Below are positions 1-64,000 of a stretch of DNA of 64,000 nt, in pieces. The DNA comes from Pseudanabaena sp. PCC 7367. Its GTDB lineage: Bacteria > Cyanobacteriota > Cyanobacteriia > Pseudanabaenales > Pseudanabaenaceae. The stretch spans positions 124,001-188,000 of the forward strand of contig NC_019690.1 in NCBI RefSeq assembly GCF_000317065.1, read 5' to 3'. Made by a program: the position numbers and the translations under genes. The notes below the pieces were generated by a model. It searched no databases. It was not told the DNA's origin and saw only the letters and a list, made by a program, of their open reading frames with translations. Positions within the stretch are counted from its first letter, which is position 1. Each line of letters starts with the position of its first letter.

Positions 1-78
1 GTAAAGCGATATGGTGGCATTACCCAGGCAGAAGCCTCAATCTAGCCCAGAAAGTCAGAAAAAGCGGCAAAACGGCAA

Positions 79-585
79 CTATAAATTAAACTGCCCGATC
101 ATCGCTTCCTGGGTAGTAGATTGCGGCAAAGGTTTTGCCGCATCCGTTTCAGCCTTTGTTTTGGCCTTGGCTTTGGATGCCTTTGATTTTGGCTTAGCAG
201 CAGTAGATTTAACCTTGATTGGCTCCGCCTGCTCCGCTACCTCGGTATTATCAGTACCTTCTGCAGCAACCTGATTAATCTCCCGCTCTAGTTGTGCCCG
301 TAAATCCCTCGCTTCGATATACTCAGGCAAATAATCTACTACCTCACCATAATGCTTGTCTGTGAGGTGGCCATTTACAAACTTGAGTAAATCCTGGCTT
401 GACCAGTCACCCCGATGCAGATGCTCTAACATTGCAGCCCCGAGCAGGATTTTGAAATGATTATCCTTTTTCCGCCGATCGCTTCTCACTTCAGCCTTAA
501 GTAAAGCCTTTCGCCGTTTCAGCTGAGCTTCTCTGGCTTCCAGTTCCTGTATCCGCTTTTTCTTGGCCTCGATCCGTTTAGACAT
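79..585 (-). CDS. TraD-like relaxosome accessory protein (element A)
   Basis: Predicted soluble, very basic protein of 168 residues that probably helps the relaxase act at oriT. The N-terminal third is a Lys/Arg/Glu coiled coil; a core reading RRKKDNHFKILLGAAML near residues 40-60 resembles the small TraD family (PF06412) encoded beside TraA/MobQ relaxases. A Lys/Ala-rich linker leads to a C-terminal tail, LPQSTTQEAMIGQFNL, shared with the element B homologue at 40176-40628. The ATG at 585 was chosen because AGAGGA lies just upstream; a longer TTG start at 603 would swallow it. It diverges from the relaxase gene across the candidate oriT. Family assignment is by pattern, not search. Confidence 0.6.
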   Translation of the reverse strand: MSKRIEAKKKRIQELEAREAQLKRRKALLKAEVRSDRRKKDNHFKILLGAAMLEHLHRGDWSSQDLLKFVNGHLTDKHYGEVVDYLPEYIEARDLRAQLEREINQVAAEGTDNTEVAEQAEPIKVKSTAAKPKSKASKAKAKTKAETDAAKPLPQSTTQEAMIGQFNL

Positions 586-712
586 ATCGAATCCTCTTTT
601 CAAGAGATCATAAAAATATTATGCATCAGAGCAAGCAAAAAATGATCGCCTGCAACTAAAAATGGTAAACTAGCGGCAAACAAAATAGACCAGGCACTGA
701 GCCGTGGAAAGG

Positions 713-785
713 CGAAGTGCGCACAATAGGAGTTTTGACAAACTCCTCGATTCAAGTGCGTTAGGGGCAAGCCCCTAAAACCCCG
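713..785. other. oriT: candidate oriT of element A
   Basis: Intergenic sequence between the divergent traD-like and relaxase genes. It contains CGAAGTGCGCAC (713-724), a perfect 8-bp stem with 4-base loop (AGGAGTTT 728-735 / AAACTCCT 740-747) and a second perfect 8-bp stem (TTAGGGGC 761-768 / GCCCCTAA 771-778). The same order and nearly the same bases occur beside the element B relaxase (39981-40044). The GTGCGC core recalls the nick region of IncQ/RSF1010-type origins. Function is inferred. Confidence 0.6.
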
Positions 786-797
786 AAGAGTGCAGCC

Positions 798-2330
798 ATG
801 GCAATTTACCACTTTGAATTTAAGCGCATGTCACGTGGGAAAGGCCGTAATGCCGTCGCCTGTGCTGCTTATCGTGCTGGTACGTTTATCCAGGATTCAA
901 ACACTGGTATTAACCATGATTACTCGCGCAAAAGTGGGGTTTATGGCTCAGATATTTTGGCACCGGATTATGCTCCAGATTGGGCCCATGAGACTAAATC
1001 ACTATGGAACCAAGTAGAAAAATCTGAAACACGCTCTAATGCACTGGTAGCGACTGAAAATCTGGTTGCTCTACCAATAGAGCTGACCCCAGAACAAAAT
1101 CGACAATTAGTCAGAGATTTTGTCAGGGATGCCCATGTGCCAGCAGGTAGGATCGCGGAAGTCTTCTATCACGATTTAGAGTCCCATAATCCCCATGCCC
1201 ATATCTTGCTCTCTGTACGTCAACTGGAAAATGGCAAGTTTAAAACTAAGCCCAAGGCATGGGATCAAACAGGCCTTATCTATAAACTCCGTGAATCGTG
1301 GTGCGCTCATATTAATCAGGCGATGGAAGCAGCTGGACATGAGATCAAGGTAGATCACCGCAGTTTGAAGGAACGGGGGATGGATCGGATTCCGCAGGTT
1401 CACCTAGGCCCCAAGGTTTGCAAGCTGGAAAAGATGGGTGTCAAAACTGAGTGGGGCGATCGCTACCGGGAAATTGAGGCAGCTAATCAACAGCTTGATC
1501 AGCTCAATGGGCAGATCAAGCAAGTTGCTGAGGAAAAAAGGAAATTGGATGCTGAGCTGCGGGAGTTGACTCAGGCGAATACTTCGTCGGCTATGGAAAT
1601 TGGTAGTTTAAGTGAATCTAATGCTAAAGCGGATAAGGACTTGGAACGAACCAAGCCCCAGCTCGGGGCCCAAAAGTCAACCGATATATTAAGCGCCGTA
1701 ACGTCCGCAGAGACGCACAACCAGAGCCAATCCAAAGCAAGGCCCGCAGGAGCCAAGCCCGTAAATGCGCTCGTAAAGCGAGTTATCCCCAATACCACAA
1801 CAGCTGCAGAGCCCAGGCAGAAACTTTCCTCAAAGCCTTCCGTAGAGCCCAAGTCAACTTCACACCCCGTCCCTACCGACCAAACACCCCAGAGCCAACC
1901 AAACCAGCTAAAATCCAGCAACCAGCGCCAGAAGTCAGACCTCCAGAAGATAACTCAGCAAGTGATGCTTTCTTACTCTGGCAATCAAGCCACTCAAGAA
2001 CGTGATCGCCGCCTTGAATTAGCTACCCAAGCCAAAGCTACACCTGATCGTAAATTACCCGCCTACAAGCAGTATTTTGTCGAACTAGGCCAGATGATTA
2101 AGCGCAAGGGACAAGGTATTTACCATAGTGCAGATCGGCTGATTGCTCAAAAACTGGCGCAGCGCGGTTACAGCAAGGAATCAATTCGCAATGCCATAGC
2201 TAGAGCTAGCCCTGAACTGATGAATCAGGCTCCTGAAGGTAGAAAATCCTACATCCGTCGCCTTGTGCAACGGGTTACCGAAAAAGTGCACAGTGTAGAA
2301 TCTAAGCAGGATGTTTCGCGTAATAGGTAG
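798..2330 (+). CDS. MobA/MobL-type relaxase, N-terminal part (element A)
   Basis: MOBQ-family relaxase (HUH nuclease) expected to nick oriT and lead the strand into the recipient. The start MAIYHFEFKRMSRGKG is typical; Y25 in AAYRAG is the likely nucleophile and H130-N-P-H133-A-H135 the metal triad. After residue 200 comes a coiled coil, a Pro/Ser/Gln-rich linker (about 270-370) and a helical repeat near 435-490 (SADRLIAQKLAQRG). The frame ends at TAG (2328-2330), directly followed in the same frame by the ATG of the next ORF, whose sequence matches the C-terminus of the intact element B relaxase. So this is one gene split by an amber codon; the nuclease half remains complete. Confidence 0.85.
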   Translation: MAIYHFEFKRMSRGKGRNAVACAAYRAGTFIQDSNTGINHDYSRKSGVYGSDILAPDYAPDWAHETKSLWNQVEKSETRSNALVATENLVALPIELTPEQNRQLVRDFVRDAHVPAGRIAEVFYHDLESHNPHAHILLSVRQLENGKFKTKPKAWDQTGLIYKLRESWCAHINQAMEAAGHEIKVDHRSLKERGMDRIPQVHLGPKVCKLEKMGVKTEWGDRYREIEAANQQLDQLNGQIKQVAEEKRKLDAELRELTQANTSSAMEIGSLSESNAKADKDLERTKPQLGAQKSTDILSAVTSAETHNQSQSKARPAGAKPVNALVKRVIPNTTTAAEPRQKLSSKPSVEPKSTSHPVPTDQTPQSQPNQLKSSNQRQKSDLQKITQQVMLSYSGNQATQERDRRLELATQAKATPDRKLPAYKQYFVELGQMIKRKGQGIYHSADRLIAQKLAQRGYSKESIRNAIARASPELMNQAPEGRKSYIRRLVQRVTEKVHSVESKQDVSRNR

Positions 2331-3197
2331 ATGGCTAGTTCTCACTCTGAGATCCATCGTCAAGCCGCTCGCACCCGTCAAATCCTGAGAAATTCTCAGC
2401 ATGTGATGGGGATCAGCTCAATCCAGCATCGGGCGGATCAACGGGTGAAGCAAAGAGCAGGTAAGGTTGCTAAGCAGGCAGCTCAGCTTCAGTATGTCAA
2501 AAAGAAAGCAGCAGCTAAGGCAAAACCCAAACCAGCCAGAGGAAAAGCTCCCAAGCGGCTACTTACACCTAATCAGGCTCTGATTCGGGCACGGTATCGA
2601 AAATTATTGGTTGCACGTAAAGCACTCTTTACGAAACCATCTGCCCATACCACTGCCTCGCTTGAATACAAGAAGGAGTTGGCCAGGAAGGCTTTCCCCA
2701 ATCGGACATTGCGGCATCTATCGTTAAAGGGTGGAATTAAGGCTGATAGAGATATTGCCCGGAAGTTAGTCGCGGCAGGCTTTACCAAAAAGCAAGTCGC
2801 CAACGCGATCGCTAAACATAGCCCAGTTTGCGCCAAGTGTACTCGCGGGCAGAGGGTTGATTATATTCGTAAGTACATTGCACCGGCGCTTAAAAACCGT
2901 AGATTCATCAGCAAGATGTATGATTTCTACCGGCTCAAGCGTGAAGCTGGTTTAACCTCAGAGAGGCGCTTGCATAAATTAGGAATTGCCACGCCACGTA
3001 CTCCTAAACAAGTTCGCTCTCACAAACCACTTCGGAGTATGAGTCAGCGCCGCAAAGCTGGCTCGGTGCCGCGTAAACCTCTCACCCAAAAGTCAATCAA
3101 GCAGAAATCTAAGGAACAGGCAGCTCAGGTGATGGCGGTACAAAGGAAAAGAAAGAAAAAGCCTATCATTGTCCAATCACGTGGACGCGGACGATAG
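2331..3197 (+). CDS. Relaxase C-terminal part, separated by in-frame TAG (element A)
   Basis: Strongly basic protein of 288 residues in the same frame as the preceding relaxase, starting at the ATG immediately after its TAG. Residues about 105-225 match the C-terminal part of the element B relaxase, for example KKELARKAF, GIKADRDIARKLVAAG, AIAKHSP and DYIRKYI. It holds the second copy of a ~50-residue helical repeat. It has no nuclease motifs. It could be made by translational coupling at TAGATG, by stop readthrough as a fusion, or be a decaying half-gene; sequence alone cannot tell. The tail is Arg/Lys-rich and may bind DNA or serve in transport. Confidence 0.65.
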   Translation: MASSHSEIHRQAARTRQILRNSQHVMGISSIQHRADQRVKQRAGKVAKQAAQLQYVKKKAAAKAKPKPARGKAPKRLLTPNQALIRARYRKLLVARKALFTKPSAHTTASLEYKKELARKAFPNRTLRHLSLKGGIKADRDIARKLVAAGFTKKQVANAIAKHSPVCAKCTRGQRVDYIRKYIAPALKNRRFISKMYDFYRLKREAGLTSERRLHKLGIATPRTPKQVRSHKPLRSMSQRRKAGSVPRKPLTQKSIKQKSKEQAAQVMAVQRKRKKKPIIVQSRGRGR

Positions 3198-3205
3198 GTT
3201 CATCC

Positions 3206-3511
3206 CTAATTATCTAAAAATTCCTGTTGCTCAATATCCTGGCTACCGTGAAGAACACGCACCACTACCAAGCGATCTGGGTAAGAGCGAAAATAAATGC
3301 AGCGCTGGCAATATGGAAAAGCTCTTAGTCCAGGCCGTATCCATTCCCTCGATACACCAGAAATACCCAACTCTGCCAATTCATACATCTTTCGTGACAG
3401 GTCACTAATGAATTGTTGAGCAGCAACAGGGTTGTCTTGAGCGATATAAGTGTAGATATTTACCAGATCATCCTGGGCAGGGGCGGAAATGATTAGACGT
3501 TTAGATTTAAT
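3206..3511 (-). CDS. ParE/RelE-family toxin, no ATG/GTG/TTG start at the 5' end
   Basis: Full-length RelE/ParE-fold toxin of about 101 residues ([16 protein letters not shown] at the N-terminus, then RMYELAELG-like helix, [14 protein letters not shown], and [11 protein letters not shown] at the C-terminus). The downstream partner of the ParD gene. The only standard start, the ATG at 3388, would delete the first helices. The open frame extends upstream to a TGA and offers only ATT (3511-3509), overlapping the 3' end of parD by 19 bases. Either it uses a rare ATT start coupled to parD translation, or the toxin has lost its start and is silent. Confidence 0.6.
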
Positions 3512-3768
3512 TGCTTCTTGCCCCTCTTGATAATGGCATCAGTTAACTGATCAGGAGAGCCATAGGCTTGCATATCGCCCGCCGCAATTGCCGCGTCACC
3601 CTCATCAATGAGCGCACGTACCTGCTGCATTTTAGATTCATAATCCTCCAGCATCCGCAACCCAGCTCTGACCACCTCACTGGCATTATTAAAGCGGCCA
3701 TTGGTTAATTGGCTAGCAATGAATTGCTCATAATGCTCACCCAGGGTATAGCTTTTATTTGTACTCAT
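3493..3768 (-). CDS. parD: ParD-family antitoxin
   Basis: A 91-residue ribbon-helix-helix antitoxin: [20 protein letters not shown] then [18 protein letters not shown] is the standard ParD N-terminus, followed by the toxin-wrapping helix ([15 protein letters not shown]). It should bind its own promoter and neutralise the ParE toxin encoded immediately downstream on the same strand. It is not closely similar to the two other ParD proteins in this window (9572-9829 and 25785-26039), so it is an independent module. Such pairs commonly stabilise mobile elements. Confidence 0.85.
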
Positions 3769-3825
3769 GCTAATACCTGCTAGTTAATAAATAATATTCA
3801 ATATATAATAGATACCACTTATAAT

Positions 3826-4512
3826 CTAGCGCTTATTTTCTAATGCTTGTCCAAATTCACTTTGGAGAATCGTGAGGCGCATTTGATGATGGGCAATATA
3901 ACCAACCCCGATCAACGTCATGATATTGATAACCAAAAGCCATGAGCTAACGCTCCCGATCATTGTCGTATTCTGGCGAGTGTGCGCGAGAGTATTTAGG
4001 GTGTTGCTTAGGTTTGTGATTAACTTCTGCTGATCGCTGGGCGGTGCGGTTTTGCTCCTGTTGCCTTGTAATTGCAAGCTCTGATTCAAGCTGTCTAAGA
4101 TTGCGATCGATTTCTGCAGTGTCTCGTTCGATGCCTGCAATCTCTTGGTCAGCGTTAAGCAGGTGTTGACGAGTCTTTTCATTAAGCCGCTCAGCTTTTT
4201 GGTGTTGTGCGCCAGTACCGTCACTGTTTCCGCTTCCTGAGATTGCACTTCCAGAGTGCTTAGGTTTGTTTGCGTCCATTGCTCTAGCTCCTGTTGAAAT
4301 GATTGAAACAGATGTTGCCATTCCTGGGGGCTATCCTCCACCAGGACTTGTAATTGCCCTAAGGCTACAAAAATGACGAAGAATTCATTCTCTGGATCAA
4401 TCTTGTATTTAAGAATAATCTCCAGCACCCGGGCTTTGACTTCAGCCTCCTGTCCAGCCAGCGCCTGATCCAACCATTGAGTATTTGGATCACTGCCATT
4501 AGTCATGGTCAT
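3826..4512 (-). CDS. Tail-anchored membrane protein paired with ParA-like ATPase (element A)
   Basis: 228-residue protein with a conserved N-terminal helical domain (KARVLEIILKY.IDPENEFF.IFVA.GQL) and one transmembrane segment near residues 185-210, leaving a short C-terminal end. The element B paralogue (29080-29760) keeps the N-domain and TM, while the middle diverges strongly. It overlaps the ParA-like gene by one base (ATGA-type junction), indicating an operon. By analogy with ParA-like/partner pairs in transfer regions it may tether the ATPase or relaxosome to the membrane; that role is inference. A second long same-strand frame lies within its 3' half. Confidence 0.7.
   Translation of the reverse strand: MTMTNGSDPNTQWLDQALAGQEAEVKARVLEIILKYKIDPENEFFVIFVALGQLQVLVEDSPQEWQHLFQSFQQELEQWTQTNLSTLEVQSQEAETVTVLAHNTKKLSGLMKRLVNTCLTLTKRLQASNETLQKSIAILDSLNQSLQLQGNRSKTAPPSDQQKLITNLSNTLNTLAHTRQNTTMIGSVSSWLLVINIMTLIGVGYIAHHQMRLTILQSEFGQALENKR
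3947..4279 (-). CDS. Possible nested gene inside the tail-anchored protein gene (element A)
   Basis: Same-strand alternative frame of 110 codons, starting at ATG 4279 preceded by AGGAG with 7-base spacing, inside 3826-4512. It encodes a hydrophilic coiled-coil-like protein (NLRQLESELAITRQQEQNRT) ending in DNDRER. The element B paralogue has a nested ORF beginning at the homologous Glu-x-Trp-Thr codons (29521), in the same relative frame, also starting with Met-Asp and ending in Glu-Arg. The outer frame is poorly conserved over this stretch. Could still be a chance open frame. Confidence 0.35.
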   Translation of the reverse strand: MDANKPKHSGSAISGSGNSDGTGAQHQKAERLNEKTRQHLLNADQEIAGIERDTAEIDRNLRQLESELAITRQQEQNRTAQRSAEVNHKPKQHPKYSRAHSPEYDNDRER

Positions 4513-5207
4513 TAGAACACCTCTGCTTTGGCAAACGACTCATAGGCTTTCCTCAAAAAGCTTTTCACCCGCTGCCGAGAGATCGGGCCAAACTCCTCAT
4601 ACTCACGCGCCTGGCTGAAAGTAAGACTAAGCTCATCGATTTTATTGCGATCGGCGGTGCCAACAAACTTAGGAAAGTCAATCACCTTGGCCCGGTAGCG
4701 ATTCATCAAACCACGTAAAGACTTATCCTTATCGACTGGTTCCCAGTCCTCACACTTACCCCAGTTCTTCACCAGGATATGGCGTACGCCGCCTTTGAAA
4801 TAATCAAGGGATTGCCGAAATAACTTCAGGCTGTCATAGCCACCATCAGTGACAAACCAGAGATAGAAATTAACCCCAGTTTCTGGCGCGATCGCCAGCA
4901 GCTCATTTTTCTCAAACCACTCTTTAACTGGAATAAACACCTGAGCTGGCAGGTTCACCAAGACCCGCTGTTCAGCGGCAGTGTTGTAGATATCATTGGC
5001 CGTGTCTTCATACCTGTCACCCTCAGAGAAAATAGCGATGCGGCAAACAGCATCACCATAGATGCGCATTAGATCTGGATTAGAGCGATCCGTATCGAAT
5101 ACCGCACAGGATATTTGATTGTCCAGGTGATATTGCAGCGCAGTGCGAGCACAAAAGCTCTTGCCAACACCACCCTTTTCGCCACCGAAAAAGTGTAAAT
5201 CTGACAT
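4512..5207 (-). CDS. ParA/MinD-like ATPase (VirC1/TraL-like), element A
   Basis: 231 residues with the deviant Walker A motif GEKGGVGKS at 9-17 (signature Lys11, catalytic Lys16) and an Asp-rich FDTDRSNPD strand near 37-45, so a ParA/MinD/SIMIBI ATPase. The C-terminal segment ISRQRVKSFLRKAYESF is conserved in the element B paralogue (29757-30512). It sits upstream of the tail-anchored protein and near relaxase genes, as with VirC1 or IncP TraL, suggesting a role in bringing the relaxosome to the coupling protein rather than plasmid partition. No ParB partner is visible. It is transcribed divergently from the PadR gene, a likely regulator. Confidence 0.75.
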   Translation of the reverse strand: MSDLHFFGGEKGGVGKSFCARTALQYHLDNQISCAVFDTDRSNPDLMRIYGDAVCRIAIFSEGDRYEDTANDIYNTAAEQRVLVNLPAQVFIPVKEWFEKNELLAIAPETGVNFYLWFVTDGGYDSLKLFRQSLDYFKGGVRHILVKNWGKCEDWEPVDKDKSLRGLMNRYRAKVIDFPKFVGTADRNKIDELSLTFSQAREYEEFGPISRQRVKSFLRKAYESFAKAEVF

Positions 5208-5417
5208 ATAGATTTGAATAAGAATAAATTACAAGCAGGCAAGACAAACTAGAGCAATCCCTATTCCTGCCTGGCTTTCAGTCGAAAGAAATTATGGAAT
5301 GCCACTTGACGAATCTGAGTAGATATAAGTAATATGATAGCCAATATATCTTATTTGTAAAGTGCTTGTTTTACTCAAGTGGCTTGCAAACAAGATGCTC
5401 TTTATCCCATAGAATAA
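5208..5417. promoter_or_regulatory. Divergent promoter region between parA-like and padR genes
   Basis: 210-base AT-rich region between divergent genes. It holds the inverted repeat GCCACTTGA (5301-5309) / TCAAGTGGC (5375-5383) and, between the arms, an AT-rich imperfect dyad around AGATATAAG...ATATATCTT (about 5331-5352). These are candidate operators for the adjacent PadR protein; a match to a defined PadR site was not established. Confidence 0.4.
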
Positions 5418-5819
5418 ATGGCCCGTAACACATCAGACTTTGTCCTGTCCGTAATCGAACAGGAAATCCTGTCCACCCTGGCAAATAATCGCCAGATTTA
5501 TGGCTTTCAGATCGCTGAAGCAGTTGCTGTGGCTAGTCAAGACAAGCGCCATATCGGGTTTGGCACCCTATATCCCAGCCTGCACCGGATGGAGAAAAAG
5601 GGATTAATACAATCATGCTGGGGCAATGAAGAAGAGGGGCCAAGGCGCAGGTATTATCACCTCACTCCCAAAGGCGAAAAAGCGCTCACAGAAATGCGGA
5701 TCTACCTGGATGCGCTTTTTGAGTGGCGGGCGGTGGCTGAAGGCGATGATTCATCTGAGGATGGCCATGGTGAGACGATCGAGGTTGCCTCCACTGTAAA
5801 GGTTGATACGAGGGGCTAG
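5418..5819 (+). CDS. PadR-family transcriptional regulator (element A)
   Basis: 133-residue winged-helix protein. Motifs EQEILSTLANNRQIYGFQIAEAV (helices 1-2), GFGTLYPSLHRMEKKGLI (recognition helix) and RRRYYHLTPKGEKAL (wing) are the classic PadR pattern. The short C-terminal part suggests the PadR-s2 type. It is followed by a 6-TM membrane protein with only a few bases between, and the same gene pair occurs at 35400-36825. PadR proteins are usually repressors released by a ligand; here the neighbours suggest the divergent ATPase gene and the downstream coupling-protein genes as targets. Confidence 0.88.
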   Translation: MARNTSDFVLSVIEQEILSTLANNRQIYGFQIAEAVAVASQDKRHIGFGTLYPSLHRMEKKGLIQSCWGNEEEGPRRRYYHLTPKGEKALTEMRIYLDALFEWRAVAEGDDSSEDGHGETIEVASTVKVDTRG

Positions 5820-5823
5820 GTCA

Positions 5824-6717
5824 ATGGAACAAGATCTTAAGTCCCAACGTAAAACGTCAATTACGCCCAGAGCCAAATTATCGGCCAAACTACCATTCTG
5901 GCTATCGCCTTTGATATGTGAAGAGTGGCGAGAGGATATAGAGCTAGCGCGGGAATATGAGATTGCCAACGGCTGCACCGGCATAGAGTTGTTTTTATTC
6001 ACGGCCAGAGAAGTAGCACCCCTGTTGCAATACCGCACCAGTCAGCTATGGCAAATCATTACGCCGAATTTCCCTGAATCATGTGCCCACTTGGAAACAG
6101 CATTTATCGCTGATTATGCACAAAATTCAATCAAGCATATCAGAGTAGTGCTGGTGATCGCCATTCTGGTATATGGCGGTTTTGGCATTCTGGACATCTT
6201 TTGTATTCCCGCTGCCACTGCCTATAGCTGGTTAATCCGCTATGCCGTTGTCTGCCCAATGGCCGTGGTAGTATTCATAGCCAGTTTTTTCCCAGTGTTT
6301 TTTAGTCAGTTTATGCAGCTGATGTTGAGCATCATGATGTTGTTTGCGGGATTGGGCATTGTGGTGATGATTGCGCTGGCCGGTGAAGATGAGTTGGGAT
6401 TTGATACCTACTATTCCGGCGTAATGATGGTTTCAATGGGCACCTTTACCTTGATGCGCTTAAGGTTCGTCTATGCCACGATCGTGGCCTGGTTGACCTT
6501 AGTGGGCTATGAGTTCACAGCGGTGTTTTACCAGCAGTTATACGTCACCGGTGAGTCATTGACAATGTTGATTAACAATAACTTCTTCTTGATTGGCGCA
6601 AATATATTGGGGATGGTGACCTGCTTTTATCTGGAGCGCTATGCCCGACGGGACTTCCTGGCTAGATACCTGATGCGCAATGACAAACCTGAGTACCTAA
6701 AACTCTTTTTCAGTTAG
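5824..6717 (+). CDS. Six-TM sensor-like membrane protein coupled to PadR (element A)
   Basis: About 297 residues: a cytoplasmic N-terminal ~105 residues, then six predicted transmembrane helices. Signature points are FGILD, WLIRY, YYSG, RLRFVYATI and INNNFFL, ending in a short ERYARRDFLARYL tail. The same membrane domain is the sensor half of the histidine kinase at 17469-18860 and of many cyanobacterial kinases and cyclases, but here no output domain is attached. The ATG at 5824, four bases after the padR stop, was preferred to the overlapping TTG at 5803. A function with PadR as a membrane sensor or sequestering partner is inferred from the repeated pairing. Confidence 0.7.
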   Translation: MEQDLKSQRKTSITPRAKLSAKLPFWLSPLICEEWREDIELAREYEIANGCTGIELFLFTAREVAPLLQYRTSQLWQIITPNFPESCAHLETAFIADYAQNSIKHIRVVLVIAILVYGGFGILDIFCIPAATAYSWLIRYAVVCPMAVVVFIASFFPVFFSQFMQLMLSIMMLFAGLGIVVMIALAGEDELGFDTYYSGVMMVSMGTFTLMRLRFVYATIVAWLTLVGYEFTAVFYQQLYVTGESLTMLINNNFFLIGANILGMVTCFYLERYARRDFLARYLMRNDKPEYLKLFFS

Positions 6718-6823
6718 CAATTATTTGAATCACCTGGCGATCTGATGATCCCATCAATACAGTTATTTCCCGAAGTTTATTTGCATCGGTTCATTTTGAG
6801 TGTCGTTTATTTTCTAAAGTACT

Positions 6824-7231
6824 ATGCACCAAGACGATCCCAATTCTGCTAAGCACAATGCCTACATCGCTATCTGCTATACCGGTACTTTTAGCTATGT
6901 GATTACAAGCCTCTATCTAGCACCTTTTGTTATCCTTGGCTGGCTCACAATCGAAATTTTAAAGTTCTGGTTTGGGTTAGTTGGGCATTATTTTGTCGCC
7001 ATCAAGCCGCTCATCTTTTTCCTTGATGTCATTCTTTTATTTCTGCGAATGTTCTGGGCATTTGGTAATGCCATTTTCGGCAGATCGCCAAAACGGAATG
7101 TATTCCACCTCATACCTCAATTTAGCGAAATGCTGCATCCCAGTCGGCTTACCTTTAGCTGGGGGATTTTCACGATATTCGTACTGCTAATTATTATGAT
7201 TGCTAGCATCTTTTCTGCCTTCTCTGGCTAG
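6824..7231 (+). CDS. Small membrane protein upstream of coupling protein
   Basis: 135 residues with three or four hydrophobic segments (about 20-50, 55-85 and 110-134). No family recognised. It lies between the 6-TM protein and the coupling protein, 44 bases before the latter, on the same strand, so it is probably co-transcribed. IncP and IncF coupling proteins often have small inner-membrane partners upstream, which makes a transfer role plausible but unproven. No clear counterpart is found in the same position in element B. Confidence 0.55.
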   Translation: MHQDDPNSAKHNAYIAICYTGTFSYVITSLYLAPFVILGWLTIEILKFWFGLVGHYFVAIKPLIFFLDVILLFLRMFWAFGNAIFGRSPKRNVFHLIPQFSEMLHPSRLTFSWGIFTIFVLLIIMIASIFSAFSG

Positions 7232-7275
7232 GTTCTCACGCTTCATTCTTCAAATCCTTTAACAATTTCATACCT

Positions 7276-9204
7276 ATGCTTACTGATAGAATTTTTGCCA
7301 GTATCGGTTCTGGCATCATTTTTTTGGCATCCTATGCCACTTTAATCTATCTGGTCATACGCCAAGATCCACATCCACTCGTGTCTGGTTTTATCGGTGC
7401 ATTGACGATCGTGATGGGTGTCTTCCAGTTTTTCAGTCTAATCATCCCTGCTGTTGGAGCCTATGCATCCAAGGGGGAGGATGGTGTTCAGCGCTATTGG
7501 ATTGCCTTTTTTGTCAATATCACAATCTTCCTATCAGTCGCTTATTTCTTTCCCTATCTGGCTTTTGTACTCATTTTCTTTCTTCCTCCTATTCTCGCTT
7601 CGATCGCGTTTGATAACTATAATCGTGCCCAGGCGGTTAAGGGCAGAGGACTAATCAACTATAAAATGGCGCATCGGCAAAATCAGCGGGCGCTGCCTGA
7701 AGGTGATTCTGGACTCTATTGGGGTGGTATTGCGGTTCCCACCCAGTCAGCGATGACTCATTTCCTGGTGGTTGGTGCATCCGGCAGTGGCAAAACCATT
7801 ACCCTACGACTCTGGATGCAATCGTTCCTGCCTGCATTGGCTTCACGGGGTCGGGCGATGATTTACGATGCCAAGCTGGATGTGATCTCCATCCTCAAAG
7901 GCATGAATGTCAGGTGTCCTACGTTTATACTCAATCCTTTTGATGCTCGCTGTGTGGCCTGGGATATGTCTGGCGATATTATTACCTATGCTGATATTGA
8001 AGCGCTGGCACATATCTTGATTCCTGAGGAAGGCCATAAAGAAGATCCCTTTTTTCGCAGTGCGGTCGTTGAGCTGGTTAAGGGGGTAGCCAGATTCTTT
8101 GTCCTCCAAGCGCCTGGGGTGTGGACGCTCAGGGATATTATTTTAACTCTGCGCTCTCTCAATACGATGAAGACTTTATTCAGTAGCAGGCCGGAGTTGG
8201 ATTTCTATCTTGAGCTGATCTCAGATAAGAAAACGGCTCAGAATATTATGGCTACTGTGCTTACGAAAATTGGCCGCTATGAGACGGTAGCTGCACTCTG
8301 GCATTGGGATAGTATTTATGATCGGCCACGAGCCAAAATCAGTTTAACCAGTTGGTCAAGGAGTAATTCGATCCTGGTATTTGGTAAGAGTAATACGGCC
8401 CGCGAATCACTCAATGCGATCAATCAGTTGATTTTTACCAGGGCGGCCCAAATACTATTGGATAAGCCGGAGGTTAGTCATCCTGAGACGTTTATCATCT
8501 TTGATGAGCTGCCCAGTGCGGGCCGGATGGATATGCTGCCATCACTCTGCACAGAAGGCCGCTCAAAAGGCGTATCTCTGGCGATCGGGTTTCAGTCGAT
8601 TAAGCATTTGGAGGACATCTACAATGAAAATATCGCCCAGACTATTATTGGTCAGTTTCGACATAAGGCAATTTTGCGCTTAGATGATCCGCCTACGGCT
8701 GAATGGGCTTCTCAGCTAGTTGGCGAAGTAGAAATTCGTCGTATTTTAGAGGGGTTTTCCAGTAATCGTGAATCTGGTGGCACTCGCTCTTGGAATGAGT
8801 CCTATGAAAGGCATCGTGCAGTCATGCCTTCTGAATTCCTGGAAATTTGGCCGATTGATCGGCAGACTGGTCAGGGCCTGACTGGTTATTATTTAACTGG
8901 TAATTCGGTCTACAAGCATTACTATCCCACTGATTTCATCAGTAAGCATCTCATTCCTAGTACGGACAGCCGCGAGAGCTTTATCCCTAGACCCACCAAT
9001 GACCAGGTGTTGCGCCCCTGGGATAGTGAGGATCTAGAACGGCTGAATATTGCACATCTGATCATGCCCCATGAATCTCTGCTGTCAGGCGATTTAGTTG
9101 ATTTTGATGAGTTTGAGGAGGACTCGGAAGATGATGACGAAGACTATATCGATGTGGATTTTGGGTTTGAAGATGATGAGGATGAAGTCTATGAACTTCA
9201 ATAA
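7276..9204 (+). CDS. VirD4/TraG-like type IV coupling protein (element A)
   Basis: 642-residue coupling protein, expected to link the relaxosome to a secretion channel and pump DNA. N-terminal membrane helices (about 5-120), Walker A GASGSGKT near 168-175, Walker B TFIIFDELPSAG near 405-416, and a TEGRSKGVSLAIGFQSI segment typical of TraD/VirD4. The last ~30 residues are almost all Asp/Glu. A homologue is at 30558-32621. No VirB-type channel genes are present in the window, so it must work with a channel encoded elsewhere if functional. Confidence 0.87.
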   Translation: MLTDRIFASIGSGIIFLASYATLIYLVIRQDPHPLVSGFIGALTIVMGVFQFFSLIIPAVGAYASKGEDGVQRYWIAFFVNITIFLSVAYFFPYLAFVLIFFLPPILASIAFDNYNRAQAVKGRGLINYKMAHRQNQRALPEGDSGLYWGGIAVPTQSAMTHFLVVGASGSGKTITLRLWMQSFLPALASRGRAMIYDAKLDVISILKGMNVRCPTFILNPFDARCVAWDMSGDIITYADIEALAHILIPEEGHKEDPFFRSAVVELVKGVARFFVLQAPGVWTLRDIILTLRSLNTMKTLFSSRPELDFYLELISDKKTAQNIMATVLTKIGRYETVAALWHWDSIYDRPRAKISLTSWSRSNSILVFGKSNTARESLNAINQLIFTRAAQILLDKPEVSHPETFIIFDELPSAGRMDMLPSLCTEGRSKGVSLAIGFQSIKHLEDIYNENIAQTIIGQFRHKAILRLDDPPTAEWASQLVGEVEIRRILEGFSSNRESGGTRSWNESYERHRAVMPSEFLEIWPIDRQTGQGLTGYYLTGNSVYKHYYPTDFISKHLIPSTDSRESFIPRPTNDQVLRPWDSEDLERLNIAHLIMPHESLLSGDLVDFDEFEEDSEDDDEDYIDVDFGFEDDEDEVYELQ

Positions 9205-9297
9205 TTATTTGACACATCTAATGTCGCCGCGATTGCCGCGATGGGATCAAGCCGCCTGGTAGTGTTGAGTGTCAGGAAATTTGATGTCTGCTCGCAT

Positions 9298-9585
9298 TTA
9301 AAATGCAGTGCCTGGATCTTGCTGCCCTAAGATACGCACAATCAATACACCCAGGTCATCAAACACATAGTAAATGGCATGGGATTCATAAACGCAGCGA
9401 CGGTAGCCGGGTCGGATATGTTCGACAGCCGGGTAAAGTAAGGGATTTGTGGCTATATCGGCAAATTTCTGTTTCAAATTATTTTGATACTTGAGAGCCT
9501 GGGCTAAGCCAAATGTATCAATGCCATAGTCAAAGATATTCTCAAAATCCTCATCAGCGGCCTGTGTTAATCTATAGCTGCCCAT
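9298..9585 (-). CDS. parE: ParE-family toxin
   Basis: 95-residue toxin of the RelE/ParE superfamily: YRLTQAADEDFENIFDYGIDTFG, then GYRRCVYESHAIYYVF and the C-terminal VRILGQQDP. ParE toxins inhibit gyrase. The start overlaps the parD stop by 14 bases, the usual coupled antitoxin-toxin order. It is intact, unlike the toxin-less parD copy at 25785-26039, whose antitoxin is almost identical to this module's. Confidence 0.88.
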   Translation of the reverse strand: MGSYRLTQAADEDFENIFDYGIDTFGLAQALKYQNNLKQKFADIATNPLLYPAVEHIRPGYRRCVYESHAIYYVFDDLGVLIVRILGQQDPGTAF

Positions 9586-9829
9586 TTTTACGCTTTCGCT
9601 CGATCACAGCATTCATAATCTGATCTGGTGTGCGATCACTGATACCACTTTGCTCACCAACAATTAAGGCAGCACGGATTGCTTCTACCTCAGCATCACG
9701 GGTAACACGCTCACGGATGAGATCGCGGAATACTTCACTTTCATTACCATAGTTACCAGATTGGATCTGGGCTTTGACCCAGCTATCTTGCTGATCTGTA
9801 ACGGAAATGCTTTTTTTGACCATGCCCAT
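9572..9829 (-). CDS. parD: ParD-family antitoxin
   Basis: 85-residue ribbon-helix-helix protein (KKSISVTDQQDSWVKAQI, then GNESEVFRDLIRERV), antitoxin to the overlapping parE. GGAGG lies 6 bases before the ATG at 9829. A perfect 15-bp palindrome upstream (9860-9874) is the likely autoregulatory operator, and it is repeated in front of the orphan paralogue at 25785-26039. The two antitoxins share most residues, implying a recent duplication between elements A and B. Confidence 0.9.
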   Translation of the reverse strand: MGMVKKSISVTDQQDSWVKAQIQSGNYGNESEVFRDLIRERVTRDAEVEAIRAALIVGEQSGISDRTPDQIMNAVIERKRKNGQL

Positions 9830-9859
9830 TTTTTGCCTCCAGGGAATTCGGTGAAATAC

Positions 9860-9874
9860 TACTACTCAGTAGTA
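9860..9874. promoter_or_regulatory. Palindromic operator of parDE
   Basis: TACTACTCAGTAGTA, 7-bp arms around one base, about 30 bases upstream of the parD start, next to a TATAAT-like stretch. The same 15-bp palindrome lies at 26059-26073 before the orphan parD, as expected of a ribbon-helix-helix binding site. Confidence 0.65.
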
Positions 9875-9956
9875 TAATATACTTCTTCCAGATGGATAAT
9901 GCCAGGATTAATTTAGGTTGAAGCTAAATCAACTGAAGCTGAAAGCAGAGCTGACC

Positions 9957-10169
9957 TTACTCTGATATGTCGGCTGCTCGCGGTGGACTCAGCACATAAT
10001 TAATCCGATTCTGTTGCATCCGTTCTGCTTCCTGCTCAATCAAGCTTTGGGCTACAGCCAACATGTTTGACAGGTCTGATAATCTGCCCCATGTATCAAT
10101 CCTCCAGTAAATTTCGCCAGCGGCACATCTACTTACTTCCAGCTCAGTCTGTTTACGATCGTTTGTCAT
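9957..10169 (-). CDS. Small hypothetical protein
   Basis: 70 residues, soluble, no family recognised. It contains RIDTWGRLSDLSNMLAVAQSLIEQEAER, which looks like a helical pair. Chosen start ATG 10169 has GAGAGGAG 6 bases upstream; an ATG at 10175 would touch that site. A long structured leader (inverted-repeat arms at 10226-10253 and 10351-10382) lies upstream on the same strand, which supports the region being transcribed. Confidence 0.5.
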   Translation of the reverse strand: MTNDRKQTELEVSRCAAGEIYWRIDTWGRLSDLSNMLAVAQSLIEQEAERMQQNRINYVLSPPRAADISE

Positions 10170-10225
10170 GTCCATCTCCTCTCACGTCTGTTCCAGCCAA
10201 GGCCACCAGCACAAGGCTGGTGACT

Positions 10226-10382
10226 GGGAGCTAGAAAACCGCACAAAGGACGGCGCAGCCCTTTTAGGCATACACCCTGGACATGAAGCTGCCTCCCAGT
10301 CGCAGTTATCCTACAACCTGGGAAAGCTTCTCTATCGATCATTCTCATGACCGCTTTGTGGCAGGTTTCTAGACCCGGGAGC
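10226..10382 (-). other. Long inverted-repeat leader element (element A)
   Basis: Imperfect inverted arms of about 28 bases (10226-10253 and 10351-10382) share CTAGAAA(A)CC and CACAAAG blocks. Within are GACTGGGAG / CTCCCAGTC pairing options, and adjacent is the hairpin CACCAGC (10204-10210) / GCTGGTG (10216-10222). It lies upstream of the small gene at 9957-10169 on the minus strand. Architecture resembles the element at 25229-25382. A 75-codon frame across it is rejected as coding. Confidence 0.4.
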
Positions 10383-10503
10383 AATGCTTTCAATTTGCTC
10401 CAATTTCTTTACTAACTGATCCAGCCAAACCCAGCAAGTTATAATTACGGCCACTTCGTTGGTTGCAATCGCCCATGCTTGTGTCTATGCTCAGCAATCA
10501 GGC

Positions 10504-10719
10504 GGGGCTGACAACCCCATTTAAGAACGTTTACTGGGTGCGCGTTCCAGCAAAGCATTCACTCTCGCGGCTAGGTCGGGAGTGGGTGAGATAAGCTGAG
10601 TCCACTCGATTGGGTGGGTACGGACGAATAAACCTGCCTCGCTTTGTGGAGGTTGTTAACTCCCGACACCAGTCGGATAGCCCTGCTTTGACAGTAATGA
10701 ATTATTTCAGCGGGGGCAG
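10504..10719 (+). ncRNA. Candidate structured leader RNA upstream of XRE regulator
   Basis: Gene-free stretch rich in G/C hairpins: GGGG-CTGACAA-CCCC (10504-10518); CACTCTCG / CGGGAGTG (10560-10567 / 10577-10584); CCGAC-ACCA-GTCGG (10663-10676); AACCT...AGGTT (about 10631-10654). GTCGGGAGT (10575-10583) can instead pair with ACTCCCGAC (10659-10667), excluding both small hairpins. It could be a regulatory leader, an antisense-controlled replication RNA, or part of an origin. No known RNA family recognised. Confidence 0.35.
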
Positions 10720-11103
10720 ATGGCAGACAATTCCAATATTCATCTAATCAATCAACATATTGGTGTACGGATCAAGCGGCAACGTATGATCCAAAATCTC
10801 AGCCAAGAGAAACTGGCTACCAAGATTAGAGTTACTTTCCAGCAACTCCAGAAATATGAGCGCGGCGTTAATCGTATCAGTGCCGCCAGGCTCTATCAAA
10901 TTGCTCAAGCCCTCCAAGTCCCAGTCACCTGGTTCTTAGCAGATTATGACCATGAAAATGCAACCCAGCCAAATGGTAATGATGTTGACGATCGGGAAAT
11001 TGACTCACTGATTAAGCATTTTGCGATGATCCAAGACCCCGAAAAACGATGCTATGCGCTCGATATCATTAAGCTCTATGCCAGAGGCAATCGGCATAAA
11101 TGA
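10720..11103 (+). CDS. XRE/Cro-CI family regulator
   Basis: 127 residues with an N-terminal HTH_3 domain: IGVRIKRQRMIQNLSQEKLATKI, FQQLQKYERGVNRISAARLYQIAQAL and VPVTWF near residue 68. The C-terminal half is a short helical tail (DREIDSLIKHFAMIQDPEKR), as in the regulators found in alphaproteobacterial and cyanobacterial mobile elements. Preceded by GGGGGCAG near the start. It probably controls element genes, possibly the convergent replication gene or its own leader. Confidence 0.85.
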   Translation: MADNSNIHLINQHIGVRIKRQRMIQNLSQEKLATKIRVTFQQLQKYERGVNRISAARLYQIAQALQVPVTWFLADYDHENATQPNGNDVDDREIDSLIKHFAMIQDPEKRCYALDIIKLYARGNRHK

Positions 11104-11124
11104 CAGTAATCATTGGCCTTGCCG

Positions 11125-12177
11125 CTATTCACGCAGGGTTTCGATCGGGTGGATCAGCTTATATTCCTCATAGAGATGGCGTTGCCCATCGGGAGTAAAG
11201 ACGTACAAAGCACCATTTTCAAAGCAACTGGCGATCGCTACTCCCACCTGACGCGCCAATTTGATCCACTGCTTGAAGCCACGAGGCAGCGATCTTTTAT
11301 TTGGTTTCCACTTTTCGGTGATCGCTTTACGCACCAGGCCAGTCGGATTTTTGACCTTGCGATGTTTAGTCTGCTGCTGCTCTTTATATTCTTTGGCAGC
11401 AGCCACTGCGTCACTGACTGCTTGTTCACCCAGAGTAGCGATCGACTCCATTACAAAGGCATGGAGGTGGGGTTTCAATTCCTTTGGTGCCACGACTGTT
11501 TCCACTTCTGCAAGAATTTCAGAAACATTAAGCGCGCCGCCGAGATTTTTTTGATCTTGACGCTGTGTTTGTGGTGGTAAATGAGTACCTGGATTTTTTG
11601 GATTGGTTTCTAGAGCAACCTTTGTACTGACAAAATTTTGCTCACTTGATTTTTCTGGATTCAAACTTTCAAAAACTTTTTCCACCACAACGTGGTTGTT
11701 GTCTTTGAGATTAGTCTCTGGTGTAATCTCTGTTAATGAATTGGCAGCAGTGACAATCTGGTTTGGCTCATTTGCCAATTCAGTTTGGCAGGAGTGACAA
11801 ATCGATCCCTGTAAGGCTTTCAGCCGATCATAATCAATCCGATACGCTTTGCGCTGGTCCCACTCTCGTTTCCAGGGTTTGCAACTTTTTAAGATTTGTA
11901 AATCTTCTAGGTGCTGAATTGCCCGACGCACTTGGTTAAAGCTCAAACATTTCAGTTGCTCAGCCCACTCTTTGATCGTGTTATAGATCCAGCGGGCTCC
12001 GTCTATTACTGTCCCTGCACCCTTTTCCAGCCAGTAGTGGATTTGGTTCAATACCACCGCTTCTTTCAGGCCGATCGCGCGGGCGATCTGGGGTGGTACT
12101 AAAAGGGGATTTTGCTCTAGCGCATACGATTTTCCATACACTGGTGCTATAGTGGCACCATTGGGTATAATATCCAT
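11125..12177 (-). CDS. Winged-helix replication-type protein (element A)
   Basis: About 350 residues. The N-terminal domain NPLLVPPQIARAIGLKEAVVLNQIHYWLEK, then WIYNTIKEWAEQL, NQVRRAIQHLEDLQIL and YRIDYDRL is the winged-helix pattern of phage and plasmid replication proteins of the DnaD-like/replisome-organiser kind. A Ser/Asn-rich linker leads to a helical C-terminal part that ends TPDGQRHLYEEYKLI. ATG 12177 is preferred to a TTG at 12252. It is the most likely initiator or helicase-loader of element A; no iterons were identified. Element B has an unrelated primase-like gene instead. Confidence 0.6.
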   Translation of the reverse strand: MDIIPNGATIAPVYGKSYALEQNPLLVPPQIARAIGLKEAVVLNQIHYWLEKGAGTVIDGARWIYNTIKEWAEQLKCLSFNQVRRAIQHLEDLQILKSCKPWKREWDQRKAYRIDYDRLKALQGSICHSCQTELANEPNQIVTAANSLTEITPETNLKDNNHVVVEKVFESLNPEKSSEQNFVSTKVALETNPKNPGTHLPPQTQRQDQKNLGGALNVSEILAEVETVVAPKELKPHLHAFVMESIATLGEQAVSDAVAAAKEYKEQQQTKHRKVKNPTGLVRKAITEKWKPNKRSLPRGFKQWIKLARQVGVAIASCFENGALYVFTPDGQRHLYEEYKLIHPIETLRE

Positions 12178-12360
12178 ATAAAGTTTTTTCGCCTGAAGTA
12201 ACAATTGGGCATTTTTCGCTCTGTGTGGTGTTAGTGCACCGGCACGGAGCAATTTTTATTTGAATTTAATTTACTTTACCGCATCCGATGTCTGATCGAT
12301 CAGCTTTATAGCTTTCTTAACGTATATCACTAAGAAATTTATTGCCCTTTCAGCTCTGTT

Positions 12361-12393
12361 GAGAAATAATCACTCTCCTCAATCTTATTTCTC
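12361..12393. promoter_or_regulatory. Hairpin upstream of the 118-aa gene
   Basis: GAGAAATAA (12361-12369) and TTATTTCTC (12385-12393) form a perfect 9-bp stem with a 15-base loop, 28 bases before the next start codon. It could be an operator or leader hairpin; no poly-T tail follows. Confidence 0.35.
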
Positions 12394-12421
12394 TTGATGA
12401 ATCAATGAAAGCTAAGCCAAT

Positions 12422-12778
12422 ATGGCCGATGCACCACAATCAAATGATATTGAAGCCAAACTTAAAAAAGTCGATGAATTAGCGACCAGCTTCTACAATG
12501 CTCTGGTGGCCGAAGGTGCAACCGATCTGGTCAAAACTAAAATCGTGGCGATCCTGCTGGCTGCTGAAAGCATCATCGATCGCAAACGTAGCTTTTTTGA
12601 GCAAAAGCTTATCGATGAGGTTTGGGCTGATATTACTGGGGCAGAGCTTGATGAAGTTTACGTTGAGAGAAACCAGCCTCGTACAACTGATGCAGCACTT
12701 GGATCGCCTGAGAGCGCATCAAAATTAACTGATAACGCTTCTGATTTACTGAGCAAATTAGTAGATAAAGGGTCTTGA
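12422..12778 (+). CDS. Small conserved protein, C-terminus capped by Tn3 end
   Basis: 118 residues of an unrecognised family whose second member is at 21614-21952. Shared core: KTKIV.I.LAAE....R.RSFFEQKL.DEVWADITGAELD. Mostly helical, no membrane segment. The final codons GGG TCT TGA belong to the left inverted repeat of the Tn3 transposon, so the native end, by comparison with LIDDYSPEL in the paralogue, has been replaced by Gly-Ser-stop. Loss is only a few residues, so the protein may still work. Function unknown; both copies lie at the inner borders of elements A and B. Confidence 0.65.
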   Translation: MADAPQSNDIEAKLKKVDELATSFYNALVAEGATDLVKTKIVAILLAAESIIDRKRSFFEQKLIDEVWADITGAELDEVYVERNQPRTTDAALGSPESASKLTDNASDLLSKLVDKGS

Positions 12779-12807
12779 AGTCCAATGGAACGAAAACGTA
12801 CGCTAAG
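12770..12807 (+). repeat. Tn3 left inverted repeat
   Basis: 38 bp beginning GGGTCTTGAAGTCC; differs from the right end only at position 4 (T versus C). It supplies the stop codon of the gene at 12422-12778 and contains the transposase stop. Confidence 0.93.
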
Positions 12808-15800
12808 AGAATAGAAGTAAGTCTACGGGCAGGTTCAGGGGTCTCAGCTCTCCATTAACAACTTGCTGCGCCAAAGTGAAAGAGTAATGGCCCAACATAT
12901 TAATATGTCTATACAGCAGAGGTGATAACCTTGCTATATCTGCATCTTTCACATCTACAGCCTGTTTTCGTAGATGCTCTAAGGCCGCCTGAATATAAAT
13001 AGTGTTCCACAGGACAACAGCATTAGTAACCAAGCCCAAAGCCCCTAATTGATCTTCCTGTCCTTGTCGATAGCGCTTACGAATTTCGCCCCGTTGGCCA
13101 TGGCAAATAGTGCGAGCAACACGGTGCCTGCTCTCGCCCCGATTCAGTTGCGTTAAGATGCGGCGACGATAGTCCTCATCATCAATATAATTGAGCAGGT
13201 ACAGTGTTTTATTGATGCGGCCAACCTCAATGATGGCTTGGGCAAGGCTTGATGGCCTTTCACTTTTCAGTAATGAGCGGATCAATTCTGAAGCCTGAAC
13301 AGTACCCAACTTCAGAGAGCCAGCAATCCTTAACATGTCATCCCAGTGTTGCTCAATTCGATGGGTATTTACTCGACCACGGGCTAAATCATTGAGTACA
13401 CCATAATCTGCATCTTTATCGACACGCCAGAAAATTGCTTCTCCTGCATCTGCCAAGCGTGGGGAAAACTGATAACCCAGTAACCAAAATAGACCAAACA
13501 CCATATCACTGGTACCAGCGGTATCCGTCATTATTTCAGTAGGACGTAAGCCTGTTTGTTGCTCCAATAGTCCTTCCAAGACAAAGATTGAATCTCGCAG
13601 AGTACCGGGAATAACAATGCCATGAAAGCCAGAATACTGATCCGAAACAAAGTTATACCAAGTGATACCTCTGTGAAAACCAAAGTATCTTCGATTAGGG
13701 CCTGCATTTATGGTCCGAATTGGAGTTACAAAACGGATGCCATCAGCAGAAGCAACCTCACCGCCGCCCCAATGATTAGCTAAAGTAAGGGTGGCTTGAT
13801 GATCGACAAGTCTGGCATTGGCTTGCACTAACGTTTCCGCTCGCAGATAATTTTGCTTGACCCAAGTCAACCGATGACGCGTCAATGCAGGTATATGGTT
13901 CTTGATTAAGGGTTCTAATCCAATATTGCAGGCTTCGGCTAGCAGTACTGCACAAATACTAACGTCTAGATCATTAACACGAGCATTAGCTTCACTCACA
14001 TGCGTAAATTCATCGGTAAATCCAGTGTGAGTATTGATTTCCAACAATAACTCGGTGAGATCTACGGCTGGTAACAATTCTGTAATCTCTTGATTGAGTT
14101 GAGTTAGGCTGGGTGGCTCAGCCAGTTTATCCAGGTTTGTAATCGTTAGCGAAGGATGTTGACCGGAATGATCGATTCTGACTGATTGGTTATGCTCAAA
14201 GTTACAAGCGACTTCTTTGTAGGTGGCATCCATTTGGCTCACTAAGTTTGCGATCGCTTTTTGGGGATTGATCGGATGACCAAGCGAGCGAGCAATCTGG
14301 ATGCGATTTGCTTGCCATTCTTTGCCCCGTAGCAACTTTGCTCTGGGGTCACCCCAGTGATCGCTATTGTCGACATAAATATCCCGACGACGGAGTGAAT
14401 CTTGTAGCTTATCGAGGAAACACAGTATGTATCCTCGTTTGGTTACGCGTCCTTCTGGATCAAAGACCAGGCGCTTCCACGGATTAGTAATAATTTCTAG
14501 TGGTGGGTCTTCCAGAATTTGCTTACGTGAGATACCCATAGACACCAGGTATTTAAAGGCTGACAGGGTAACTTCGCCCGCAGGTGCAGCCTTGAATACA
14601 ATATTGTGAAGTAGGCTTGGTAAAAAACGCCGCACACGACCATATTGTTCGACAATCTCATCATGAAAATTGTCGTCTGCTGGGCGAGCTAGCTCATTAA
14701 TGAGCGCCACCGATTCAGCTAGCTTGTCTCGGGAAATTCGTGCAAAAATAGCTTCTCTCAACTGGCTGTCTTGGTTTTCCTCATTCAGGATCAAGATACC
14801 AACTTGTGCAAGTGCCAGCGCGGCTTTATCTAAATCTTTGAGTGTTCGTAACCGCTTTTTTTGACCAATCCTTTTTGCTTCTCCAGCAATACCGGTAATG
14901 AGTAAGTCAAGGACATCCAGAGCTTCATCAAGTGCTATCGTCTCAAACGCTTTCACAAAGGCTACTAAGATCGCAATACGTCTGTGATCGGGCATCCTGG
15001 CAATTTTATGCATGGAGGTCATACCTGCATGACGAGCCAGATTCTTCAATCGCACTGGTGGAATATAGGAAAAGTCTAGTTCCTGCATTCCAAATGCTTT
15101 AAAATATCTATAGCGCTCAATTGCTGTATTAAAGGCTGCGCTACTGATTCTGACTGGCCCTTTACGATAGCGATCAAAATTGGAAGTACGTTCTCCTTCT
15201 GGCACTTGTAGTAGAGTTTGTAACTTTGCTTTTTGTTCATTTGTGGGTAATGATGATAATCGTTGCCATAATTGATTTGTGGTTCTTTCTCGAATCTCTG
15301 CAATTAAGCGGGTCAGAGTTGTAGCACCTGGCAACAGCACTTTATGTTGGATTAGCCAGGCGGTAGCAAAGTCAAATAGCAAACTTGGTCTTTCATTACT
15401 GATCCAGGCACGCGTGTAGAGCAATCGGCTTAACCGAAATGACCACGGTGGAGCACTAAAATCATGGTAGCCATAGTAGTCACGGATCAATGCTGTGTGC
15501 TCGCGTTTAGTAGTTTCTCTCTGGGCATAACCTGCCACAATAGAAATATGGCGAATTGATAGTTGTTGGGCCACAAATGTTTGCACGTTGCGGGGGATCA
15601 GCGCCAGATCTGAAAGGAATGTGCCTAAAAAACGTACTGATGTTAGTTGCAAAGCAAAGCCGAGCCGATTTTGGTCACCGCGTCGATTAGATATAAATGC
15701 CAAATCACTTTGATCGAGATGAAAGTAACGTGCTAGCTGCACTTCATTGGGTTCACCTGTAAACTGTCCATATCGTGCCTTTTGCTCTGCGGTTAAAAAA

Positions 15801-15845
15801 TCAACTGGCATCCAGGCTCCTACACTCAACGCTGTATAAGAATAT

Positions 15846-15862
<17 letters not shown>
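12803..15862 (-). CDS. tnpA: Tn3-family transposase
   Basis: 1019-residue DDE transposase, the usual length for the family. N-terminal DUF4158-like region (LTAEQKARYGQF, SDLALIP), C-terminal catalytic domain with D707 (ASADGIRF), D780 (MTDTAGTSD) and E910 (NRGESRHR); spacing of 73 and 130 residues closely matches Tn3 TnpA. No frameshift or stop. It carries out replicative transposition, producing cointegrates resolved by TnpR. Start at 15862 follows the res region; the gene ends inside the left repeat. Confidence 0.96.
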
Positions 15863-16544
<682 letters not shown>

Positions 16545-17472
16545 GTTACAGACAAGTGAAGCACTGATTCTCAAGCCCTGGCAGGACATTTTGCGCCGGG
16601 GTAATGCTCTGATCGATGAATACCAAACGATGGCTTCCTTGAATCGGTTTGAGATGCGGAATTTAAAGAAAGCCCTGAAGCAATACACAGAAAGATTCGT
16701 TACCCCACATTTTCTCGATGCACCAGTATGGGCACGCAGCTATTACAAACCGCTGGGCTATCCTGGTGATTTTCAGGTGATGAAATATGTGTATGACCGG
16801 GGTCAGGAAGGGGAAACCCTCTACGCTCAGTTGATGCATTTCCTGGGTGTGGAGATGGGGGCATTCGTGCGCAATCGGATGCAGTTTACCCGCGATCTAA
16901 TCCAAACCCTTTTGGCGGAAAAAGACGCCCCAATTCGGATCACCAATGTCGGGTGCGGCATGGCCTATGAAGTGGCATCGTTATTAGAAACTATCGATCC
17001 TATTACCAAGCGGGTGCATTTTACGCTGGTTGATCAGGACGATCGGGCGCTGGAGCCAGCATATCTAATGGCTCATAAGCAATCGAAAAGGCATCATCCA
17101 AATGTCGTGGTAGAGAGCTTTAACACCACGTTTAAAAAGTTGACGCAACCATCGGCTCTATTTGATCAGCAACCAAGGCAAACTCTGATCTATAGTTTGG
17201 GTATTCTGGATTATTTGCCAGCGAGAAAGGCGAAACAGTTTGTGCATGGTCTATATGAGCGATTGGAGCCGGGTGGTTATCTGCTGATCGCCAATGTGGC
17301 AGATGGCCCTAACAAGCTCATGTGGCCACTCAGTTATATCTTTGATTGGGAGCTGATTTACCGTACTGAGCAAGAGATGTACCAATTGGCAACAGGGTTA
17401 GATGCTGCATCGGTTAAAGTCCAGCAAGATGCTACCAATCATGTGCATTTGCTCTTGCTCCAGAAACCCTAG
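16545..17472 (+). pseudogene. PhcB-like SAM-dependent methyltransferase, 5' truncated by Tn3
   Basis: The frame enters from the transposon end and encodes about 308 residues. It contains SYYKPLGYPGDFQVMKYVYDRG, the SAM-binding ITNVGCGMAYEVASLL, an acidic DQDD and SLGILDYLP, close in pattern to PhcB-type proteins annotated as 3-hydroxypalmitate methyl ester synthases. Those proteins usually have an extra N-terminal region, absent here. An internal ATG (16630) could give a shorter product with the catalytic core, so residual activity is possible. It converges on the kinase gene, with stop codons overlapping at CTAG. PhcB identity is a family-level guess. Confidence 0.6.
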
Positions 17473-18860
17473 AGCAGCCTTTCTGTGGGGAAGATCAGCG
17501 TGGCGGTGGTGCCTTGCTGCAGTTCACTATCCAGGGTGATTGCACCATTGTGCATCTGCATCAGGAGAGCCACATAGGGCAAACCCAAGCCGGTGCCCAT
17601 ACTGGATTGTTCGCGGATATAGGGCTCATCTACCTGTTCAAAGGGTTTTAAGACCCGTTCTAGATCCTCTTTGTTAATGCCAATGCCTTGGTCTTTTACC
17701 TTAATGTGCAAGCCATCGTCTGAGGTCTTAAGCGTAATCTTGATCGTGGCTTGTTTGGGGCTAAATTTAATTGCATTGGATAGCAGATTAACAATCATTT
17801 GTTTGGTGAGCTGCGGGTCGGCAAACAAGGTGTATGGAGTTATGGGGATATGGGTGTGAATTTGTAAATCCTTCTGTTCCAGTTGAGGGGTGACAATATC
17901 CACGGCCTCAGCGATCGTTTCTTGGACAATGAATTCAGCCTCTCTCAGTTTTTGCTGACCCGATGCCGCCTTTGAGTAATCCAGGATTTCGTTGATTATG
18001 GTAAGCAAATGTTGACCGTTGCGTTCAATCATATCGGCGTAGTTAACATAGAGTTCTCGCTTTTCATGCCAATCACCGAATAATTGACCAGTCAGTGCCT
18101 GGGCACCACCAATGACGGAAACCAGTGGCGATCGCAGTTCGTGATTCATTACGGCCAAGAAGTCCGTTTTGGCTTTATTCGCGGCATTGGCTTCGCTGAC
18201 GGCGGATAACAGAATTTGGCTATATTTGAAGTTATCGCGGGAGTACATTTCATGGATATAGACAGCGATCGCGGCCAGTAAGACTCCACCAGTAAGAAAA
18301 AATAGGTTATTGATCATGGCAATGGTTTCAATTCCCTTATACAGCGCCACGATCACGTACATGGCATAGAGGGAGATGGCCATAAACACGGTGTAGGTGA
18401 ATTTGATGAAAAACAACATCGAGCCATAGAAAAACACCATAAATAGCCCTGCATAGTAGCGTTCGGTCAGATACACATCCCCTACCGCCGAAACCCACAG
18501 TAAACTGCAACCGGTTAGCCAGATCGCGGTGGAATAAATACGTTGATAATGCTGGCGGCTATAGCGGCTGAAACTGAGAAAGAAGCTGATCAGCAGAATC
18601 GGAAAGCCAGTAGTGAGACGAATCAACCATAAATCCCAATACTCTCTGCCTGCATGGACGCTCAGCGCATAATCTAAGATGCCAAAGGTGAGGTAGACAA
18701 AGATGGCTACAAAGGTGGTGAAGCGCAGCGGCACAATAATTTTGTCATAGGCATAGCTGCTGTAGAAGGCTTCGGTGGTTGGGTCACGATAAGTGAGGTA
18801 CCAATATCGGCTGAAATCATGGTGCTGAGCATTGCTATCATCGGTGATGCCCTCGGTCAT
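17469..18860 (-). CDS. Histidine kinase with six-TM sensor domain
   Basis: 463 residues: six TM helices (about 50-210; FGILD, LWLIR, YYAG, MINNLFFL), HisKA with H240 in MNHELRSPLVSVIGG, then HATPase with LLSNAIKFSP, DQGIGI and MGTGLGLPY. All kinase boxes are present. The membrane domain is the same as in the PadR-linked proteins at 5824-6717 and 35929-36825. Beside a PhcB-like methyltransferase and followed by a receiver gene, it resembles the PhcBSR/LqsAS arrangement for fatty-acid-derived signals. The receiver gene lies 11 bases upstream on the same strand, so both are likely one operon. Confidence 0.88.
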   Translation of the reverse strand: MTEGITDDSNAQHHDFSRYWYLTYRDPTTEAFYSSYAYDKIIVPLRFTTFVAIFVYLTFGILDYALSVHAGREYWDLWLIRLTTGFPILLISFFLSFSRYSRQHYQRIYSTAIWLTGCSLLWVSAVGDVYLTERYYAGLFMVFFYGSMLFFIKFTYTVFMAISLYAMYVIVALYKGIETIAMINNLFFLTGGVLLAAIAVYIHEMYSRDNFKYSQILLSAVSEANAANKAKTDFLAVMNHELRSPLVSVIGGAQALTGQLFGDWHEKRELYVNYADMIERNGQHLLTIINEILDYSKAASGQQKLREAEFIVQETIAEAVDIVTPQLEQKDLQIHTHIPITPYTLFADPQLTKQMIVNLLSNAIKFSPKQATIKITLKTSDDGLHIKVKDQGIGINKEDLERVLKPFEQVDEPYIREQSSMGTGLGLPYVALLMQMHNGAITLDSELQQGTTATLIFPTERLL

Positions 18861-18871
18861 CGTGGCGCTTT

Positions 18872-19249
18872 CTAGCAGTCCTGCTCAAGCCATTTTTTAA
18901 TGACTTGGATAAAATCTGCGACATTGAAAGGCTTGGCAATGAAATCATCGCAGCCGGAGTTTTTGATCAGTTTAAGGTCGTGTTCCATACAGAAGGCTGA
19001 GGTGGCCAAAATGGGAATATTTTTGAGATTCTCGTCTTGTTTAATTTGTTGGATCGCGTCAATGCCAGAAATTCCTGGTAGTTGGATGTCCATGATGATG
19101 AAGTCGGGCTTATGCTGGCGTGCCTGATCAAACACAGCCTGGCCGTTATCAATTTCAATCAGATCCAGGTAGCCTATACCGTTGAGGATATCGCGGAATA
19201 GTCTCAGGCTGTCGGGCTTATCTTCGGCAATCAGGATCTTCTTGGTCAT
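18872..19249 (-). CDS. Single-domain response regulator (CheY-like)
   Basis: 125 residues containing only a receiver domain: KKILIAEDKPDSLRLF (acidic pocket), D54 in IIMDIQLPGISG, T/S switch in ILATSAF and K in IAKPFN. No output domain, so it probably relays phosphate or binds a partner. ATG 19249 is chosen for GGAAGGAAG five bases upstream; a longer ATG start at 19285 exists. It precedes the 6-TM kinase gene by 11 bases and is the likely cognate receiver. Confidence 0.9.
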   Translation of the reverse strand: MTKKILIAEDKPDSLRLFRDILNGIGYLDLIEIDNGQAVFDQARQHKPDFIIMDIQLPGISGIDAIQQIKQDENLKNIPILATSAFCMEHDLKLIKNSGCDDFIAKPFNVADFIQVIKKWLEQDC

Positions 19250-19354
19250 GCATTCTTCCTTCCAGAGAGTGGGAAGGTTGATCATGGCGTAAAAAGCCTA
19301 ATGATCCGTTACAGAATTGAAGACGAGACATGAAAGATTAAGCAGATGAACGCT

Positions 19355-19645
19355 TTAATACATACGGTTTTCGCGACCTGCATAAACAGCATCAATTACA
19401 ATCTCGTCATCGATCACTTTGTAGTGCAAAACATAGCCACTCTTGCCAAAGGCAACAGGCCATTTGCGCAATCCCGATTTTTCATCAATTACAAGCCCCA
19501 TATAAGGCATGGATGATAGGTTTGCAGCTGATTTATAAATGGTTTCGATGGCCTGAACAGCAGCCGATAAGCTCTTAGCAGCCAAGAAATGATAATGCCT
19601 TGCTAAATCAGCTTCAGATTGGGTTGACCAACGGATGCGGGGCAT
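19355..19645 (-). CDS. RelE/ParE-family toxin
   Basis: 96 residues: RIRWSTQSEADLARHYHFLA, then MPYMGLVIDEKSGLRKWPVAFGKSGYVLHYKV and VIDAVYAGRENRMY, a typical RelE/ParE C-terminus. Preceded by its presumed antitoxin gene 9 bases upstream on the same strand. Intact with a normal ATG start. It differs from both ParE proteins of element A. Confidence 0.8.
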   Translation of the reverse strand: MPRIRWSTQSEADLARHYHFLAAKSLSAAVQAIETIYKSAANLSSMPYMGLVIDEKSGLRKWPVAFGKSGYVLHYKVIDDEIVIDAVYAGRENRMY

Positions 19646-19654
19646 AAGATATTT

Positions 19655-19969
19655 TTAGCGAGGAAGACTTTTAATCCAGGCACCAATTTCAGCATGGGAT
19701 TTGCCACCATCACGCTCAAATTCGGCATGGGCACGCAAGCTACGCTGAATTTGCTCTTCTTCAGTCATGTAAGGAAACTCTTTACGGAATTCCTCGGATT
19801 CCATAATGGCATCAAACTTAGCGATCGCGTCTTGCTCTTGCGCCAGCGATTGCTCAAGCTTTACCAGGTCAATATCCGAATTATTTAGCCAGCGTTTTAC
19901 AGCTGCCTTGACCTGCTCGCCTGGTAAGGCATCCAGATGTTGTTGAATTTTCTGGTTGAGAGTAGCCAT
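19655..19969 (-). CDS. Putative antitoxin partner of RelE/ParE toxin
   Basis: 104 residues, acidic and helical (KLEQSLAQEQDAIAKFDAIM, TEEEQIQRSLRAHAEFERDGG). No DNA-binding fold recognised. Assigned by position: immediately upstream of, and on the same strand as, the toxin gene. Possibly a cyanobacterial antitoxin family that I cannot name. Confidence 0.6.
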   Translation of the reverse strand: MATLNQKIQQHLDALPGEQVKAAVKRWLNNSDIDLVKLEQSLAQEQDAIAKFDAIMESEEFRKEFPYMTEEEQIQRSLRAHAEFERDGGKSHAEIGAWIKSLPR

Positions 19970-20051
19970 ACACGCAAAATGTTAATTACTATACCATTAT
20001 ACGCTCACCCTCTGGGGCTGTCACTCAGCTTGAGCGTTACAGGAAAAATGG

Positions 20052-20105
20052 CTGACCCAGGAAAAGAAACTTATTGTTAGGGGGGAGTTGCAAAACCTGG
20101 GTCAG
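20052..20105. repeat. Inverted repeat in intergenic region
   Basis: CTGACCCAGG (20052-20061) and CCTGGGTCAG (20096-20105), a perfect 10-bp inverted repeat with a 34-base spacer containing a G6 run. Could be a terminator-like stem or an operator; no T-run follows. Confidence 0.4.
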
Positions 20106-20191
20106 TTAAAAATAGATGTATAAAATATGCCTCCCTTTTGCAGTGGCAAGACGCACCAATGTTGCCTTACCACACAGGTTTGGTTACGGTC

Positions 20192-20240
20192 ATAAGCAAG
20201 ATAGTCTTACAACCTTAAGGGATAAGCAAGAAAAACTTAC
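20192..20240 (+). promoter_or_regulatory. Two 19-bp direct repeats before XRE gene
   Basis: ATAAGCAAGATAGTCTTAC (20192-20210) and ATAAGCAAGAAAAACTTAC (20222-20240), 16 of 19 identical, starting 30 bases apart (about three helical turns). The second ends 21 bases before the XRE start, so these are likely operator copies for that regulator. Confidence 0.55.
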
Positions 20241-20261
20241 CTGTCAACGAGAAAATGAATA

Positions 20262-20513
20262 GTGATTGAAAAAATGATTTCTGGCCCCCAGAGTCGGGCA
20301 GCACGTGGGTTACTGGGTATATCGCAGATGGAGTTAGCAAAAGCGGCTGGGGTCAGTGAGCGGGCAATCGTGAAATTCGAGGCAGGGAAAAAGAAAACGC
20401 AAGCTTCAACAAAAATGGTGATTCGCATGGCTTTAGAATCCATGGGCGTCGAATTTATTGGCGATCGCGGGTTGCAACTGAAAGCTGGTAGCGATCCAGA
20501 ATCATCACCATAG
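20262..20513 (+). CDS. Small XRE-family regulator
   Basis: 83 residues: a single helix-turn-helix (SRAARGLLGISQMELAKAAGVSERAIVKFEAGKKK) and a short strand VEFIGDRGLQL, the layout of many stand-alone chromosomal and phage HTH_3 proteins. GTG at 20262 and ATG at 20274 (MISGPQ) are both possible; family members often begin at the latter. Convergent with the broken Abi gene. Probably binds the direct repeats just upstream. Confidence 0.75.
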   Translation: MIEKMISGPQSRAARGLLGISQMELAKAAGVSERAIVKFEAGKKKTQASTKMVIRMALESMGVEFIGDRGLQLKAGSDPESSP

Positions 20514-20536
20514 CCAAACCTATTAGCCTGTAATCA

Positions 20537-21458
20537 CTAGGGTCGATTTGTCCATACTCTATTGAAGCGACTGTAGTGAGCAATCCAGGTTGCGGCATCT
20601 GGGTAAAGCCATTTCAACAATTGAATCGTGGTCTGATAATCAGCGGGAAGATTATGATCCAGGATTGGCTCATGATGGGCAATGCGATTCCGCAAATCAC
20701 GTATCCGTGATAATTGGCTATGGACTTGCTTACGGCGGGTTCCTTTGGGGAAAATGCGAAAGAGTGCCGATCGCCAGAGGGTAACGTCATACCGCCCCGC
20801 AAATAAGGCAACCCAAAAGCCAAAATTTAATTCGGTCACAATATCATTGGGGTTTACAACACCCTGATTACGATGGGCGACTTGCTGGTGAGCCTGGCTG
20901 ATCTGAGCTTGTTGTGTTCTAGACCAAATTGTGGCTAATTGAATCCCACATTCCGCGCTTATAAAACGAAATTGATCAATTAAATATTGACTCTATATGT
21001 AGTACCCCAAACAATCTAAAACTCTATATATGGCATTTGGACAAATTATTATGAGCCAGTATATATGCTTATCAGTCTTAAGTCAGTTCTCTTGTTTTCT
21101 TGTGAAATTGACCAAGCTACGTGGTAATAAGGGCTTTGGGATTGCATCATCAATTTAATTATTAATTTTCCAATTAATTATTAATTTTCCAAAGTAAACC
21201 GCGGAATGTCGGTTGAATCTGCCAGTTGACGGTAAAGTGTTGCTGTAACGATTGCTGAATCGCATTTCGCAGCACAACTTCAAGACCTTGAATCGCACCA
21301 AACATAGCCTCACTCAAAGCAGTGTTCCAGGCATACAACCGTAATGCTTGGGCTGAGTCGCCTTGGGCAATTTGCTGATACCTTGCTAATCGATATGGTG
21401 TGAAGGCTTTTTCAAGTTGGGCAACGGCAGCAGCGGTGTACGGAAAATCTTGCATCAA
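20537..21458 (-). pseudogene. Broken Abi-like (Abi_2/AbiD-F) gene
   Basis: The 5' part (21174-21458) encodes the family N-terminus (FTPYRLARYQQIAQGD, ALSEAMFGAIQGLEVVLRNAI) and stops. The 3' part, open from about 20990 to 20537, encodes VTELNFGFWVALFAGRYD and RDLRNRIAHHEPI, the latter an R-x4-H HEPN-type motif. Between them lies about 180 bases of AT-rich sequence with stops and an 18-bp tandem repeat (TTAATTATTAATTTTCC twice, about 21158-21192). An abortive-infection RNase-like function is known for relatives; this copy appears inactive. Confidence 0.65.
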
Positions 21459-21613
21459 GGTCTATGGTGGCGTATATTAGGGGTGTGAGCCCCGATCGTA
21501 CCTCTGTCGCTTCAGGTGATACGTGCACGGGGCAATGTTTTTTTAAGGTAGCGGAAATAGTAACTGGTTTCTAGGACAAAACCCTGTGCAGCAGATAATT
21601 TCAAGCCGTCTGA

Positions 21614-21952
21614 TTATAGCTCTGGAGAATAATCGTCGATCAGTTTTTTAAGCAACGCATCACTTTCCGGTGATGACGCACTATCAGACGAACCAAGTGC
21701 CACATCGGTAGGGCGGGGTTGATGACGCTCAATATTGAAAACATCGAGTTCAGCACCGGTGATATCTGCCCAAACCTCATCGACGAGTTTCTGTTCAAAG
21801 AAAGAGCGTTCACGTTTTAAAACGACTTCAGCAGCGAGGATGATACCGACAATCTTGGTTTTAATTGGGTCTTGTGAGCCATTCTCAGTTAATGCATCAA
21901 AATACTGGGCGGCCAGTGCATCAACTCTATCCAGCTCTGTATTGTCTGCCAT
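21614..21952 (-). CDS. Small conserved protein, paralogue of the 12.4-kb gene
   Basis: 112 residues sharing the core KTKIVGIILAAE, RSFFEQKLVDEVWADITGAELD and a Ser/Asp-rich tail with the protein at 12422-12778. ATG 21952 is chosen because it aligns with the MAD start of the paralogue. Ends normally, with LIDDYSPEL. No domain recognised. It opens element B, directly upstream of no other gene on its strand except the primase-like gene's 3' end 74 bases away. Confidence 0.65.
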   Translation of the reverse strand: MADNTELDRVDALAAQYFDALTENGSQDPIKTKIVGIILAAEVVLKRERSFFEQKLVDEVWADITGAELDVFNIERHQPRPTDVALGSSDSASSPESDALLKKLIDDYSPEL

Positions 21953-22025
21953 AACACATACTTTCCACTGATCGCCGAAGGGCATTTAGTTTCCTCGTCT
22001 GGTCAGTAAAGGAGAGAAAGGTTAA

Positions 22026-24062
22026 TTATGGGTTTATAGTGAGATTTTCAGGGTTAGCAATTAGCAACTTTAGCTGATCACGATAGATATGCAGTTCTTC
22101 TTCTTCCAGGTAATGTCGATTGTGTTTACCAAAGTGGCTATACAGATATTGCCTCTCATCGTCTCGGCTCCATGCCAAAAGCTCATACAGGCAATCGATC
22201 TCCACCAGTAAGTCTGAGAGGTCAACCGAAACCACTCGTGTTGATAATGTTTCCACAGGAGCTGAGGTATTTGAGGGTATAGGTGCTGGGAAATCAATGG
22301 TTAGCTGATTGGGATTACTTTGCAACCAGGTCTGAGCCTCAGCAATCAGGATCGGATCGCCGGATGCCATAAACTGGCGCATCTTTTCCGATTGCCTTGA
22401 TCGGCTCAGTTTCAGTTCTGGGGCAGATTTTTGTGGTTGAAGCTCTAATTGACGTTTTTCTTCCTGCTGGCGCGATTGGATATCTTGTAGTACCTGCCTA
22501 ATCAGACCAAAACCCTTTGGACGTTCAGCTGCTTTCTCCATTTCCTGGATATTTTCAGATTCGCCGTTACTTAGATGTGGATTCGTTGCGGATTGCTTTG
22601 ATTGAGCATCCGGCAACGAATTACACATAAGCTTATTAGCGTCAAAGTATCGAAATAGATTATCAGGTAAGAGTTGTAGGGCTTCGTTTGGGGCGGGTTC
22701 TAAGCAAAAGTCCCGAAATGTCCCTTCTGGAGGGGGTTCTGGGTCTTTTTTAGCTTCTATATGCTCTGGATGCCATAGATCTTTGTGCTTGTAGAGGGTA
22801 CTCATACTGATGCCATATGCACATATTTCCTGGCATCTAGCGGTGGCAGTTGAGGGGAGCTGGTCTTTGTTGAGCAAATCGGCGATCGCATCAATGATCT
22901 TCTGCCTGGCTTGCTCTTGTTTATCGAGCTGCCATTGCCATTTTGTTTGTGATTCTTGGTTCTCTGGGATTTGGTTGAGGACATCGGGGCTATAGCCGTA
23001 GTGATAGTATTTGGGGCTGGTTTCGATGCATCTAGCCCATTCAGTGGCGCGTTTCTTGATCTCTTGTTTGTGCTGGCACCATTGCTCAAACCCTGGCAGG
23101 GCTTTAGCAGTTTGAATGATGTAATCAACCAGGCACTGACCTTTTAAGGGCTCGGTATTCTCCAGGATATGCCCAAATACATAACCTCGCATGGTGATTC
23201 GTCCCAGTAGATAATTGGTTTGACTGTAATCAGTCCAGCCTGCTTCAATATCGGCGTTCAGGTCGTTTAAATATTTAGTAGCACCACCTTTTAATCTGAA
23301 ATGAGGTTTGCGTTTGTAGCGCTTGAGTATGTTTTTGAGGATGGTGTCACTGGTAATATTTTTAGTCTGACTCCATTGCCATTGCTCTACAAATAGCTCT
23401 ATGTCTGTCTTGTCAGTGGTTCTGATGGTTTTAAATCGGTTTGTGTCTGGATCATATTGCAGGGGCGATAGCAGTTTTGATCCGGGTTCCTGGAAGGGCA
23501 GACGATAGGCGTTAAATAAGCTCTGCTTGTTATCTGCTACATATACTTTGCGGTTGGGAAAGGTTTCCAGTGCGCCTGGGGCGATCGCAAAACCAGCGTT
23601 TTCCAATAGGGTGCAGGTCACGTCGGCAAGTAGATAGGAGCTTACTTCCTGGCTCAGGGGCACAAATATGTGGATGCCCTGACTATAGCTACTCTGCACT
23701 AATAGATTTTTCTCTATGCCGATCGGCTCTAATGCCTGTAAAATCAAATCTATGCTCTGTGGATCTTGGGAGGGGTGATATTGGCTATATCGATCGATAT
23801 CGATCACCAGGTGATCTATAGTTTTACGAGGGCGTATGCCAAATAGGTATGCACCTTGTAATAACAGGCGATCGCTCAGCGGATGCTTGCTTTCGGTTCG
23901 CCAATTCGGCTTCTCACCTGGGTTTGCATGTGGTGCCCAAATATAGTCCCAGCGATGGTGCCACAGGTTTAAATATTCATTGCTATACTCAGGCACGTAT
24001 TTGAACGGGGAGCATAGATCAAACCCTATGGGTTGTTCTTGTTTTTGTTTACTTTTCTTCAT
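22026..24062 (-). CDS. Primase-like (AEP superfamily) replication protein of element B
   Basis: 678 residues. Residues 80-135 carry the archaeo-eukaryotic primase signature: D88-x-D90 in HLVIDIDRYSQ and the S...H131 strand SSYSQGIHIFVPL. Further conserved RKPHFRLKGGATKYLN follows, then a helical central region with an HTH-like CQEICAYGISMSTLYKH near 420, and a low-complexity Gln-rich C-terminal third. Proteins of this architecture are found on cyanobacterial plasmids and islands and probably start or prime replication. Tandem palindromes upstream (24133-24174) may be its control or origin sequences. Confidence 0.65.
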   Translation of the reverse strand: MKKSKQKQEQPIGFDLCSPFKYVPEYSNEYLNLWHHRWDYIWAPHANPGEKPNWRTESKHPLSDRLLLQGAYLFGIRPRKTIDHLVIDIDRYSQYHPSQDPQSIDLILQALEPIGIEKNLLVQSSYSQGIHIFVPLSQEVSSYLLADVTCTLLENAGFAIAPGALETFPNRKVYVADNKQSLFNAYRLPFQEPGSKLLSPLQYDPDTNRFKTIRTTDKTDIELFVEQWQWSQTKNITSDTILKNILKRYKRKPHFRLKGGATKYLNDLNADIEAGWTDYSQTNYLLGRITMRGYVFGHILENTEPLKGQCLVDYIIQTAKALPGFEQWCQHKQEIKKRATEWARCIETSPKYYHYGYSPDVLNQIPENQESQTKWQWQLDKQEQARQKIIDAIADLLNKDQLPSTATARCQEICAYGISMSTLYKHKDLWHPEHIEAKKDPEPPPEGTFRDFCLEPAPNEALQLLPDNLFRYFDANKLMCNSLPDAQSKQSATNPHLSNGESENIQEMEKAAERPKGFGLIRQVLQDIQSRQQEEKRQLELQPQKSAPELKLSRSRQSEKMRQFMASGDPILIAEAQTWLQSNPNQLTIDFPAPIPSNTSAPVETLSTRVVSVDLSDLLVEIDCLYELLAWSRDDERQYLYSHFGKHNRHYLEEEELHIYRDQLKLLIANPENLTINP

Positions 24063-24132
24063 GACTCTGTATTAGAGCCAAGCCAGATCTGCAAAACTCC
24101 CGTCACACTGGCAATCAGAGCTATTACCTGTT

Positions 24133-24174
24133 ATAATTTCTATATAGAAATTATTGAGTAGCTATAATTACTCA
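24133..24174. promoter_or_regulatory. Adjacent palindromes upstream of primase-like gene
   Basis: A perfect 22-bp palindrome, ATAATTTCTAT followed by its complement ATAGAAATTAT (24133-24154), is followed at once by TGAGTA (24155-24160) / TACTCA (24169-24174). Located between divergent genes; candidate operators or origin sites. Confidence 0.5.
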
Positions 24175-24285
24175 GTTTTCGGGAAGTCAGTCGATACTTC
24201 AGGGTTATTTAGTCGCCAAACTTAACGTGCCCCAGTTGACTTGACTTCTTTTAGTATTATTATGTGATTGTTAATAGATTACACT

Positions 24286-24317
24286 AATTCCAAGAAGATG
24301 ACGCAAGACTTGGAATT
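24286..24317. promoter_or_regulatory. Hairpin/operator before HTH gene
   Basis: AATTCCAAG (24286-24294) and CTTGGAATT (24309-24317), perfect 9-bp inverted repeat with 14-base spacer, ending 24 bases before the HTH gene start; possible autoregulatory site. Confidence 0.5.
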
Positions 24318-24341
24318 CTCCACATTACAATTTGTAAACGT

Positions 24342-24764
24342 ATGAAGTACGGGCTCTTGCTTAAACCTGAAGATTGCTCTCCGCTGGGGAGAGAGATTCT
24401 TCGGTACCTTGAAGAGCATCAAATGAGTATGAACAGTTTTGCCAAAAAAATTGGTAAGACACAGGATGGGGTTAGATGGATGTGCCAGAAAAAGGCAAAT
24501 CCAACAGTGAGTACGATCGAGAAATTAGCTGAAGCACTTGATTTAGACTCAGTAACTCTTAATCGTATAGTCTACAGAAATAAGCTAAATCAACTGGTTG
24601 GTAAAGATAACCTTGACCAGATGATGGATATTTATGATGGTATTTATGCAGTCTTACGTGACTCGATAGAGAATTGGCCTGAGGAGGAAAGACCTTCTGA
24701 GTCACTGTTATTCGATCGCGCTTTTAAGGCTGTTAAATCACTTCAATTACCGGTCGCCAGCTAA
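24342..24764 (+). CDS. XRE-type helix-turn-helix regulator
   Basis: 140 residues. An N-terminal HTH (GREILRYLEEHQMSMNSFAKKIG, DGVRWMCQKKANPTVSTIEKLAEALD) is followed by a helical C-terminal region (DNLDQMMDIYDGIYAVLRDSIENWPEEE). Divergent from the primase-like gene with palindromes between, so it probably controls replication or itself. No ligand-binding domain recognised. Confidence 0.75.
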   Translation: MKYGLLLKPEDCSPLGREILRYLEEHQMSMNSFAKKIGKTQDGVRWMCQKKANPTVSTIEKLAEALDLDSVTLNRIVYRNKLNQLVGKDNLDQMMDIYDGIYAVLRDSIENWPEEERPSESLLFDRAFKAVKSLQLPVAS

Positions 24765-24841
24765 CTCAATTGGATAATTAGTGAAGCACAGGCAGAAAGC
24801 CGGAGCAGTGCCCCGGCTGGTGATTTTTATGTGCGAGCGAA

Positions 24842-25228
24842 TTAATACTCAGATTTGAGCATTAGAGTCTTGTTGCACAGGTAGAAGCTGATCTCAGGTA
24901 AGCAAAAGTCCGTGTAGCCGATTTCCTGAGATAGGACTGGATCGTCGGTATCGCGCAGGCAGGTTAGCACTGCGGTTTGATCCTCTGAGACCACCAGTTG
25001 CCAGAGCTGAAACTCCTGCAGGTCAGGATTGTTCTTGACCTTGGGATTGATTTGATGACTCAGGATACAGTCTATAAGCCAGTATGCCTCTGCGGCTTCG
25101 GCCAGGTATTGCACTCCTTCGGTGTACAGGAACCCTCTAAATAGGGGATGCCGATAGAAGGTGGTACTGCCACAGAATTGACTGAGATTGGCTTCGATTT
25201 CCTGACGGCGTTGATTGTTATCACACAT
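24842..25228 (-). CDS. DUF6876-like protein
   Basis: 128 residues with TFYRHPLFRGFLYTEGVQYLAEAAEAYWLIDCIL and FQLWQLVV, matching in pattern a family common on plasmids and phages (DUF6876), of unknown function. AAGGAG lies 7 bases before the ATG and falls inside one arm of a long inverted repeat (25229-25382), so translation could depend on RNA folding. Confidence 0.7.
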   Translation of the reverse strand: MCDNNQRRQEIEANLSQFCGSTTFYRHPLFRGFLYTEGVQYLAEAAEAYWLIDCILSHQINPKVKNNPDLQEFQLWQLVVSEDQTAVLTCLRDTDDPVLSQEIGYTDFCLPEISFYLCNKTLMLKSEY

Positions 25229-25382
25229 GGGATTGCTCCTTGTAGTTTTTATTTACGCCAGGGCAATCAGCCGACGAGCGAAAACAGGGGGCATACCCCC
25301 AACACGTTTATGCGGGCAGTGGGGTTGACCAATGTTTGCCGTCGGCTAGCTTTGGCAGGTAAATAAAAACCAGGAGCGATCC
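25229..25382 (-). other. Long inverted-repeat leader before DUF6876-like gene
   Basis: Arms of about 45 bases (25229-25276 and 25340-25382) pair through GGAT(T/C)GCTCCT, GTTTTTATTTAC, GCCA and AGCCGACG blocks. The loop region holds GGGGG-CATA-CCCCC (about 25288-25301). One arm includes the ribosome-binding site of the gene at 24842-25228. Could be a regulatory RNA leader, or a miniature mobile or recombination site. Confidence 0.55.
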
Positions 25383-25480
25383 AGTGATAAATCAACTAAA
25401 CGTCAGAGCAAGCAGATCGCCAGATCCTGGCAGAATCACTCTATTGGCCTACAATAGAGCTGTGTTTATGGAACCGAGTT

Positions 25481-25681
25481 ATGGCAAATTCTGAGCAGGA
25501 AGCGTTGCTACAGACCTTGCGAGCAAATAAAGCTATCCTGGAGTTGAGTCCTGAAGACAGTCGATTGTTTGTGCAGAGCATTCTCCAGCCTCGCCCACCT
25601 TCCGAGGTACCGAAGTTAAGGGAAGCTTTTCAGCGTTATCAGAGTATGGTTCAAGGCAAGTCCCATCAAACTGACGCATAG
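25481..25681 (+). CDS. TacA-like (DUF1778) antitoxin C-terminal domain
   Basis: 66 residues; LELSPEDSRLFVQSILQPRPPSE followed by KLREAFQRYQ resembles the toxin-binding C-terminal part of DUF1778/TacA antitoxins. The N-terminal ribbon-helix-helix is missing, and no GNAT toxin gene follows. Either a remnant or a small stand-alone neutraliser. Preceded by a possible TACAAT -10 box at 25450. Confidence 0.45.
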   Translation: MANSEQEALLQTLRANKAILELSPEDSRLFVQSILQPRPPSEVPKLREAFQRYQSMVQGKSHQTDA

Positions 25682-25784
25682 TTACTTGAGTGATCGCACC
25701 AATCTCATGCAATGACGCCATGGTTTCATGGACTGCGGCAAATGCATCTGAGCGGTATTGGGTATCCATAGTTTTCTTTCGAAT

Positions 25785-26039
25785 TTAACCAGCAGAATGC
25801 CGCTTTTGCTCGATCACAGCATTCATAATTTGATCTGGCTTCCGCTCGCTAATGCCACTTTGCTCACCGACAATTAGGGCAGCACGGATCGCTTCGACTT
25901 CAGCATCACGATTGGCACGCTCCCGGATCAGATCGCGGAAGACTTCACTTTCATTGCCATAATGACCGGATTCAATCTGTGCCTTAATCCAGTTATCCTG
26001 ATGTTCTGTAACAGAGATACTTTTCTTAACCATGCCCAT
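25785..26039 (-). CDS. parD: Orphan ParD antitoxin
   Basis: 84 residues, near-identical along its length to the ParD at 9572-9829 (KKSISVTEHQDNWIKAQIESG, GNESEVFRDLIRERANRDAE). ATG 26039 chosen for GGAGG five bases upstream and agreement with the paralogue. The cognate toxin is missing: downstream bases show no ParE frame and the C-terminus diverges (KRHSAG). Upstream palindrome 26059-26073 is conserved. It may neutralise the ParE at 9298-9585 or just regulate it. Confidence 0.85.
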   Translation of the reverse strand: MGMVKKSISVTEHQDNWIKAQIESGHYGNESEVFRDLIRERANRDAEVEAIRAALIVGEQSGISERKPDQIMNAVIEQKRHSAG

Positions 26040-26058
26040 GGCGGCCTCCACGGAATCA

Positions 26059-26073
26059 TACTACTGAGTAGTA
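26059..26073. promoter_or_regulatory. Palindromic operator of orphan parD
   Basis: TACTACTGAGTAGTA, the complement of the palindrome at 9860-9874, at a similar distance from the start codon. Confidence 0.65.
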
Positions 26074-26167
26074 TATTATACTCTTACAACAAAGAGAACC
26101 AAAATTAGTTGACGGTGGTTGCCAGTAGTGAGACTCAGATGATCAAGGCAGCATCCACACCAAGACT

Positions 26168-26494
26168 CTACATCATCGCATCTAATTTCTTGGGAGTGAG
26201 ACAGTAGCCCATGGCATGCATAATCGCACTTATGCTTTCAAACTTTGGATTGCCATTAGCCGATAAAGCCTTCTGGATGACATTGCGTGAAATATTGGTT
26301 TCCTTCGCAAGGTTAGAAATACCTTTGATTCGTGCCACCATCCGCAGAGAAGAGAGAAGCGCAGCGGTGCATTGTTCTTTGGCGTATTCTTCAAATACCG
26401 TAGTTAGATAGCTTTCTATTTCCTCTGGATGGTCGAGGAAATATTCTTCGGTAACCTCATCAAATGTCCTGTAGTTTCTTGCTTTAGCGCTCAT
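26168..26494 (-). CDS. HigA-like antitoxin (addiction module antidote)
   Basis: 108 residues. N-terminal YFLDHPEEIESYLTTVFEEY, then an HTH region ARIKGISNLAKETNISRNVIQKAL, GNPKFESISAIMHAMGY, as in the COG3636 antidote family partnered with HigB-like killer proteins. Its start overlaps the stop of the preceding toxin remnant at ATGA, so it was the second gene of a toxin-first operon. It now lacks an intact toxin. Confidence 0.75.
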   Translation of the reverse strand: MSAKARNYRTFDEVTEEYFLDHPEEIESYLTTVFEEYAKEQCTAALLSSLRMVARIKGISNLAKETNISRNVIQKALSANGNPKFESISAIMHAMGYCLTPKKLDAMM

Positions 26495-26649
26495 ATCTGG
26501 TAATCTCTCCAGTAACGTTTTGCATCTTGAATATCTTGCTGCTGGGTTTTCTTATCATCGCTACAAAGCCAAATAACCAGGCTATCTTCATCTTCACTAG
26601 AATAGATTCTGTAGCCAAGGAAATTGGCGCCTAATGAGCAACTAGGCAC
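26491..26649 (-). pseudogene. Truncated HigB/RelE-like toxin
   Basis: Only the C-terminal ~50 residues remain: NFLGYRIYSSEDEDSLVIWL, CSDDKKTQQDIQDA, AKRYWRDY. This matches the end of addiction-module killer proteins of the RelE superfamily. The frame has a TAA just upstream, inside the end of the neighbouring 302-aa gene, and only a GTG as a start. The 5' half of the toxin was lost, apparently at the junction with that gene. Confidence 0.65.
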
Positions 26650-26650
26650 A

Positions 26651-27520
26651 CTATCTGCTTATCTGAGTCAACGAGAATATCTCCTCAGCACGAATGAGAT
26701 CGTCACCACTCATTGCCTTCCGAACTATTATCTGATTAAGCTCTGAGATTCTGGATCGTGGATCAGCAGTGGTATATTTTAGAAACTCTTCTAGATAAAC
26801 AAATCTTTGACTATGTTGGTGCCTTTCAAAGATTGATGAGAACCAACCATTTTTGGCATCTCCCCTGATCGCAAAATACCAGGCATCATAAACAGCTTGA
26901 TCAACTGGCACTAAAACAACAGGTATATACACATCTTCTGCAATACGATCGGGGTCATTCACAAGCCTGGCAAGCTCTATGGCAACTCGATAGTGGCATA
27001 AGCAGTAAAGGATGTGGTTGAAATCAAATTCTCTGGCTACAGGCTCATTGAACCTTGAGAAACTAAAATTGTCTGGGTAGATCGGCCACAGGAATTGCTC
27101 CAACTTCCCGATCGCCAAACTATGTTTAATCTTATCGGTATATTCCTCAAACAGAGCCTGCTTTTGCCGTTTAAAAATCTGCTCGCATAGAGCCAACTCT
27201 GGCAGAACTTTAGTGGCATGAAGCGATTGGCGCAACTCAGGACATTCACGTTCCAGCCCAGACTGGTTATATCTTTGGCTACCGCGCTCTAGTTCATCGA
27301 TCGTGTCAATGTATGGGTTTACGAGTAGTTCGATTGTTTCAGAACAAACACCCATGCTCTCTTGTAATTCATGTAGCCGAGCTGTGGGCTGGCTAAAATA
27401 GTCATCCAACTCCGAATAGTGGTCGGATTGGGAAATAAGATCAATCCGCGATCGATCATGCGCTAACAAGGCTTGCAATTTTGCAGCGACTGCAGACTGT
27501 GATGTATCAAAGCTATCCAT
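26651..27520 (-). CDS. Hypothetical protein of element B
   Basis: About 289 residues, soluble and mainly helical; no family recognised. Features: acidic N-terminus with ELDDYFSQPTARLHELQESMG, a central QIFKRQKQALFEEYTDKIKHSL and a hydrophobic patch around FNHILYCLCHYRVAIELARL. ATG 27520 (MDSFDTSQ) is preferred to an upstream TTG at 27559. Its stop abuts the truncated HigB fragment, suggesting that an insertion or deletion brought it there. Upstream lies the repeat-containing protein on the same strand. Confidence 0.5.
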   Translation of the reverse strand: MDSFDTSQSAVAAKLQALLAHDRSRIDLISQSDHYSELDDYFSQPTARLHELQESMGVCSETIELLVNPYIDTIDELERGSQRYNQSGLERECPELRQSLHATKVLPELALCEQIFKRQKQALFEEYTDKIKHSLAIGKLEQFLWPIYPDNFSFSRFNEPVAREFDFNHILYCLCHYRVAIELARLVNDPDRIAEDVYIPVVLVPVDQAVYDAWYFAIRGDAKNGWFSSIFERHQHSQRFVYLEEFLKYTTADPRSRISELNQIIVRKAMSGDDLIRAEEIFSLTQISR

Positions 27521-27587
27521 AACTTTGATACTAATTTTATAAAAAACTATGTCAACCAACTTTCTTAGCTAGAAAATTACAGTAGCT

Positions 27588-28949
27588 CTAATCATCAATA
27601 GAACGGTCACCGATCGAGGGTTCATCAGAGCGCGATGAAGAAGGCATGCTACTGGATAGTGGCTTATCATAGTGCTGTTCTAATTGATCAGAACGTCTTA
27701 CGTGGCTAATGCCCATTTCCTCTTTGAGGTTGCTGACCTCTGCTCGTTTCTGCTCGTTCTGCTCCAGCGTAGGAGTAATATGTTGGTCGAAATAATTTTG
27801 CTTATATGATTCAGTCCGGCCATGAATGCGGGGGCTATGACTATCGAGCGCTTCATTAATTTCCTCTCGATCGAAGCCTGTCACATACATATTCGCAGAA
27901 ATTTTCTGATCTATTATTGATGGAATCTTAGGATCTCTGGGGAAGTAATCACTGATTATTTTCTCTGGTGTTTCAGTTCGCGTTCGCTCTCCTAATTGGC
28001 GCTGGTACTCATATTTATGCTCTTGCGCCAATGGGTAATTTTCATGGGGATTTTGTTTAGCTTGGTCATAAATCTCACGTGCTCGTTCAAGCTTGTTGAC
28101 AATTGCTTTGTCATATTCATATGGTAGGCGCTTATCACTAGGATCAATATGGTGTTCATTACGCCATTGAGCCACCTCATCTCGAGATTCTTTAAGGTAT
28201 GGATTACGCTCTAGTGATTTGGTAGTTTCTTGAATATATCTGGCTTCTATACGTTTAGAAAGCCCCTGGGCTTGAGGGCTCTTTTGCAGGATCGCCTGAC
28301 TAATTTGCCCACGTTCTAATCCTGCAACATACATATCCCGGGCAATCTGTCTATCTGCAGTGATTGCAGCATGAGGTTCATAAACTCTATCTAATTTTGA
28401 TATGCCTTGATCATTTATCTTTTGGTATAAAAGTGACTGATATTTTTCTCCAGCATTATGAGTTACATAATTGCGCTGCTCAACTTGCTTTCCAACTGAA
28501 CTTGCTTCATAGATGGCCTTCCCCCATAAGTTTTGTGCCTGAGGCTTATGGCTTTCACGGGAATAAACTTCTTCAAAGGGAGTAGCTTTTTCAACTTGCT
28601 TACGCAGGGTATAATCTGATGCTGGCTTCTTACCAAGAAAAGCTTGTTTCTTATCTGCATCTCGCCTGGCTTCCAGCCTTCTGGACTGCTCTCTAATGTG
28701 GTAAGGCTCACGTTCTTCAATTTTTTGCTCTGCCTTATCTTTTTGCCCATCGAGCTCCTGATAGATCTCATATGCGGTCACTACACGATTTACAAGTGGG
28801 TGCTTACGCACTCCAGATTTGACAAGATTTTTAGCATGCTTTGCATAACGGATGAATTTGCTACTCTTACTGGTTTTGGGCTCTTCTGGTTCTATCGATG
28901 GGCCTTTATTATGGCCAATATTGGGTGGCTTTTTATTATCTTCACTCAT
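27588..28949 (-). CDS. Charged repeat protein related to relaxase C-terminal repeats
   Basis: About 453 residues, highly charged. The start has IGHNKGPSIEPEEP, a motif seen in small phage and conjugative proteins. It carries two copies of the ~50-residue repeat found in both relaxases: TADRQIARDMYVAGLERGQI..AILQKSP near 195-240 and DQKISANMYVTGFDREEI..ALDSHSP near 350-395, joined by long coiled stretches. ATG 28949 has AAGGAG 9 bases upstream. It lacks a nuclease domain. A structural relaxosome or transported effector role is inferred from the shared repeat and the coupling-protein operon next to it. Confidence 0.6.
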   Translation of the reverse strand: MSEDNKKPPNIGHNKGPSIEPEEPKTSKSSKFIRYAKHAKNLVKSGVRKHPLVNRVVTAYEIYQELDGQKDKAEQKIEEREPYHIREQSRRLEARRDADKKQAFLGKKPASDYTLRKQVEKATPFEEVYSRESHKPQAQNLWGKAIYEASSVGKQVEQRNYVTHNAGEKYQSLLYQKINDQGISKLDRVYEPHAAITADRQIARDMYVAGLERGQISQAILQKSPQAQGLSKRIEARYIQETTKSLERNPYLKESRDEVAQWRNEHHIDPSDKRLPYEYDKAIVNKLERAREIYDQAKQNPHENYPLAQEHKYEYQRQLGERTRTETPEKIISDYFPRDPKIPSIIDQKISANMYVTGFDREEINEALDSHSPRIHGRTESYKQNYFDQHITPTLEQNEQKRAEVSNLKEEMGISHVRRSDQLEQHYDKPLSSSMPSSSRSDEPSIGDRSIDD

Positions 28950-29079
28950 GACAAAAAGCTCCTTGCCACTGCAGAGCAGTAGCAAAATTAGGATTTTGGT
29001 AATTGGATTGGAGCGATTCAGGATCGCCCAGGGATAATGATTATTGAGCTTGGCTAGAAACTGCTTTGGCTCAAAATGT

Positions 29080-29760
29080 CTATGGGCCAGAATCTTGAGT
29101 TAATATCCCAGCGCTGGGTAATACTGGAGTAGATTCAGAGGTTACTGATGGGGTAGCCCTCAGGAGTAAGAAACAAAGGCCACAGCCTGCTAGCATGCCA
29201 ATCAGCAGCGATGAAATATTAACGCTCCATTTCATCTGGCCGGGGGCGGCGATCGCGGCGCGGGATTCCATCAACAGCGCGATTATTTTGTTGTGCTTGT
29301 GCTCGATCTCGTCCAGGCGTAAGTCCCATCCTGACCTCAAGGTCTCTAACTTGCTGCCCAAGCTGGCGGATTTCAGGACGCCACTGTGCCAGATGTCGGT
29401 CTGCTTCGACAAGATTGATATGAATTCGCTGAAAATAGTGTTTTGCTGTCTTAGCATACTCGCCATGTCCTTGGTGATCCTGGCTTTTTGCTCCATCGTT
29501 TGCAGGGTTTGAATTGTCCATCCTTCTAAATCCTGGGTAAAACTGCGAAATAAAATTTGCCAGTCATCGGGTACTGTTTCGGTCAGAGTAATCAACTGAC
29601 CGATCGCTACGAAAATCATAAAAAACTCGTTTTCTGGATCGATGTCGTATTTGAGAATAATCTCCAGTACCCTGGCTTTAACCTCGGTGGGCTGGCCTGC
29701 TAGGGCTTTATCGAGCCAATGCATGCGGGTATCTTGAGCCAGGCGATGATCTGTAGTCAT
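29080..29760 (-). CDS. Tail-anchored membrane protein paired with ParA-like ATPase (element B)
   Basis: 226 residues, paralogue of 3826-4512. Shared N-domain WLDKALAGQ, KARVLEIILKYDIDPENEFF and IFVAIGQLITL; one TM helix near 186-206 (SSLLIGMLAGCGLCFLLL), then a short Pro/Ser-rich end. The middle is a divergent helical stalk. It overlaps the ParA-like gene by four bases (ATGA), so co-translation is likely. A nested same-strand ORF occupies its 3' half, as in element A. Confidence 0.7.
   Translation of the reverse strand: MTTDHRLAQDTRMHWLDKALAGQPTEVKARVLEIILKYDIDPENEFFMIFVAIGQLITLTETVPDDWQILFRSFTQDLEGWTIQTLQTMEQKARITKDMASMLRQQNTIFSEFISILSKQTDIWHSGVLKSASLGSKLETLRSGWDLRLDEIEHKHNKIIALLMESRAAIAAPGQMKWSVNISSLLIGMLAGCGLCFLLLRATPSVTSESTPVLPSAGILTQDSGP
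29219..29521 (-). CDS. Possible nested gene inside the tail-anchored protein gene (element B)
   Basis: 100 codons in the same relative frame as the nested ORF at 3947-4279, starting at the homologous ATG-GAC (29521) with AGGA upstream. It encodes a soluble Arg/Gln-rich protein (LGQQVRDLEVRMGLTPGRDR) ending PDEMER. Similarity to the element A frame is weak but includes an Ala-Asp-x-x-(I/L)-Ala helix and the Glu-Arg end. May be real overlapping coding or coincidence. Confidence 0.33.
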   Translation of the reverse strand: MDNSNPANDGAKSQDHQGHGEYAKTAKHYFQRIHINLVEADRHLAQWRPEIRQLGQQVRDLEVRMGLTPGRDRAQAQQNNRAVDGIPRRDRRPRPDEMER

Positions 29761-30512
29761 GATGTCGCCTCCGCTTGAGATTTACGTTTTTTACGGCTAG
29801 GTTTATCTGTAACTGGGGGAGTAAGCACCCGATCAAATTCCTGGTAGCATTTGCGCAGGAATGATTTGACCCGCTGCCGGGAGATGGCACCAAAGCCTTC
29901 ATATTCACGGGCTTCGCCAAAGCTAAGGCTTAGTTCATCGATCGTGTTGCGATCACGGTTACCGACAAATTTAGGTAGGCTGATCACCTGCACTTGATAG
30001 TCAATCAGTAGTTGTTGCAGTGTCTCGTCCTGCTCGAATGGCTCCCAGTCCTCGGTCATGCCGTAATTTTTGACGAATACATGGGGGATTATGGCACCAA
30101 ATGTATGCAGTGAGCGTTGAAACAGTTTTAAGCTGTCATAGCCACAATCCGAGACAAACCAGATCACCAGCTGCACGCTAGCTTCTTTGGCTAGTTCCAG
30201 GATGTCATTCTGCTCGATCCAGATTTTAAAGGGGATAAAGGTTTGAGCGGGAGTATTGCAAATAGTGCGGCAGGTGGTGGCACTATTGAAGGTGTCATTG
30301 GCGGCATCTTCTAACTTTGAACTTTCCGAAAAGACGGCTAGCCTTACCGGCATTACACTCTCATAGCAGCGTTTGAGATCGGGGTTTGAACGATCCATAT
30401 CGAAGGCAATGCAGGTTAATTGGCGATCGAGGTGGTACTCGACTAGGGCGCGGGCAGTGAAAGATTTACCCACGCCGCCTTTCTCGCCGGTAACAATAAT
30501 TTGTTCAGGCAT
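29757..30512 (-). CDS. ParA/MinD-like ATPase (element B)
   Basis: 251 residues with deviant Walker A TGEKGGVGKSFTARAL near 7-22 and FDMDRSNPDLKRCY. The C-terminal DELSLSFGEAREYEGFGAISRQRVKSFLRKCY is nearly identical to the element A ATPase, with an extra Lys/Arg-rich tail (KPSRKKRKSQAEA). It sits between the coupling-protein gene and the tail-anchored gene on one strand. A VirC1/TraL-like role in relaxosome recruitment is inferred. No ParB is nearby. Confidence 0.77.
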   Translation of the reverse strand: MPEQIIVTGEKGGVGKSFTARALVEYHLDRQLTCIAFDMDRSNPDLKRCYESVMPVRLAVFSESSKLEDAANDTFNSATTCRTICNTPAQTFIPFKIWIEQNDILELAKEASVQLVIWFVSDCGYDSLKLFQRSLHTFGAIIPHVFVKNYGMTEDWEPFEQDETLQQLLIDYQVQVISLPKFVGNRDRNTIDELSLSFGEAREYEGFGAISRQRVKSFLRKCYQEFDRVLTPPVTDKPSRKKRKSQAEATS

Positions 30513-30557
30513 GGTAATTAAGTTGAATTCGACAAAAATTGTGGTTTTCCTGGCAGA

Positions 30558-32621
30558 TCAGGTCAGATCAAAGCTGTATGAGTCGTCATTGCGATCTTGA
30601 TTGTCATCATTGGTATCGCTATCGACTCCATCGTCAGCTCTTTCATAGGCCAGGCGATTGCTTTCCAGTAGCTCCTTGAGCCTTTGGCGAAACTGTTCGG
30701 TATCACTAATTGAGGCATCACTGAGTGCCTGTTCTTCTTCTAAATAATGTTGATGCTCTTCATAGGAAATGATGCTAGCTAAGCCCAACCTTTCTAAGTC
30801 AGACTTATCCCAGCTACCGAGGTATTGCAGACTGCCATCGGCAGGCACAAAATTCTGCACCGATTTATCTTTGCTGACCAGCCCGTTACTGATCGCTTCA
30901 GAGCTATTGGTGTACCAGTAGCCATAGTCACCGTTATGGAAAAAGCCAGTTACACCTGTTTTGGTATCAGGATCTGGCGATGGAATACGATTGAAGCCTT
31001 CCGGAGAAACAATATGTACTCTTTCTAGATATTCTGACTCTTTCCAGCGTTCACCAAACCAGGTGCGCTCGATATTAATTCTGAACCGCTCGCCCATACC
31101 CAGGGATTCAGAACAATAACGGGCACTATCTAAATCATTCATTTTGAGATAGCCGCGATGATAGAACTGACTTAGGATCTCCCGGGTTTGTTGGCCACCA
31201 TAAACGTTCTCAACTGAGGGTAATGATTGAGTGGCAATTATTTGGGCCCCACCCTTACTGCGGGCATTGGTTGAAAATTCGTTATGTAATGGCAGAAATC
31301 CCAGGGTCTGAAACTCATCCATCACAAACAAGGTATTTACGTCCTGGATATCTGTATCAGGACGACGCAGAATGATCTGCTGCATCCGCGTTACAATCAA
31401 TCTTGCTAGGGCACCTAACACGGACATGTTTTCAGGATCGCGGCCTAGGATCATCACCCCTTCCTGTTCCAAGATTTCGTACAAGCTGATCTTTTTGGGG
31501 CTGTTTTCCCATAGCGCTGCCACTACCGCAAAAGGTGAGAGATAAGTTTGGATCGTTACCATCACTGAATGGGTCAGCCGATCACCTTCAAGCGGGGAGG
31601 TAAACCGTTTGGTCTCAGGAATACTATTGAAAATTTTGAGCAGCCGATCTTTTGAGCGGGTGCCCAGTAAAATATCGCGCAATCCCCATTGCCCTGGTGC
31701 TTTGATTGTGAAGTAAAGGGCGAGACCTTCCAGCATATAGACACAAGCATGCCGCCAGAATTCTTCACGTACATTGTTTGGATTTGAATCTAAGGTAAGA
31801 CAGTCTCCTAAGGCACGGCAATGCGATGGTTGAGTAATATCTTTAGCAATATCCCATGCAAATGCTCTTTGATCAAAGGGGTTGAAAATCCAAAATTGAC
31901 TATATGGGTTGATACTCTGCAACAGATTCAATGTATCGCGCTTGGCGTCATAGATAATTGCACGTAAACCTTTACCAGTGCCAACATGCGGTAAGTAGTC
32001 CTGTAAGAAAAAGCGCATCGTGATCGTTTTACCTGAGCCAATTGAGCCAAGCAGGAAAAAGTTATAGGGAATCCGGGTCGAGGGGACTGGCAGGCCGCCC
32101 CAATTAACCGTCATCAGATCTGGGCGCTTCTTCTTCAGCTTTTTGACAATCGTTTCGTAAACGCGAAGGACAGTGGCATAGGGTTTGATGAAACGATATG
32201 CTTCTCCTCGCCATATTCGAAAGCGGCGGCGCACTACACCACGTATCCGTTCGATACTGGCGATCAGTGGAATGCTAATCAGTAGGAAAAGAATGATACT
32301 GAGCAGTAAGGAAATACCGAGCAGGATCAGGGTAATGCAGTAGAAGCCTAGAAATTTTAGTGGGCGGATGAATGTCCGCTCCTCTGTCACATCCTTATAA
32401 AGTCGGATGCTACAGAAACAGAGCAAGACACCCACAACTAAGGCCAGTAATATTTTGACGACGGAGAAAAATACATGAAGACCATCATCTAAATCTGTTG
32501 GCTTGACCAGGAAAACTATTAGTATCAACCAAATGATCGTGATGAATCCTATTGCGGTTTTGCTAAACAGATCGCTGAAAAAATGAGGTGGCACATAGCC
32601 ACGATGCATAGGCGCGGGCAT
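30558..32621 (-). CDS. VirD4/TraG-like type IV coupling protein (element B)
   Basis: 687 residues: N-terminal membrane helices (about 20-130), Walker A GSIGSGKT near 191-198, Walker B LFVMDEFQTLGFLP near 435-448, then STNARSKGGAQIIATQSL. The last ~25 residues are Asp/Asn-rich (DSDTNDDNQDRNDD), mirroring the acidic tail of the element A protein. Same family but clearly diverged from the element A copy. It heads a strand-sharing run with the ParA-like and tail-anchored genes. Confidence 0.87.
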   Translation of the reverse strand: MPAPMHRGYVPPHFFSDLFSKTAIGFITIIWLILIVFLVKPTDLDDGLHVFFSVVKILLALVVGVLLCFCSIRLYKDVTEERTFIRPLKFLGFYCITLILLGISLLLSIILFLLISIPLIASIERIRGVVRRRFRIWRGEAYRFIKPYATVLRVYETIVKKLKKKRPDLMTVNWGGLPVPSTRIPYNFFLLGSIGSGKTITMRFFLQDYLPHVGTGKGLRAIIYDAKRDTLNLLQSINPYSQFWIFNPFDQRAFAWDIAKDITQPSHCRALGDCLTLDSNPNNVREEFWRHACVYMLEGLALYFTIKAPGQWGLRDILLGTRSKDRLLKIFNSIPETKRFTSPLEGDRLTHSVMVTIQTYLSPFAVVAALWENSPKKISLYEILEQEGVMILGRDPENMSVLGALARLIVTRMQQIILRRPDTDIQDVNTLFVMDEFQTLGFLPLHNEFSTNARSKGGAQIIATQSLPSVENVYGGQQTREILSQFYHRGYLKMNDLDSARYCSESLGMGERFRINIERTWFGERWKESEYLERVHIVSPEGFNRIPSPDPDTKTGVTGFFHNGDYGYWYTNSSEAISNGLVSKDKSVQNFVPADGSLQYLGSWDKSDLERLGLASIISYEEHQHYLEEEQALSDASISDTEQFRQRLKELLESNRLAYERADDGVDSDTNDDNQDRNDDSYSFDLT

Positions 32622-32706
32622 AATTTACCTCGTGTTTTCAATATTTTTAAAAATCAGGAAGGGAAAGAAAGGCCCCAAGTCCAGATATGTTGGGGTCTTT
32701 GGCTAT

Positions 32707-33618
32707 TTAGTAGGTAACCCTAAAGTCATCTCCTAGATCAGAGTCGGGTCTTTGATTGACATCAGTTACAACCTGATCTCTAATTTCCCCATTTGGGCTA
32801 TCGGTTCTATTCGAGTGAGCGGTTTCGTAAAGCTGAACATATGATGGAGTGGGGATTAAACCATATTCTGGAGCCAAGGTTTGTGGCGGGATCAATTCCT
32901 CATAGCGCTGTGCCAAAATAACCAAATTTTTGGCTCCTTTAGTGAGATAGCTCAAGGATAGAGCCGCAAGAAATACGTACACTGGTGGTGCAGCGGCAGC
33001 GACAAGTCTGAGAAGTGGATCATCATCTCTTAGCCATATAAATGCAGATCCTGCTTCCAAGAGGAAAACGGGTATTACCACAAACCAAACAAGCACTGGC
33101 CAAGGCCTCCCATCCTCAGTTTCATCATGCTGCTCTTGTTGGGCTTCCAGCCACACTTCATTCAGAGGATATTGATCGCTACTAACACGCTCGGATAGAT
33201 TTTCAAGACGATGTTTTTCCATCAAATGCACGAGTTTAAAGTGCATAACGGTCATTGCGTTCTCGGTCAACAGCTCTGTAAAATATACAAATACCGCAGC
33301 AATAAAGGGTGTCGCGGCATAGCTCAACCACTGTGGCAAAGTCAAAGTGATTGACTGCACTGCTGCAGATGCAATTAAGGCTCCAATGACTGCAATCAAA
33401 ACAACAACTACTGGTTTTGCAGAATCAGGTAGTTGGTACATCATTCGAGCCTGGGCGCGTAGATGATTTGCTCTACGCTCTGCATAAGTAGCCTTCGCAA
33501 ACTCCCTAATACTATTGATGATCGCTGCCTTATCTTGCTGACTGTATTTACTGAATTCTGATTTTGGTAACCAGCGATAAGACTCAAGACGCTTCTGCTT
33601 AAAATGTTGTTTATTCAT
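32707..33618 (-). CDS. Multi-pass membrane protein of element B
   Basis: About 303 residues. A basic N-terminus (NKQHFKQKRLESYRWLPKSEF) and helix precede two TM segments near 70-115 and two more near 180-245, separated by an acidic loop (QQEQHDETEDGRPWP). No family recognised. ATG 33618 is chosen because GGAGGG, lying at the stop of the upstream VWA gene, is 7 bases away; the two genes are therefore probably translationally coupled. Could be a membrane partner of the VWA protein or the coupling protein. Confidence 0.6.
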   Translation of the reverse strand: MNKQHFKQKRLESYRWLPKSEFSKYSQQDKAAIINSIREFAKATYAERRANHLRAQARMMYQLPDSAKPVVVVLIAVIGALIASAAVQSITLTLPQWLSYAATPFIAAVFVYFTELLTENAMTVMHFKLVHLMEKHRLENLSERVSSDQYPLNEVWLEAQQEQHDETEDGRPWPVLVWFVVIPVFLLEAGSAFIWLRDDDPLLRLVAAAAPPVYVFLAALSLSYLTKGAKNLVILAQRYEELIPPQTLAPEYGLIPTPSYVQLYETAHSNRTDSPNGEIRDQVVTDVNQRPDSDLGDDFRVTY

Positions 33619-33622
33619 TTGA

Positions 33623-34321
33623 TTACCCTCCTCCATTGCGAGCAGACTGATAGGCTGAATTAATGGAGTTCCGGATACTTCCATCTGAGAGAGCAGAAAT
33701 CCTAACCTGTGGGTGTTGAATAGTTTCTACAAGCTTCTGCTGCAGCTGGTTGTCAATTGCAATCAGCACAAGTTGTGTATTCTCATTCAACAACCTTTCC
33801 GCACTCTCTAAAGTCTGTTCCAGCGGGATAGCTTGAGAACCAACTCCTTGGTCATCAGCGTGGACTAGGATCGTGATCACAGTTCCACGGGTGTTAGATT
33901 GCTTAGCATGTGCTTGTTGGTTATGCAGACGCTCGAGGGCTCCATGAAGCGAGGTTCCAATTTGATTATCAACTTTTCCTTGCTCCAGCAGGGCATTTAT
34001 ATCCTTGCAAAGACTAAGGCCATCAAGGCGATTTTCAATTTTTACCGCGTGCAACACTGAGGTTGATGCAGCAAATGACTGCAGTGCAAAAGTATCCCCA
34101 GTTGCTGTATGCTCTTTGATCTCACTGCAGGCAATGTCAATCACGCGATCGAAATCACCTGACTCTCGCATAGATTTGGATGTATCCACCACGAGAATTG
34201 AAGCAATATGGACTTGTTTGCGTTGCCACAAAAATGAAGTAGCAGCAATACTCGTTAGAGCAAGAAGCACGAAGAATGCATTAAGCACTCCATTCGAGCT
34301 ACGTGATTTTTTTGATATCAT
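33623..34321 (-). CDS. Membrane-anchored von Willebrand factor A domain protein
   Basis: 232 residues: a short basic start, one TM helix (about 12-31, LNAFFVLLALTSIAATSFLW), then a VWA domain with the MIDAS DTSKSMRESG near 46-55, a conserved Thr (GTSL) and TVITILVHADDQG as the later metal-site Asp. Such single-TM VWA proteins often act in metal-dependent complex assembly, commonly with ATPases. Here the neighbours are a membrane protein and conjugation genes. Role unknown. No equivalent in element A. Confidence 0.75.
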   Translation of the reverse strand: MISKKSRSSNGVLNAFFVLLALTSIAATSFLWQRKQVHIASILVVDTSKSMRESGDFDRVIDIACSEIKEHTATGDTFALQSFAASTSVLHAVKIENRLDGLSLCKDINALLEQGKVDNQIGTSLHGALERLHNQQAHAKQSNTRGTVITILVHADDQGVGSQAIPLEQTLESAERLLNENTQLVLIAIDNQLQQKLVETIQHPQVRISALSDGSIRNSINSAYQSARNGGG

Positions 34322-34714
34322 TTAATTTTCCTCTACATGAAATCCGTCAATGCATCTTGATGCGAGGCTCACGGAGTATAAGATCGGTTGGTGAAGTGAT
34401 AAACTGATGTCCTAATCAGAGACAGGAAGGCTAGGGTCAGCGGATTCCTACCTGGCTAGCAACAAACTTGAATTAATTGAGGTCTCAGAAGTTAAAATCT
34501 GCAGGTACGGACACATATTCAGGGTCGCTTAAATGTAGCCTCCCTTTATTCAGGGACTGCTTTAAAGAAATCAGATCTGCTTAGGAAACTATGATTGGCA
34601 ATTAGTCAGAATAGATAGGCACTGACCTGCTCCCCCTCATAAAGCAGCTCAACCTAATAGGAGATAAACATCTACATCTAATCTAGATATTCATATTTTC
34701 AGCATGCTAGCAGT
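34322..34714. other. Gene-free stretch between VWA and small TM genes
   Basis: 393 bases, moderately AT-rich. I see no frame with coding character, no strong hairpin and no terminator-like T run; it probably holds the promoter of the VWA operon on the minus strand. Confidence 0.4.
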
Positions 34715-34939
34715 TCAAATACTTTGCCATACTGCTCCAATTCCAAGACAGCAAACGATAACTATCATAATTCGCCAGGTAACTTCCCATATCCATGGCA
34801 TAACACCAGCAACTAGATGAAAAGCTCCACACACCGAGGACAACAGGAAAGCAGCAACTATACCTAAGGCAAAAAATAATAGAAGGTTAGCTAAGCGACC
34901 ACCCAAAAGTAGAAGCAGATTGTATCTTTGCTCTCTCAT
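34715..34939 (-). CDS. Small two-TM membrane protein
   Basis: 74 residues: REQRYNLLLLLGGRLANLLLFFALGIVAAFLL forms one membrane hairpin half and WRIMIVIVCCLGIGAVWQ the second. No family recognised. GGAGGC is found 6 bases before the ATG, which supports translation. Divergent from the PadR gene across 460 AT-rich bases, so it is a possible PadR target. Confidence 0.5.
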   Translation of the reverse strand: MREQRYNLLLLLGGRLANLLLFFALGIVAAFLLSSVCGAFHLVAGVMPWIWEVTWRIMIVIVCCLGIGAVWQSI

Positions 34940-35399
34940 GTGCAGCCTCCAAATATTTACAACTTCTCATTCCTTGCTAGAAAATGAACAAGCATTGAGA
35001 ATCCTTATACTTTAATAAGTCATGCATTAACTATTAGTATTGTTTAGACTATCAAATATGTCAAGTCTTTCAATATAACAAACTATACTATTTGGCAAAG
35101 CTAGTTTATAGTTTTAATAGCTGCCGATGGATGCCGAAAGATTATTCTAATGATGTGCAATTTACTGCAAAGGTATTATTGGTGGGAAAAACATCTATGG
35201 AGTTGAACCTTAATTGATCAATTGAAGTGACTGGATTCGATATCTTTCAGTAGCTTATTTATCAAATTCCTGGCAATCAGAGACCATAAATACTAAGATT
35301 GGAACAAGCAATATCAAGTTTGCAAGCTAAGTAACATATCAGATATACTCCCGATTTTATAGTTACCTTGCATTTGTTAATTATTCTGTATCCATTCCT
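34940..35399. promoter_or_regulatory. AT-rich divergent intergenic region before padR
   Basis: 460 bases with no coding frame. Position suggests promoters for the small TM gene (minus) and the padR operon (plus). AT-rich motifs such as ATATCAGATATAC (about 35336-35348) may be operators. No similarity to the element A padR upstream region was obvious by eye. Confidence 0.35.
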
Positions 35400-35834
35400 A
35401 TGCCAAGAAAGCCAATCAAAGACCTATATATTCCATCGGGTGTTGAAGAGGATATCTTGAACGCCCTATCTAATAACGACAAGTTATATGGTCTTGAAAT
35501 TATCGACGCTATTGAAGAGGCAAGTCAGGGAGAACGGAAAATCGGTCTAGGTAGTCTTTATCCCACTCTTCACAGATTAGAGAAGAAAAAAAAGCTGGTT
35601 AAATCCAGGTGGGGAGAGGAAGAGGATGGAACAGGCGGTGCGAGAAGGAAATATTACAATCTCACCCCCCTTGGCAAACGATCATTAGAAGATTTACATA
35701 AATATCGCACCAAATTGTATGAATGGCAATCACCTTCTACTAAGCAAATCTCACCTTCGGAACATGATGAAATGTTATCTAGTGGAGCTGATGTAGCATT
35801 TGGGAATGGAGGTAATCACTTAAAGAAAATATAA
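35400..35834 (+). CDS. PadR-family transcriptional regulator (element B)
   Basis: 144 residues: GVEEDILNALSNNDKLYGLEIIDAIEEAS, GLGSLYPTLHRLEKKKKLVKSRWGEEE and GARRKYYNLTPLGKRSLEDL are the winged-helix PadR motifs. Paralogue of 5418-5819 with the same immediate neighbour, a 6-TM protein. Unlike the GC-richer copy in element A, its codons favour A/T, as in the following two genes, consistent with a separate history for this segment. Confidence 0.88.
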   Translation: MPRKPIKDLYIPSGVEEDILNALSNNDKLYGLEIIDAIEEASQGERKIGLGSLYPTLHRLEKKKKLVKSRWGEEEDGTGGARRKYYNLTPLGKRSLEDLHKYRTKLYEWQSPSTKQISPSEHDEMLSSGADVAFGNGGNHLKKI

Positions 35835-35928
35835 AGCGGTGGATTTATAGAGCTAGTTTTGATTAGCCCAAATAATAAGGCAAGTGTTACTAAATACTAG
35901 TGTGACTTAACATCATGAGGTGGCAATC

Positions 35929-36825
35929 ATGACATTCAAGAGATCTAATCGAGATAAAAATCTTCCTATCTGGGTTAATACCATTGTTCCTTATGAATAT
36001 AAAGCTGATTTAAATGAGCTTTACAACAGATGGAGACATAAAGGCTTCTCTGAGTCAGAAACGATATTTAAGGTGATTCAAGCATTACTATCATTACTTT
36101 TCGCAACTGTGAGAATGATTGTTTGCGATTTATCTGACTTTATATCTAGAATATGCTTTTTCCTTTCTCCAAGATTTCCTAAGAATCTTGAGTTCTTGGA
36201 AAAATCATTTTTATATGATTACCATGCCAGATCTATTAAATACGTCAGGATCTCTCAAGTTGCGGGATTTTTGGCATATGCATTATTTGGAATATTGGAT
36301 ATATGGTGTATTCCTTCAGCCAGAGAACAAGCCTGGATTATTCGCTACGGTCTTGTATGTCCCATTTTTCTGCTTGCATTCGTACTGTCTTTCTTCAAAT
36401 TTGCCAAAAGATGGCTTCATTTCACTTCATGTTTTTTATTTGTCATCGCGGGGGTTGGAATAAGTGTCATGATTGCACTCTCAGCTCCGGAAGAGATTGG
36501 TTATACAACTTATTACACGGGCCTTATCCTTACCGAAATATTCGGGTTTACCCTGTTTCGCCTTAGATTCATTGAGGCTTCAATAGCAGGATTTCTGATT
36601 TTTCTTAGTTACGAAATAGTCGCTTTATTTGTGCAAGAAGTATTATCTAGCTATGAATCAACTATTATTTTCGTGAACAATAATTTTTTCTTTGTCACTG
36701 CTTTTATTGCTGGGATGATTGCTTGCAATCATTTAGAACACTATGCAAGGCGCGATTATTTATTTAGATATCTTGCTGAAAATCGAAATTTAAAAGAGTT
36801 CTATTTACTGGGCAAGCATTACTAG
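35929..36825 (+). CDS. Six-TM sensor-like membrane protein coupled to PadR (element B)
   Basis: 298 residues; a ~95-residue cytoplasmic N-terminus, then six TM helices with ALFGILDIWCIP, AWIIRYGLVCP, YYTG, RLRFIEASI and VNNNFFFV and the short tail HYARRDYLFRYL. Clear paralogue of 5824-6717 and same membrane domain as the kinase at 17469-18860. ATG 35929 follows GAGGTGG; a GTG at 35920 lies inside it. The hydrolase gene starts 8 bases downstream, so padR, sensor and hydrolase may form one operon. Confidence 0.7.
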   Translation: MTFKRSNRDKNLPIWVNTIVPYEYKADLNELYNRWRHKGFSESETIFKVIQALLSLLFATVRMIVCDLSDFISRICFFLSPRFPKNLEFLEKSFLYDYHARSIKYVRISQVAGFLAYALFGILDIWCIPSAREQAWIIRYGLVCPIFLLAFVLSFFKFAKRWLHFTSCFLFVIAGVGISVMIALSAPEEIGYTTYYTGLILTEIFGFTLFRLRFIEASIAGFLIFLSYEIVALFVQEVLSSYESTIIFVNNNFFFVTAFIAGMIACNHLEHYARRDYLFRYLAENRNLKEFYLLGKHY

Positions 36826-36833
36826 ATCAGAAT

Positions 36834-37646
36834 ATGAAAGAAGGGCTTAATCTTGCTATTACAGAGTGCTTCCCTGACCGAAATTCCTCAAAACCTCCTA
36901 TTATTTTTATCCATGGTGCCTGGCATGGCAAGTGGTGCTGGGAAGAATATTTTTTATCTTACTTCAAGAACCATGGATATCATGCAGTGGCCTTTGACCT
37001 TCGTGGTCATGGTAACAGCCAAGGGAAAGAACATCTACAGTGTTCAAGAATAAGCAATTATGTTGATGATCTCGCTCGGGTGATTTCAATAATTGGAGAG
37101 TCTCCTATCTTGATTGGGCATTCAATGGGAGGCTTAGTCGTACAAAAATACCTGGAGAAAAGCACAGCTGATGCCGCAGTTTTACTAGCATCTATACCAA
37201 TTTCAGGGGTTATTAGATATGCCATTGATTTTTTTCTCAGGCATCCAATAGCTATGTTTAGAACCCATCTTCAACAGGATCTTTATCAAATTGTTAAAAC
37301 TCCTGAGTTCGTTAGGGAAAATTTTTTTTCCAAGGATATCTCCGTAAGCAAGATTCAAGAATATTTCTTTAAAATTCAGACTGAATCTTATTTTGCTTCC
37401 TTGGATATGCTGTTCTTAGATCTACCTTGTCCCAGAAAGATTTTGAAGGGTACACCCATGTTAGTTCTTGGCGCTCAGAATGATGTGATTGTTAATCCCA
37501 AGGAAGTTAGAGACACAGCTTTAGCATACAAAGCACCGGTCAAGATATTTGATGATATGGCACATGACATGATGTTGGAGACCAATTGGCAACTTGTCGC
37601 TAACTTTATTCTCGATTGGCTGCAGGGGACTTGCAGTTTCACATAA
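36834..37646 (+). CDS. Alpha/beta hydrolase
   Basis: 270 residues of the alpha/beta-hydrolase fold: IIFIHGAWHGKWCWEEYF (oxyanion strand), S97 in the nucleophile elbow GHSMGG, a variable lid (about 120-195), Asp in LGAQNDVIV and His in DDMAHDMM. Substrate unknown; esterase or lipase-like activity is likely. It follows the PadR-linked 6-TM gene by 8 bases, and element A has no copy at this place. If the 6-TM domain senses a lipid or ester signal, this enzyme might make or destroy it, but that is speculation. Confidence 0.82.
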   Translation: MKEGLNLAITECFPDRNSSKPPIIFIHGAWHGKWCWEEYFLSYFKNHGYHAVAFDLRGHGNSQGKEHLQCSRISNYVDDLARVISIIGESPILIGHSMGGLVVQKYLEKSTADAAVLLASIPISGVIRYAIDFFLRHPIAMFRTHLQQDLYQIVKTPEFVRENFFSKDISVSKIQEYFFKIQTESYFASLDMLFLDLPCPRKILKGTPMLVLGAQNDVIVNPKEVRDTALAYKAPVKIFDDMAHDMMLETNWQLVANFILDWLQGTCSFT

Positions 37647-37731
37647 GCTTTATGCTCAGTAGATTAGCTAGCATCTTAGCTCTGAAATAGGTTGGCTCCA
37701 GCCTATACTACATTGCCATATATTGCCTCCG

Positions 37732-37845
37732 GAGCCGCTTCGCTGGGTTCCGGTTAAGCACAGCCGAGCCGATCGCCGACGTGCAAGCGCATGCGTAGCA
37801 CGAGCAGGCGAGTGCTGTGGTAGGAACCAGCTTAAAAAGCGGCTC
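37732..37845. other. Long imperfect inverted repeat between convergent genes
   Basis: Arms of about 33 bases starting GAGCCGCTT (37732-37740) and ending AAGCGGCTC (37837-37845), with further pairing GGTTCC/GGAACC and CACAGC/GCTGTG, around a GC-rich core including CGCATGCG. It lies between the convergent hydrolase and relaxase genes, so it may act as a two-way terminator, or as a miniature mobile element. No coding frame. Confidence 0.5.
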
Positions 37846-37893
37846 TGGTAGGCAAGTGGGATTGCCTCTGGTGAGCTGAAGCAACCTAACTCT

Positions 37894-39939
37894 TTAGCGC
37901 CTGAGATCTTGATCGTTATTTTTAGAACGATCATCCCGCCGTTTCGGTGAAATTATTGTATGTAGATTTAGCTGCTCCAGTCTACGCTCACGGCCATAGC
38001 CCTGGTCATGCAGCTCCCGGTGAGCATCTTTAACCCTCTCAATCACCTGTGGGTGATACATAACTTCCCGGTTGATAATAAACTTACGCACATAATCAAG
38101 CTTTTGCTGCTCATCAATTCCTGTACAACGGGGACTAGCTTTCATAATTGCCGTCCTGATCTGACTAGGTGAGTAACGGGCAGCAAATAGCTTGATCGCA
38201 ATATCACGATCGGCGTTAATCCCCTCCTCTGTCACGCCCATCACATCCATATTCTGAGCCATGGCCTTACGTGCTAGTTCTTTGCGGAACTCACGGGTAG
38301 CATGACCGTTATATCCCTGCCAGTCTGGCTGTTCTAAGGCTTTCAAGGATGCATAGACACATTTATTCTGCGCTTTTTTGATTTCCTTACCAGTCAACGG
38401 CGGTAGTTTGGGTGGAGCGGGAAGCTGCTTTACGTCATGGACACTAAAAAATTGGTATATGCTTCTTGATTTAGGCTCTTTTGGTGACGCAGAAGAGTTT
38501 TTGGCTTTACTGGCCTGAGCCTGGGGTTTAGCTTTTGCCTGCTCAGATTTCACTCGCTGGTAGATCGGGTCTACGATCCGGCGCACGTAGGCATAGCGAT
38601 CAGCTGATCGCTCACGCATTAATTCAGGATAAGCATTTGCCACAATCCGCCGAATCGCTTCACGGCTCAAACCCCGCTTTGCCAAACGTTCTGCCATATA
38701 TCGATCAGCTCGGCCATAGACATTACTCACTCGTTGCCTGACCTTCTTACCCAGGACTCGCAAACTATGACGAAATGTACACCGTTGCCTGACAAATCGG
38801 CGGTAATTGTCGTGACGATCTTGATGCTGGTCTCTAAGTCGGGCAATCTTTGGTAAAGTGCGCTTGCTAGCAGCAGGTGACGAAGAACTAGCGGCATTTT
38901 CTGGTGATGCTTGCGATTCAGATTTGGTTGGCTCCGCTCGGAGCTTACTTCGTTCCCGGTCAAAACGAGCCCTTGAATAGAGATCGATCAACTGGCGCTG
39001 GTCTTCGCTAAATGTTGGGATTCTCCCCTGCCCTAAATTACTTTGCCGATCACCCCTATCTGTCTTGCTCAGATGTTTAGGTGGAAATGCCAGAATGGCA
39101 CTATCGCTTGCCAGACGAGCAAAAACATCGGATTGGCTGGCAGCAATATCAGCTTTAATCTGCTCAATCAATTCGCGCTCTAAACCAACGGCTAAACCCA
39201 TCTCTTCACGATCATATAAGCCAGATCGTTCCATCTCCTCTAATCGTTGATTTGCCAATTCAATCAAACGGTATATGTCTCCGCGATCTGTGCGGATACC
39301 CCTATTTTCTAGTTCAATTATTTTTGCACCAAGGTGAATTTGAGGGATGCGGAAAATATTTCGTTCTGCATAGCTACGATGGTCAACCCGCACATCGTGG
39401 CCAGCTCGCTCTAGGGCATCATTTACATAATCAGCCCAGGCTTTGTGATGCAGCTTTAAGGTTTGCTTTTGATCCCAGGCTTTGACTTTCTTGCCAAAGC
39501 CATTTTCATCGATCGGCCGCACTGTAAACAGAATATGGGCATGGGGATTATTACCATCAAAGTTATGGTACGCAATATCAACAATTTTTCCCTCTGACGC
39601 ATGTTGTTCTAAAACATATTGACGTACTAAGTCTTGTTTTTGCTCGTGGGTTAATTCGATCGGCAGTGCTACTTCATGTTCAAGAGCTACTAGAGCATCT
39701 TTCCGCTTTTCTGAATGCTCTACTGAATTCCATAGTTTATTGCGATCATAGACCCAGGTTGGTGCATTTAAAGGAGCAAATATCTCTGCACCATAGACAT
39801 CATCTTTACGCGTGTAATTAAATTCTAGATCGGTGCGTTCATCGTGGACAATTGATCCTGAACGATATGCAGCTGCAGCGGTTGCACTCCTCCCTTTACT
39901 TCTGGCTATTCGATTCATGCGTAAATGGTGGATAGCCAT
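37894..39939 (-). CDS. MobA/MobL-type relaxase, full length (element B)
   Basis: 681 residues from ATG 39939 (MAIHHLRMNRIARSKGRSA); an upstream ORF extension is non-coding oriT sequence. Y25 in AAYRSG and the NNPHAHILF metal strand define the MOBQ relaxase. The coiled coil after 200, a linker, a repeat near 440-490 (RADRYMAERLAKRGLSREAI) and a second near 575-625 (NADRDIAIKLFAARYSPSQI...SP) follow. It matches both element A pieces end to end, showing that those are one split gene. It diverges from the traD-like gene across oriT B. Confidence 0.87.
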   Translation of the reverse strand: MAIHHLRMNRIARSKGRSATAAAAYRSGSIVHDERTDLEFNYTRKDDVYGAEIFAPLNAPTWVYDRNKLWNSVEHSEKRKDALVALEHEVALPIELTHEQKQDLVRQYVLEQHASEGKIVDIAYHNFDGNNPHAHILFTVRPIDENGFGKKVKAWDQKQTLKLHHKAWADYVNDALERAGHDVRVDHRSYAERNIFRIPQIHLGAKIIELENRGIRTDRGDIYRLIELANQRLEEMERSGLYDREEMGLAVGLERELIEQIKADIAASQSDVFARLASDSAILAFPPKHLSKTDRGDRQSNLGQGRIPTFSEDQRQLIDLYSRARFDRERSKLRAEPTKSESQASPENAASSSSPAASKRTLPKIARLRDQHQDRHDNYRRFVRQRCTFRHSLRVLGKKVRQRVSNVYGRADRYMAERLAKRGLSREAIRRIVANAYPELMRERSADRYAYVRRIVDPIYQRVKSEQAKAKPQAQASKAKNSSASPKEPKSRSIYQFFSVHDVKQLPAPPKLPPLTGKEIKKAQNKCVYASLKALEQPDWQGYNGHATREFRKELARKAMAQNMDVMGVTEEGINADRDIAIKLFAARYSPSQIRTAIMKASPRCTGIDEQQKLDYVRKFIINREVMYHPQVIERVKDAHRELHDQGYGRERRLEQLNLHTIISPKRRDDRSKNNDQDLRR

Positions 39940-39980
39940 TTTTATTTTGCATTTTAATTGTTTTTCATTTATTCTGCCTT

Positions 39981-40044
39981 GGGGTCTTAGGGGCTGTGCC
40001 CCTAACGCGCAGGAGTTAGTCATAACTCCTATGTGCGCCCTTCG
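39981..40044. other. oriT: candidate oriT of element B
   Basis: On the minus strand reads CGAAGGGCGCACAT, then AGGAGTT / AACTCCT (7-bp stem, 40011-40017 and 40024-40030), then TTAGGGGC / GCCCCTAA (39987-39994 and 39998-40005). Order, spacing and bases match 713-785 in element A. Stems are fully paired in both while loops differ. Position between divergent traD-like and relaxase genes fits oriT. Confidence 0.62.
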
Positions 40045-40175
40045 ATTTTTCAACCTCGGGACAAATGCAAATAATGTAATTATTTTACCGTATTGTTTAC
40101 GATTTATGGGCATAATAATAGCTGGATACGGGTAAGATGATGGTATGACTGTTGCGCTAAAGTCAGGAGATTAAT

Positions 40176-40628
40176 ATGCCACGTCAAAAGAGTGCAGAGA
40201 AACTGGAGCAAGAATTAAAAAAGCTAAAAGCTAAACAGCAGAAAATTAGTGCTAAGTTGTCTGCCCAAAAGCGTAAGGATGATACCAGGCGTAAAATCCT
40301 GGTGGGGGCAACGATTATGGCCCAGGTGGAGCGAGGCGATTTTCCCGAAGATGTGTTAATTGATATACTCGATAAACATCTAGTCCGGCCACGGGATCGG
40401 GAGCTATTTGATCAGCTGGATGTGGATGCTAAGCAGCAAAATTTAGCTGCGGATATAAAAGCTGAATCAGTTGCACCTGAGGTTATTACTGAGTCTGTGG
40501 TGCCAAAAAGGACACGATCTGTAAAGTCGGCTAGGTCTAACAAGGTTTCAGATAAAAGTGCTAGGCCTGCTCGTCTACCGCAAAGTACCTCTCAAGATAA
40601 GATGCTGGAGCAGTTTAATCTGCACTAG
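40176..40628 (+). CDS. TraD-like relaxosome accessory protein (element B)
   Basis: 150 residues: an N-terminal coiled coil (EKLEQELKKLKAKQQKISAK), the core KRKDDTRRKILVGATIMAQVERGD shared in pattern with small TraD proteins, a variable Ser/Lys linker and the tail LPQSTSQDKMLEQFNLH. The element A homologue has the same core and tail although the linker differs. The conserved tail may contact the relaxase or coupling protein. Preceded by AGGAGA 6 bases from the ATG. Confidence 0.62.
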   Translation: MPRQKSAEKLEQELKKLKAKQQKISAKLSAQKRKDDTRRKILVGATIMAQVERGDFPEDVLIDILDKHLVRPRDRELFDQLDVDAKQQNLAADIKAESVAPEVITESVVPKRTRSVKSARSNKVSDKSARPARLPQSTSQDKMLEQFNLH

Positions 40629-40845
40629 ACTCTGATTCGGGTGTATTAGTATCTTTGGGGGTTGGTTTGCGTAGGGTGAGGCGACCATTTACTGGAAATG
40701 CATCGAGCATTACTTCATAGCCTTCACCATCTTTATGGGGCCAGGCGGCACCAATCTCTTTCCATACTGATGATTTATCGCCATCCCGCTCTTTGACGGT
40801 ATAGGCGACCAGGGCTGGTGTCTTTGATGCTGTTGGATTGGACAT
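40615..40845 (-). CDS. Small conserved plasmid-type protein
   Basis: 76 residues: LVAYTVKERDGDKSSVWKEIGAAWPHKDGEGYEVMLDAFPVNGRLTLRKPT is the pattern of a small protein widespread on plasmids and near conjugation genes, function unknown. ATG 40845 chosen; longer upstream frames run through non-conserved sequence. Its 3' end overlaps the traD-like gene end by 14 bases, tail to tail. Confidence 0.7.
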   Translation of the reverse strand: MSNPTASKTPALVAYTVKERDGDKSSVWKEIGAAWPHKDGEGYEVMLDAFPVNGRLTLRKPTPKDTNTPESESSAD

Positions 40846-40993
40846 GTTACTCTCGCTGGTTTGCACTTGGGTGTTTTTTGCGTATATCCCATAGTCAAAG
40901 GATCGTAAATAATAATTGCTGTTGTAATTGAATTGACTGGAAGGGTATGAGGCCAAGGCACTTCCGCGATGCCTTGACCTCGGTGGCGGGACT

Positions 40994-41200
40994 CTAATAC
41001 CGGGGCGGATGCATGCTGAGATATTTGGTATAAATTGGATTCCCGAACCAAAGGACATTGAATCCATCGCCTTTATCATTTTTGTAGACTAGCCCAACCC
41101 TTTCATATTTGGCTTTCTCTACCCCTTCTAGCTTCAAGACTTGAAATAACTCAAAGTCTGGGTGCGGTTTCTTGATGGTTTGAGTGGTTGTGTTGGTCAT
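40994..41200 (-). CDS. Small hypothetical protein related to neighbour
   Basis: 68 residues: FQVLKLEGVEKAKYERVGLVYKNDKGDGFNVLW. The V-G-...-Y-K-N-D-K-G-D-G-F segment resembles the G-A-A-W-P-H-K-D-G-E-G-Y segment of the protein at 40615-40845, so both may belong to one small family. ATG 41200 with GGAGAAAA upstream. Confidence 0.55.
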   Translation of the reverse strand: MTNTTTQTIKKPHPDFELFQVLKLEGVEKAKYERVGLVYKNDKGDGFNVLWFGNPIYTKYLSMHPPRY

Positions 41201-41494
41201 ATTTTTCTCCGTTCTGTTTGGGTTAGTTGACTTACAAGCCCCAATACAAGGGACGGCTGGGGATGGATGACTAAGCGTTTTTTTGCAAAGCATCTTGCTT
41301 TGATGGCGCGAGGAAGACGCGGTACGTGGCGGGGAAAAAAATACTTGTCAGACGGACGATGTCCCTTATGGGGTTTGCGGTAAGGCAATTCTTTCCCAAG
41401 CAGTTTTTGGGAGAGGGTGACTGGTACATGACAAATCAAGTCATCCGGAAATGCTGTCAGATCGCCATAGAGGGCTTTTGAGGTGATGCAGCTA
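41201..41494. other. Intergenic stretch between small gene and IS630
   Basis: 294 bases. An 80-codon frame is present but has no recognisable protein pattern; it is treated as non-coding. Probably the promoter side of the small-protein gene. Confidence 0.4.
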
Positions 41495-42711
41495 GTGGAT
41501 TGTCAGCTTTCAATTTGTGGGTAAAGTCGCTTAAGGCGAATACGAGCATCTGCAGTTGTGAATTGCCAATCTACCGACTTCTGCAAATGATTACGCTCAA
41601 TGAACCAAGCTGATGTTTCTTGTTCAAGAGTTTCTCGATCTGGGATCCGTCGATCCAGACATTGTCGGGTTAGTGCAGACAGCTCGATTTCGGCAATATT
41701 TAGCCAACTTCCATGTTTGGGCGTATGGTGAATTTCTAGCCGTTCGACCAACCGACGCGCAGTGGACGGAGCAAAGGCCTGATAGAGCGAGGCAAGTTTG
41801 TGAATGTTCAAATTGTCACATACCAAAATGACAGTCTCGCAATCGGCGTAGTCTTGTTCAAGTAAGCGTTGAATTTCGATCGCCCAATCAACTGAGGTTC
41901 TGCGTTCACTCACAACTGCTTTACGCCAACCGGCCAAAGGTTCTGTAAACAAGAAAATATTAGCGGTGCCATTGCGCTCATATTCATAATCTACCAACTC
42001 TGGTTGTCCTGATTTAGCCGGCAATGGAATGCGTGTTTGTTTAACCAATTGCACCGGTTTTTCATCCATGCAAATTACCGGATGCTTAGAATCATAGGGT
42101 TGGTGATAAATCTCTAGTACATCTTCCATATGAGCAACAAAATCGGCATTTTGCTCAGGTGGAATCACATACTGTTGACGTAGATGTGGTTTCAGTTCGT
42201 TTTTTTCAGCACTTGTCGCACGGTCTCGTGACAAATAGCTGGTACAATTTCTAACTCCACCGCTTTATCAGCAAGCAATCGCAATGTCCAGCGAGCATGA
42301 CCAGCAGGTGGTTCGCTACAACGTAAGGCTATTAGCTTTGCCTCCGACTCTCCATCACATACGTGTGGTCGTGGCGCACTTTGGCGAGGTTTGCGTGCCA
42401 AGGCCGACTCTAAACCTCCTTCAATCAATCGTTGACGCAGGTTGGCTACTGTATTGCGATGGCAACTAAAGGTGGCGGCGGCTTCCGCATCTGTCCAGTT
42501 CTGGCCATTTATATCGATATTTAACAGAATGTTGGCATGTTTGATTTTATAGGCGGCGGCCTTACCAGTAGACACAAGATTTTGCAGCTCTTCGCGCTCT
42601 TCCTTGCTCAAACGGACGATATAGCGTTTAGGCATAATATACTGCTCGGATAACATAGGTATAGTTTATCCATCTTTCCCTTAACTCACAAACCCAAGAT
42701 TGACAGAACAC
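41495..42711 (-). mobile_element. IS630-family insertion sequence
   Basis: 1217 bp flanked by TA on both sides (41493-41494 and 42712-42713, each within CTAG). Imperfect inverted ends start GTG and share TGTCA and TTTGTG at matching positions. Contains one transposase coded in two overlapping frames. TA target duplication and the DDE protein are diagnostic. Confidence 0.87.
41503..42656 (-). CDS. IS630-family transposase, two frames joined by frameshift
   Basis: The first frame (42192-42656 minus) encodes the helix-turn-helix half (ATFSCHRNTVANLRQRLIEGG). The second (41503-42234 minus) encodes the DDE half: CMDEKPVQLV, VCDNLNIHK and HHTPKHGSWLNIAEIELS. They overlap at a run of seven A on the coding strand (seven T at 42200-42206), a classic -1 slippage site that would give one protein of about 380 residues. 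Cut-and-paste transposition at TA is expected. No other damage seen. Confidence 0.88.
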
Positions 42712-42737
42712 TAGGGCAAAATAACCAATCAAAACTA

Positions 42738-43559
42738 ATGAGTATTACCAGCTTAGGCATTGCTTTGAAAGTCCCCACACTGGGGGCGAATAATCTTGAT
42801 CCGGTCACTACTAACTATGTGGCGAATATTATTACGGCGGGTGGCACAATTTCCAGTGCGGCGATCGCTGCTAGTGATCAATTAGTGCGCGGTTTGAAAG
42901 CTGATGGCTTGTGGAACTTGCTGCAAGAAGTCTATCCCTTCTGTGGCGATTTTAATGCAGCCCTGGTAAAGCTAAAAACTGTCACTGGCCAGAATGTTTT
43001 AACTAATCATAATTTCGTGAGCGGTGATTATATTGAGTCCACCGGATTGACCAGTAATGGTACTACTAAATACTTGGGGACTGACTTCACCCCCAGCATA
43101 CATAGTGGTGATGATTTTAGTCTTGGTGTTTATTGCCCCGATGCCTCAACAGATTCTAATGCGATCGCCTGTCGTAATTCGATCGCAAGTCGCCGACAGC
43201 TTTTAGCCCCTAGAAGCGGAGGATCAACGATCTCCTACTTAGTGGATAGCGATCGGGTCGATTCAGGAACTTTAAGCACCAGCAATGGGGCTTTTGGGTC
43301 TTTGATTGGCTCGAAGCTGGGCACTAACCTTGAGGCTTATCAAAATGGAGTCAGCGTTATTTCTGGCGCGGTTGTGGCTAGTCCCACTAAACCCACGGTC
43401 GAATACTTTGTGTTTGCACTGAATGATAATGGTGCGGTATCAACCCACAGTGCAACCACCTACAGCTTTGGCTTTATCGGTGATGGGCTTACCGATACTC
43501 AGGTGACCAGCCTTCACAATCGCATCTTGGCGTTCCAGCAATCACTAGGCCGAGCCTGA
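42738..43559 (+). CDS. LamG/concanavalin-like structural or phage-type protein
   Basis: 273 residues, Ser/Thr/Gly-rich beta protein. RGLKADGLWNLLQEVYPFCG near residue 50 and the C-terminal FIGDGLTDTQVTSLHNRILAFQQSLGR are characteristic of LamG-like proteins in phages and cyanobacteria. It begins 26 bases after the IS630 right end, so its native promoter or a longer 5' part may have been removed. Likely a binding or tail-associated protein; ligand unknown. Confidence 0.6.
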   Translation: MSITSLGIALKVPTLGANNLDPVTTNYVANIITAGGTISSAAIAASDQLVRGLKADGLWNLLQEVYPFCGDFNAALVKLKTVTGQNVLTNHNFVSGDYIESTGLTSNGTTKYLGTDFTPSIHSGDDFSLGVYCPDASTDSNAIACRNSIASRRQLLAPRSGGSTISYLVDSDRVDSGTLSTSNGAFGSLIGSKLGTNLEAYQNGVSVISGAVVASPTKPTVEYFVFALNDNGAVSTHSATTYSFGFIGDGLTDTQVTSLHNRILAFQQSLGRA

Positions 43560-44186
43560 TCATTTCATCGTTTCGAGTATTTTGATTGTTTTGAGCAGCT
43601 AAATGCCCTAAGCCATAGGCTCTAAACCTGTAGCGATCTTAGGGGCTTAATTACACTAAGACCAAAAAATTTGGGGGCTATTTGTATATATAAGTTAAAA
43701 TGGTGTAAATTATTAAGTAAATTAGGCTTCATTATTCAAATCAACTTGCCGGAGTTGATTATGTGGTGGAAGAGATAGTTAAAAGTTAGTTCAAGGAGTC
43801 TAAGCTGTAAATTACTTGTAATTTAGTAAATATTAGCGATCGGCGCTAGTGATTTTGTCTAGTGGTTTAGACTAGCTCACAAATTTTTTCAATAAAGTAT
43901 TTTATTTTCGCTTTATTGCAGGATATAAATTGGTCTATTAATCGTCTTAGTTATTAATTAAGTGCCAATAAATACTATTAAACGTCTAGAATCTGATTTT
44001 TAAATTTAAATTATCTTTTCTAAAGATTTTACCAGTAACAGTAACTTTTGTATTTTTGGAGGGCAAATTAATAATAAAAGTTTGATTGTTTTTGATTTAG
44101 CTGATTAATTATATTTGTTAATTTCAATTTAATTTAATTTATTAGCTTAACTGATAAAGCCAAACACGACGAGGAAGAATGGATAA
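43560..44186. other. AT-rich gene-free region
   Basis: 627 bases, markedly AT-rich (many ATTAAT/TTTAAT runs). No frame of note, no recognisable RNA gene. It may contain a promoter for the gene at 44187. Confidence 0.45.
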
Positions 44187-44483
44187 ATGCCTAATTGTAA
44201 AGTGTTGGTGTTTGATGGTCATGCCGAGCTAGAAAATCATACTCTCATAATCCATGCGCCAGATATGGATGCAGCGAAGCATTGGACTAGGGATTATGAT
44301 ATGCTGCTTTCCTTTGTGCGTCGCTACCCCCAGGCGACCTGGTTCAAAATTACGATCGCTGGTAAGCCATACTTACCCAAATCTCGGATCGACCACCAAC
44401 CACAAAAGAATCATCAATCAGAAGAGGGGAAAGATATACCCTCGCAGCTACCAGAGACATCATTTCCCGCTGAACCCCACTAG
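44187..44483 (+). CDS. Small hypothetical protein
   Basis: 98 residues: an alpha/beta-like N-terminal half (NCKVLVFDGHAELENHTLII, DAAKHWTRDYDMLLSFVRRY) and a disordered Gln/Pro/Glu tail. No family recognised. Preceded by GAGGAAG about 10 bases before the start, which supports it as real. Confidence 0.5.
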   Translation: MPNCKVLVFDGHAELENHTLIIHAPDMDAAKHWTRDYDMLLSFVRRYPQATWFKITIAGKPYLPKSRIDHQPQKNHQSEEGKDIPSQLPETSFPAEPH

Positions 44484-44702
44484 TTAAAGGTTAACAATGG
44501 CGTTTAACAATGGTGATTAGCTCAAGTTTGACTCAGCCGCAATCGGGAACGCAGAAGAACATATAGAAGAATATATATTAGTTGGTTTGGCGCAAGAAGC
44601 GAATAAGGGCGGAGTAATAATTAAATATTAGGCATCATTACGATCGCTAGACGGGGTCAATTAGCGCTTGGCAAAAACCGACTGACTATGGCGGAGCCGT
44701 CT

Positions 44703-44730
44703 TATGAACCGATTCGCAATGGGGTTCATA
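44703..44730. promoter_or_regulatory. Inverted repeat before membrane protein gene
   Basis: TATGAACC (44703-44710) and GGTTCATA (44723-44730), perfect 8-bp arms with 12-base loop, 40 bases before the gene at 44770. Rest of the 286-base gap shows nothing else. Confidence 0.4.
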
Positions 44731-44769
44731 TGCCAGAATGAGCAAGAAGGAACAGGAACATAATGAACT

Positions 44770-45315
44770 ATGGCGACTTCTTTGAAGCAAGCGATTACAA
44801 CTGCGAATCAACATCTCAATAACAAAGCAGAGCAGCAGTTTCAGCAATATTTACAATGCCGCTTCGGTCAATTTGTCTCTATTGCTGCCTTAGCGATCGT
44901 GCCATTCCTTCTTTTTGTAGGCATCGCCAATGCCAGCATGTTTCAGGCCGAACCACGTTCCGCCACTCTGCCTGGCGATGATCGCCCTACCAAAGACCTG
45001 CCCCTGCCTCAGTTTAAGCCTAGCTTTAATCCCGCTGATGCCAATCCATCTGTGACTGTGATTAATACTTTTCTGGCTACCCTGCTTGGTGGTGGTGGCC
45101 TGGTGGCGCTATGGCGGGTTAAAAATGAAACCGATGCCAAAGCCCATGAATTTAGCATCAAATTGCTCACCATGCAAAAGGAGCTATTGGAATCCAATCG
45201 CACTGAAGTGGTGCAATATTTTGAGAACCGCACCGCTGGAATTACCGAAGAACTGAGATTAATCCGCGATCGGCTGGTAGTTCTAGAACATGAAGTTTCG
45301 CAGTTGCTCAAATAA
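44770..45315 (+). CDS. Membrane protein with C-terminal coiled coil
   Basis: 181 residues: a cytoplasmic helix, TM1 near 36-55 (IAALAIVPFLLFVGIANA), a proline-rich loop, TM2 near 98-115 (TFLATLLGGGGLVALW) and a ~60-residue coiled coil to the end. Topology recalls small holin-like or phage-associated proteins, but no family is certain. Faces a convergent conserved hypothetical gene. Confidence 0.55.
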   Translation: MATSLKQAITTANQHLNNKAEQQFQQYLQCRFGQFVSIAALAIVPFLLFVGIANASMFQAEPRSATLPGDDRPTKDLPLPQFKPSFNPADANPSVTVINTFLATLLGGGGLVALWRVKNETDAKAHEFSIKLLTMQKELLESNRTEVVQYFENRTAGITEELRLIRDRLVVLEHEVSQLLK

Positions 45316-45323
45316 GCCCCATC

Positions 45324-45968
45324 TCACAAACTCCAACTGGTTAAAAAACGAGTCGATCGCACTGTGCCTTTGACCAGTTCTGCCCCTGGTTCCTGAACAC
45401 AGATCGCAAAAGTTGAAGCCAATTCCGTCTTGAGTAATAAAATCGCCGTATTGTGTCTCTGCAAACTCAGCCGACCTACGATCGCCAAAACCAAATCAGG
45501 ATTATCATTGATTTCTAGCAAACTAAAGGTACGCTCAGCGTAGATCAATCCTGGTAAGGGCTCGCTCATTTCTTTGATCCGAATATCTTCCAGTTGATAT
45601 TGCTGTGGTGAAATCAAAAATAGGGTTGAACAGGGTGGCTCTTGGGTGGCTAGTTTGATTACAGCCTGCTGGCGTTTGGCCAATTGTTGGCGCTGGGAAT
45701 GGTATAACTGTGCCTTGGGTTCGTAGAGCCAGACTAAATAGCAATTGGCCGCGATCGTCACCACGAATCGATCGCCCCGATAGCTCAGCCGCAAAATAAA
45801 CTTCAGTAGCCGATCGCCTTTGGGCATCATCCGAAAATAGCTGTAGAAATCATTACCCACCGCGATTGCCGCCATTGGTAAATCAATATCTTCGACCTTA
45901 ATGTGGCAGGGAAGATATTGCTGGCGGGAAGTTAACACCAGAAATGGGGTCGGGTCAATACCTGACAT
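45324..45968 (-). CDS. Cyanobacterial hypothetical protein
   Basis: 214 residues, soluble, mixed alpha/beta (FILRLSYRGDRFVVTIAANCYLVWLYEP, LLEINDNPDLVLAIVGRL). No signal peptide or TM. No domain recognised. Ends 9 bases from the convergent membrane protein gene. Conserved-looking codon use and length support a real gene. Confidence 0.6.
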   Translation of the reverse strand: MSGIDPTPFLVLTSRQQYLPCHIKVEDIDLPMAAIAVGNDFYSYFRMMPKGDRLLKFILRLSYRGDRFVVTIAANCYLVWLYEPKAQLYHSQRQQLAKRQQAVIKLATQEPPCSTLFLISPQQYQLEDIRIKEMSEPLPGLIYAERTFSLLEINDNPDLVLAIVGRLSLQRHNTAILLLKTELASTFAICVQEPGAELVKGTVRSTRFLTSWSL

Positions 45969-46120
45969 CTACAACCTGCATCGATTTACTTAAGATTCAC
46001 TTAGGGCTAGCAGTAAAATTTGGGAGCCTGATTCCGTCCTACTATAGCAATGAAACGATCCAGAAATAAAGAGGATTACAGGATCATTTTATAGCTATTT
46101 ACAGTTTATTTAGCCAGCCC

Positions 46121-47272
46121 TCAAATTTGCCGATCGCGCCTTGGTTGATCCAGCAATCGGCTCACCGACTTCACCTTCAAACCGCCATCATATTGCCAGA
46201 AATGATCAGCGATCGGCTCAGCTTCATCATACTCATCTCCATGATCAGCAAAAAGCACATCCTCAGGATTGCCAAATAAAATCGTTGTTTGCTGAAAGCT
46301 TTCCTCGCTCGATTGCTCTGCGGCTTGGGCGGAATTCTCCACCAGACCATTCTTCAGCGGACGGTGAGGGGAAGGTTCTTGCTTGATCGCAGCTTGGGGT
46401 GTTTGGGCTGGGGGGGTGATCGCCTCGATTCTCCGCGCTACCCGCGAGGGAATACCATAGTCATAGACAATATGTCCCTGGCCAGCGATCACCAGAATCT
46501 GGTAATCCGGTTGTCGTTGATGAAACTGCACAATGCTATCCGCCATGGTTTCGTCCCACAGCACCTGGGCCGCAAAGAATCTTTCAAACCGATCATTTTT
46601 GCCACTTGTTTTGCTGGCATTAGCCTCGGGATTAGAATCAGAATCATTATCCTGGTGGTGGTGATGGTGCATTGCAAAGATATCACCGAGCATTTGGCGA
46701 TAGCCACGATTGGGAGCAAAGTCCAGATCAGTGATCACTTGCTCCAAGGGCGGAATATGAACCTGTTCCGCCTCCGCCAGATTAGCTAGTCCTGCTTTGG
46801 CCACCTTGCGAGTGATTTCCGTGGGCGTGTTCATAGCGATCACCGGCAGGTTATGTTCCTTGGCATAGCGAATTAAGGGCGCATAATATCGCCAGTCATA
46901 GCCCCAGCGCTCTTCATATTCGGTCTTTCGCAATAGTTCAGTTTCGTCAATCTTGCCAGCCAGATAATCATCCACTGCACCTTGAAATGGTCGCTGGAAC
47001 ATCTCCACCGCGATCGCCACTTTGGGATTTTTTTGGTGCAACGCCATCAAAATCCGCAGTTGTTCTTCGTGATCCTGGGGGTTGGTGTGCATTTCACCCA
47101 GATAAATAATCTGCGATTGGCTCAGCTCGGTAAAAATGCTGTAGTTATTACTGGTTTGGGTCTGTTGCTGCGAGGTTTGGGTTAGGGCGATCGGATTATG
47201 GCTGCAAGCAGTGGTGGTGCCAATCAACAGCAGACTGAATGAAAGTGTGAGCAGACGGCGCGGGGGAAACAT
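46121..47272 (-). CDS. ChaN-family (DUF399) lipoprotein
   Basis: About 383 residues. ATG 47272 gives a signal peptide (RRLLTLSFSLLLIGTTTAC) with a possible lipobox Cys. The core IIYLGEMHTNPQDHEEQLRI, VAIAVEMFQRPFQ, WGYDWRYYAPLIRYAKEHNLPVIAMNTP and ILVIAGQGHIVYDYGIP matches the ChaN/PF04187 fold, related to haem-binding and Tiki/EreA proteins. A His-rich stretch HHHHHQD (about 200) may bind metal or haem. C-terminal ~70 residues carry acidic low-complexity sequence. Possibly in iron or haem handling at the cell surface. Confidence 0.8.
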   Translation of the reverse strand: MFPPRRLLTLSFSLLLIGTTTACSHNPIALTQTSQQQTQTSNNYSIFTELSQSQIIYLGEMHTNPQDHEEQLRILMALHQKNPKVAIAVEMFQRPFQGAVDDYLAGKIDETELLRKTEYEERWGYDWRYYAPLIRYAKEHNLPVIAMNTPTEITRKVAKAGLANLAEAEQVHIPPLEQVITDLDFAPNRGYRQMLGDIFAMHHHHHQDNDSDSNPEANASKTSGKNDRFERFFAAQVLWDETMADSIVQFHQRQPDYQILVIAGQGHIVYDYGIPSRVARRIEAITPPAQTPQAAIKQEPSPHRPLKNGLVENSAQAAEQSSEESFQQTTILFGNPEDVLFADHGDEYDEAEPIADHFWQYDGGLKVKSVSRLLDQPRRDRQI

Positions 47273-47396
47273 AGGGCGATCGAGGTAAATATGGGGTGAA
47301 ATGGAGCGCAGATCGGGCAAATTGCCACTAATTACACTAATTACAAGTAGTTGGATTTAGGATACCCGTAGGTGGGAGCCAAACCAATCAACTACG

Positions 47397-47876
47397 TCAA
47401 CTTAAATTAACCAGAATATCGCCTTCGCTTTCTTGAAACTCAAGCTGAACCAAGGGCTGATCTGCAGGCCCTGCTAAAACTGACCCGTCGCTAAGCGCAA
47501 ATTTGGAATCATGGCAAGGGCACACCATCGCGTTTTCGGCTGGCTTCCAACTCACCTTGCATTGTTTGTGGGGGCAGGTGGGATCATAGGCCACGATCGC
47601 ATCGGTGTCGGGATCACGCACCATAATCACCGGCACATCGCCATCTAGATTCAAAACCGAGCCTTCTGCATCCAATTCGGCAACGGTGGCAATTTTTGTA
47701 AAACTGCTGGTAGATTCTGGTGCATCTTGATCCGGCTGATCTGGAGCCTGATCTGCAGCAGGACTTGTGGTTTCATTAACATTACTGGTGCCATCAGCAC
47801 AGGCAGCGATCGCCACAGGCAGCGAACCGGCCATACAGCTAATTCCAACCCAACCCATAAAATCACGGCGATTCAT
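47397..47876 (-). CDS. Rieske [2Fe-2S] lipoprotein
   Basis: 159 residues. N-terminal MNRRDFMGW is a twin-arginine signal with lipobox-like PVAIAAC; ATG 47876 chosen to keep RR near the start. A Ser/Asp/Pro linker is followed by a Rieske domain with cluster ligands C-P-H (YDPTCPHKQC) and C-P-C-H (VCPCHDSKF). Lacks the cytochrome b6f PetC membrane anchor; probably an extracytoplasmic electron carrier of unknown partner. Confidence 0.85.
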   Translation of the reverse strand: MNRRDFMGWVGISCMAGSLPVAIAACADGTSNVNETTSPAADQAPDQPDQDAPESTSSFTKIATVAELDAEGSVLNLDGDVPVIMVRDPDTDAIVAYDPTCPHKQCKVSWKPAENAMVCPCHDSKFALSDGSVLAGPADQPLVQLEFQESEGDILVNLS

Positions 47877-48408
47877 TAGTAGTATGTTCCCCACTCGGCT
47901 TGGTTATGCTTGCTTTGGTGATTGGGCCCCAATGGCTTAGATTTAATTAGACTTAAATCGATCGCTCCGGGTTTATTTTGCGCCTACTTAGGGTTTAGCT
48001 AATTAGCCCGATACCTAGTAGCCCTAGTAGCCTAACTATGCTCCCAACCAAAAACCATAGCTTAAAGACAGTCTCTGGCATGTATGTTAATGATATACAC
48101 GCGCCTTTATTCTAGCTGAGAATTCTTAGAATTTGCGGTTTTTCAGCTTAGCTACTCGTGATTAGCGTTTTTTGTTTACATGTCGTCACACTTGAATATT
48201 GAATACTGATGCAATGATATCTGTTACAGATATTGCCCCAACCCTTCAAGCTAAATAAAAAATACCAAAAAACTGTGGGTTAAACAAAGTAGATTTAGCA
48301 TATGCTCCTAGCTGACAATAGGTAAAAGATCATCTTTCATAAGAGTTTTACTAACCCCCTAAACATGACTTATGACAGTAAACTTAGTTAGCAAAGGAGG
48401 CTAGTATT
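47877..48408. other. Intergenic region with one palindrome
   Basis: 532 bases, no coding frame. Holds a perfect palindrome ATATCTG-TTA-CAGATAT (48217-48233). Upstream side likely has promoters for the divergent Rieske and AAA ATPase genes. GGAGG precedes the ATPase start by 8 bases. Confidence 0.45.
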
Positions 48409-49593
48409 ATGAAGATTGTTGCTATCAAAATAAAAAACTATCGCCTTTTTAAATCGTTAGAGATAAAAGATATTCCAGCATTTTGCGTCATTATCGGCGC
48501 TAATGGTACAGGCAAATCCACCCTGTTTGATATCTTTGGTTTTCTGCGAGATGCCCTGAAAAATAATATCCGCCAAGCTCTCCAAGTACGCGGTGGTTTT
48601 AGTGAAGTCATCACAAGAGACTCAGATACAGAGAATATTGAGATCGAATTAAAATTTCGGATGAAAATCCTGGAAACCGAGCGATTAGTTACTTATTTAT
48701 TAGTCGTGGGGCAAGAGAAAAAACGTCCTGTCGTCAAACGAGAAATTCTTAAATATAAACGTGGTGAATACGGATCTCCTTATCACTTTTTAGACTTTCA
48801 AAAAGGAAAAGGCTATGCGATTACAAATGAAGAAGACTTTGAAAAAACCGACGAAGAACTAGAACGCGAAGAACAGCAACTAGAATCACAAGATATTTTA
48901 GCGATCAAAGGCTTAGGACAATTCCAACGTTTTAAAGCCGCCAGTGCTTTTCGTTCTCTCATAGAAAACTGGCATGTTTCTGATTTTCATATTAGCGAAG
49001 CCAGGGGCAGCAAAGATGCCCTCTATGCTGAACATTTATCTCCCACCGGAGACAATATAGCAGTGGTAGCACAATATATTCATGAAGAGCATCCAGATAT
49101 CTTCAAAGAAATTCTTGACAAAATGCGCGATCGCATCCCTGGTGTTTCTGAGGTTGAGGCGAAAAATACCGAAGACGGTAGATTAATCCTCCGCTTTCAA
49201 GACCAAGCCTTCAAAGATCCATTTATCGATCGCTATGTCTCTGACGGCACGATGAAAATGTTTGCCTATCTAATTTTGCTCTTTGACCCAAAACCCCATC
49301 CTTTGCTTTGTGTTGAAGAACCTGAAAACCAACTCTACCCAACTTTGCTTCATGAATTAGCTGAAGAATTTGCTAGCTATAGCGATCGTGGCGGTCAAGT
49401 TTTTGTCTCCACTCATTCCCCTGATTTTCTTAACGCAGTGCCCTTTAGCAGTATTTTTTGGCTCACCAAAGAACAAGGGATCACCACAATCCACAGAGCC
49501 GCTGACAACAATGTCCTTAAAAACTTGATTGAAGCAGGAGACCTACCTGGCTACTTATGGAACCAGGGCTGGTTTCAAGGAGTTTTTCCCTGA
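48409..49593 (+). CDS. AAA/ABC-type ATPase (OLD/RloA-like)
   Basis: 394 residues. Walker A GANGTGKST at 30-38, a coiled central region with EELEREEQQLESQ, Walker B LLCVEEPENQLYP near 301-313 and VSTHSPDFLNAVPF as the switch His. This is the SMC/OLD-like AAA_21 family. The next gene overlaps by TGATG and encodes a TOPRIM-like DUF4276 protein, the order known in several phage defence modules (PARIS-like, OLD-like, Rlo). Defence role is inferred. Confidence 0.85.
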   Translation: MKIVAIKIKNYRLFKSLEIKDIPAFCVIIGANGTGKSTLFDIFGFLRDALKNNIRQALQVRGGFSEVITRDSDTENIEIELKFRMKILETERLVTYLLVVGQEKKRPVVKREILKYKRGEYGSPYHFLDFQKGKGYAITNEEDFEKTDEELEREEQQLESQDILAIKGLGQFQRFKAASAFRSLIENWHVSDFHISEARGSKDALYAEHLSPTGDNIAVVAQYIHEEHPDIFKEILDKMRDRIPGVSEVEAKNTEDGRLILRFQDQAFKDPFIDRYVSDGTMKMFAYLILLFDPKPHPLLCVEEPENQLYPTLLHELAEEFASYSDRGGQVFVSTHSPDFLNAVPFSSIFWLTKEQGITTIHRAADNNVLKNLIEAGDLPGYLWNQGWFQGVFP

Positions 49594-50174
49594 TGTCCTA
49601 CGACTTAATTTTTCTAGTGGAAGAACCTTCAATGAAAATTGTTTTAGATCAGCTTATACCAAAACTAATTCCCACCACCATCACTTATATTTGTATTGCG
49701 CACCAAGGTAAACAAGATCTTGTTAGATCTATACCTATTAAAATCAAAGCTTTTCAATTTAGCCCATCGCTCCAGTTTGTGATTGTCCATGATCAAGACT
49801 CCCATGACTGTAAAAAACTTAAGACAGAGTTACTAAGAATTTGCCAAGATAGCGGAAAGCCGGATGCTTTGATTCGTATAGTTTGCCGTGAATTAGAATC
49901 CTGGTTTTTAGGTGATCTAGCCGCTGTTGAAAAAGCCTATAAGCTTAAAATTGGCAGCCTCAGTAAAAAACAAAACCAACAAAAATTTCGCAATCCGGAT
50001 CAACTGCATTCCGCTAAACAAGAACTTAAGAAATTAGTAACCACATATTATCCTGGTACTAATTCTAAAAACATAGCCCCCTACCTATCTATTACCGAAA
50101 ACAAATCCCATAGCTTTCAAGTTTTTTGTATAGGAGTCCAGGGAATTTTAGAAAGAGTTGGTAATAATATTTAA
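49593..50174 (+). CDS. DUF4276/TOPRIM-like effector
   Basis: 193 residues. FLVEEPSMKIVLDQLIPKLI supplies the TOPRIM-type Glu, and VIVHDQDSHDC a D-x-D; RELESWFLGD is the DUF4276 signature, with NPDQLHSAKQELK later. Starts on the ATG of TGATG, overlapping the ATPase stop, so it is translationally coupled. Predicted metal-dependent nuclease-like protein controlled by the ATPase, by analogy with ATPase-TOPRIM defence pairs. Confidence 0.8.
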   Translation: MSYDLIFLVEEPSMKIVLDQLIPKLIPTTITYICIAHQGKQDLVRSIPIKIKAFQFSPSLQFVIVHDQDSHDCKKLKTELLRICQDSGKPDALIRIVCRELESWFLGDLAAVEKAYKLKIGSLSKKQNQQKFRNPDQLHSAKQELKKLVTTYYPGTNSKNIAPYLSITENKSHSFQVFCIGVQGILERVGNNI

Positions 50175-50238
50175 AAGGAAACTACAGTTTTGTAGTCACG
50201 ATAAGGAGCCAGAATACAGGAATTTGTAGCCTGGAAGC

Positions 50239-51438
50239 TTAAAATGATTTATGGCTAAGGGTTTGATAGTAGGCTTGCTCCAGTTTTTTGCTAATTTCTG
50301 CCCAGGAAAGTTGCGCCGCGATCGCATCTAAATCCACCTTGGGCATAGTGCCATTGGCGATCGCCGCCACCGCCTGATCAAACGCCACTAGCCATTCTGA
50401 CTTGGTTGTCCCCGCCAGGGTGACCCAGGGAAAACTGCGAGAGAGCATGGCACATTCACCCACTTCTGAGCATAGCACTGGGGTAGCGGTGGCCATATAT
50501 TCAGCATATTTAATTGGAAAACGGCTCTGGTTAAAAGATGTATCCGCCAGGTTTAATAGCCCCAGGTCGATCGCGGCGGAAAATTCACGGGTCTTTTGCG
50601 ATGGAATATGACCAAACATCTCCACCCTGGCTTTGACCTCGTCTGGCACTTGCTGCCATTCACCCATTAGCTCCAGGATCTCGGTAGTGATGCCACAAAT
50701 CGCAAACCGGAGCTGGGGATAGCGCTCGATGTTATTAGCGATCGCCTCAAAGCACCAGTCTGGACTAGCAAAAGTTCTGCCCATAAAACCAACATAGAGG
50801 GCATCTGGTTGCATACCAAAATTCTTTCTGGCCGTGGCCTTGTCCAGCACATCAAACCCCCAGAAACCATTGTGGATGATGCTCACATCCTTAGCCTGAC
50901 GTTGCTTTGCCCGTTCCGCCAGGAAGTGACTACAAGTTGTCACGTGGTCGGCTTGGGCAGGGAAATTTTGCTCAATTCGGGAGATCCAATATTTTTGCCA
51001 CTTGGCCACAAACTGCTTGGGGCGGACATCGGTCGCAATCACCCCACCCAGCCACAGATCGTCCCAGTCATAAAATCTTACTTTGGCTTTATGCTTGAGC
51101 GAAAATTGCCAGGGTAGCCCAGCACTCAAGAAGGGTTGAAACACATGCGCCACATCACAGGCCGGATAGTCCACCAGGGCACGACGCAGCGCATTCAAGG
51201 GGTGATTAGTAGCGCTAAAGTATCTTTGGCCAGGGAAAGACGGCAGGACATGGTAGGGGATCTGATCGCGCAATTCGGTTCTGGCCTTGGAGTTAGTATC
51301 GCCATCACCTGCAAAGATGGTGACCTGGTGACCCAGTTTGGTTAAGCCGATCGCCAGATTATGAAATCTAAAATAGGTTCCGGCCTGACCAATGCTATCG
51401 ACCAGGAAGTTGATTTTTAAGGGCTGCTGAGATTGCAT
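50239..51438 (-). CDS. Glycosyltransferase, GT4-like
   Basis: 399 residues with GT-B layout: N-terminal INFLVDSIGQAGTYFRFHNLAIGLTKLGHQVTIF, a linker IHNGFWGFDVLDKATARKNFG, and a C-terminal SQKTREFSAAIDLGLLNLADT, IKYAEYMATATPVLCSEVGE nucleotide-sugar site. Probably adds a sugar to a surface glycan; it begins the polysaccharide region. Substrate unknown. Confidence 0.82.
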   Translation of the reverse strand: MQSQQPLKINFLVDSIGQAGTYFRFHNLAIGLTKLGHQVTIFAGDGDTNSKARTELRDQIPYHVLPSFPGQRYFSATNHPLNALRRALVDYPACDVAHVFQPFLSAGLPWQFSLKHKAKVRFYDWDDLWLGGVIATDVRPKQFVAKWQKYWISRIEQNFPAQADHVTTCSHFLAERAKQRQAKDVSIIHNGFWGFDVLDKATARKNFGMQPDALYVGFMGRTFASPDWCFEAIANNIERYPQLRFAICGITTEILELMGEWQQVPDEVKARVEMFGHIPSQKTREFSAAIDLGLLNLADTSFNQSRFPIKYAEYMATATPVLCSEVGECAMLSRSFPWVTLAGTTKSEWLVAFDQAVAAIANGTMPKVDLDAIAAQLSWAEISKKLEQAYYQTLSHKSF

Positions 51439-51460
51439 ATGGGTTCGAGTTTTAGTTCAG

Positions 51461-51492
51461 ATATTCAAATATTCAAATATTCAGATATTCAG
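51461..51492. repeat. Four tandem 8-bp repeats in intergenic region
   Basis: ATATTCAA twice then ATATTCAG twice, without interruption. The surrounding 520 bases between divergent glycosyltransferase genes (51439-51958) show no other coding frame. Confidence 0.7.
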
Positions 51493-51958
51493 TGCAAATG
51501 CATCTACTTGTGACATTTAGATGCAGGTTACAGCATATTTCAATTCAAATTAAGACAAAGCGATTTTGGATCTCAGTCTCTAGCAATAGATTCCGTAACC
51601 CTGCCTACCGTCCGCTTATGAATTGCAATTAGCTATCTATAAGGATGGTTATATGCCGATCGGGCGGGGCTCTTTTCTTGGGGATGCAAATTAGATCCAA
51701 ATTGGATGCAGACGCTTAGCAATATAATCCATATTTCCTCGCAGTTCCTAGCCATAAAGATACTTTTGTTATACTCTTGCCAGTTGCAAAGGCATGATCG
51801 CTGTTTTGAACGGTTTTGGCATCGCCGCGATCGCCGCTAAGACCAATCATTACCCATTGGTTTATTTCGTTATTTCGTTGCAGCAACCACACCATTAGGG
51901 ATTAATAAGATTGATAAGACTGTTAATGACTGAAAAGATCAAGGACTGAATCGCCACC

Positions 51959-53191
51959 ATGAATGTTTTGCATATCAATCAGTCGGATCTTGTCGGTGGT
52001 GCTTCGATCGCGGGTTATCGCTTACATCAAGGTTTGCTGGGGCAAGGGGTTGAATCCCGATTAATTGCGGGCGGCAAAATATCTGGTAGTGAGCAGGTGA
52101 CCACAATTCCAGCACGGGATTATCGCCGGGAGAAGCTGTTAAATCGCCTCACCAGTCAACTCAGCCTGCATTATCTGCATATCTCTGGCACGTTTAAGAT
52201 TCAAGACCACAGCTTCTATCAAGCTGCCAATGTGTTGAATTTGCATAATTTGCATGGTGATTATTTTAATTATTTAGCGCTGCCCAGCCTGACTGAGCAT
52301 AAGCCGGCGGTTTGGACGCTCCATGATATGTGGAGTTTTACTGGCCATTGCAGCTACAGCTATGATTGCGATCGCTGGAAAACTGGTTGTGGCCAATGTC
52401 CCTATCCAGAGACCTACCCCGCCATTACCAAAGATATATCAGGCTGGGAGTGGAAACTCAAAAATTGGCTGTATGGGCGTTCTCAGCTGGCGATCGTAGC
52501 GCCGAGTAAATGGCTCTATGAGCAGGCTCAGCAAAGCATGTTTAGTCAATCTGCCAAAATCCACCACATCCCCTATGGCCTGGATACGGATCTATATCGC
52601 CCGATCGACAAGGCCATGTGCCGCGAAGTGCTGGGGATTCCTGCGGCCAAAAAAGTATTAATGTTCAGCGCCCAATCGTTGAATAATCGACGCAAAGGGG
52701 CAGATTTGCTAATTCAAGCCCTGGCGCAACTGCCTGAACCATTAAAAGCAGAAATTGTGTTACTCACCCTGGGCAAGCTGGGGGCTAATCTATTTCAGCA
52801 AACTAAGATTGAAACCCTGGCGCTGGGCTATCTGGATAGCGATCGAATTAAGGCGATTGCCTATGGTGCGGCGGATTTGTTTATTTTGCCGACCCGTGCT
52901 GATAATTTGCCGCTGGTGCTGCAAGAGAGTATGGCCTGTGGTACGCCAATGGTTTCCTTTGCGGTGGGTGGAGTGCCTGATCTGGTGCGCCCTGGTATTA
53001 CTGGTGAACTGGCGCGGCCAGAGGATGCTAGTCATTTGTCTGAGCAGATTGCCAAGCTGTTGGAAGATGACCAATTGCGCCAGCAGATGGGTGAAAACTG
53101 CCGATCGATCGCGGTGGCTGAATATGCCCTGGCGGTGCAGGCAAAGGCTTATATGAAAGTTTATGATCGATTATTGAAGCCAGGGGAATAG
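51959..53191 (+). CDS. Glycosyltransferase family 4
   Basis: 410 residues, GT-B. INQSDLVGGASIAGYRLHQGL at the N-terminus, LHDMWSFTGHC, a Cys-containing CDRWKTGCGQCPYP segment, the linker IPYGLDTDLYRP and the donor-site PLVLQESMACGTPMVSFAVGGVPDLV with E-x7-E. Typical of cyanobacterial exopolysaccharide glycosyltransferases. Cys pairs may be structural. Confidence 0.88.
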   Translation: MNVLHINQSDLVGGASIAGYRLHQGLLGQGVESRLIAGGKISGSEQVTTIPARDYRREKLLNRLTSQLSLHYLHISGTFKIQDHSFYQAANVLNLHNLHGDYFNYLALPSLTEHKPAVWTLHDMWSFTGHCSYSYDCDRWKTGCGQCPYPETYPAITKDISGWEWKLKNWLYGRSQLAIVAPSKWLYEQAQQSMFSQSAKIHHIPYGLDTDLYRPIDKAMCREVLGIPAAKKVLMFSAQSLNNRRKGADLLIQALAQLPEPLKAEIVLLTLGKLGANLFQQTKIETLALGYLDSDRIKAIAYGAADLFILPTRADNLPLVLQESMACGTPMVSFAVGGVPDLVRPGITGELARPEDASHLSEQIAKLLEDDQLRQQMGENCRSIAVAEYALAVQAKAYMKVYDRLLKPGE

Positions 53192-53206
53192 GCAACTTCA
53201 GTTAGC

Positions 53207-54103
53207 TTAATTATTTAATCCATATACATTCAACACCGCGATTAAATCCCAAAAACTTTTTAACTCCGATAATTTCTGAGGACTCAACAGCTTCCAGAGC
53301 AAATGCCGCTTTGGTAAAAAACTAATCGAGTTCATCAGCTTCACCTTAGCCACCACATCTTGATAATTTTCATCCACGGTTCTAAATAGATCGCTCCAAT
53401 AATCAGACGCATACTTACTCACCATCGTGGCGATCTCCTGACGGCGCTGCTCCCCGCCGCTGCTGGTTTTATGGTCATCGTGATATCGATAAATCGAATA
53501 AAACCGAGGCGCATATTCAAATTGCCCCACTTGGGCAGCCCGCACAAACCAATCCCAATCCATCACATAATCCAGGCTTACATTCAACTCGCCCACCTTG
53601 TCCCACAGGCTCCTAGTCCAAAAGGTACTCGGTTGCAGAATTGGATTTTGGTAAGTGAGCATCTGCTTGTCGATCGGCATAGATATCTGAGCGTCACTAG
53701 CTAACGAACCCAGATCCTGGTTGATCGTCAGGCCACCACCATGAATGACTAGCATTTCTGCGGTGCGATCTCTAAATTTAAGGCCAATGTCCAGCAATGT
53801 CCCCGGCAGATACATATCATCGGAATTGAGCCAGCACAGCACCTGACCCGAACTGCGCCGCATCCCCTGATTGATCGCATCCGATTGCCCCTGGTCTGGT
53901 TGAGAATGCCAATAGGCAATTTGATCATCATAGGCTTGCAGAATCTCGACCGTATGATCGGTGCTGCCCCCATCGATCACAATCACTTCGAGGTGGGGAT
54001 AATTTTGCCCCAATACCGAAAGCAACGTTTCTTCTATGTATTTCCCCTGGTTATAGGAAGGAATAACTACTGTAATTACCGGGTAGGTTTGGCGTTCTAG
54101 CAT
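53207..54103 (-). CDS. Glycosyltransferase family 2
   Basis: 298 residues, GT-A: TVVIPSYNQGKYIEETLLSVLGQ, VIVIDGGSTDHT, CWLNSDDMYLPG (metal-binding Asp-Asp) and YVMDWDWFVRAAQVG acceptor region. A cytosolic or membrane-associated sugar transferase. Convergent with the preceding GT4 gene, 15 bases apart. Confidence 0.88.
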   Translation of the reverse strand: MLERQTYPVITVVIPSYNQGKYIEETLLSVLGQNYPHLEVIVIDGGSTDHTVEILQAYDDQIAYWHSQPDQGQSDAINQGMRRSSGQVLCWLNSDDMYLPGTLLDIGLKFRDRTAEMLVIHGGGLTINQDLGSLASDAQISMPIDKQMLTYQNPILQPSTFWTRSLWDKVGELNVSLDYVMDWDWFVRAAQVGQFEYAPRFYSIYRYHDDHKTSSGGEQRRQEIATMVSKYASDYWSDLFRTVDENYQDVVAKVKLMNSISFLPKRHLLWKLLSPQKLSELKSFWDLIAVLNVYGLNN

Positions 54104-54542
54104 GGAGTTAAATTAGCTTGATCGCGAATTATGAACTTTTCAAGCCGATCGAATTCGCAAAATTTACTTTGCCGATTACTATAGCAGTTTTCAGATTTTG
54201 GGCGATCGCCTAGCTAATTAAGCAATTAGGACGGAATCAGCCGCGATTGCAAATGTTGCTGGTACAATTCTAGGAATATTTTGCGATCGGTTAATCTGTC
54301 TTTTTCGATCTAATTATTTTATTCCCCATTAACTCCTCTCCTTCTCATCCTCTAGACGCTTGTGCTCCTTGCCGCTGCCGTAGTTAATCAGTAGTTAGGT
54401 AATTTAGGTAATTTCAGGATTATGTCTTCTATGTCTGCAATCAGTTTAAAGTCAGCCTCCAACCAGTTTGCATAAGCGGTTTTACTTGCCGCCCCAAGCA
54501 TCGATAGATGGACTTAGCTGGAACCTATGACCAAATTAAATA
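54104..54542. promoter_or_regulatory. Divergent intergenic region upstream of wzm-like gene
   Basis: 439 bases without a coding frame; likely contains the promoter for the exporter operon. GAATCAGCCGCGATTG around 54235 and HIP1-like sites are the only notable words. Confidence 0.4.
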
Positions 54543-55376
54543 ATGGATAAAGTACGACCCAAAGAGCTGGTAATTGAAGCAGGACGCACAGATAAATATT
54601 ATTGGCAGGATCTATGGCGCTATCGGGAATTGCTTTATTTCCTGGCCTGGCGTGATATTTTGGCGCGCTATAAACAAACTGTAATTGGGATTCTCTGGGC
54701 TGTGATCCGCCCCCTGATTACTATGCTCATATTCACATTTATCTTTGGTCGGCTAGCTGAGCTTCCCTCCGAAGGCGTTCCCTATCCGATTCTGGTTTAT
54801 GCCGCCTTGTTGCCGTGGCAATTTTTTGCTAGCTCGATCACTAGCTGTAGCAATAGCCTGGTGGGGAATTCTGGATTGATTTCCAAGGTTTATTTTCCCC
54901 GTTTGATTATTCCAGTTGCTTCCATTTCGGTTAGTTTTGTGGATTTTCTGGTGTCGGGTATGGTGCTACTGGGTCTGATGACCTGGTATGTATATGTACC
55001 AAGCTGGCGAATTATATTTTTGCCGTTTTTTATTGTGATCGCAGCCGGGGCGGCTCTGGGCGGTGGCCTGTGGATCGCGGCCTTGAATGTCAAGTATCGT
55101 GACTTCAAAAATATAATGACTTATATTGTTCAGGTCGGTGCTTATATTTCACCGGTTGGCTTTAGTAGTAGTATTGTGCCGGAGAAGTGGCGACTTTTAT
55201 ATTCGCTGAATCCAATGGTGGGGGTGATCGATGGATTTCGCTGGGCTATTCTGGCCGGAGATACCAAGCTATTCATACCAGGATTTTTGCTATCAATTGG
55301 TTTTGTGATCCTGGTTCTAATCAGTGGAATTTGGTTTTTCCGCAAAACAGAGCGTACGTTTGCAGACATAATCTAA
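54543..55376 (+). CDS. wzm: ABC-2 type polysaccharide export permease
   Basis: 277 residues with six TM helices. ARYKQTVIGILWAVIRPLITMLIFTFIFGRLAELPS is the classical Wzm/KpsM/TagG start, YPILVYAALLPWQFFASSI and SLNPMVGVIDGFRWAIL follow. With the Wzt-like ATPase downstream it should export a lipid-linked polysaccharide or O-antigen. Stop codon lies inside a 20-bp tandem duplication. Confidence 0.9.
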   Translation: MDKVRPKELVIEAGRTDKYYWQDLWRYRELLYFLAWRDILARYKQTVIGILWAVIRPLITMLIFTFIFGRLAELPSEGVPYPILVYAALLPWQFFASSITSCSNSLVGNSGLISKVYFPRLIIPVASISVSFVDFLVSGMVLLGLMTWYVYVPSWRIIFLPFFIVIAAGAALGGGLWIAALNVKYRDFKNIMTYIVQVGAYISPVGFSSSIVPEKWRLLYSLNPMVGVIDGFRWAILAGDTKLFIPGFLLSIGFVILVLISGIWFFRKTERTFADII

Positions 55377-55400
55377 GCATTGCAAACATAATCTAAGCAT
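55361..55400 (+). repeat. 20-bp tandem duplication at permease gene end
   Basis: TGCAGACATAATCTAAGCAT followed by TGCAAACATAATCTAAGCAT, one mismatch. The first copy includes the permease stop codon; the second is untranslated. Confidence 0.75.
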
Positions 55401-55441
55401 TTAAGTTGAGTAGCTAAGTTGAGAATTTAAGTAAAGGCAAT

Positions 55442-56704
55442 ATGCCCGAACCCATTATTCAAGTTGAGCATCTAGGCAAGAAATACATCATTGGGCATGA
55501 GCTGCAAACCCCCCATCGATCGTTACGGGATGCGATCACCCATACGACTAAGGGATTTGTCAATCGGCTCAAAAACCCCAGTATGGCGACCAATCGAGAG
55601 GATTTCTGGGCACTTCAGGATATTAATTTTGAGGTTAGACCAGGTGAGCGGATTGGGATTATTGGCCGCAATGGCGCAGGCAAGTCCACCTTGCTCAAAA
55701 TCCTCAGCCGGATCACCGAGCCTTCGATCGGCCGGGTGCAGATTAAAGGTCGGGTGGCCAGTTTGCTCGAAGTTGGCACTGGTTTCCACCCTGAGCTAAC
55801 CGGTCGAGAAAATGTGTTCCTAAATGGCGCGATTCTGGGGATGCAACAGGCAGAAATCAAGCGTAAGTTTGATGAGATTGTGGCCTTTGCCGAAGTAAGC
55901 AAGTTTATTGACACGCCGGTCAAGCGCTATTCTTCGGGGATGTATGTGCGATTGGCCTTTGCGGTGGCGGCACACCTGGAACCAGAAATTCTGGTGGTGG
56001 ATGAAGTGCTGGCCGTAGGTGATGCTCAGTTTCAAAAGAAATGCCTGGGCAAAATGGAAAGTGTGACCGAACAGGAGGGGCGCACGATTATTTTTGTGAG
56101 CCATCAAATGGCGGCGATCCAGAACCTGTGTCAGCGGTGCATCTATCTCAAGCACGGTCAGATTGTGGCTGATGGCCCCACCGACGATGTGGTGCGGCGC
56201 TACATTAGCGAATCGCAGGATCTCGGCATTGCGCTGACCGAAAGAACCGATCGCAAGGGCACTGGCGATATTCGGTTCACCTCATTACAACTCCAGGATG
56301 AGGATGGTAAAGAGGTTCCGCTGGTCTATTGTGGTCAGTCTTTATCATTTTTGGTGCGTTTCCAAAACCATACCAACCAGGCGCTCAAAAATTTCTTTAT
56401 TTCGATCGCCATTAATGATGCCCTGGGGCAGAGGTTAGTAGTCCTGAACAGTGAGGTAGTCAATGCGGATCTTGAGCATGTCCCACCCGATGTAGACCAG
56501 ATCAGGATTGAGGTCAAAAGGCTCCCCCTGATGCCCGGTCGATATGGATTAACCCTCTTTTCCAAAATCAACCTTGAGATCGCCGATTGGATTGCTGATG
56601 CGGCTTTTTTGGATGTGGAATCGGGTGATTATTATGGCACTGGGAAATTACCAGTAGGTGGAAAGGGTAAATTTGTGATGGATTATTCGATCGAGATCGC
56701 TTGA
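55442..56704 (+). CDS. wzt: ABC polysaccharide exporter ATPase with C-terminal binding domain
   Basis: 420 residues. Walker A GIIGRNGAGKST near 70-81, YSSGMYVRLAFAVAAH signature near 162-178, Walker B PEILVVDEVLAVGD near 182-195. Residues about 260-420 form the Wzt-type C-terminal carbohydrate-binding domain (PLVYCGQSLSFLVRFQ, VNADLEHVPPD, GRYGLTLF). Such domains recognise the modified end of the glycan and couple it to export. Operon with wzm. Confidence 0.92.
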   Translation: MPEPIIQVEHLGKKYIIGHELQTPHRSLRDAITHTTKGFVNRLKNPSMATNREDFWALQDINFEVRPGERIGIIGRNGAGKSTLLKILSRITEPSIGRVQIKGRVASLLEVGTGFHPELTGRENVFLNGAILGMQQAEIKRKFDEIVAFAEVSKFIDTPVKRYSSGMYVRLAFAVAAHLEPEILVVDEVLAVGDAQFQKKCLGKMESVTEQEGRTIIFVSHQMAAIQNLCQRCIYLKHGQIVADGPTDDVVRRYISESQDLGIALTERTDRKGTGDIRFTSLQLQDEDGKEVPLVYCGQSLSFLVRFQNHTNQALKNFFISIAINDALGQRLVVLNSEVVNADLEHVPPDVDQIRIEVKRLPLMPGRYGLTLFSKINLEIADWIADAAFLDVESGDYYGTGKLPVGGKGKFVMDYSIEIA

Positions 56705-56783
56705 CTTAATCTGGTTTTGATCTGGTTTAGGTTAGGTTAGTTTTAGTCTAATTTAATTCAATCACCTCAACCTTAGCTGAGCA

Positions 56784-57470
56784 TTAGCGAGGATTACCGC
56801 TCTGCTCAAGCAAGTTGGTAATCAATCCATTTACTTTCCGCAAGGCACGCACTACCAGACTATTTTGCTTAGCTCCATAGGGTTGCTTTAAATTTTGGGG
56901 GCGACTCATATCGAAGTGAATATCTTTAGGGGTAAGTTGGGTTGAGCTGTTATAGCTGGTGCCGAATTCGGCCAGGGCGGCATCTAGATCACCTTTCGCG
57001 CCTATGAGCTGCCAAAAGGCAACAAAGTCCTGCTCGATCGTTTCGAGATTGATTTCGAGCTTGCGGGTTTTGTCTCTTAGGAATAATTCAATATTTGTAT
57101 TCACACTGTGACAATAATCCAGGCAAACAGCCAGCGGATCGCTGTTTTCATCAACCTCCTGTAAAATCCCCCCTCTATATGCTTTCATAACTCCACCGTC
57201 GTAGCGATTGGTGAAACTCTGCGCCACCTCCATGTCATTCCGTTTGAGATGCACATAGATGGCATCATCACCATAGGTTTGATCCAATCGGCCTAGCAAC
57301 CAAACTAAGCGATTGTCAATCTCAATATGGTTTTTGGGGTATTGAAAGCGAGCCTCACCCAACACCCCTCGTTTGGCTTCGTGGGCAGAGGTGTAGTTGG
57401 TAATGTGGCGGCAGGCCATAGTGAACGTTGTCGAGCCGCATCTGCCAGTGTTTAAAACAAAAACGTTCAT
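56784..57470 (-). CDS. Sulfotransferase-like protein
   Basis: 228 residues. LNTGRCGSTTF at 6-16 is the 5'-phosphosulfate loop, and VHLKRNDMEVAQSF the 3'-phosphate site of PAPS-dependent sulfotransferases. LEINLETIEQDFVAFWQLIGA matches the C-terminal helix. It may sulfate the glycan made by neighbouring enzymes, as cyanobacterial sheath polysaccharides are often sulfated. Confidence 0.75.
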   Translation of the reverse strand: MNVFVLNTGRCGSTTFTMACRHITNYTSAHEAKRGVLGEARFQYPKNHIEIDNRLVWLLGRLDQTYGDDAIYVHLKRNDMEVAQSFTNRYDGGVMKAYRGGILQEVDENSDPLAVCLDYCHSVNTNIELFLRDKTRKLEINLETIEQDFVAFWQLIGAKGDLDAALAEFGTSYNSSTQLTPKDIHFDMSRPQNLKQPYGAKQNSLVVRALRKVNGLITNLLEQSGNPR

Positions 57471-58042
57471 ATTTTCTCTACGATTCGTTGGAATATTTAT
57501 TTGACAATGTAATCGAACAAACTTTTTAGAGGCTAAGAAAATGCTAAATCTAGCTCTTGCGTATATTAGGGCATAACTAACTAAGCTATGTTTTTTGTGC
57601 TTTTGGGGGGTGGCAGGATTGGTTAACCGGATTCAGTTTATTAGTGAAGGGAACGTCGCTATTCTAGTCTTCCTGGCCTTTATATATGAATATATAAAAT
57701 AATTAAGCATACAAATAATAGTACATGCAATGATTCAGTCGAACTCTTTGCCCGTAGATCAGCCATCAGGTGACGCGCATCAATGTTTTTTGCTGAAGTC
57801 GATCGAATTGGGGGATTATGATGGTACAGATCAGCTAGCTTGCGGCGATCAGAGACATTTACCGATCGCCTTTGCCTTAAGTCTATCGCCAGCACCTTTG
57901 CAGTAATGAATTATTGATCAATAATAAACAGGTTTTATGTTTATGCTAGGTAATCTTATGCCAGGTAATCAAATTAATCACCAAATCTAGCGGTGTTCAT
58001 GGCATTCAGGGGCTGGGCAACTGATATTAACAAGTTTCTTAT
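57471..58042. other. Gene-free stretch
   Basis: 572 bases between divergent genes. TATATATGAATATATA-type AT dyad near 57681-57696. A 71-codon minus-strand frame is not credible as protein. Probably promoters. Confidence 0.4.
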
Positions 58043-58810
58043 ATGTTGAACAATAATTATAGTTATAGCTATAGAAAAACTAAGAATTTGTATGGGCGAT
58101 TAATAAAATATCTATCCGAAGGCCAAAAATGTCGGCGGGAATACCCCCAGAGCTTCAATATTTTAAAATCCCTGAGTTATTTTCCGCGTTGGAGACATTC
58201 GCAGCGTGATAGTGCGAGCCCGATGGCCGATCGCCTGCCCTGGATTACCTTTGCCGCGATCGATTTTCTGGCACAAAACCTCCGCCCAGATATGAAGGTA
58301 TTTGAATGGGGGATTGGTGGCTCTACCTTATTTCTGTTACCACGGGTGGCGGAGCTGGTTTCCGTTGAGCACGATCGCGCCTGGGGCGAATCAGCCCAAC
58401 AAAAAATAACTGAAATGGGCTTGGGGGCAGGCAACTGGAATTTTTCCCTAGTAACGCCCAGCCCTGATGGCATCACCACGGGTCGAGACCCAGCCAACGC
58501 CGATGATTATATTTCCTCTGAGGCTAAATTCCAGGGGCAAAACTTCAAAGATTACGTCACGGCGATCGATCGCTATGCAGATGGCTATTTTGATATTATT
58601 CTCATCGATGGCCGCGCTAGACCCTCCTGCTTCAAACATGCGATCGAGAAGGTGAAAGTAGGTGGCTATGTGCTCTGGGATAACACCGATCGAATTCATT
58701 ACGATCAAACAATGCAAGCGGTAGATCCCGCCTATCAGTTTATTGATTTGCCTGGGCCTTCGCCCTATGTGCCTTTCTTCACTCGAACTTCAGTCTGGCA
58801 AAGGAGGTAA
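58043..58810 (+). CDS. SAM-dependent methyltransferase-like protein
   Basis: 255 residues. FEWGIGGSTLFLLPRVAELVSVEHD forms the nucleotide-binding strand-loop and acidic residue, and YFDIILIDGRARPSCFKHAI with GGYVLWDNTDR the later strands of a Rossmann methyltransferase. Substrate unknown; context suggests glycan decoration. Next gene starts 8 bases later. Confidence 0.7.
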   Translation: MLNNNYSYSYRKTKNLYGRLIKYLSEGQKCRREYPQSFNILKSLSYFPRWRHSQRDSASPMADRLPWITFAAIDFLAQNLRPDMKVFEWGIGGSTLFLLPRVAELVSVEHDRAWGESAQQKITEMGLGAGNWNFSLVTPSPDGITTGRDPANADDYISSEAKFQGQNFKDYVTAIDRYADGYFDIILIDGRARPSCFKHAIEKVKVGGYVLWDNTDRIHYDQTMQAVDPAYQFIDLPGPSPYVPFFTRTSVWQRR

Positions 58811-58818
58811 GTAGAGTT

Positions 58819-59421
58819 ATGGGTTTTGCCTCAATCAAAGGTTTTGGCCGCCGAATTAAGAATCGCATCCAAGGTGAGCGATTGCGCCTAGCCCAAAAAT
58901 GTGTCATTGGGGCGGGTAATATTCCTGTGCCCGGTTGGCTGATCACCGATAAAAGTTTGGTGGATATTACCAACCAAAACGACATGGCGCGGTATTGGCC
59001 AGCTAACTCGCGGCAGGCTTTCTTAGCGGAGCATGTGTGGGAGCATTTGCCGCCGGAAGAAGCTGACCAAGCGAATGCCAATTGCTTTAAATTTCTGCGA
59101 TCGGGCGGGTGGTTGCGCCTGGCCGTTCCCGATGGTTTGCATCCTGACCCGGCTTATATTGAGTTGGTGCGCCCAGGGGGAACCGGTGATGGCTCCGACG
59201 ATCATAAGGTTTTGTATGATTGGCGATCGCTCAGTGCCAGTTTGGAAAAGGCCGGATTTAAAATTAACCTGTTGGAATATTGGGATGAAAACGGCGAATT
59301 CCACTATCAAGATTGGTCATCCGAGCAGGGGCATATCCGCCGCTCAAAACGCTATGATCCCCGTAATCAGGATGGATCGCTCACCTATACTTCATTGATC
59401 ATTGATGCGATCAAGCCCTAA
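58819..59421 (+). CDS. SAM-dependent methyltransferase-like protein (type 11)
   Basis: 200 residues: GAGNIPVPGWLITDKSLVDIT, AEHVWEHLPPEEADQANANCFKFLRSGGWLRLAVPDG and DHKVLYDWRSLSASLEKAGF match the COG4627-like predicted methyltransferases. Short, no membrane segment. Probably co-transcribed with the previous gene. Confidence 0.75.
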   Translation: MGFASIKGFGRRIKNRIQGERLRLAQKCVIGAGNIPVPGWLITDKSLVDITNQNDMARYWPANSRQAFLAEHVWEHLPPEEADQANANCFKFLRSGGWLRLAVPDGLHPDPAYIELVRPGGTGDGSDDHKVLYDWRSLSASLEKAGFKINLLEYWDENGEFHYQDWSSEQGHIRRSKRYDPRNQDGSLTYTSLIIDAIKP

Positions 59422-59495
59422 CTAAACCATAGCGAAATCTTAAATCATAGTTACATCACAGTTAACCCAACTTTAAATAATTCAATCAAAAAACA

Positions 59496-60731
59496 GTGCG
59501 GCTAATTAGAATTTCCACCAACTACCCTGCCTATATCCAGAACTTCTATGGGCAGCGATCGGCACTAGCCACCCAGCCCTACGCCCAGCAATATCAAACC
59601 CTGATGGCCGATTGTTATAGCTGGGCAGATTTTTGGACTCAAGCCTTTGGCAAATTGGGTTATGAAGTCTGGGAGCCGGTGGGCAACGCCGAGCCAATGC
59701 AGAAAATGTGGGCGCAGGAAAATGGGGTTAGTTATGAGCCTAAAACCTGGTTGACCGATATTGTGGCTGCCCAGGTCAAGCAATTTCAGCCCGATCTAGT
59801 TCTGGTAAATGATTATGCTACCTATTCGCGTAGTTTCTTTACTCATCTGCGCCAAATTTGTCCTTCGATTCGGCTGGTGATCGGCTGGTGTGGTGCACCC
59901 TACTCTGGCTATGAAAATGTTTTTAAGGCCTATGATTTAGTCTTGTCGAATATTCCTAGCTTTGTGACGGACTTTCGGACCCAAGGGCACAAATGCGAAC
60001 ACATGCACCATGCCTTTAACCCAGCTATATTAAAACGAATCAAGCAAGAGCAAAACACCCCGATTGACTTTTCGTTTGTTGGTTCCATCTATAGGGCGCA
60101 TAATTTCCATAATCAGCGCGAAAAATTAATCAAACAATTAGTGGCGGCAACTGATTTACGGATTTGGGCGAATATGATGCAGCTCTCTGCCGCTGAGTTA
60201 AAACTTCTGCCTTTAAAGCAACAGGTCTATGATTTAGTCCAACTGCTAAAGCGATTGCCCTTGGGGCAAACAGTGCTGCCCTATTTACCCAAACTAAAGT
60301 CCTATGCTCGGATGACCAATCGCCCTGGTCTGGAGCAATATGTCGATCCCACGATCGTGGCCAGGGCAGCTCCCGCCGTATTTGGCTTAGCCATGTATCA
60401 AACCCTGGCTGATTCTAAAATGGCACTAAATAATCACATTGACATTTCCAAGTCCTACGCTTCTAATATGCGCTTGTATGAGGCAACAGGGGTGGGAACC
60501 TGTCTGCTGACCGACGGGCAGGATAATTTGGCAGATATTTTTGAACCCGATCGAGAAGTCGTCACCTACACCAGCGCCGCCGAGGCGATCGAGAAGGTTA
60601 ACTATTTGCTAGACCACGAACCGGAACGCCAGCAGATTGCGATCGCCGGGCAACAGCGCACCCTGAACTGCCATACCTTCGATCATCGCGCTCGTTATTT
60701 GGATCAACTCATCAAGAAAAACCTCGCCTAA
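59496..60731 (+). CDS. CgeB-like glycosyltransferase
   Basis: 411 residues; GTG start. VLVNDYATYSRSFFTHLRQI, IGWCGAPYSGYENVFKAYDLVLSN, DFSFVGSIYRAHN, then C-terminal MRLYEATGVGTCLLTDGQDN and AAEAIEKVNYLLDHEPERQQIA. This is the DUF3880/CgeB type of GT-B enzyme. Likely acts on the same surface glycan. Confidence 0.78.
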   Translation: MRLIRISTNYPAYIQNFYGQRSALATQPYAQQYQTLMADCYSWADFWTQAFGKLGYEVWEPVGNAEPMQKMWAQENGVSYEPKTWLTDIVAAQVKQFQPDLVLVNDYATYSRSFFTHLRQICPSIRLVIGWCGAPYSGYENVFKAYDLVLSNIPSFVTDFRTQGHKCEHMHHAFNPAILKRIKQEQNTPIDFSFVGSIYRAHNFHNQREKLIKQLVAATDLRIWANMMQLSAAELKLLPLKQQVYDLVQLLKRLPLGQTVLPYLPKLKSYARMTNRPGLEQYVDPTIVARAAPAVFGLAMYQTLADSKMALNNHIDISKSYASNMRLYEATGVGTCLLTDGQDNLADIFEPDREVVTYTSAAEAIEKVNYLLDHEPERQQIAIAGQQRTLNCHTFDHRARYLDQLIKKNLA

Positions 60732-60755
60732 GCTAAAATCACAATCAAGATCAAA

Positions 60756-61673
60756 ATGCTGACATCACAGGTAAAACATTGGGCCAAGTTGCTCTTAAAG
60801 CCAGAATATAAAAGCGCCCACCTGCGCCGCCAGGAATTAAACCGAATTGGCAATATCCCCAGGTATACAAGCACTACCACAAATATACTGGGCACGCCGA
60901 TCGAAATCTTAGATAGTATTTCTTTTTGGTATAGCTACCGCGAAATCTTTGAGCAGGAGATTTATGCTTTTCAAACTAATCATGGCCAACCAATTATTAT
61001 TGATGGGGGCTCTAATATTGGCCTGAGTGTGATTTATTTTAAACAGCGCTATCCCAATAGTCGAATTATGGCCTTCGAGGCCGATCCCCAGGTATTCAAG
61101 ACCTTGTCTAAGAATATTAATAGCTTTGGTTATACTGATGTGCAGTTGATTAATAAGGCGATCTGGAATGCAGAAGGGAAGCTGGAGTTTAGTTCGGAAG
61201 GAGCAGATGCAGGCAGGCTGAGCAATCATACTGAATCTTCAGAATCAACTGAATCTTCAGAGATATTAGAATCTTCAAAATCTTCGGAACAGTCAGAGTC
61301 GTTCGAGCAATCGGAAAAAGCAAAGTTCCAGACTAGCAGCCAAGCAATCCAGAAAGTGGCAGTAGACACTACCCGCCTGACGCAATATTTAGACCAACCG
61401 ATCGCATTGTTGAAGCTAGATATTGAAGGCGCAGAAACCGAAGTCATGCTCGATTGTGCTGACTCTTTAGATCGAGTAGAACAGATATTTATTGAATACC
61501 ATTCCTTTGCTAATCAAGCACAGCGCCTGAATGAATTACTGGCGGTATTAAAAAAAGCCGGGTTTCGAGTGCAAATTCATACGCAATATGCTTCGCCGCG
61601 ACCTTTTTTGGAAGTGCCCACCCAAATGGGCATGGATATGCAATTAAATATTTTTGGTTATCGAGACAAGTAG
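60756..61673 (+). CDS. FkbM-family methyltransferase with Ser/Glu-rich insert
   Basis: 305 residues: IIDGGSNIGLSVIYFKQRYP, MAFEADPQVFKTLSKNI and LLKLDIEGAETEVMLDCAD are FkbM motifs for sugar O-methylation. Between the third and fourth strands, residues about 157-190 are nearly all Ser/Glu (ESTESSEILESSKSSEQSES). The insert is in frame and does not break the motifs. Unusual for the family and probably a surface-exposed disordered loop. Confidence 0.85.
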   Translation: MLTSQVKHWAKLLLKPEYKSAHLRRQELNRIGNIPRYTSTTTNILGTPIEILDSISFWYSYREIFEQEIYAFQTNHGQPIIIDGGSNIGLSVIYFKQRYPNSRIMAFEADPQVFKTLSKNINSFGYTDVQLINKAIWNAEGKLEFSSEGADAGRLSNHTESSESTESSEILESSKSSEQSESFEQSEKAKFQTSSQAIQKVAVDTTRLTQYLDQPIALLKLDIEGAETEVMLDCADSLDRVEQIFIEYHSFANQAQRLNELLAVLKKAGFRVQIHTQYASPRPFLEVPTQMGMDMQLNIFGYRDK

Positions 61674-61679
61674 GGAAGC

Positions 61680-62696
61680 TTGATTGATTCAATTTTCAAT
61701 TCTCAAGATATTGAAGCAGCTATAGGGGCAAATACCAACATGAGTGATCTAAACAAAATTTTTGCAGCGGTTGAATCGATCGATTTCTTGGATATTGGTT
61801 GCAGCGGCAGTCTGGATGATAAATGGGCAGAACTATTACCATTGCTGGCCTACACTGGCTTTGACCCCAATGCCGAAGAATGCGATCGCCTGAGTGGTTT
61901 GCCCCACAAATATAAGGCGGTGCAATATCTGCCCTATGCGATCGCTGGGGAAGCGGGAACCCAGACGATGTATAAGACCGAGAGCATTTTTTGTTATTCG
62001 CTGTTGCAGCCCAATTCAGATTGGCTGAATCGGTTCTCTTTTGCAGATTTGTTTAGCGATCGCGGCCAGGCGGCGGTAACCTGCACCACCCTGGATCTGC
62101 TGGCAACGGAGCAGGGGCTCAGGGCAGACATCATGAAAATTGATTCGCAAGGGTTGGAATTACCAATTCTGGAAGCTGGTAATAAGGTTTTGAGTGAAGC
62201 TTTTTGCGTGGAAACGGAAACCGGATTCCTGGAGAATTATCACCAGGAAACTACCTACGCCCAGATCGATCAATTCATGCGATCGCAGGGCTTCTTGATG
62301 TTTGATCTGCAACCCCGTTATATGAGCCGCAAAAATCATTTAGCTGGCCAGGGCGCTCATCAACCGCTCTGGTGCGAGGTGGTGTGGCTGTTTGACTTTG
62401 TTGGTCAACATGGCCAAAAACGGCAACCCTCACTGGTGCAGGCTCTCAAAGCTTTATTAATCTGCAAGGCGCTGAAGTATTTTGATTATGGGTTTGAGTT
62501 GGCCACCTATTTCAAGGACACTGGGGTAATTGACCAAGCCACATTTACTGCCCTGGAAGACCCCCAATTTTGGCAGTCCCGCATGGGGTATGCGAAGCGG
62601 AAAAAGCCACAAACCAAGGCTGGCAAGCTGCTTAATCTCTTGCCGGAGAGCATTAATAAACGTCTGTTATTCGGCCTGAAAGAGGTACTTGATTAG
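61680..62696 (+). CDS. FkbM-like methyltransferase
   Basis: 338 residues. FLDIGCSGSLDDKWAELLPL, TGFDPNAEECDRL, then ADIMKIDSQGLELPILEAG as the FkbM/MT core; the C-terminal 120 residues (KYFDYGFELATYFKD...) are helical with no known domain. Starts at TTG 61680, or ATG 61740, which keeps all motifs. Follows the other FkbM gene by 6 bases. Confidence 0.75.
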   Translation: MIDSIFNSQDIEAAIGANTNMSDLNKIFAAVESIDFLDIGCSGSLDDKWAELLPLLAYTGFDPNAEECDRLSGLPHKYKAVQYLPYAIAGEAGTQTMYKTESIFCYSLLQPNSDWLNRFSFADLFSDRGQAAVTCTTLDLLATEQGLRADIMKIDSQGLELPILEAGNKVLSEAFCVETETGFLENYHQETTYAQIDQFMRSQGFLMFDLQPRYMSRKNHLAGQGAHQPLWCEVVWLFDFVGQHGQKRQPSLVQALKALLICKALKYFDYGFELATYFKDTGVIDQATFTALEDPQFWQSRMGYAKRKKPQTKAGKLLNLLPESINKRLLFGLKEVLD

Positions 62697-62747
62697 TAAT
62701 TAATATTTAGTAATCAATATATTGATGTTGATATTAATATCGATGTT

Positions 62748-64000
62748 TTAATAGTCTGCTAATTCTTTTAGTGGCAATATAATCACAAATTCTGTCCCCT
62801 TGCCCTGCTCTGAATTACAGGTCAGCTCGCCACCATGTTTTTCGGTCACAATTTGATAGCTAATTGATAAACCCAAGCCGGTGCCCTTGCCCACTTCCTT
62901 AGTGGTAAAGAAGGGATCGAACAATCGCGCCCTGGTCTTTTCTGGCATACCGGGGCCATTGTCAGCGAACCGAATTTCAAGCCGATCTGTATTTAAAACC
63001 TGGGTGGTGATGTTAATCTCACTGGATTTGAACGGTTGTCCTTGCGATCGTAAACCATAGTTCTCTTCTTCGATCGCATCGATCGCATTGGTGAGAATAT
63101 TCATAAACACCTGATTCAATTGCCCCGCATAGCAAGTCAGCGTTGGCAGATCGCCATAGGTGCGATTCACCTTAATTTCCGGGTGATCGGATTTGGCCTT
63201 CAAGCGATTTTGCAGAATCACCAGGGTGCTATCGATCCCTTCGTGGATATCCACATTTTTGATTTCCGCTTCATCCATCCGCGAAAAGTTACGCAGGGAT
63301 AGAACAATTTTCTGAATCCGATCGGCTCCCACCTTCATTGATGCGAGCAAGTTGGGCAGGTCTTCTTCAATGAAGTCCAATTCGATCGCTTCGATTTCAT
63401 CCTGAATCTCTGGCGCTGGGTTAGGATAATGCTGTTGGAACAGCTTTAGAACCCCTAGCAAATCCTGGGCATAGCGATCGGCATGAACCAGATTGCCATA
63501 GATAAAATTAACCGGATTATTGATTTCGTGGGCAACCCCCGCCACCAACTGTCCCAGGCTGGACATTTTCTCTGTTTGTACCAACTGCGATTGGGTGCGC
63601 TGGACTTCTTCAAGAGCTGCTTTTAATTCCGTTGCCTTTTGTTGCAAAGATGCTTCTACTTGCTTTTGGGCGGAAATATCGCGCACGATCGTAGAAAGAT
63701 ATTCTGGCTTGCCAGCGGCATTTTTGTGGGCAATGATCACCTGGGAAACGGGAATTTCGCGGCCATGATGAGTAATCAATCCCGATTCACCCTGCCAGAT
63801 GCCAGCCTCGATCGCGGTGGGGATGCCCTGTTCTAAGACGATTGGCTTCGCCCAGTCGGGAATATGCTCACTGAGTGGCTGACCCTCAATATTTAGATCG
63901 GCAGGAATTTCTAACATCCGATAGCCCGCCGCATTCATATAGAGCTGGTGGCCGGCCATATTGGCAATGCCGACAAAGTCTGAAGTGGCATCCAAAATCG
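62748..64000 (-). CDS. PAS-containing histidine kinase (5' end outside window)
   Basis: At least 417 residues; the frame runs off the right edge. PAS domain (FVGIANMAGHQLYMNAAGYRML), a PAC segment (STIVRDISAQKQVEAS), coiled coil, HisKA of the cyanobacterial type (GQLVAGVAHEINNPVNFIYGN, His within), and HATPase with NILTNAIDAIE, DNGPGMP and GKGTGLGLSISYQI. A soluble sensor kinase; the missing N-terminus may hold more PAS/GAF domains. Confidence 0.9.
   Translation of the reverse strand, partial: ILDATSDFVGIANMAGHQLYMNAAGYRMLEIPADLNIEGQPLSEHIPDWAKPIVLEQGIPTAIEAGIWQGESGLITHHGREIPVSQVIIAHKNAAGKPEYLSTIVRDISAQKQVEASLQQKATELKAALEEVQRTQSQLVQTEKMSSLGQLVAGVAHEINNPVNFIYGNLVHADRYAQDLLGVLKLFQQHYPNPAPEIQDEIEAIELDFIEEDLPNLLASMKVGADRIQKIVLSLRNFSRMDEAEIKNVDIHEGIDSTLVILQNRLKAKSDHPEIKVNRTYGDLPTLTCYAGQLNQVFMNILTNAIDAIEEENYGLRSQGQPFKSSEINITTQVLNTDRLEIRFADNGPGMPEKTRARLFDPFFTTKEVGKGTGLGLSISYQIVTEKHGGELTCNSEQGKGTEFVIILPLKELADY

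Follow-up and report, generated by a model that had tools for sequence, protein, structure and literature searches.

The window analysed here, a stretch of 64,000 nucleotides, covers positions 124001-188000 of a 328,634-bp contig (NC_019690.1) of Pseudanabaena sp. PCC 7367. The genome of this cyanobacterium comprises two contigs, the other being 4.56 Mb long, and the smaller one is probably a plasmid. The window contains two gene pairs in which a padR gene is followed on the same strand by a gene coding for a membrane protein, with a gap of 4 nt in pair A and of 85 nt in pair B. The genes of the pairs and their neighbours are the following.

5418 to 5819, + strand: padR-A, a small PadR-family repressor of 133 aa (PF03551, 70.4 bits, E 1.3e-19; PadR chains of the PDB to E 2e-13)
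5824 to 6717, + strand: membrane receptor A of 297 aa, consisting of a PadR-partner domain and a six-helix receptor domain (37% identical to the product of 35920-36825; AlphaFold model)
35400 to 35834, + strand: padR-B, 144 aa (PF03551, 70.2 bits)
35920 to 36825, + strand: membrane receptor B of 301 aa, built like receptor A
36834 to 37646, + strand: alpha/beta hydrolase (PF12697, E 2.5e-24), starting 8 nt after receptor B as counted on the sequence
798 to 2330, + strand: MobA/MobL relaxase A (PF03389, E 1.6e-61)
37894 to 40113, - strand: MobA/MobL relaxase B (PF03389, E 1.5e-72), a paralog of 798-2330 with 34% identity
7276 to 9204, + strand: type IV coupling protein A, TrwB-type (PF10412, E 1.7e-50)
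30558 to 32621, - strand: type IV coupling protein B, TrwB-type (PF10412, E 3.7e-34), a paralog of 7276-9204 with 27% identity
6824 to 7231, + strand: small hydrophobic ORF separating receptor A from coupling protein A, no Pfam match

The pairs at 5418-6717 and 35400-36825 had been reported in a preliminary description of this DNA, and the PF03551 matches and ORF positions confirm that they are real and correctly placed. Both PadR proteins lie above the PF03551 cut-off of 27 bits, which places them in the PadR family, and they account for two of only three PF03551 genes in the whole genome. They are 40-45% identical to each other, and the two receptors share 37% identity (E 8e-66). Neither receptor matched any family of Pfam or NCBIfam. 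The hydrolase gene is probably in one operon with that of receptor B.

As also reported, transfer genes accompany each pair, with MobA/MobL relaxases and TrwB-type coupling proteins near both. The idea of a repeated module was right as to the repetition and too narrow as to its extent, since the relaxase, the coupling protein and a ParA-like gene (4512-5207, with a 55% identical paralog at 29826-30512) are paralogous too. The padR pairs sit in two diverged and rearranged copies of one mobilisation module, one pair in each. In copy A, padR, the receptor gene, the small ORF and the coupling-protein gene are co-directional, and no terminator-like site was found between them on that strand. In copy B, padR and the coupling-protein gene are divergently oriented. 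Going by position, both arrangements would allow PadR to control the coupling-protein gene.

The PadR-partner domain

The membrane proteins had been described as receptors without an output domain, which does not hold. Their N-terminal three-helix domain, missing from the related kinase of the window, is a conserved PadR-partner domain.

5881 to 6069, + strand: PadR-partner domain of receptor A, three helices at the N-terminus, about residues 20-82 (E 4.5e-4, profile without window sequences)
35938 to 36150, + strand: N-terminal PadR-partner domain of receptor B (E 5.2e-7, profile without window sequences; hhalign; model)

The kinase encoded at 17469-18860 aligns with the receptors only from about residue 80-93 on, so that the first ~75 receptor residues have no counterpart in it. 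A similar stretch, LPxWxxxxLPEEWxxDLEELxxxWxxxGC, is found in padR-adjacent proteins devoid of the six-helix part (Anabaena cylindrica, Calothrix plasmids), and the domain profiles were built from it. With a 10-sequence profile containing no rows from this genome, the only matches at E<0.01 outside the training set, among 1158 ORFs, were the two window proteins (4.4e-6 and 6.8e-4). Residues 14-62 of receptor A are 45% identical to a padR-adjacent protein of Calothrix parasitica (locus L046; tblastn E 3.5e-9), a pairwise match that supports the receptor A domain by itself. Aligned with the cyanobacterial family using hhalign, the window domains reached 97% with a score of 55.8, compared with 16.8 for the best of 100 column-shuffled controls. 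They are divergent members of that family (E 4.5e-4 to 5.2e-7). In the AlphaFold model of receptor A, the domain consists of a short, a medium and a long helix (pLDDT mostly 85-94). The receptor B domain modelled alone has the same three-helix layout, with helices at residues 11-16, 19-35 and 39-76 (mean pLDDT 75).

An enlarged profile, from which the window, L006 and L007 rows had been excluded, matched 45 of 1744 ORFs at the threshold of E<1e-3, including both window proteins. In 44 cases padR is the gene immediately preceding the match; for the remaining one (L072), the preceding padR is truncated at the end of the contig. The majority of these proteins are rows of the profile itself, and the independent values are those of the leave-out runs: 1.1e-8 for a protein of Leptobacterium (Bacteroidota; L073), 5.2e-7 for receptor B, 8.1e-5 for the Trichormus protein and 4.5e-4 for receptor A. 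Many of the loci come from closely related Nostocales, so the 45 matches do not amount to 45 independent events. Scanning GTDB contigs with a PadR alignment yielded 36 loci, and a first profile detected the domain in a neighbouring gene at 30 of 33 cyanobacterial loci. A search of 18 whole genomes gave 16 domain matches, every one of them at a padR locus. Because several of these genomes were picked for having the pair, what is informative is the lack of any extra copy elsewhere. Conserved pairing in other genomes had been set beforehand as the test of the idea, and both the 45 profile matches and the 16 genomic ones bear it out. At two loci (L047 and L049), padR has no recognisable partner.

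The domain is C-terminal in the other partner proteins and N-terminal only in receptors A and B and in a protein of Trichormus plasmid D. With 0-5 membrane helices predicted from simple hydropathy in the partners, the domain and padR are the constant elements and the sensing part varies. As far as sequence profiles tell, the family is spread through cyanobacteria, has one Bacteroidota member and is absent from Pfam and NCBIfam.

Some loci depart from the simple pair. The third, chromosomal padR of Pseudanabaena sp. PCC 7367 (L121) overlaps by 4 nt a gene at 3895-4623 whose product looks domain-like by eye (MAPEEW...), and with its own row excluded it remained unrecognised (E about 6). Leptolyngbya PCC 7375 (L053) has one padR followed by two consecutive partner-domain genes, at 3326-3748 and 3885-4934. 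On Trichormus plasmid D (L007), padR precedes two genes for six-helix-type proteins; the product of 5440-6228 has the partner domain and ends before helix 6, and that of 6576-7448 lacks the domain.

The layout is reminiscent of HAAS, the domain that forms with PadR a dyad published as an alternative to two-component systems (PMC11237479). The family could be a divergent HAAS missed by the Pfam model, given its matching three-helix layout, its obligatory padR neighbour and the known occurrence of HAAS N-terminal to 6TM domains. We consider this rather unlikely, and it would bear on the name of the family while being compatible with the switch mechanism proposed below. The PF22564 (HAAS) model matched none of 30 family members at E 10, and no HAAS match was found in the Pseudanabaena sp. 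PCC 7367 genome. Neither window domain has the GxP motif in helix 3; in some relatives GxP occurs, but in the loop that precedes this helix. As the PF22564 model and the helix-3 GxP both fail, HAAS membership was not adopted. Profile-profile comparison gave a probability of 0.4% (hhalign), which is weak evidence as the HAAS set has six rows only. Searching the PDB by sequence with the domain gave no credible match, the single one returned being to a short helix. Structure searches with the isolated domain, by Foldseek and VIA-align, produced no clear match either, so that the lack of HAAS structures in their lists is uninformative. In another class of the same phylum, padR lies beside orthodox HAAS proteins with an LGxP motif (L026, L038), so both partner types occur in one phylum.

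The nearest named model is NF038404 (permease prefix domain 2), which matched 2 of the 30 members, with a best E of 0.026, below the curated cut-off. By hhalign, the probability was 66-75% and the score 27.7, with 17.7 for the best shuffled control. Going by these alignments, the domain may be related to this prefix domain.

The six-helix receptor part and its kinase relative

Beyond the partner domain, the receptors consist of a membrane part with a homolog elsewhere in the window.

6091 to 6684, + strand: six-helix receptor domain, residues 90-287 of receptor A (AlphaFold helices; structural alignment)
17469 to 18860, - strand: histidine kinase (HisKA and HATPase_c) with a homologous six-helix sensor and no PadR-partner domain (E 1e-14 in BLASTP, aligned with residues 93-278 of receptor A)

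The receptor A model places the helices at residues 90-127, 135-153, 160-185, 192-210, 215-235 and 243-286, with moderate confidence in the membrane part (pLDDT 54-79), and hydropathy analysis with a strict cut-off detected five of the six. Charge is concentrated at both ends of the protein, in line with both being inside. VIA-align superimposed the model on Pseudomonas ImcA (8wcn) with Z 17.7 over 198 residues (rmsd 2.4 A) and on ten membrane adenylyl cyclase entries with Z 12.8-17.2, the best being adenylyl cyclase 9 (7pd4, 17.2). The first unrelated row was a designed protein at Z 9.5. Foldseek returned no match to receptor A below E 0.001, and it is thus VIA-align that provides the fold assignment. 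On this model, the predicted six-helix part has the adenylyl-cyclase/ImcA-type receptor-anchor fold. Both receptors end about 10-30 residues past helix 6 and have no C-terminal cyclase, GGDEF or kinase effector.

The preliminary description equated the membrane domain with the sensor half of the kinase. The two are homologous rather than equal, with 27-31% identity (E 1e-14 by BLASTP, 7e-9 in the genome search). A SAM-methyltransferase-like gene at 16303-17472 of the window is convergent with the kinase gene and adjoins a resolvase. No homolog of the kinase sensor half was found outside this genome. A limited first look at 386 cyanobacterial genomes found the six-helix protein only in this one, and among PLSDB plasmids it was present only on Trichormus plasmid D. 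None was found in IMG/VR, nor in GTDB contigs searched with two peptide patterns only. The six-helix protein is likely rare.

ImcA, a diguanylate cyclase, contains a domain of six helices (PMC10904736). Six-helix anchors, a design also seen in the quorum-sensing kinases CqsS and LqsS, can be receptors for lipophilic ligands, and the anchor of Rv1625c can be replaced by CqsS to obtain ligand control (PMC4821796).

A proposed membrane-to-DNA switch

With a probability of roughly 0.68, we propose that each pair is a two-protein membrane-to-DNA switch in which the receptor controls PadR directly through its N-terminal docking domain. The small PadR dimer would repress a promoter, most likely that of its own operon, and perhaps also the adjacent coupling-protein genes, as their position suggests. 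The receptor would be a membrane protein whose ends are both predicted to be inside, and its six-helix part would sense a membrane-soluble ligand or the state of the membrane. The N-terminal cytoplasmic three-helix domain, that of the cyanobacterial PadR-partner family, would serve to dock PadR. A change in the receptor would pass through helix 1 to the docking domain, which would then take up or reshape PadR and thereby alter repression. That the membrane protein controls PadR directly, as put forward earlier, is the best reading of the conserved pairing; the route differs, as it would involve the N-terminal domain and not a receptor devoid of output.

The regions upstream of the two padR genes are the following.

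5208 to 5417: divergent regulatory region upstream of padR-A; its best inverted repeat is not better than shuffles (18/60 as good)
34940 to 35399: divergent regulatory region upstream of padR-B; an imperfect repeat at 35321-35372 is not better than shuffles (32/60)

A search for operators upstream of padR-A and padR-B, as inverted repeats or as the Anabaena-type motif, found none. At the Anabaena-type loci, TTGNCA, TATAAT and the near-palindrome ATGTATAATACAT are conserved just upstream of padR. In several Nostocales relatives ATGTATAATACAT overlaps the promoter-like element, and its conservation by the promoter suggests that padR represses itself at these loci; this motif is not present upstream of padR-A or padR-B. 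As for the third, chromosomal padR, a strong operator candidate lies upstream at L121 3481-3531. This 51-bp inverted repeat, GTGATAAATGTGTGGTATAG / CTATACCAATCATATTTCAC with an 11-nt spacer, stops just short of the start codon, and 0/60 shuffles scored as high.

Alternatively, the membrane protein might be the target and not the controller, an independent PadR answering a small molecule and repressing the downstream membrane gene. In Listeria, the PadR repressors LstR and LltR chiefly control the operons to which they belong; these code for membrane proteins, one of which has DUF1700, and LmrR binds drugs directly (PMC6624303). Nevertheless, a constant small domain on otherwise unrelated proteins with 0-5 helices, always beside padR, is hard to explain unless it acts on PadR, and we hold this alternative to be unlikely. 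The two roles are moreover compatible, and the receptor could be both target and controller.

That the pair belongs to the transfer machinery, as an entry-exclusion or mating-pair membrane protein with padR as a passenger, is very improbable: both pairs do lie within the diverged relaxase/coupling-protein modules, but the padR-domain pair occurs in cyanobacterial genomes and plasmids without nearby transfer genes, and the six-helix part has the receptor fold common to the histidine kinase of the window. No transfer genes were seen near the other padR and partner-domain loci. The association with conjugation genes thus holds on this plasmid and is peculiar to it. On several cyanobacterial plasmids (L007, L009, L010, L011, L012), such a padR is near ParA/ParB or protelomerase genes, not transfer genes.

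The direct switch would offer a reporter-ready system for seeking a natural ligand of the adenylyl-cyclase-type receptor fold, few of which are known. It would also add a direct transcription-factor output to those of this fold. The analysis defines a new PadR-partner domain family and predicts, for every member, the protein that would contact a given repressor. It is tempting to go further and imagine an adenylyl-cyclase/CqsS-type receptor wired straight to a repressor by the docking domain, with no enzyme step, which on this plasmid would set the expression of conjugative transfer genes by a lipid-like signal that the hydrolase encoded after receptor B might modify; we regard this full scenario as doubtful.

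Comparison with known systems

No relevant paper came up in a literature search for sequestration of PadR by a membrane anchor. Calling the pair undescribed was nonetheless too strong, as the HAAS-PadR dyad is published, including N-terminal HAAS on uncharacterised 6TM domains (PMC11237479); the receptor type and the partner-domain family are what is new. As in the dyad (Ravi et al. 2024; DUF1700/PF22564), a standalone PadR-like gene lies beside that of a protein with a cytoplasmic domain of three consecutive helices, present here in the predicted models. The sensor of the dyad can be membrane-bound or cytoplasmic. HAAS is often N-terminal to multi-TM sensors and always has a neighbouring standalone padR, as do all 45 proteins found here, one padR being cut by a contig edge. 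In contrast, the cyanobacterial domain is C-terminal in most partners, and in the window receptors it is joined to an adenylyl-cyclase-type six-helix receptor. We conclude that the pair probably works like the HAAS-PadR dyad and file its domain under neither HAAS nor permease prefix domain 2.

Permeases with permease prefix domain 2 are often encoded next to padR. In these transporters as well, an N-terminal helical domain with an EE-x-x-GDL-x-E helix precedes the membrane domain. However, they are FtsX-like ABC permeases, and the window receptors have no ABC parts. The Listeria LltR/Lmo0600 system resembles the pairs in that padR is directly followed by a gene for a multi-spanning membrane protein and that PadR controls its own operon. 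Lmo0600 differs in carrying a DUF1700 domain, and the passages of PMC6624303 consulted report neither an adenylyl-cyclase-type receptor nor control of PadR by Lmo0600.

As for the six-TM anchors of membrane adenylyl cyclases, ImcA and CqsS/LqsS, they share with the window receptors six helices, short loops and both ends inside; the structural scores cover ImcA and the adenylyl cyclases, and CqsS/LqsS are likened by design. The known anchors act on a C-terminal effector (cyclase, GGDEF or kinase), whereas the window receptors carry the N-terminal partner domain instead.
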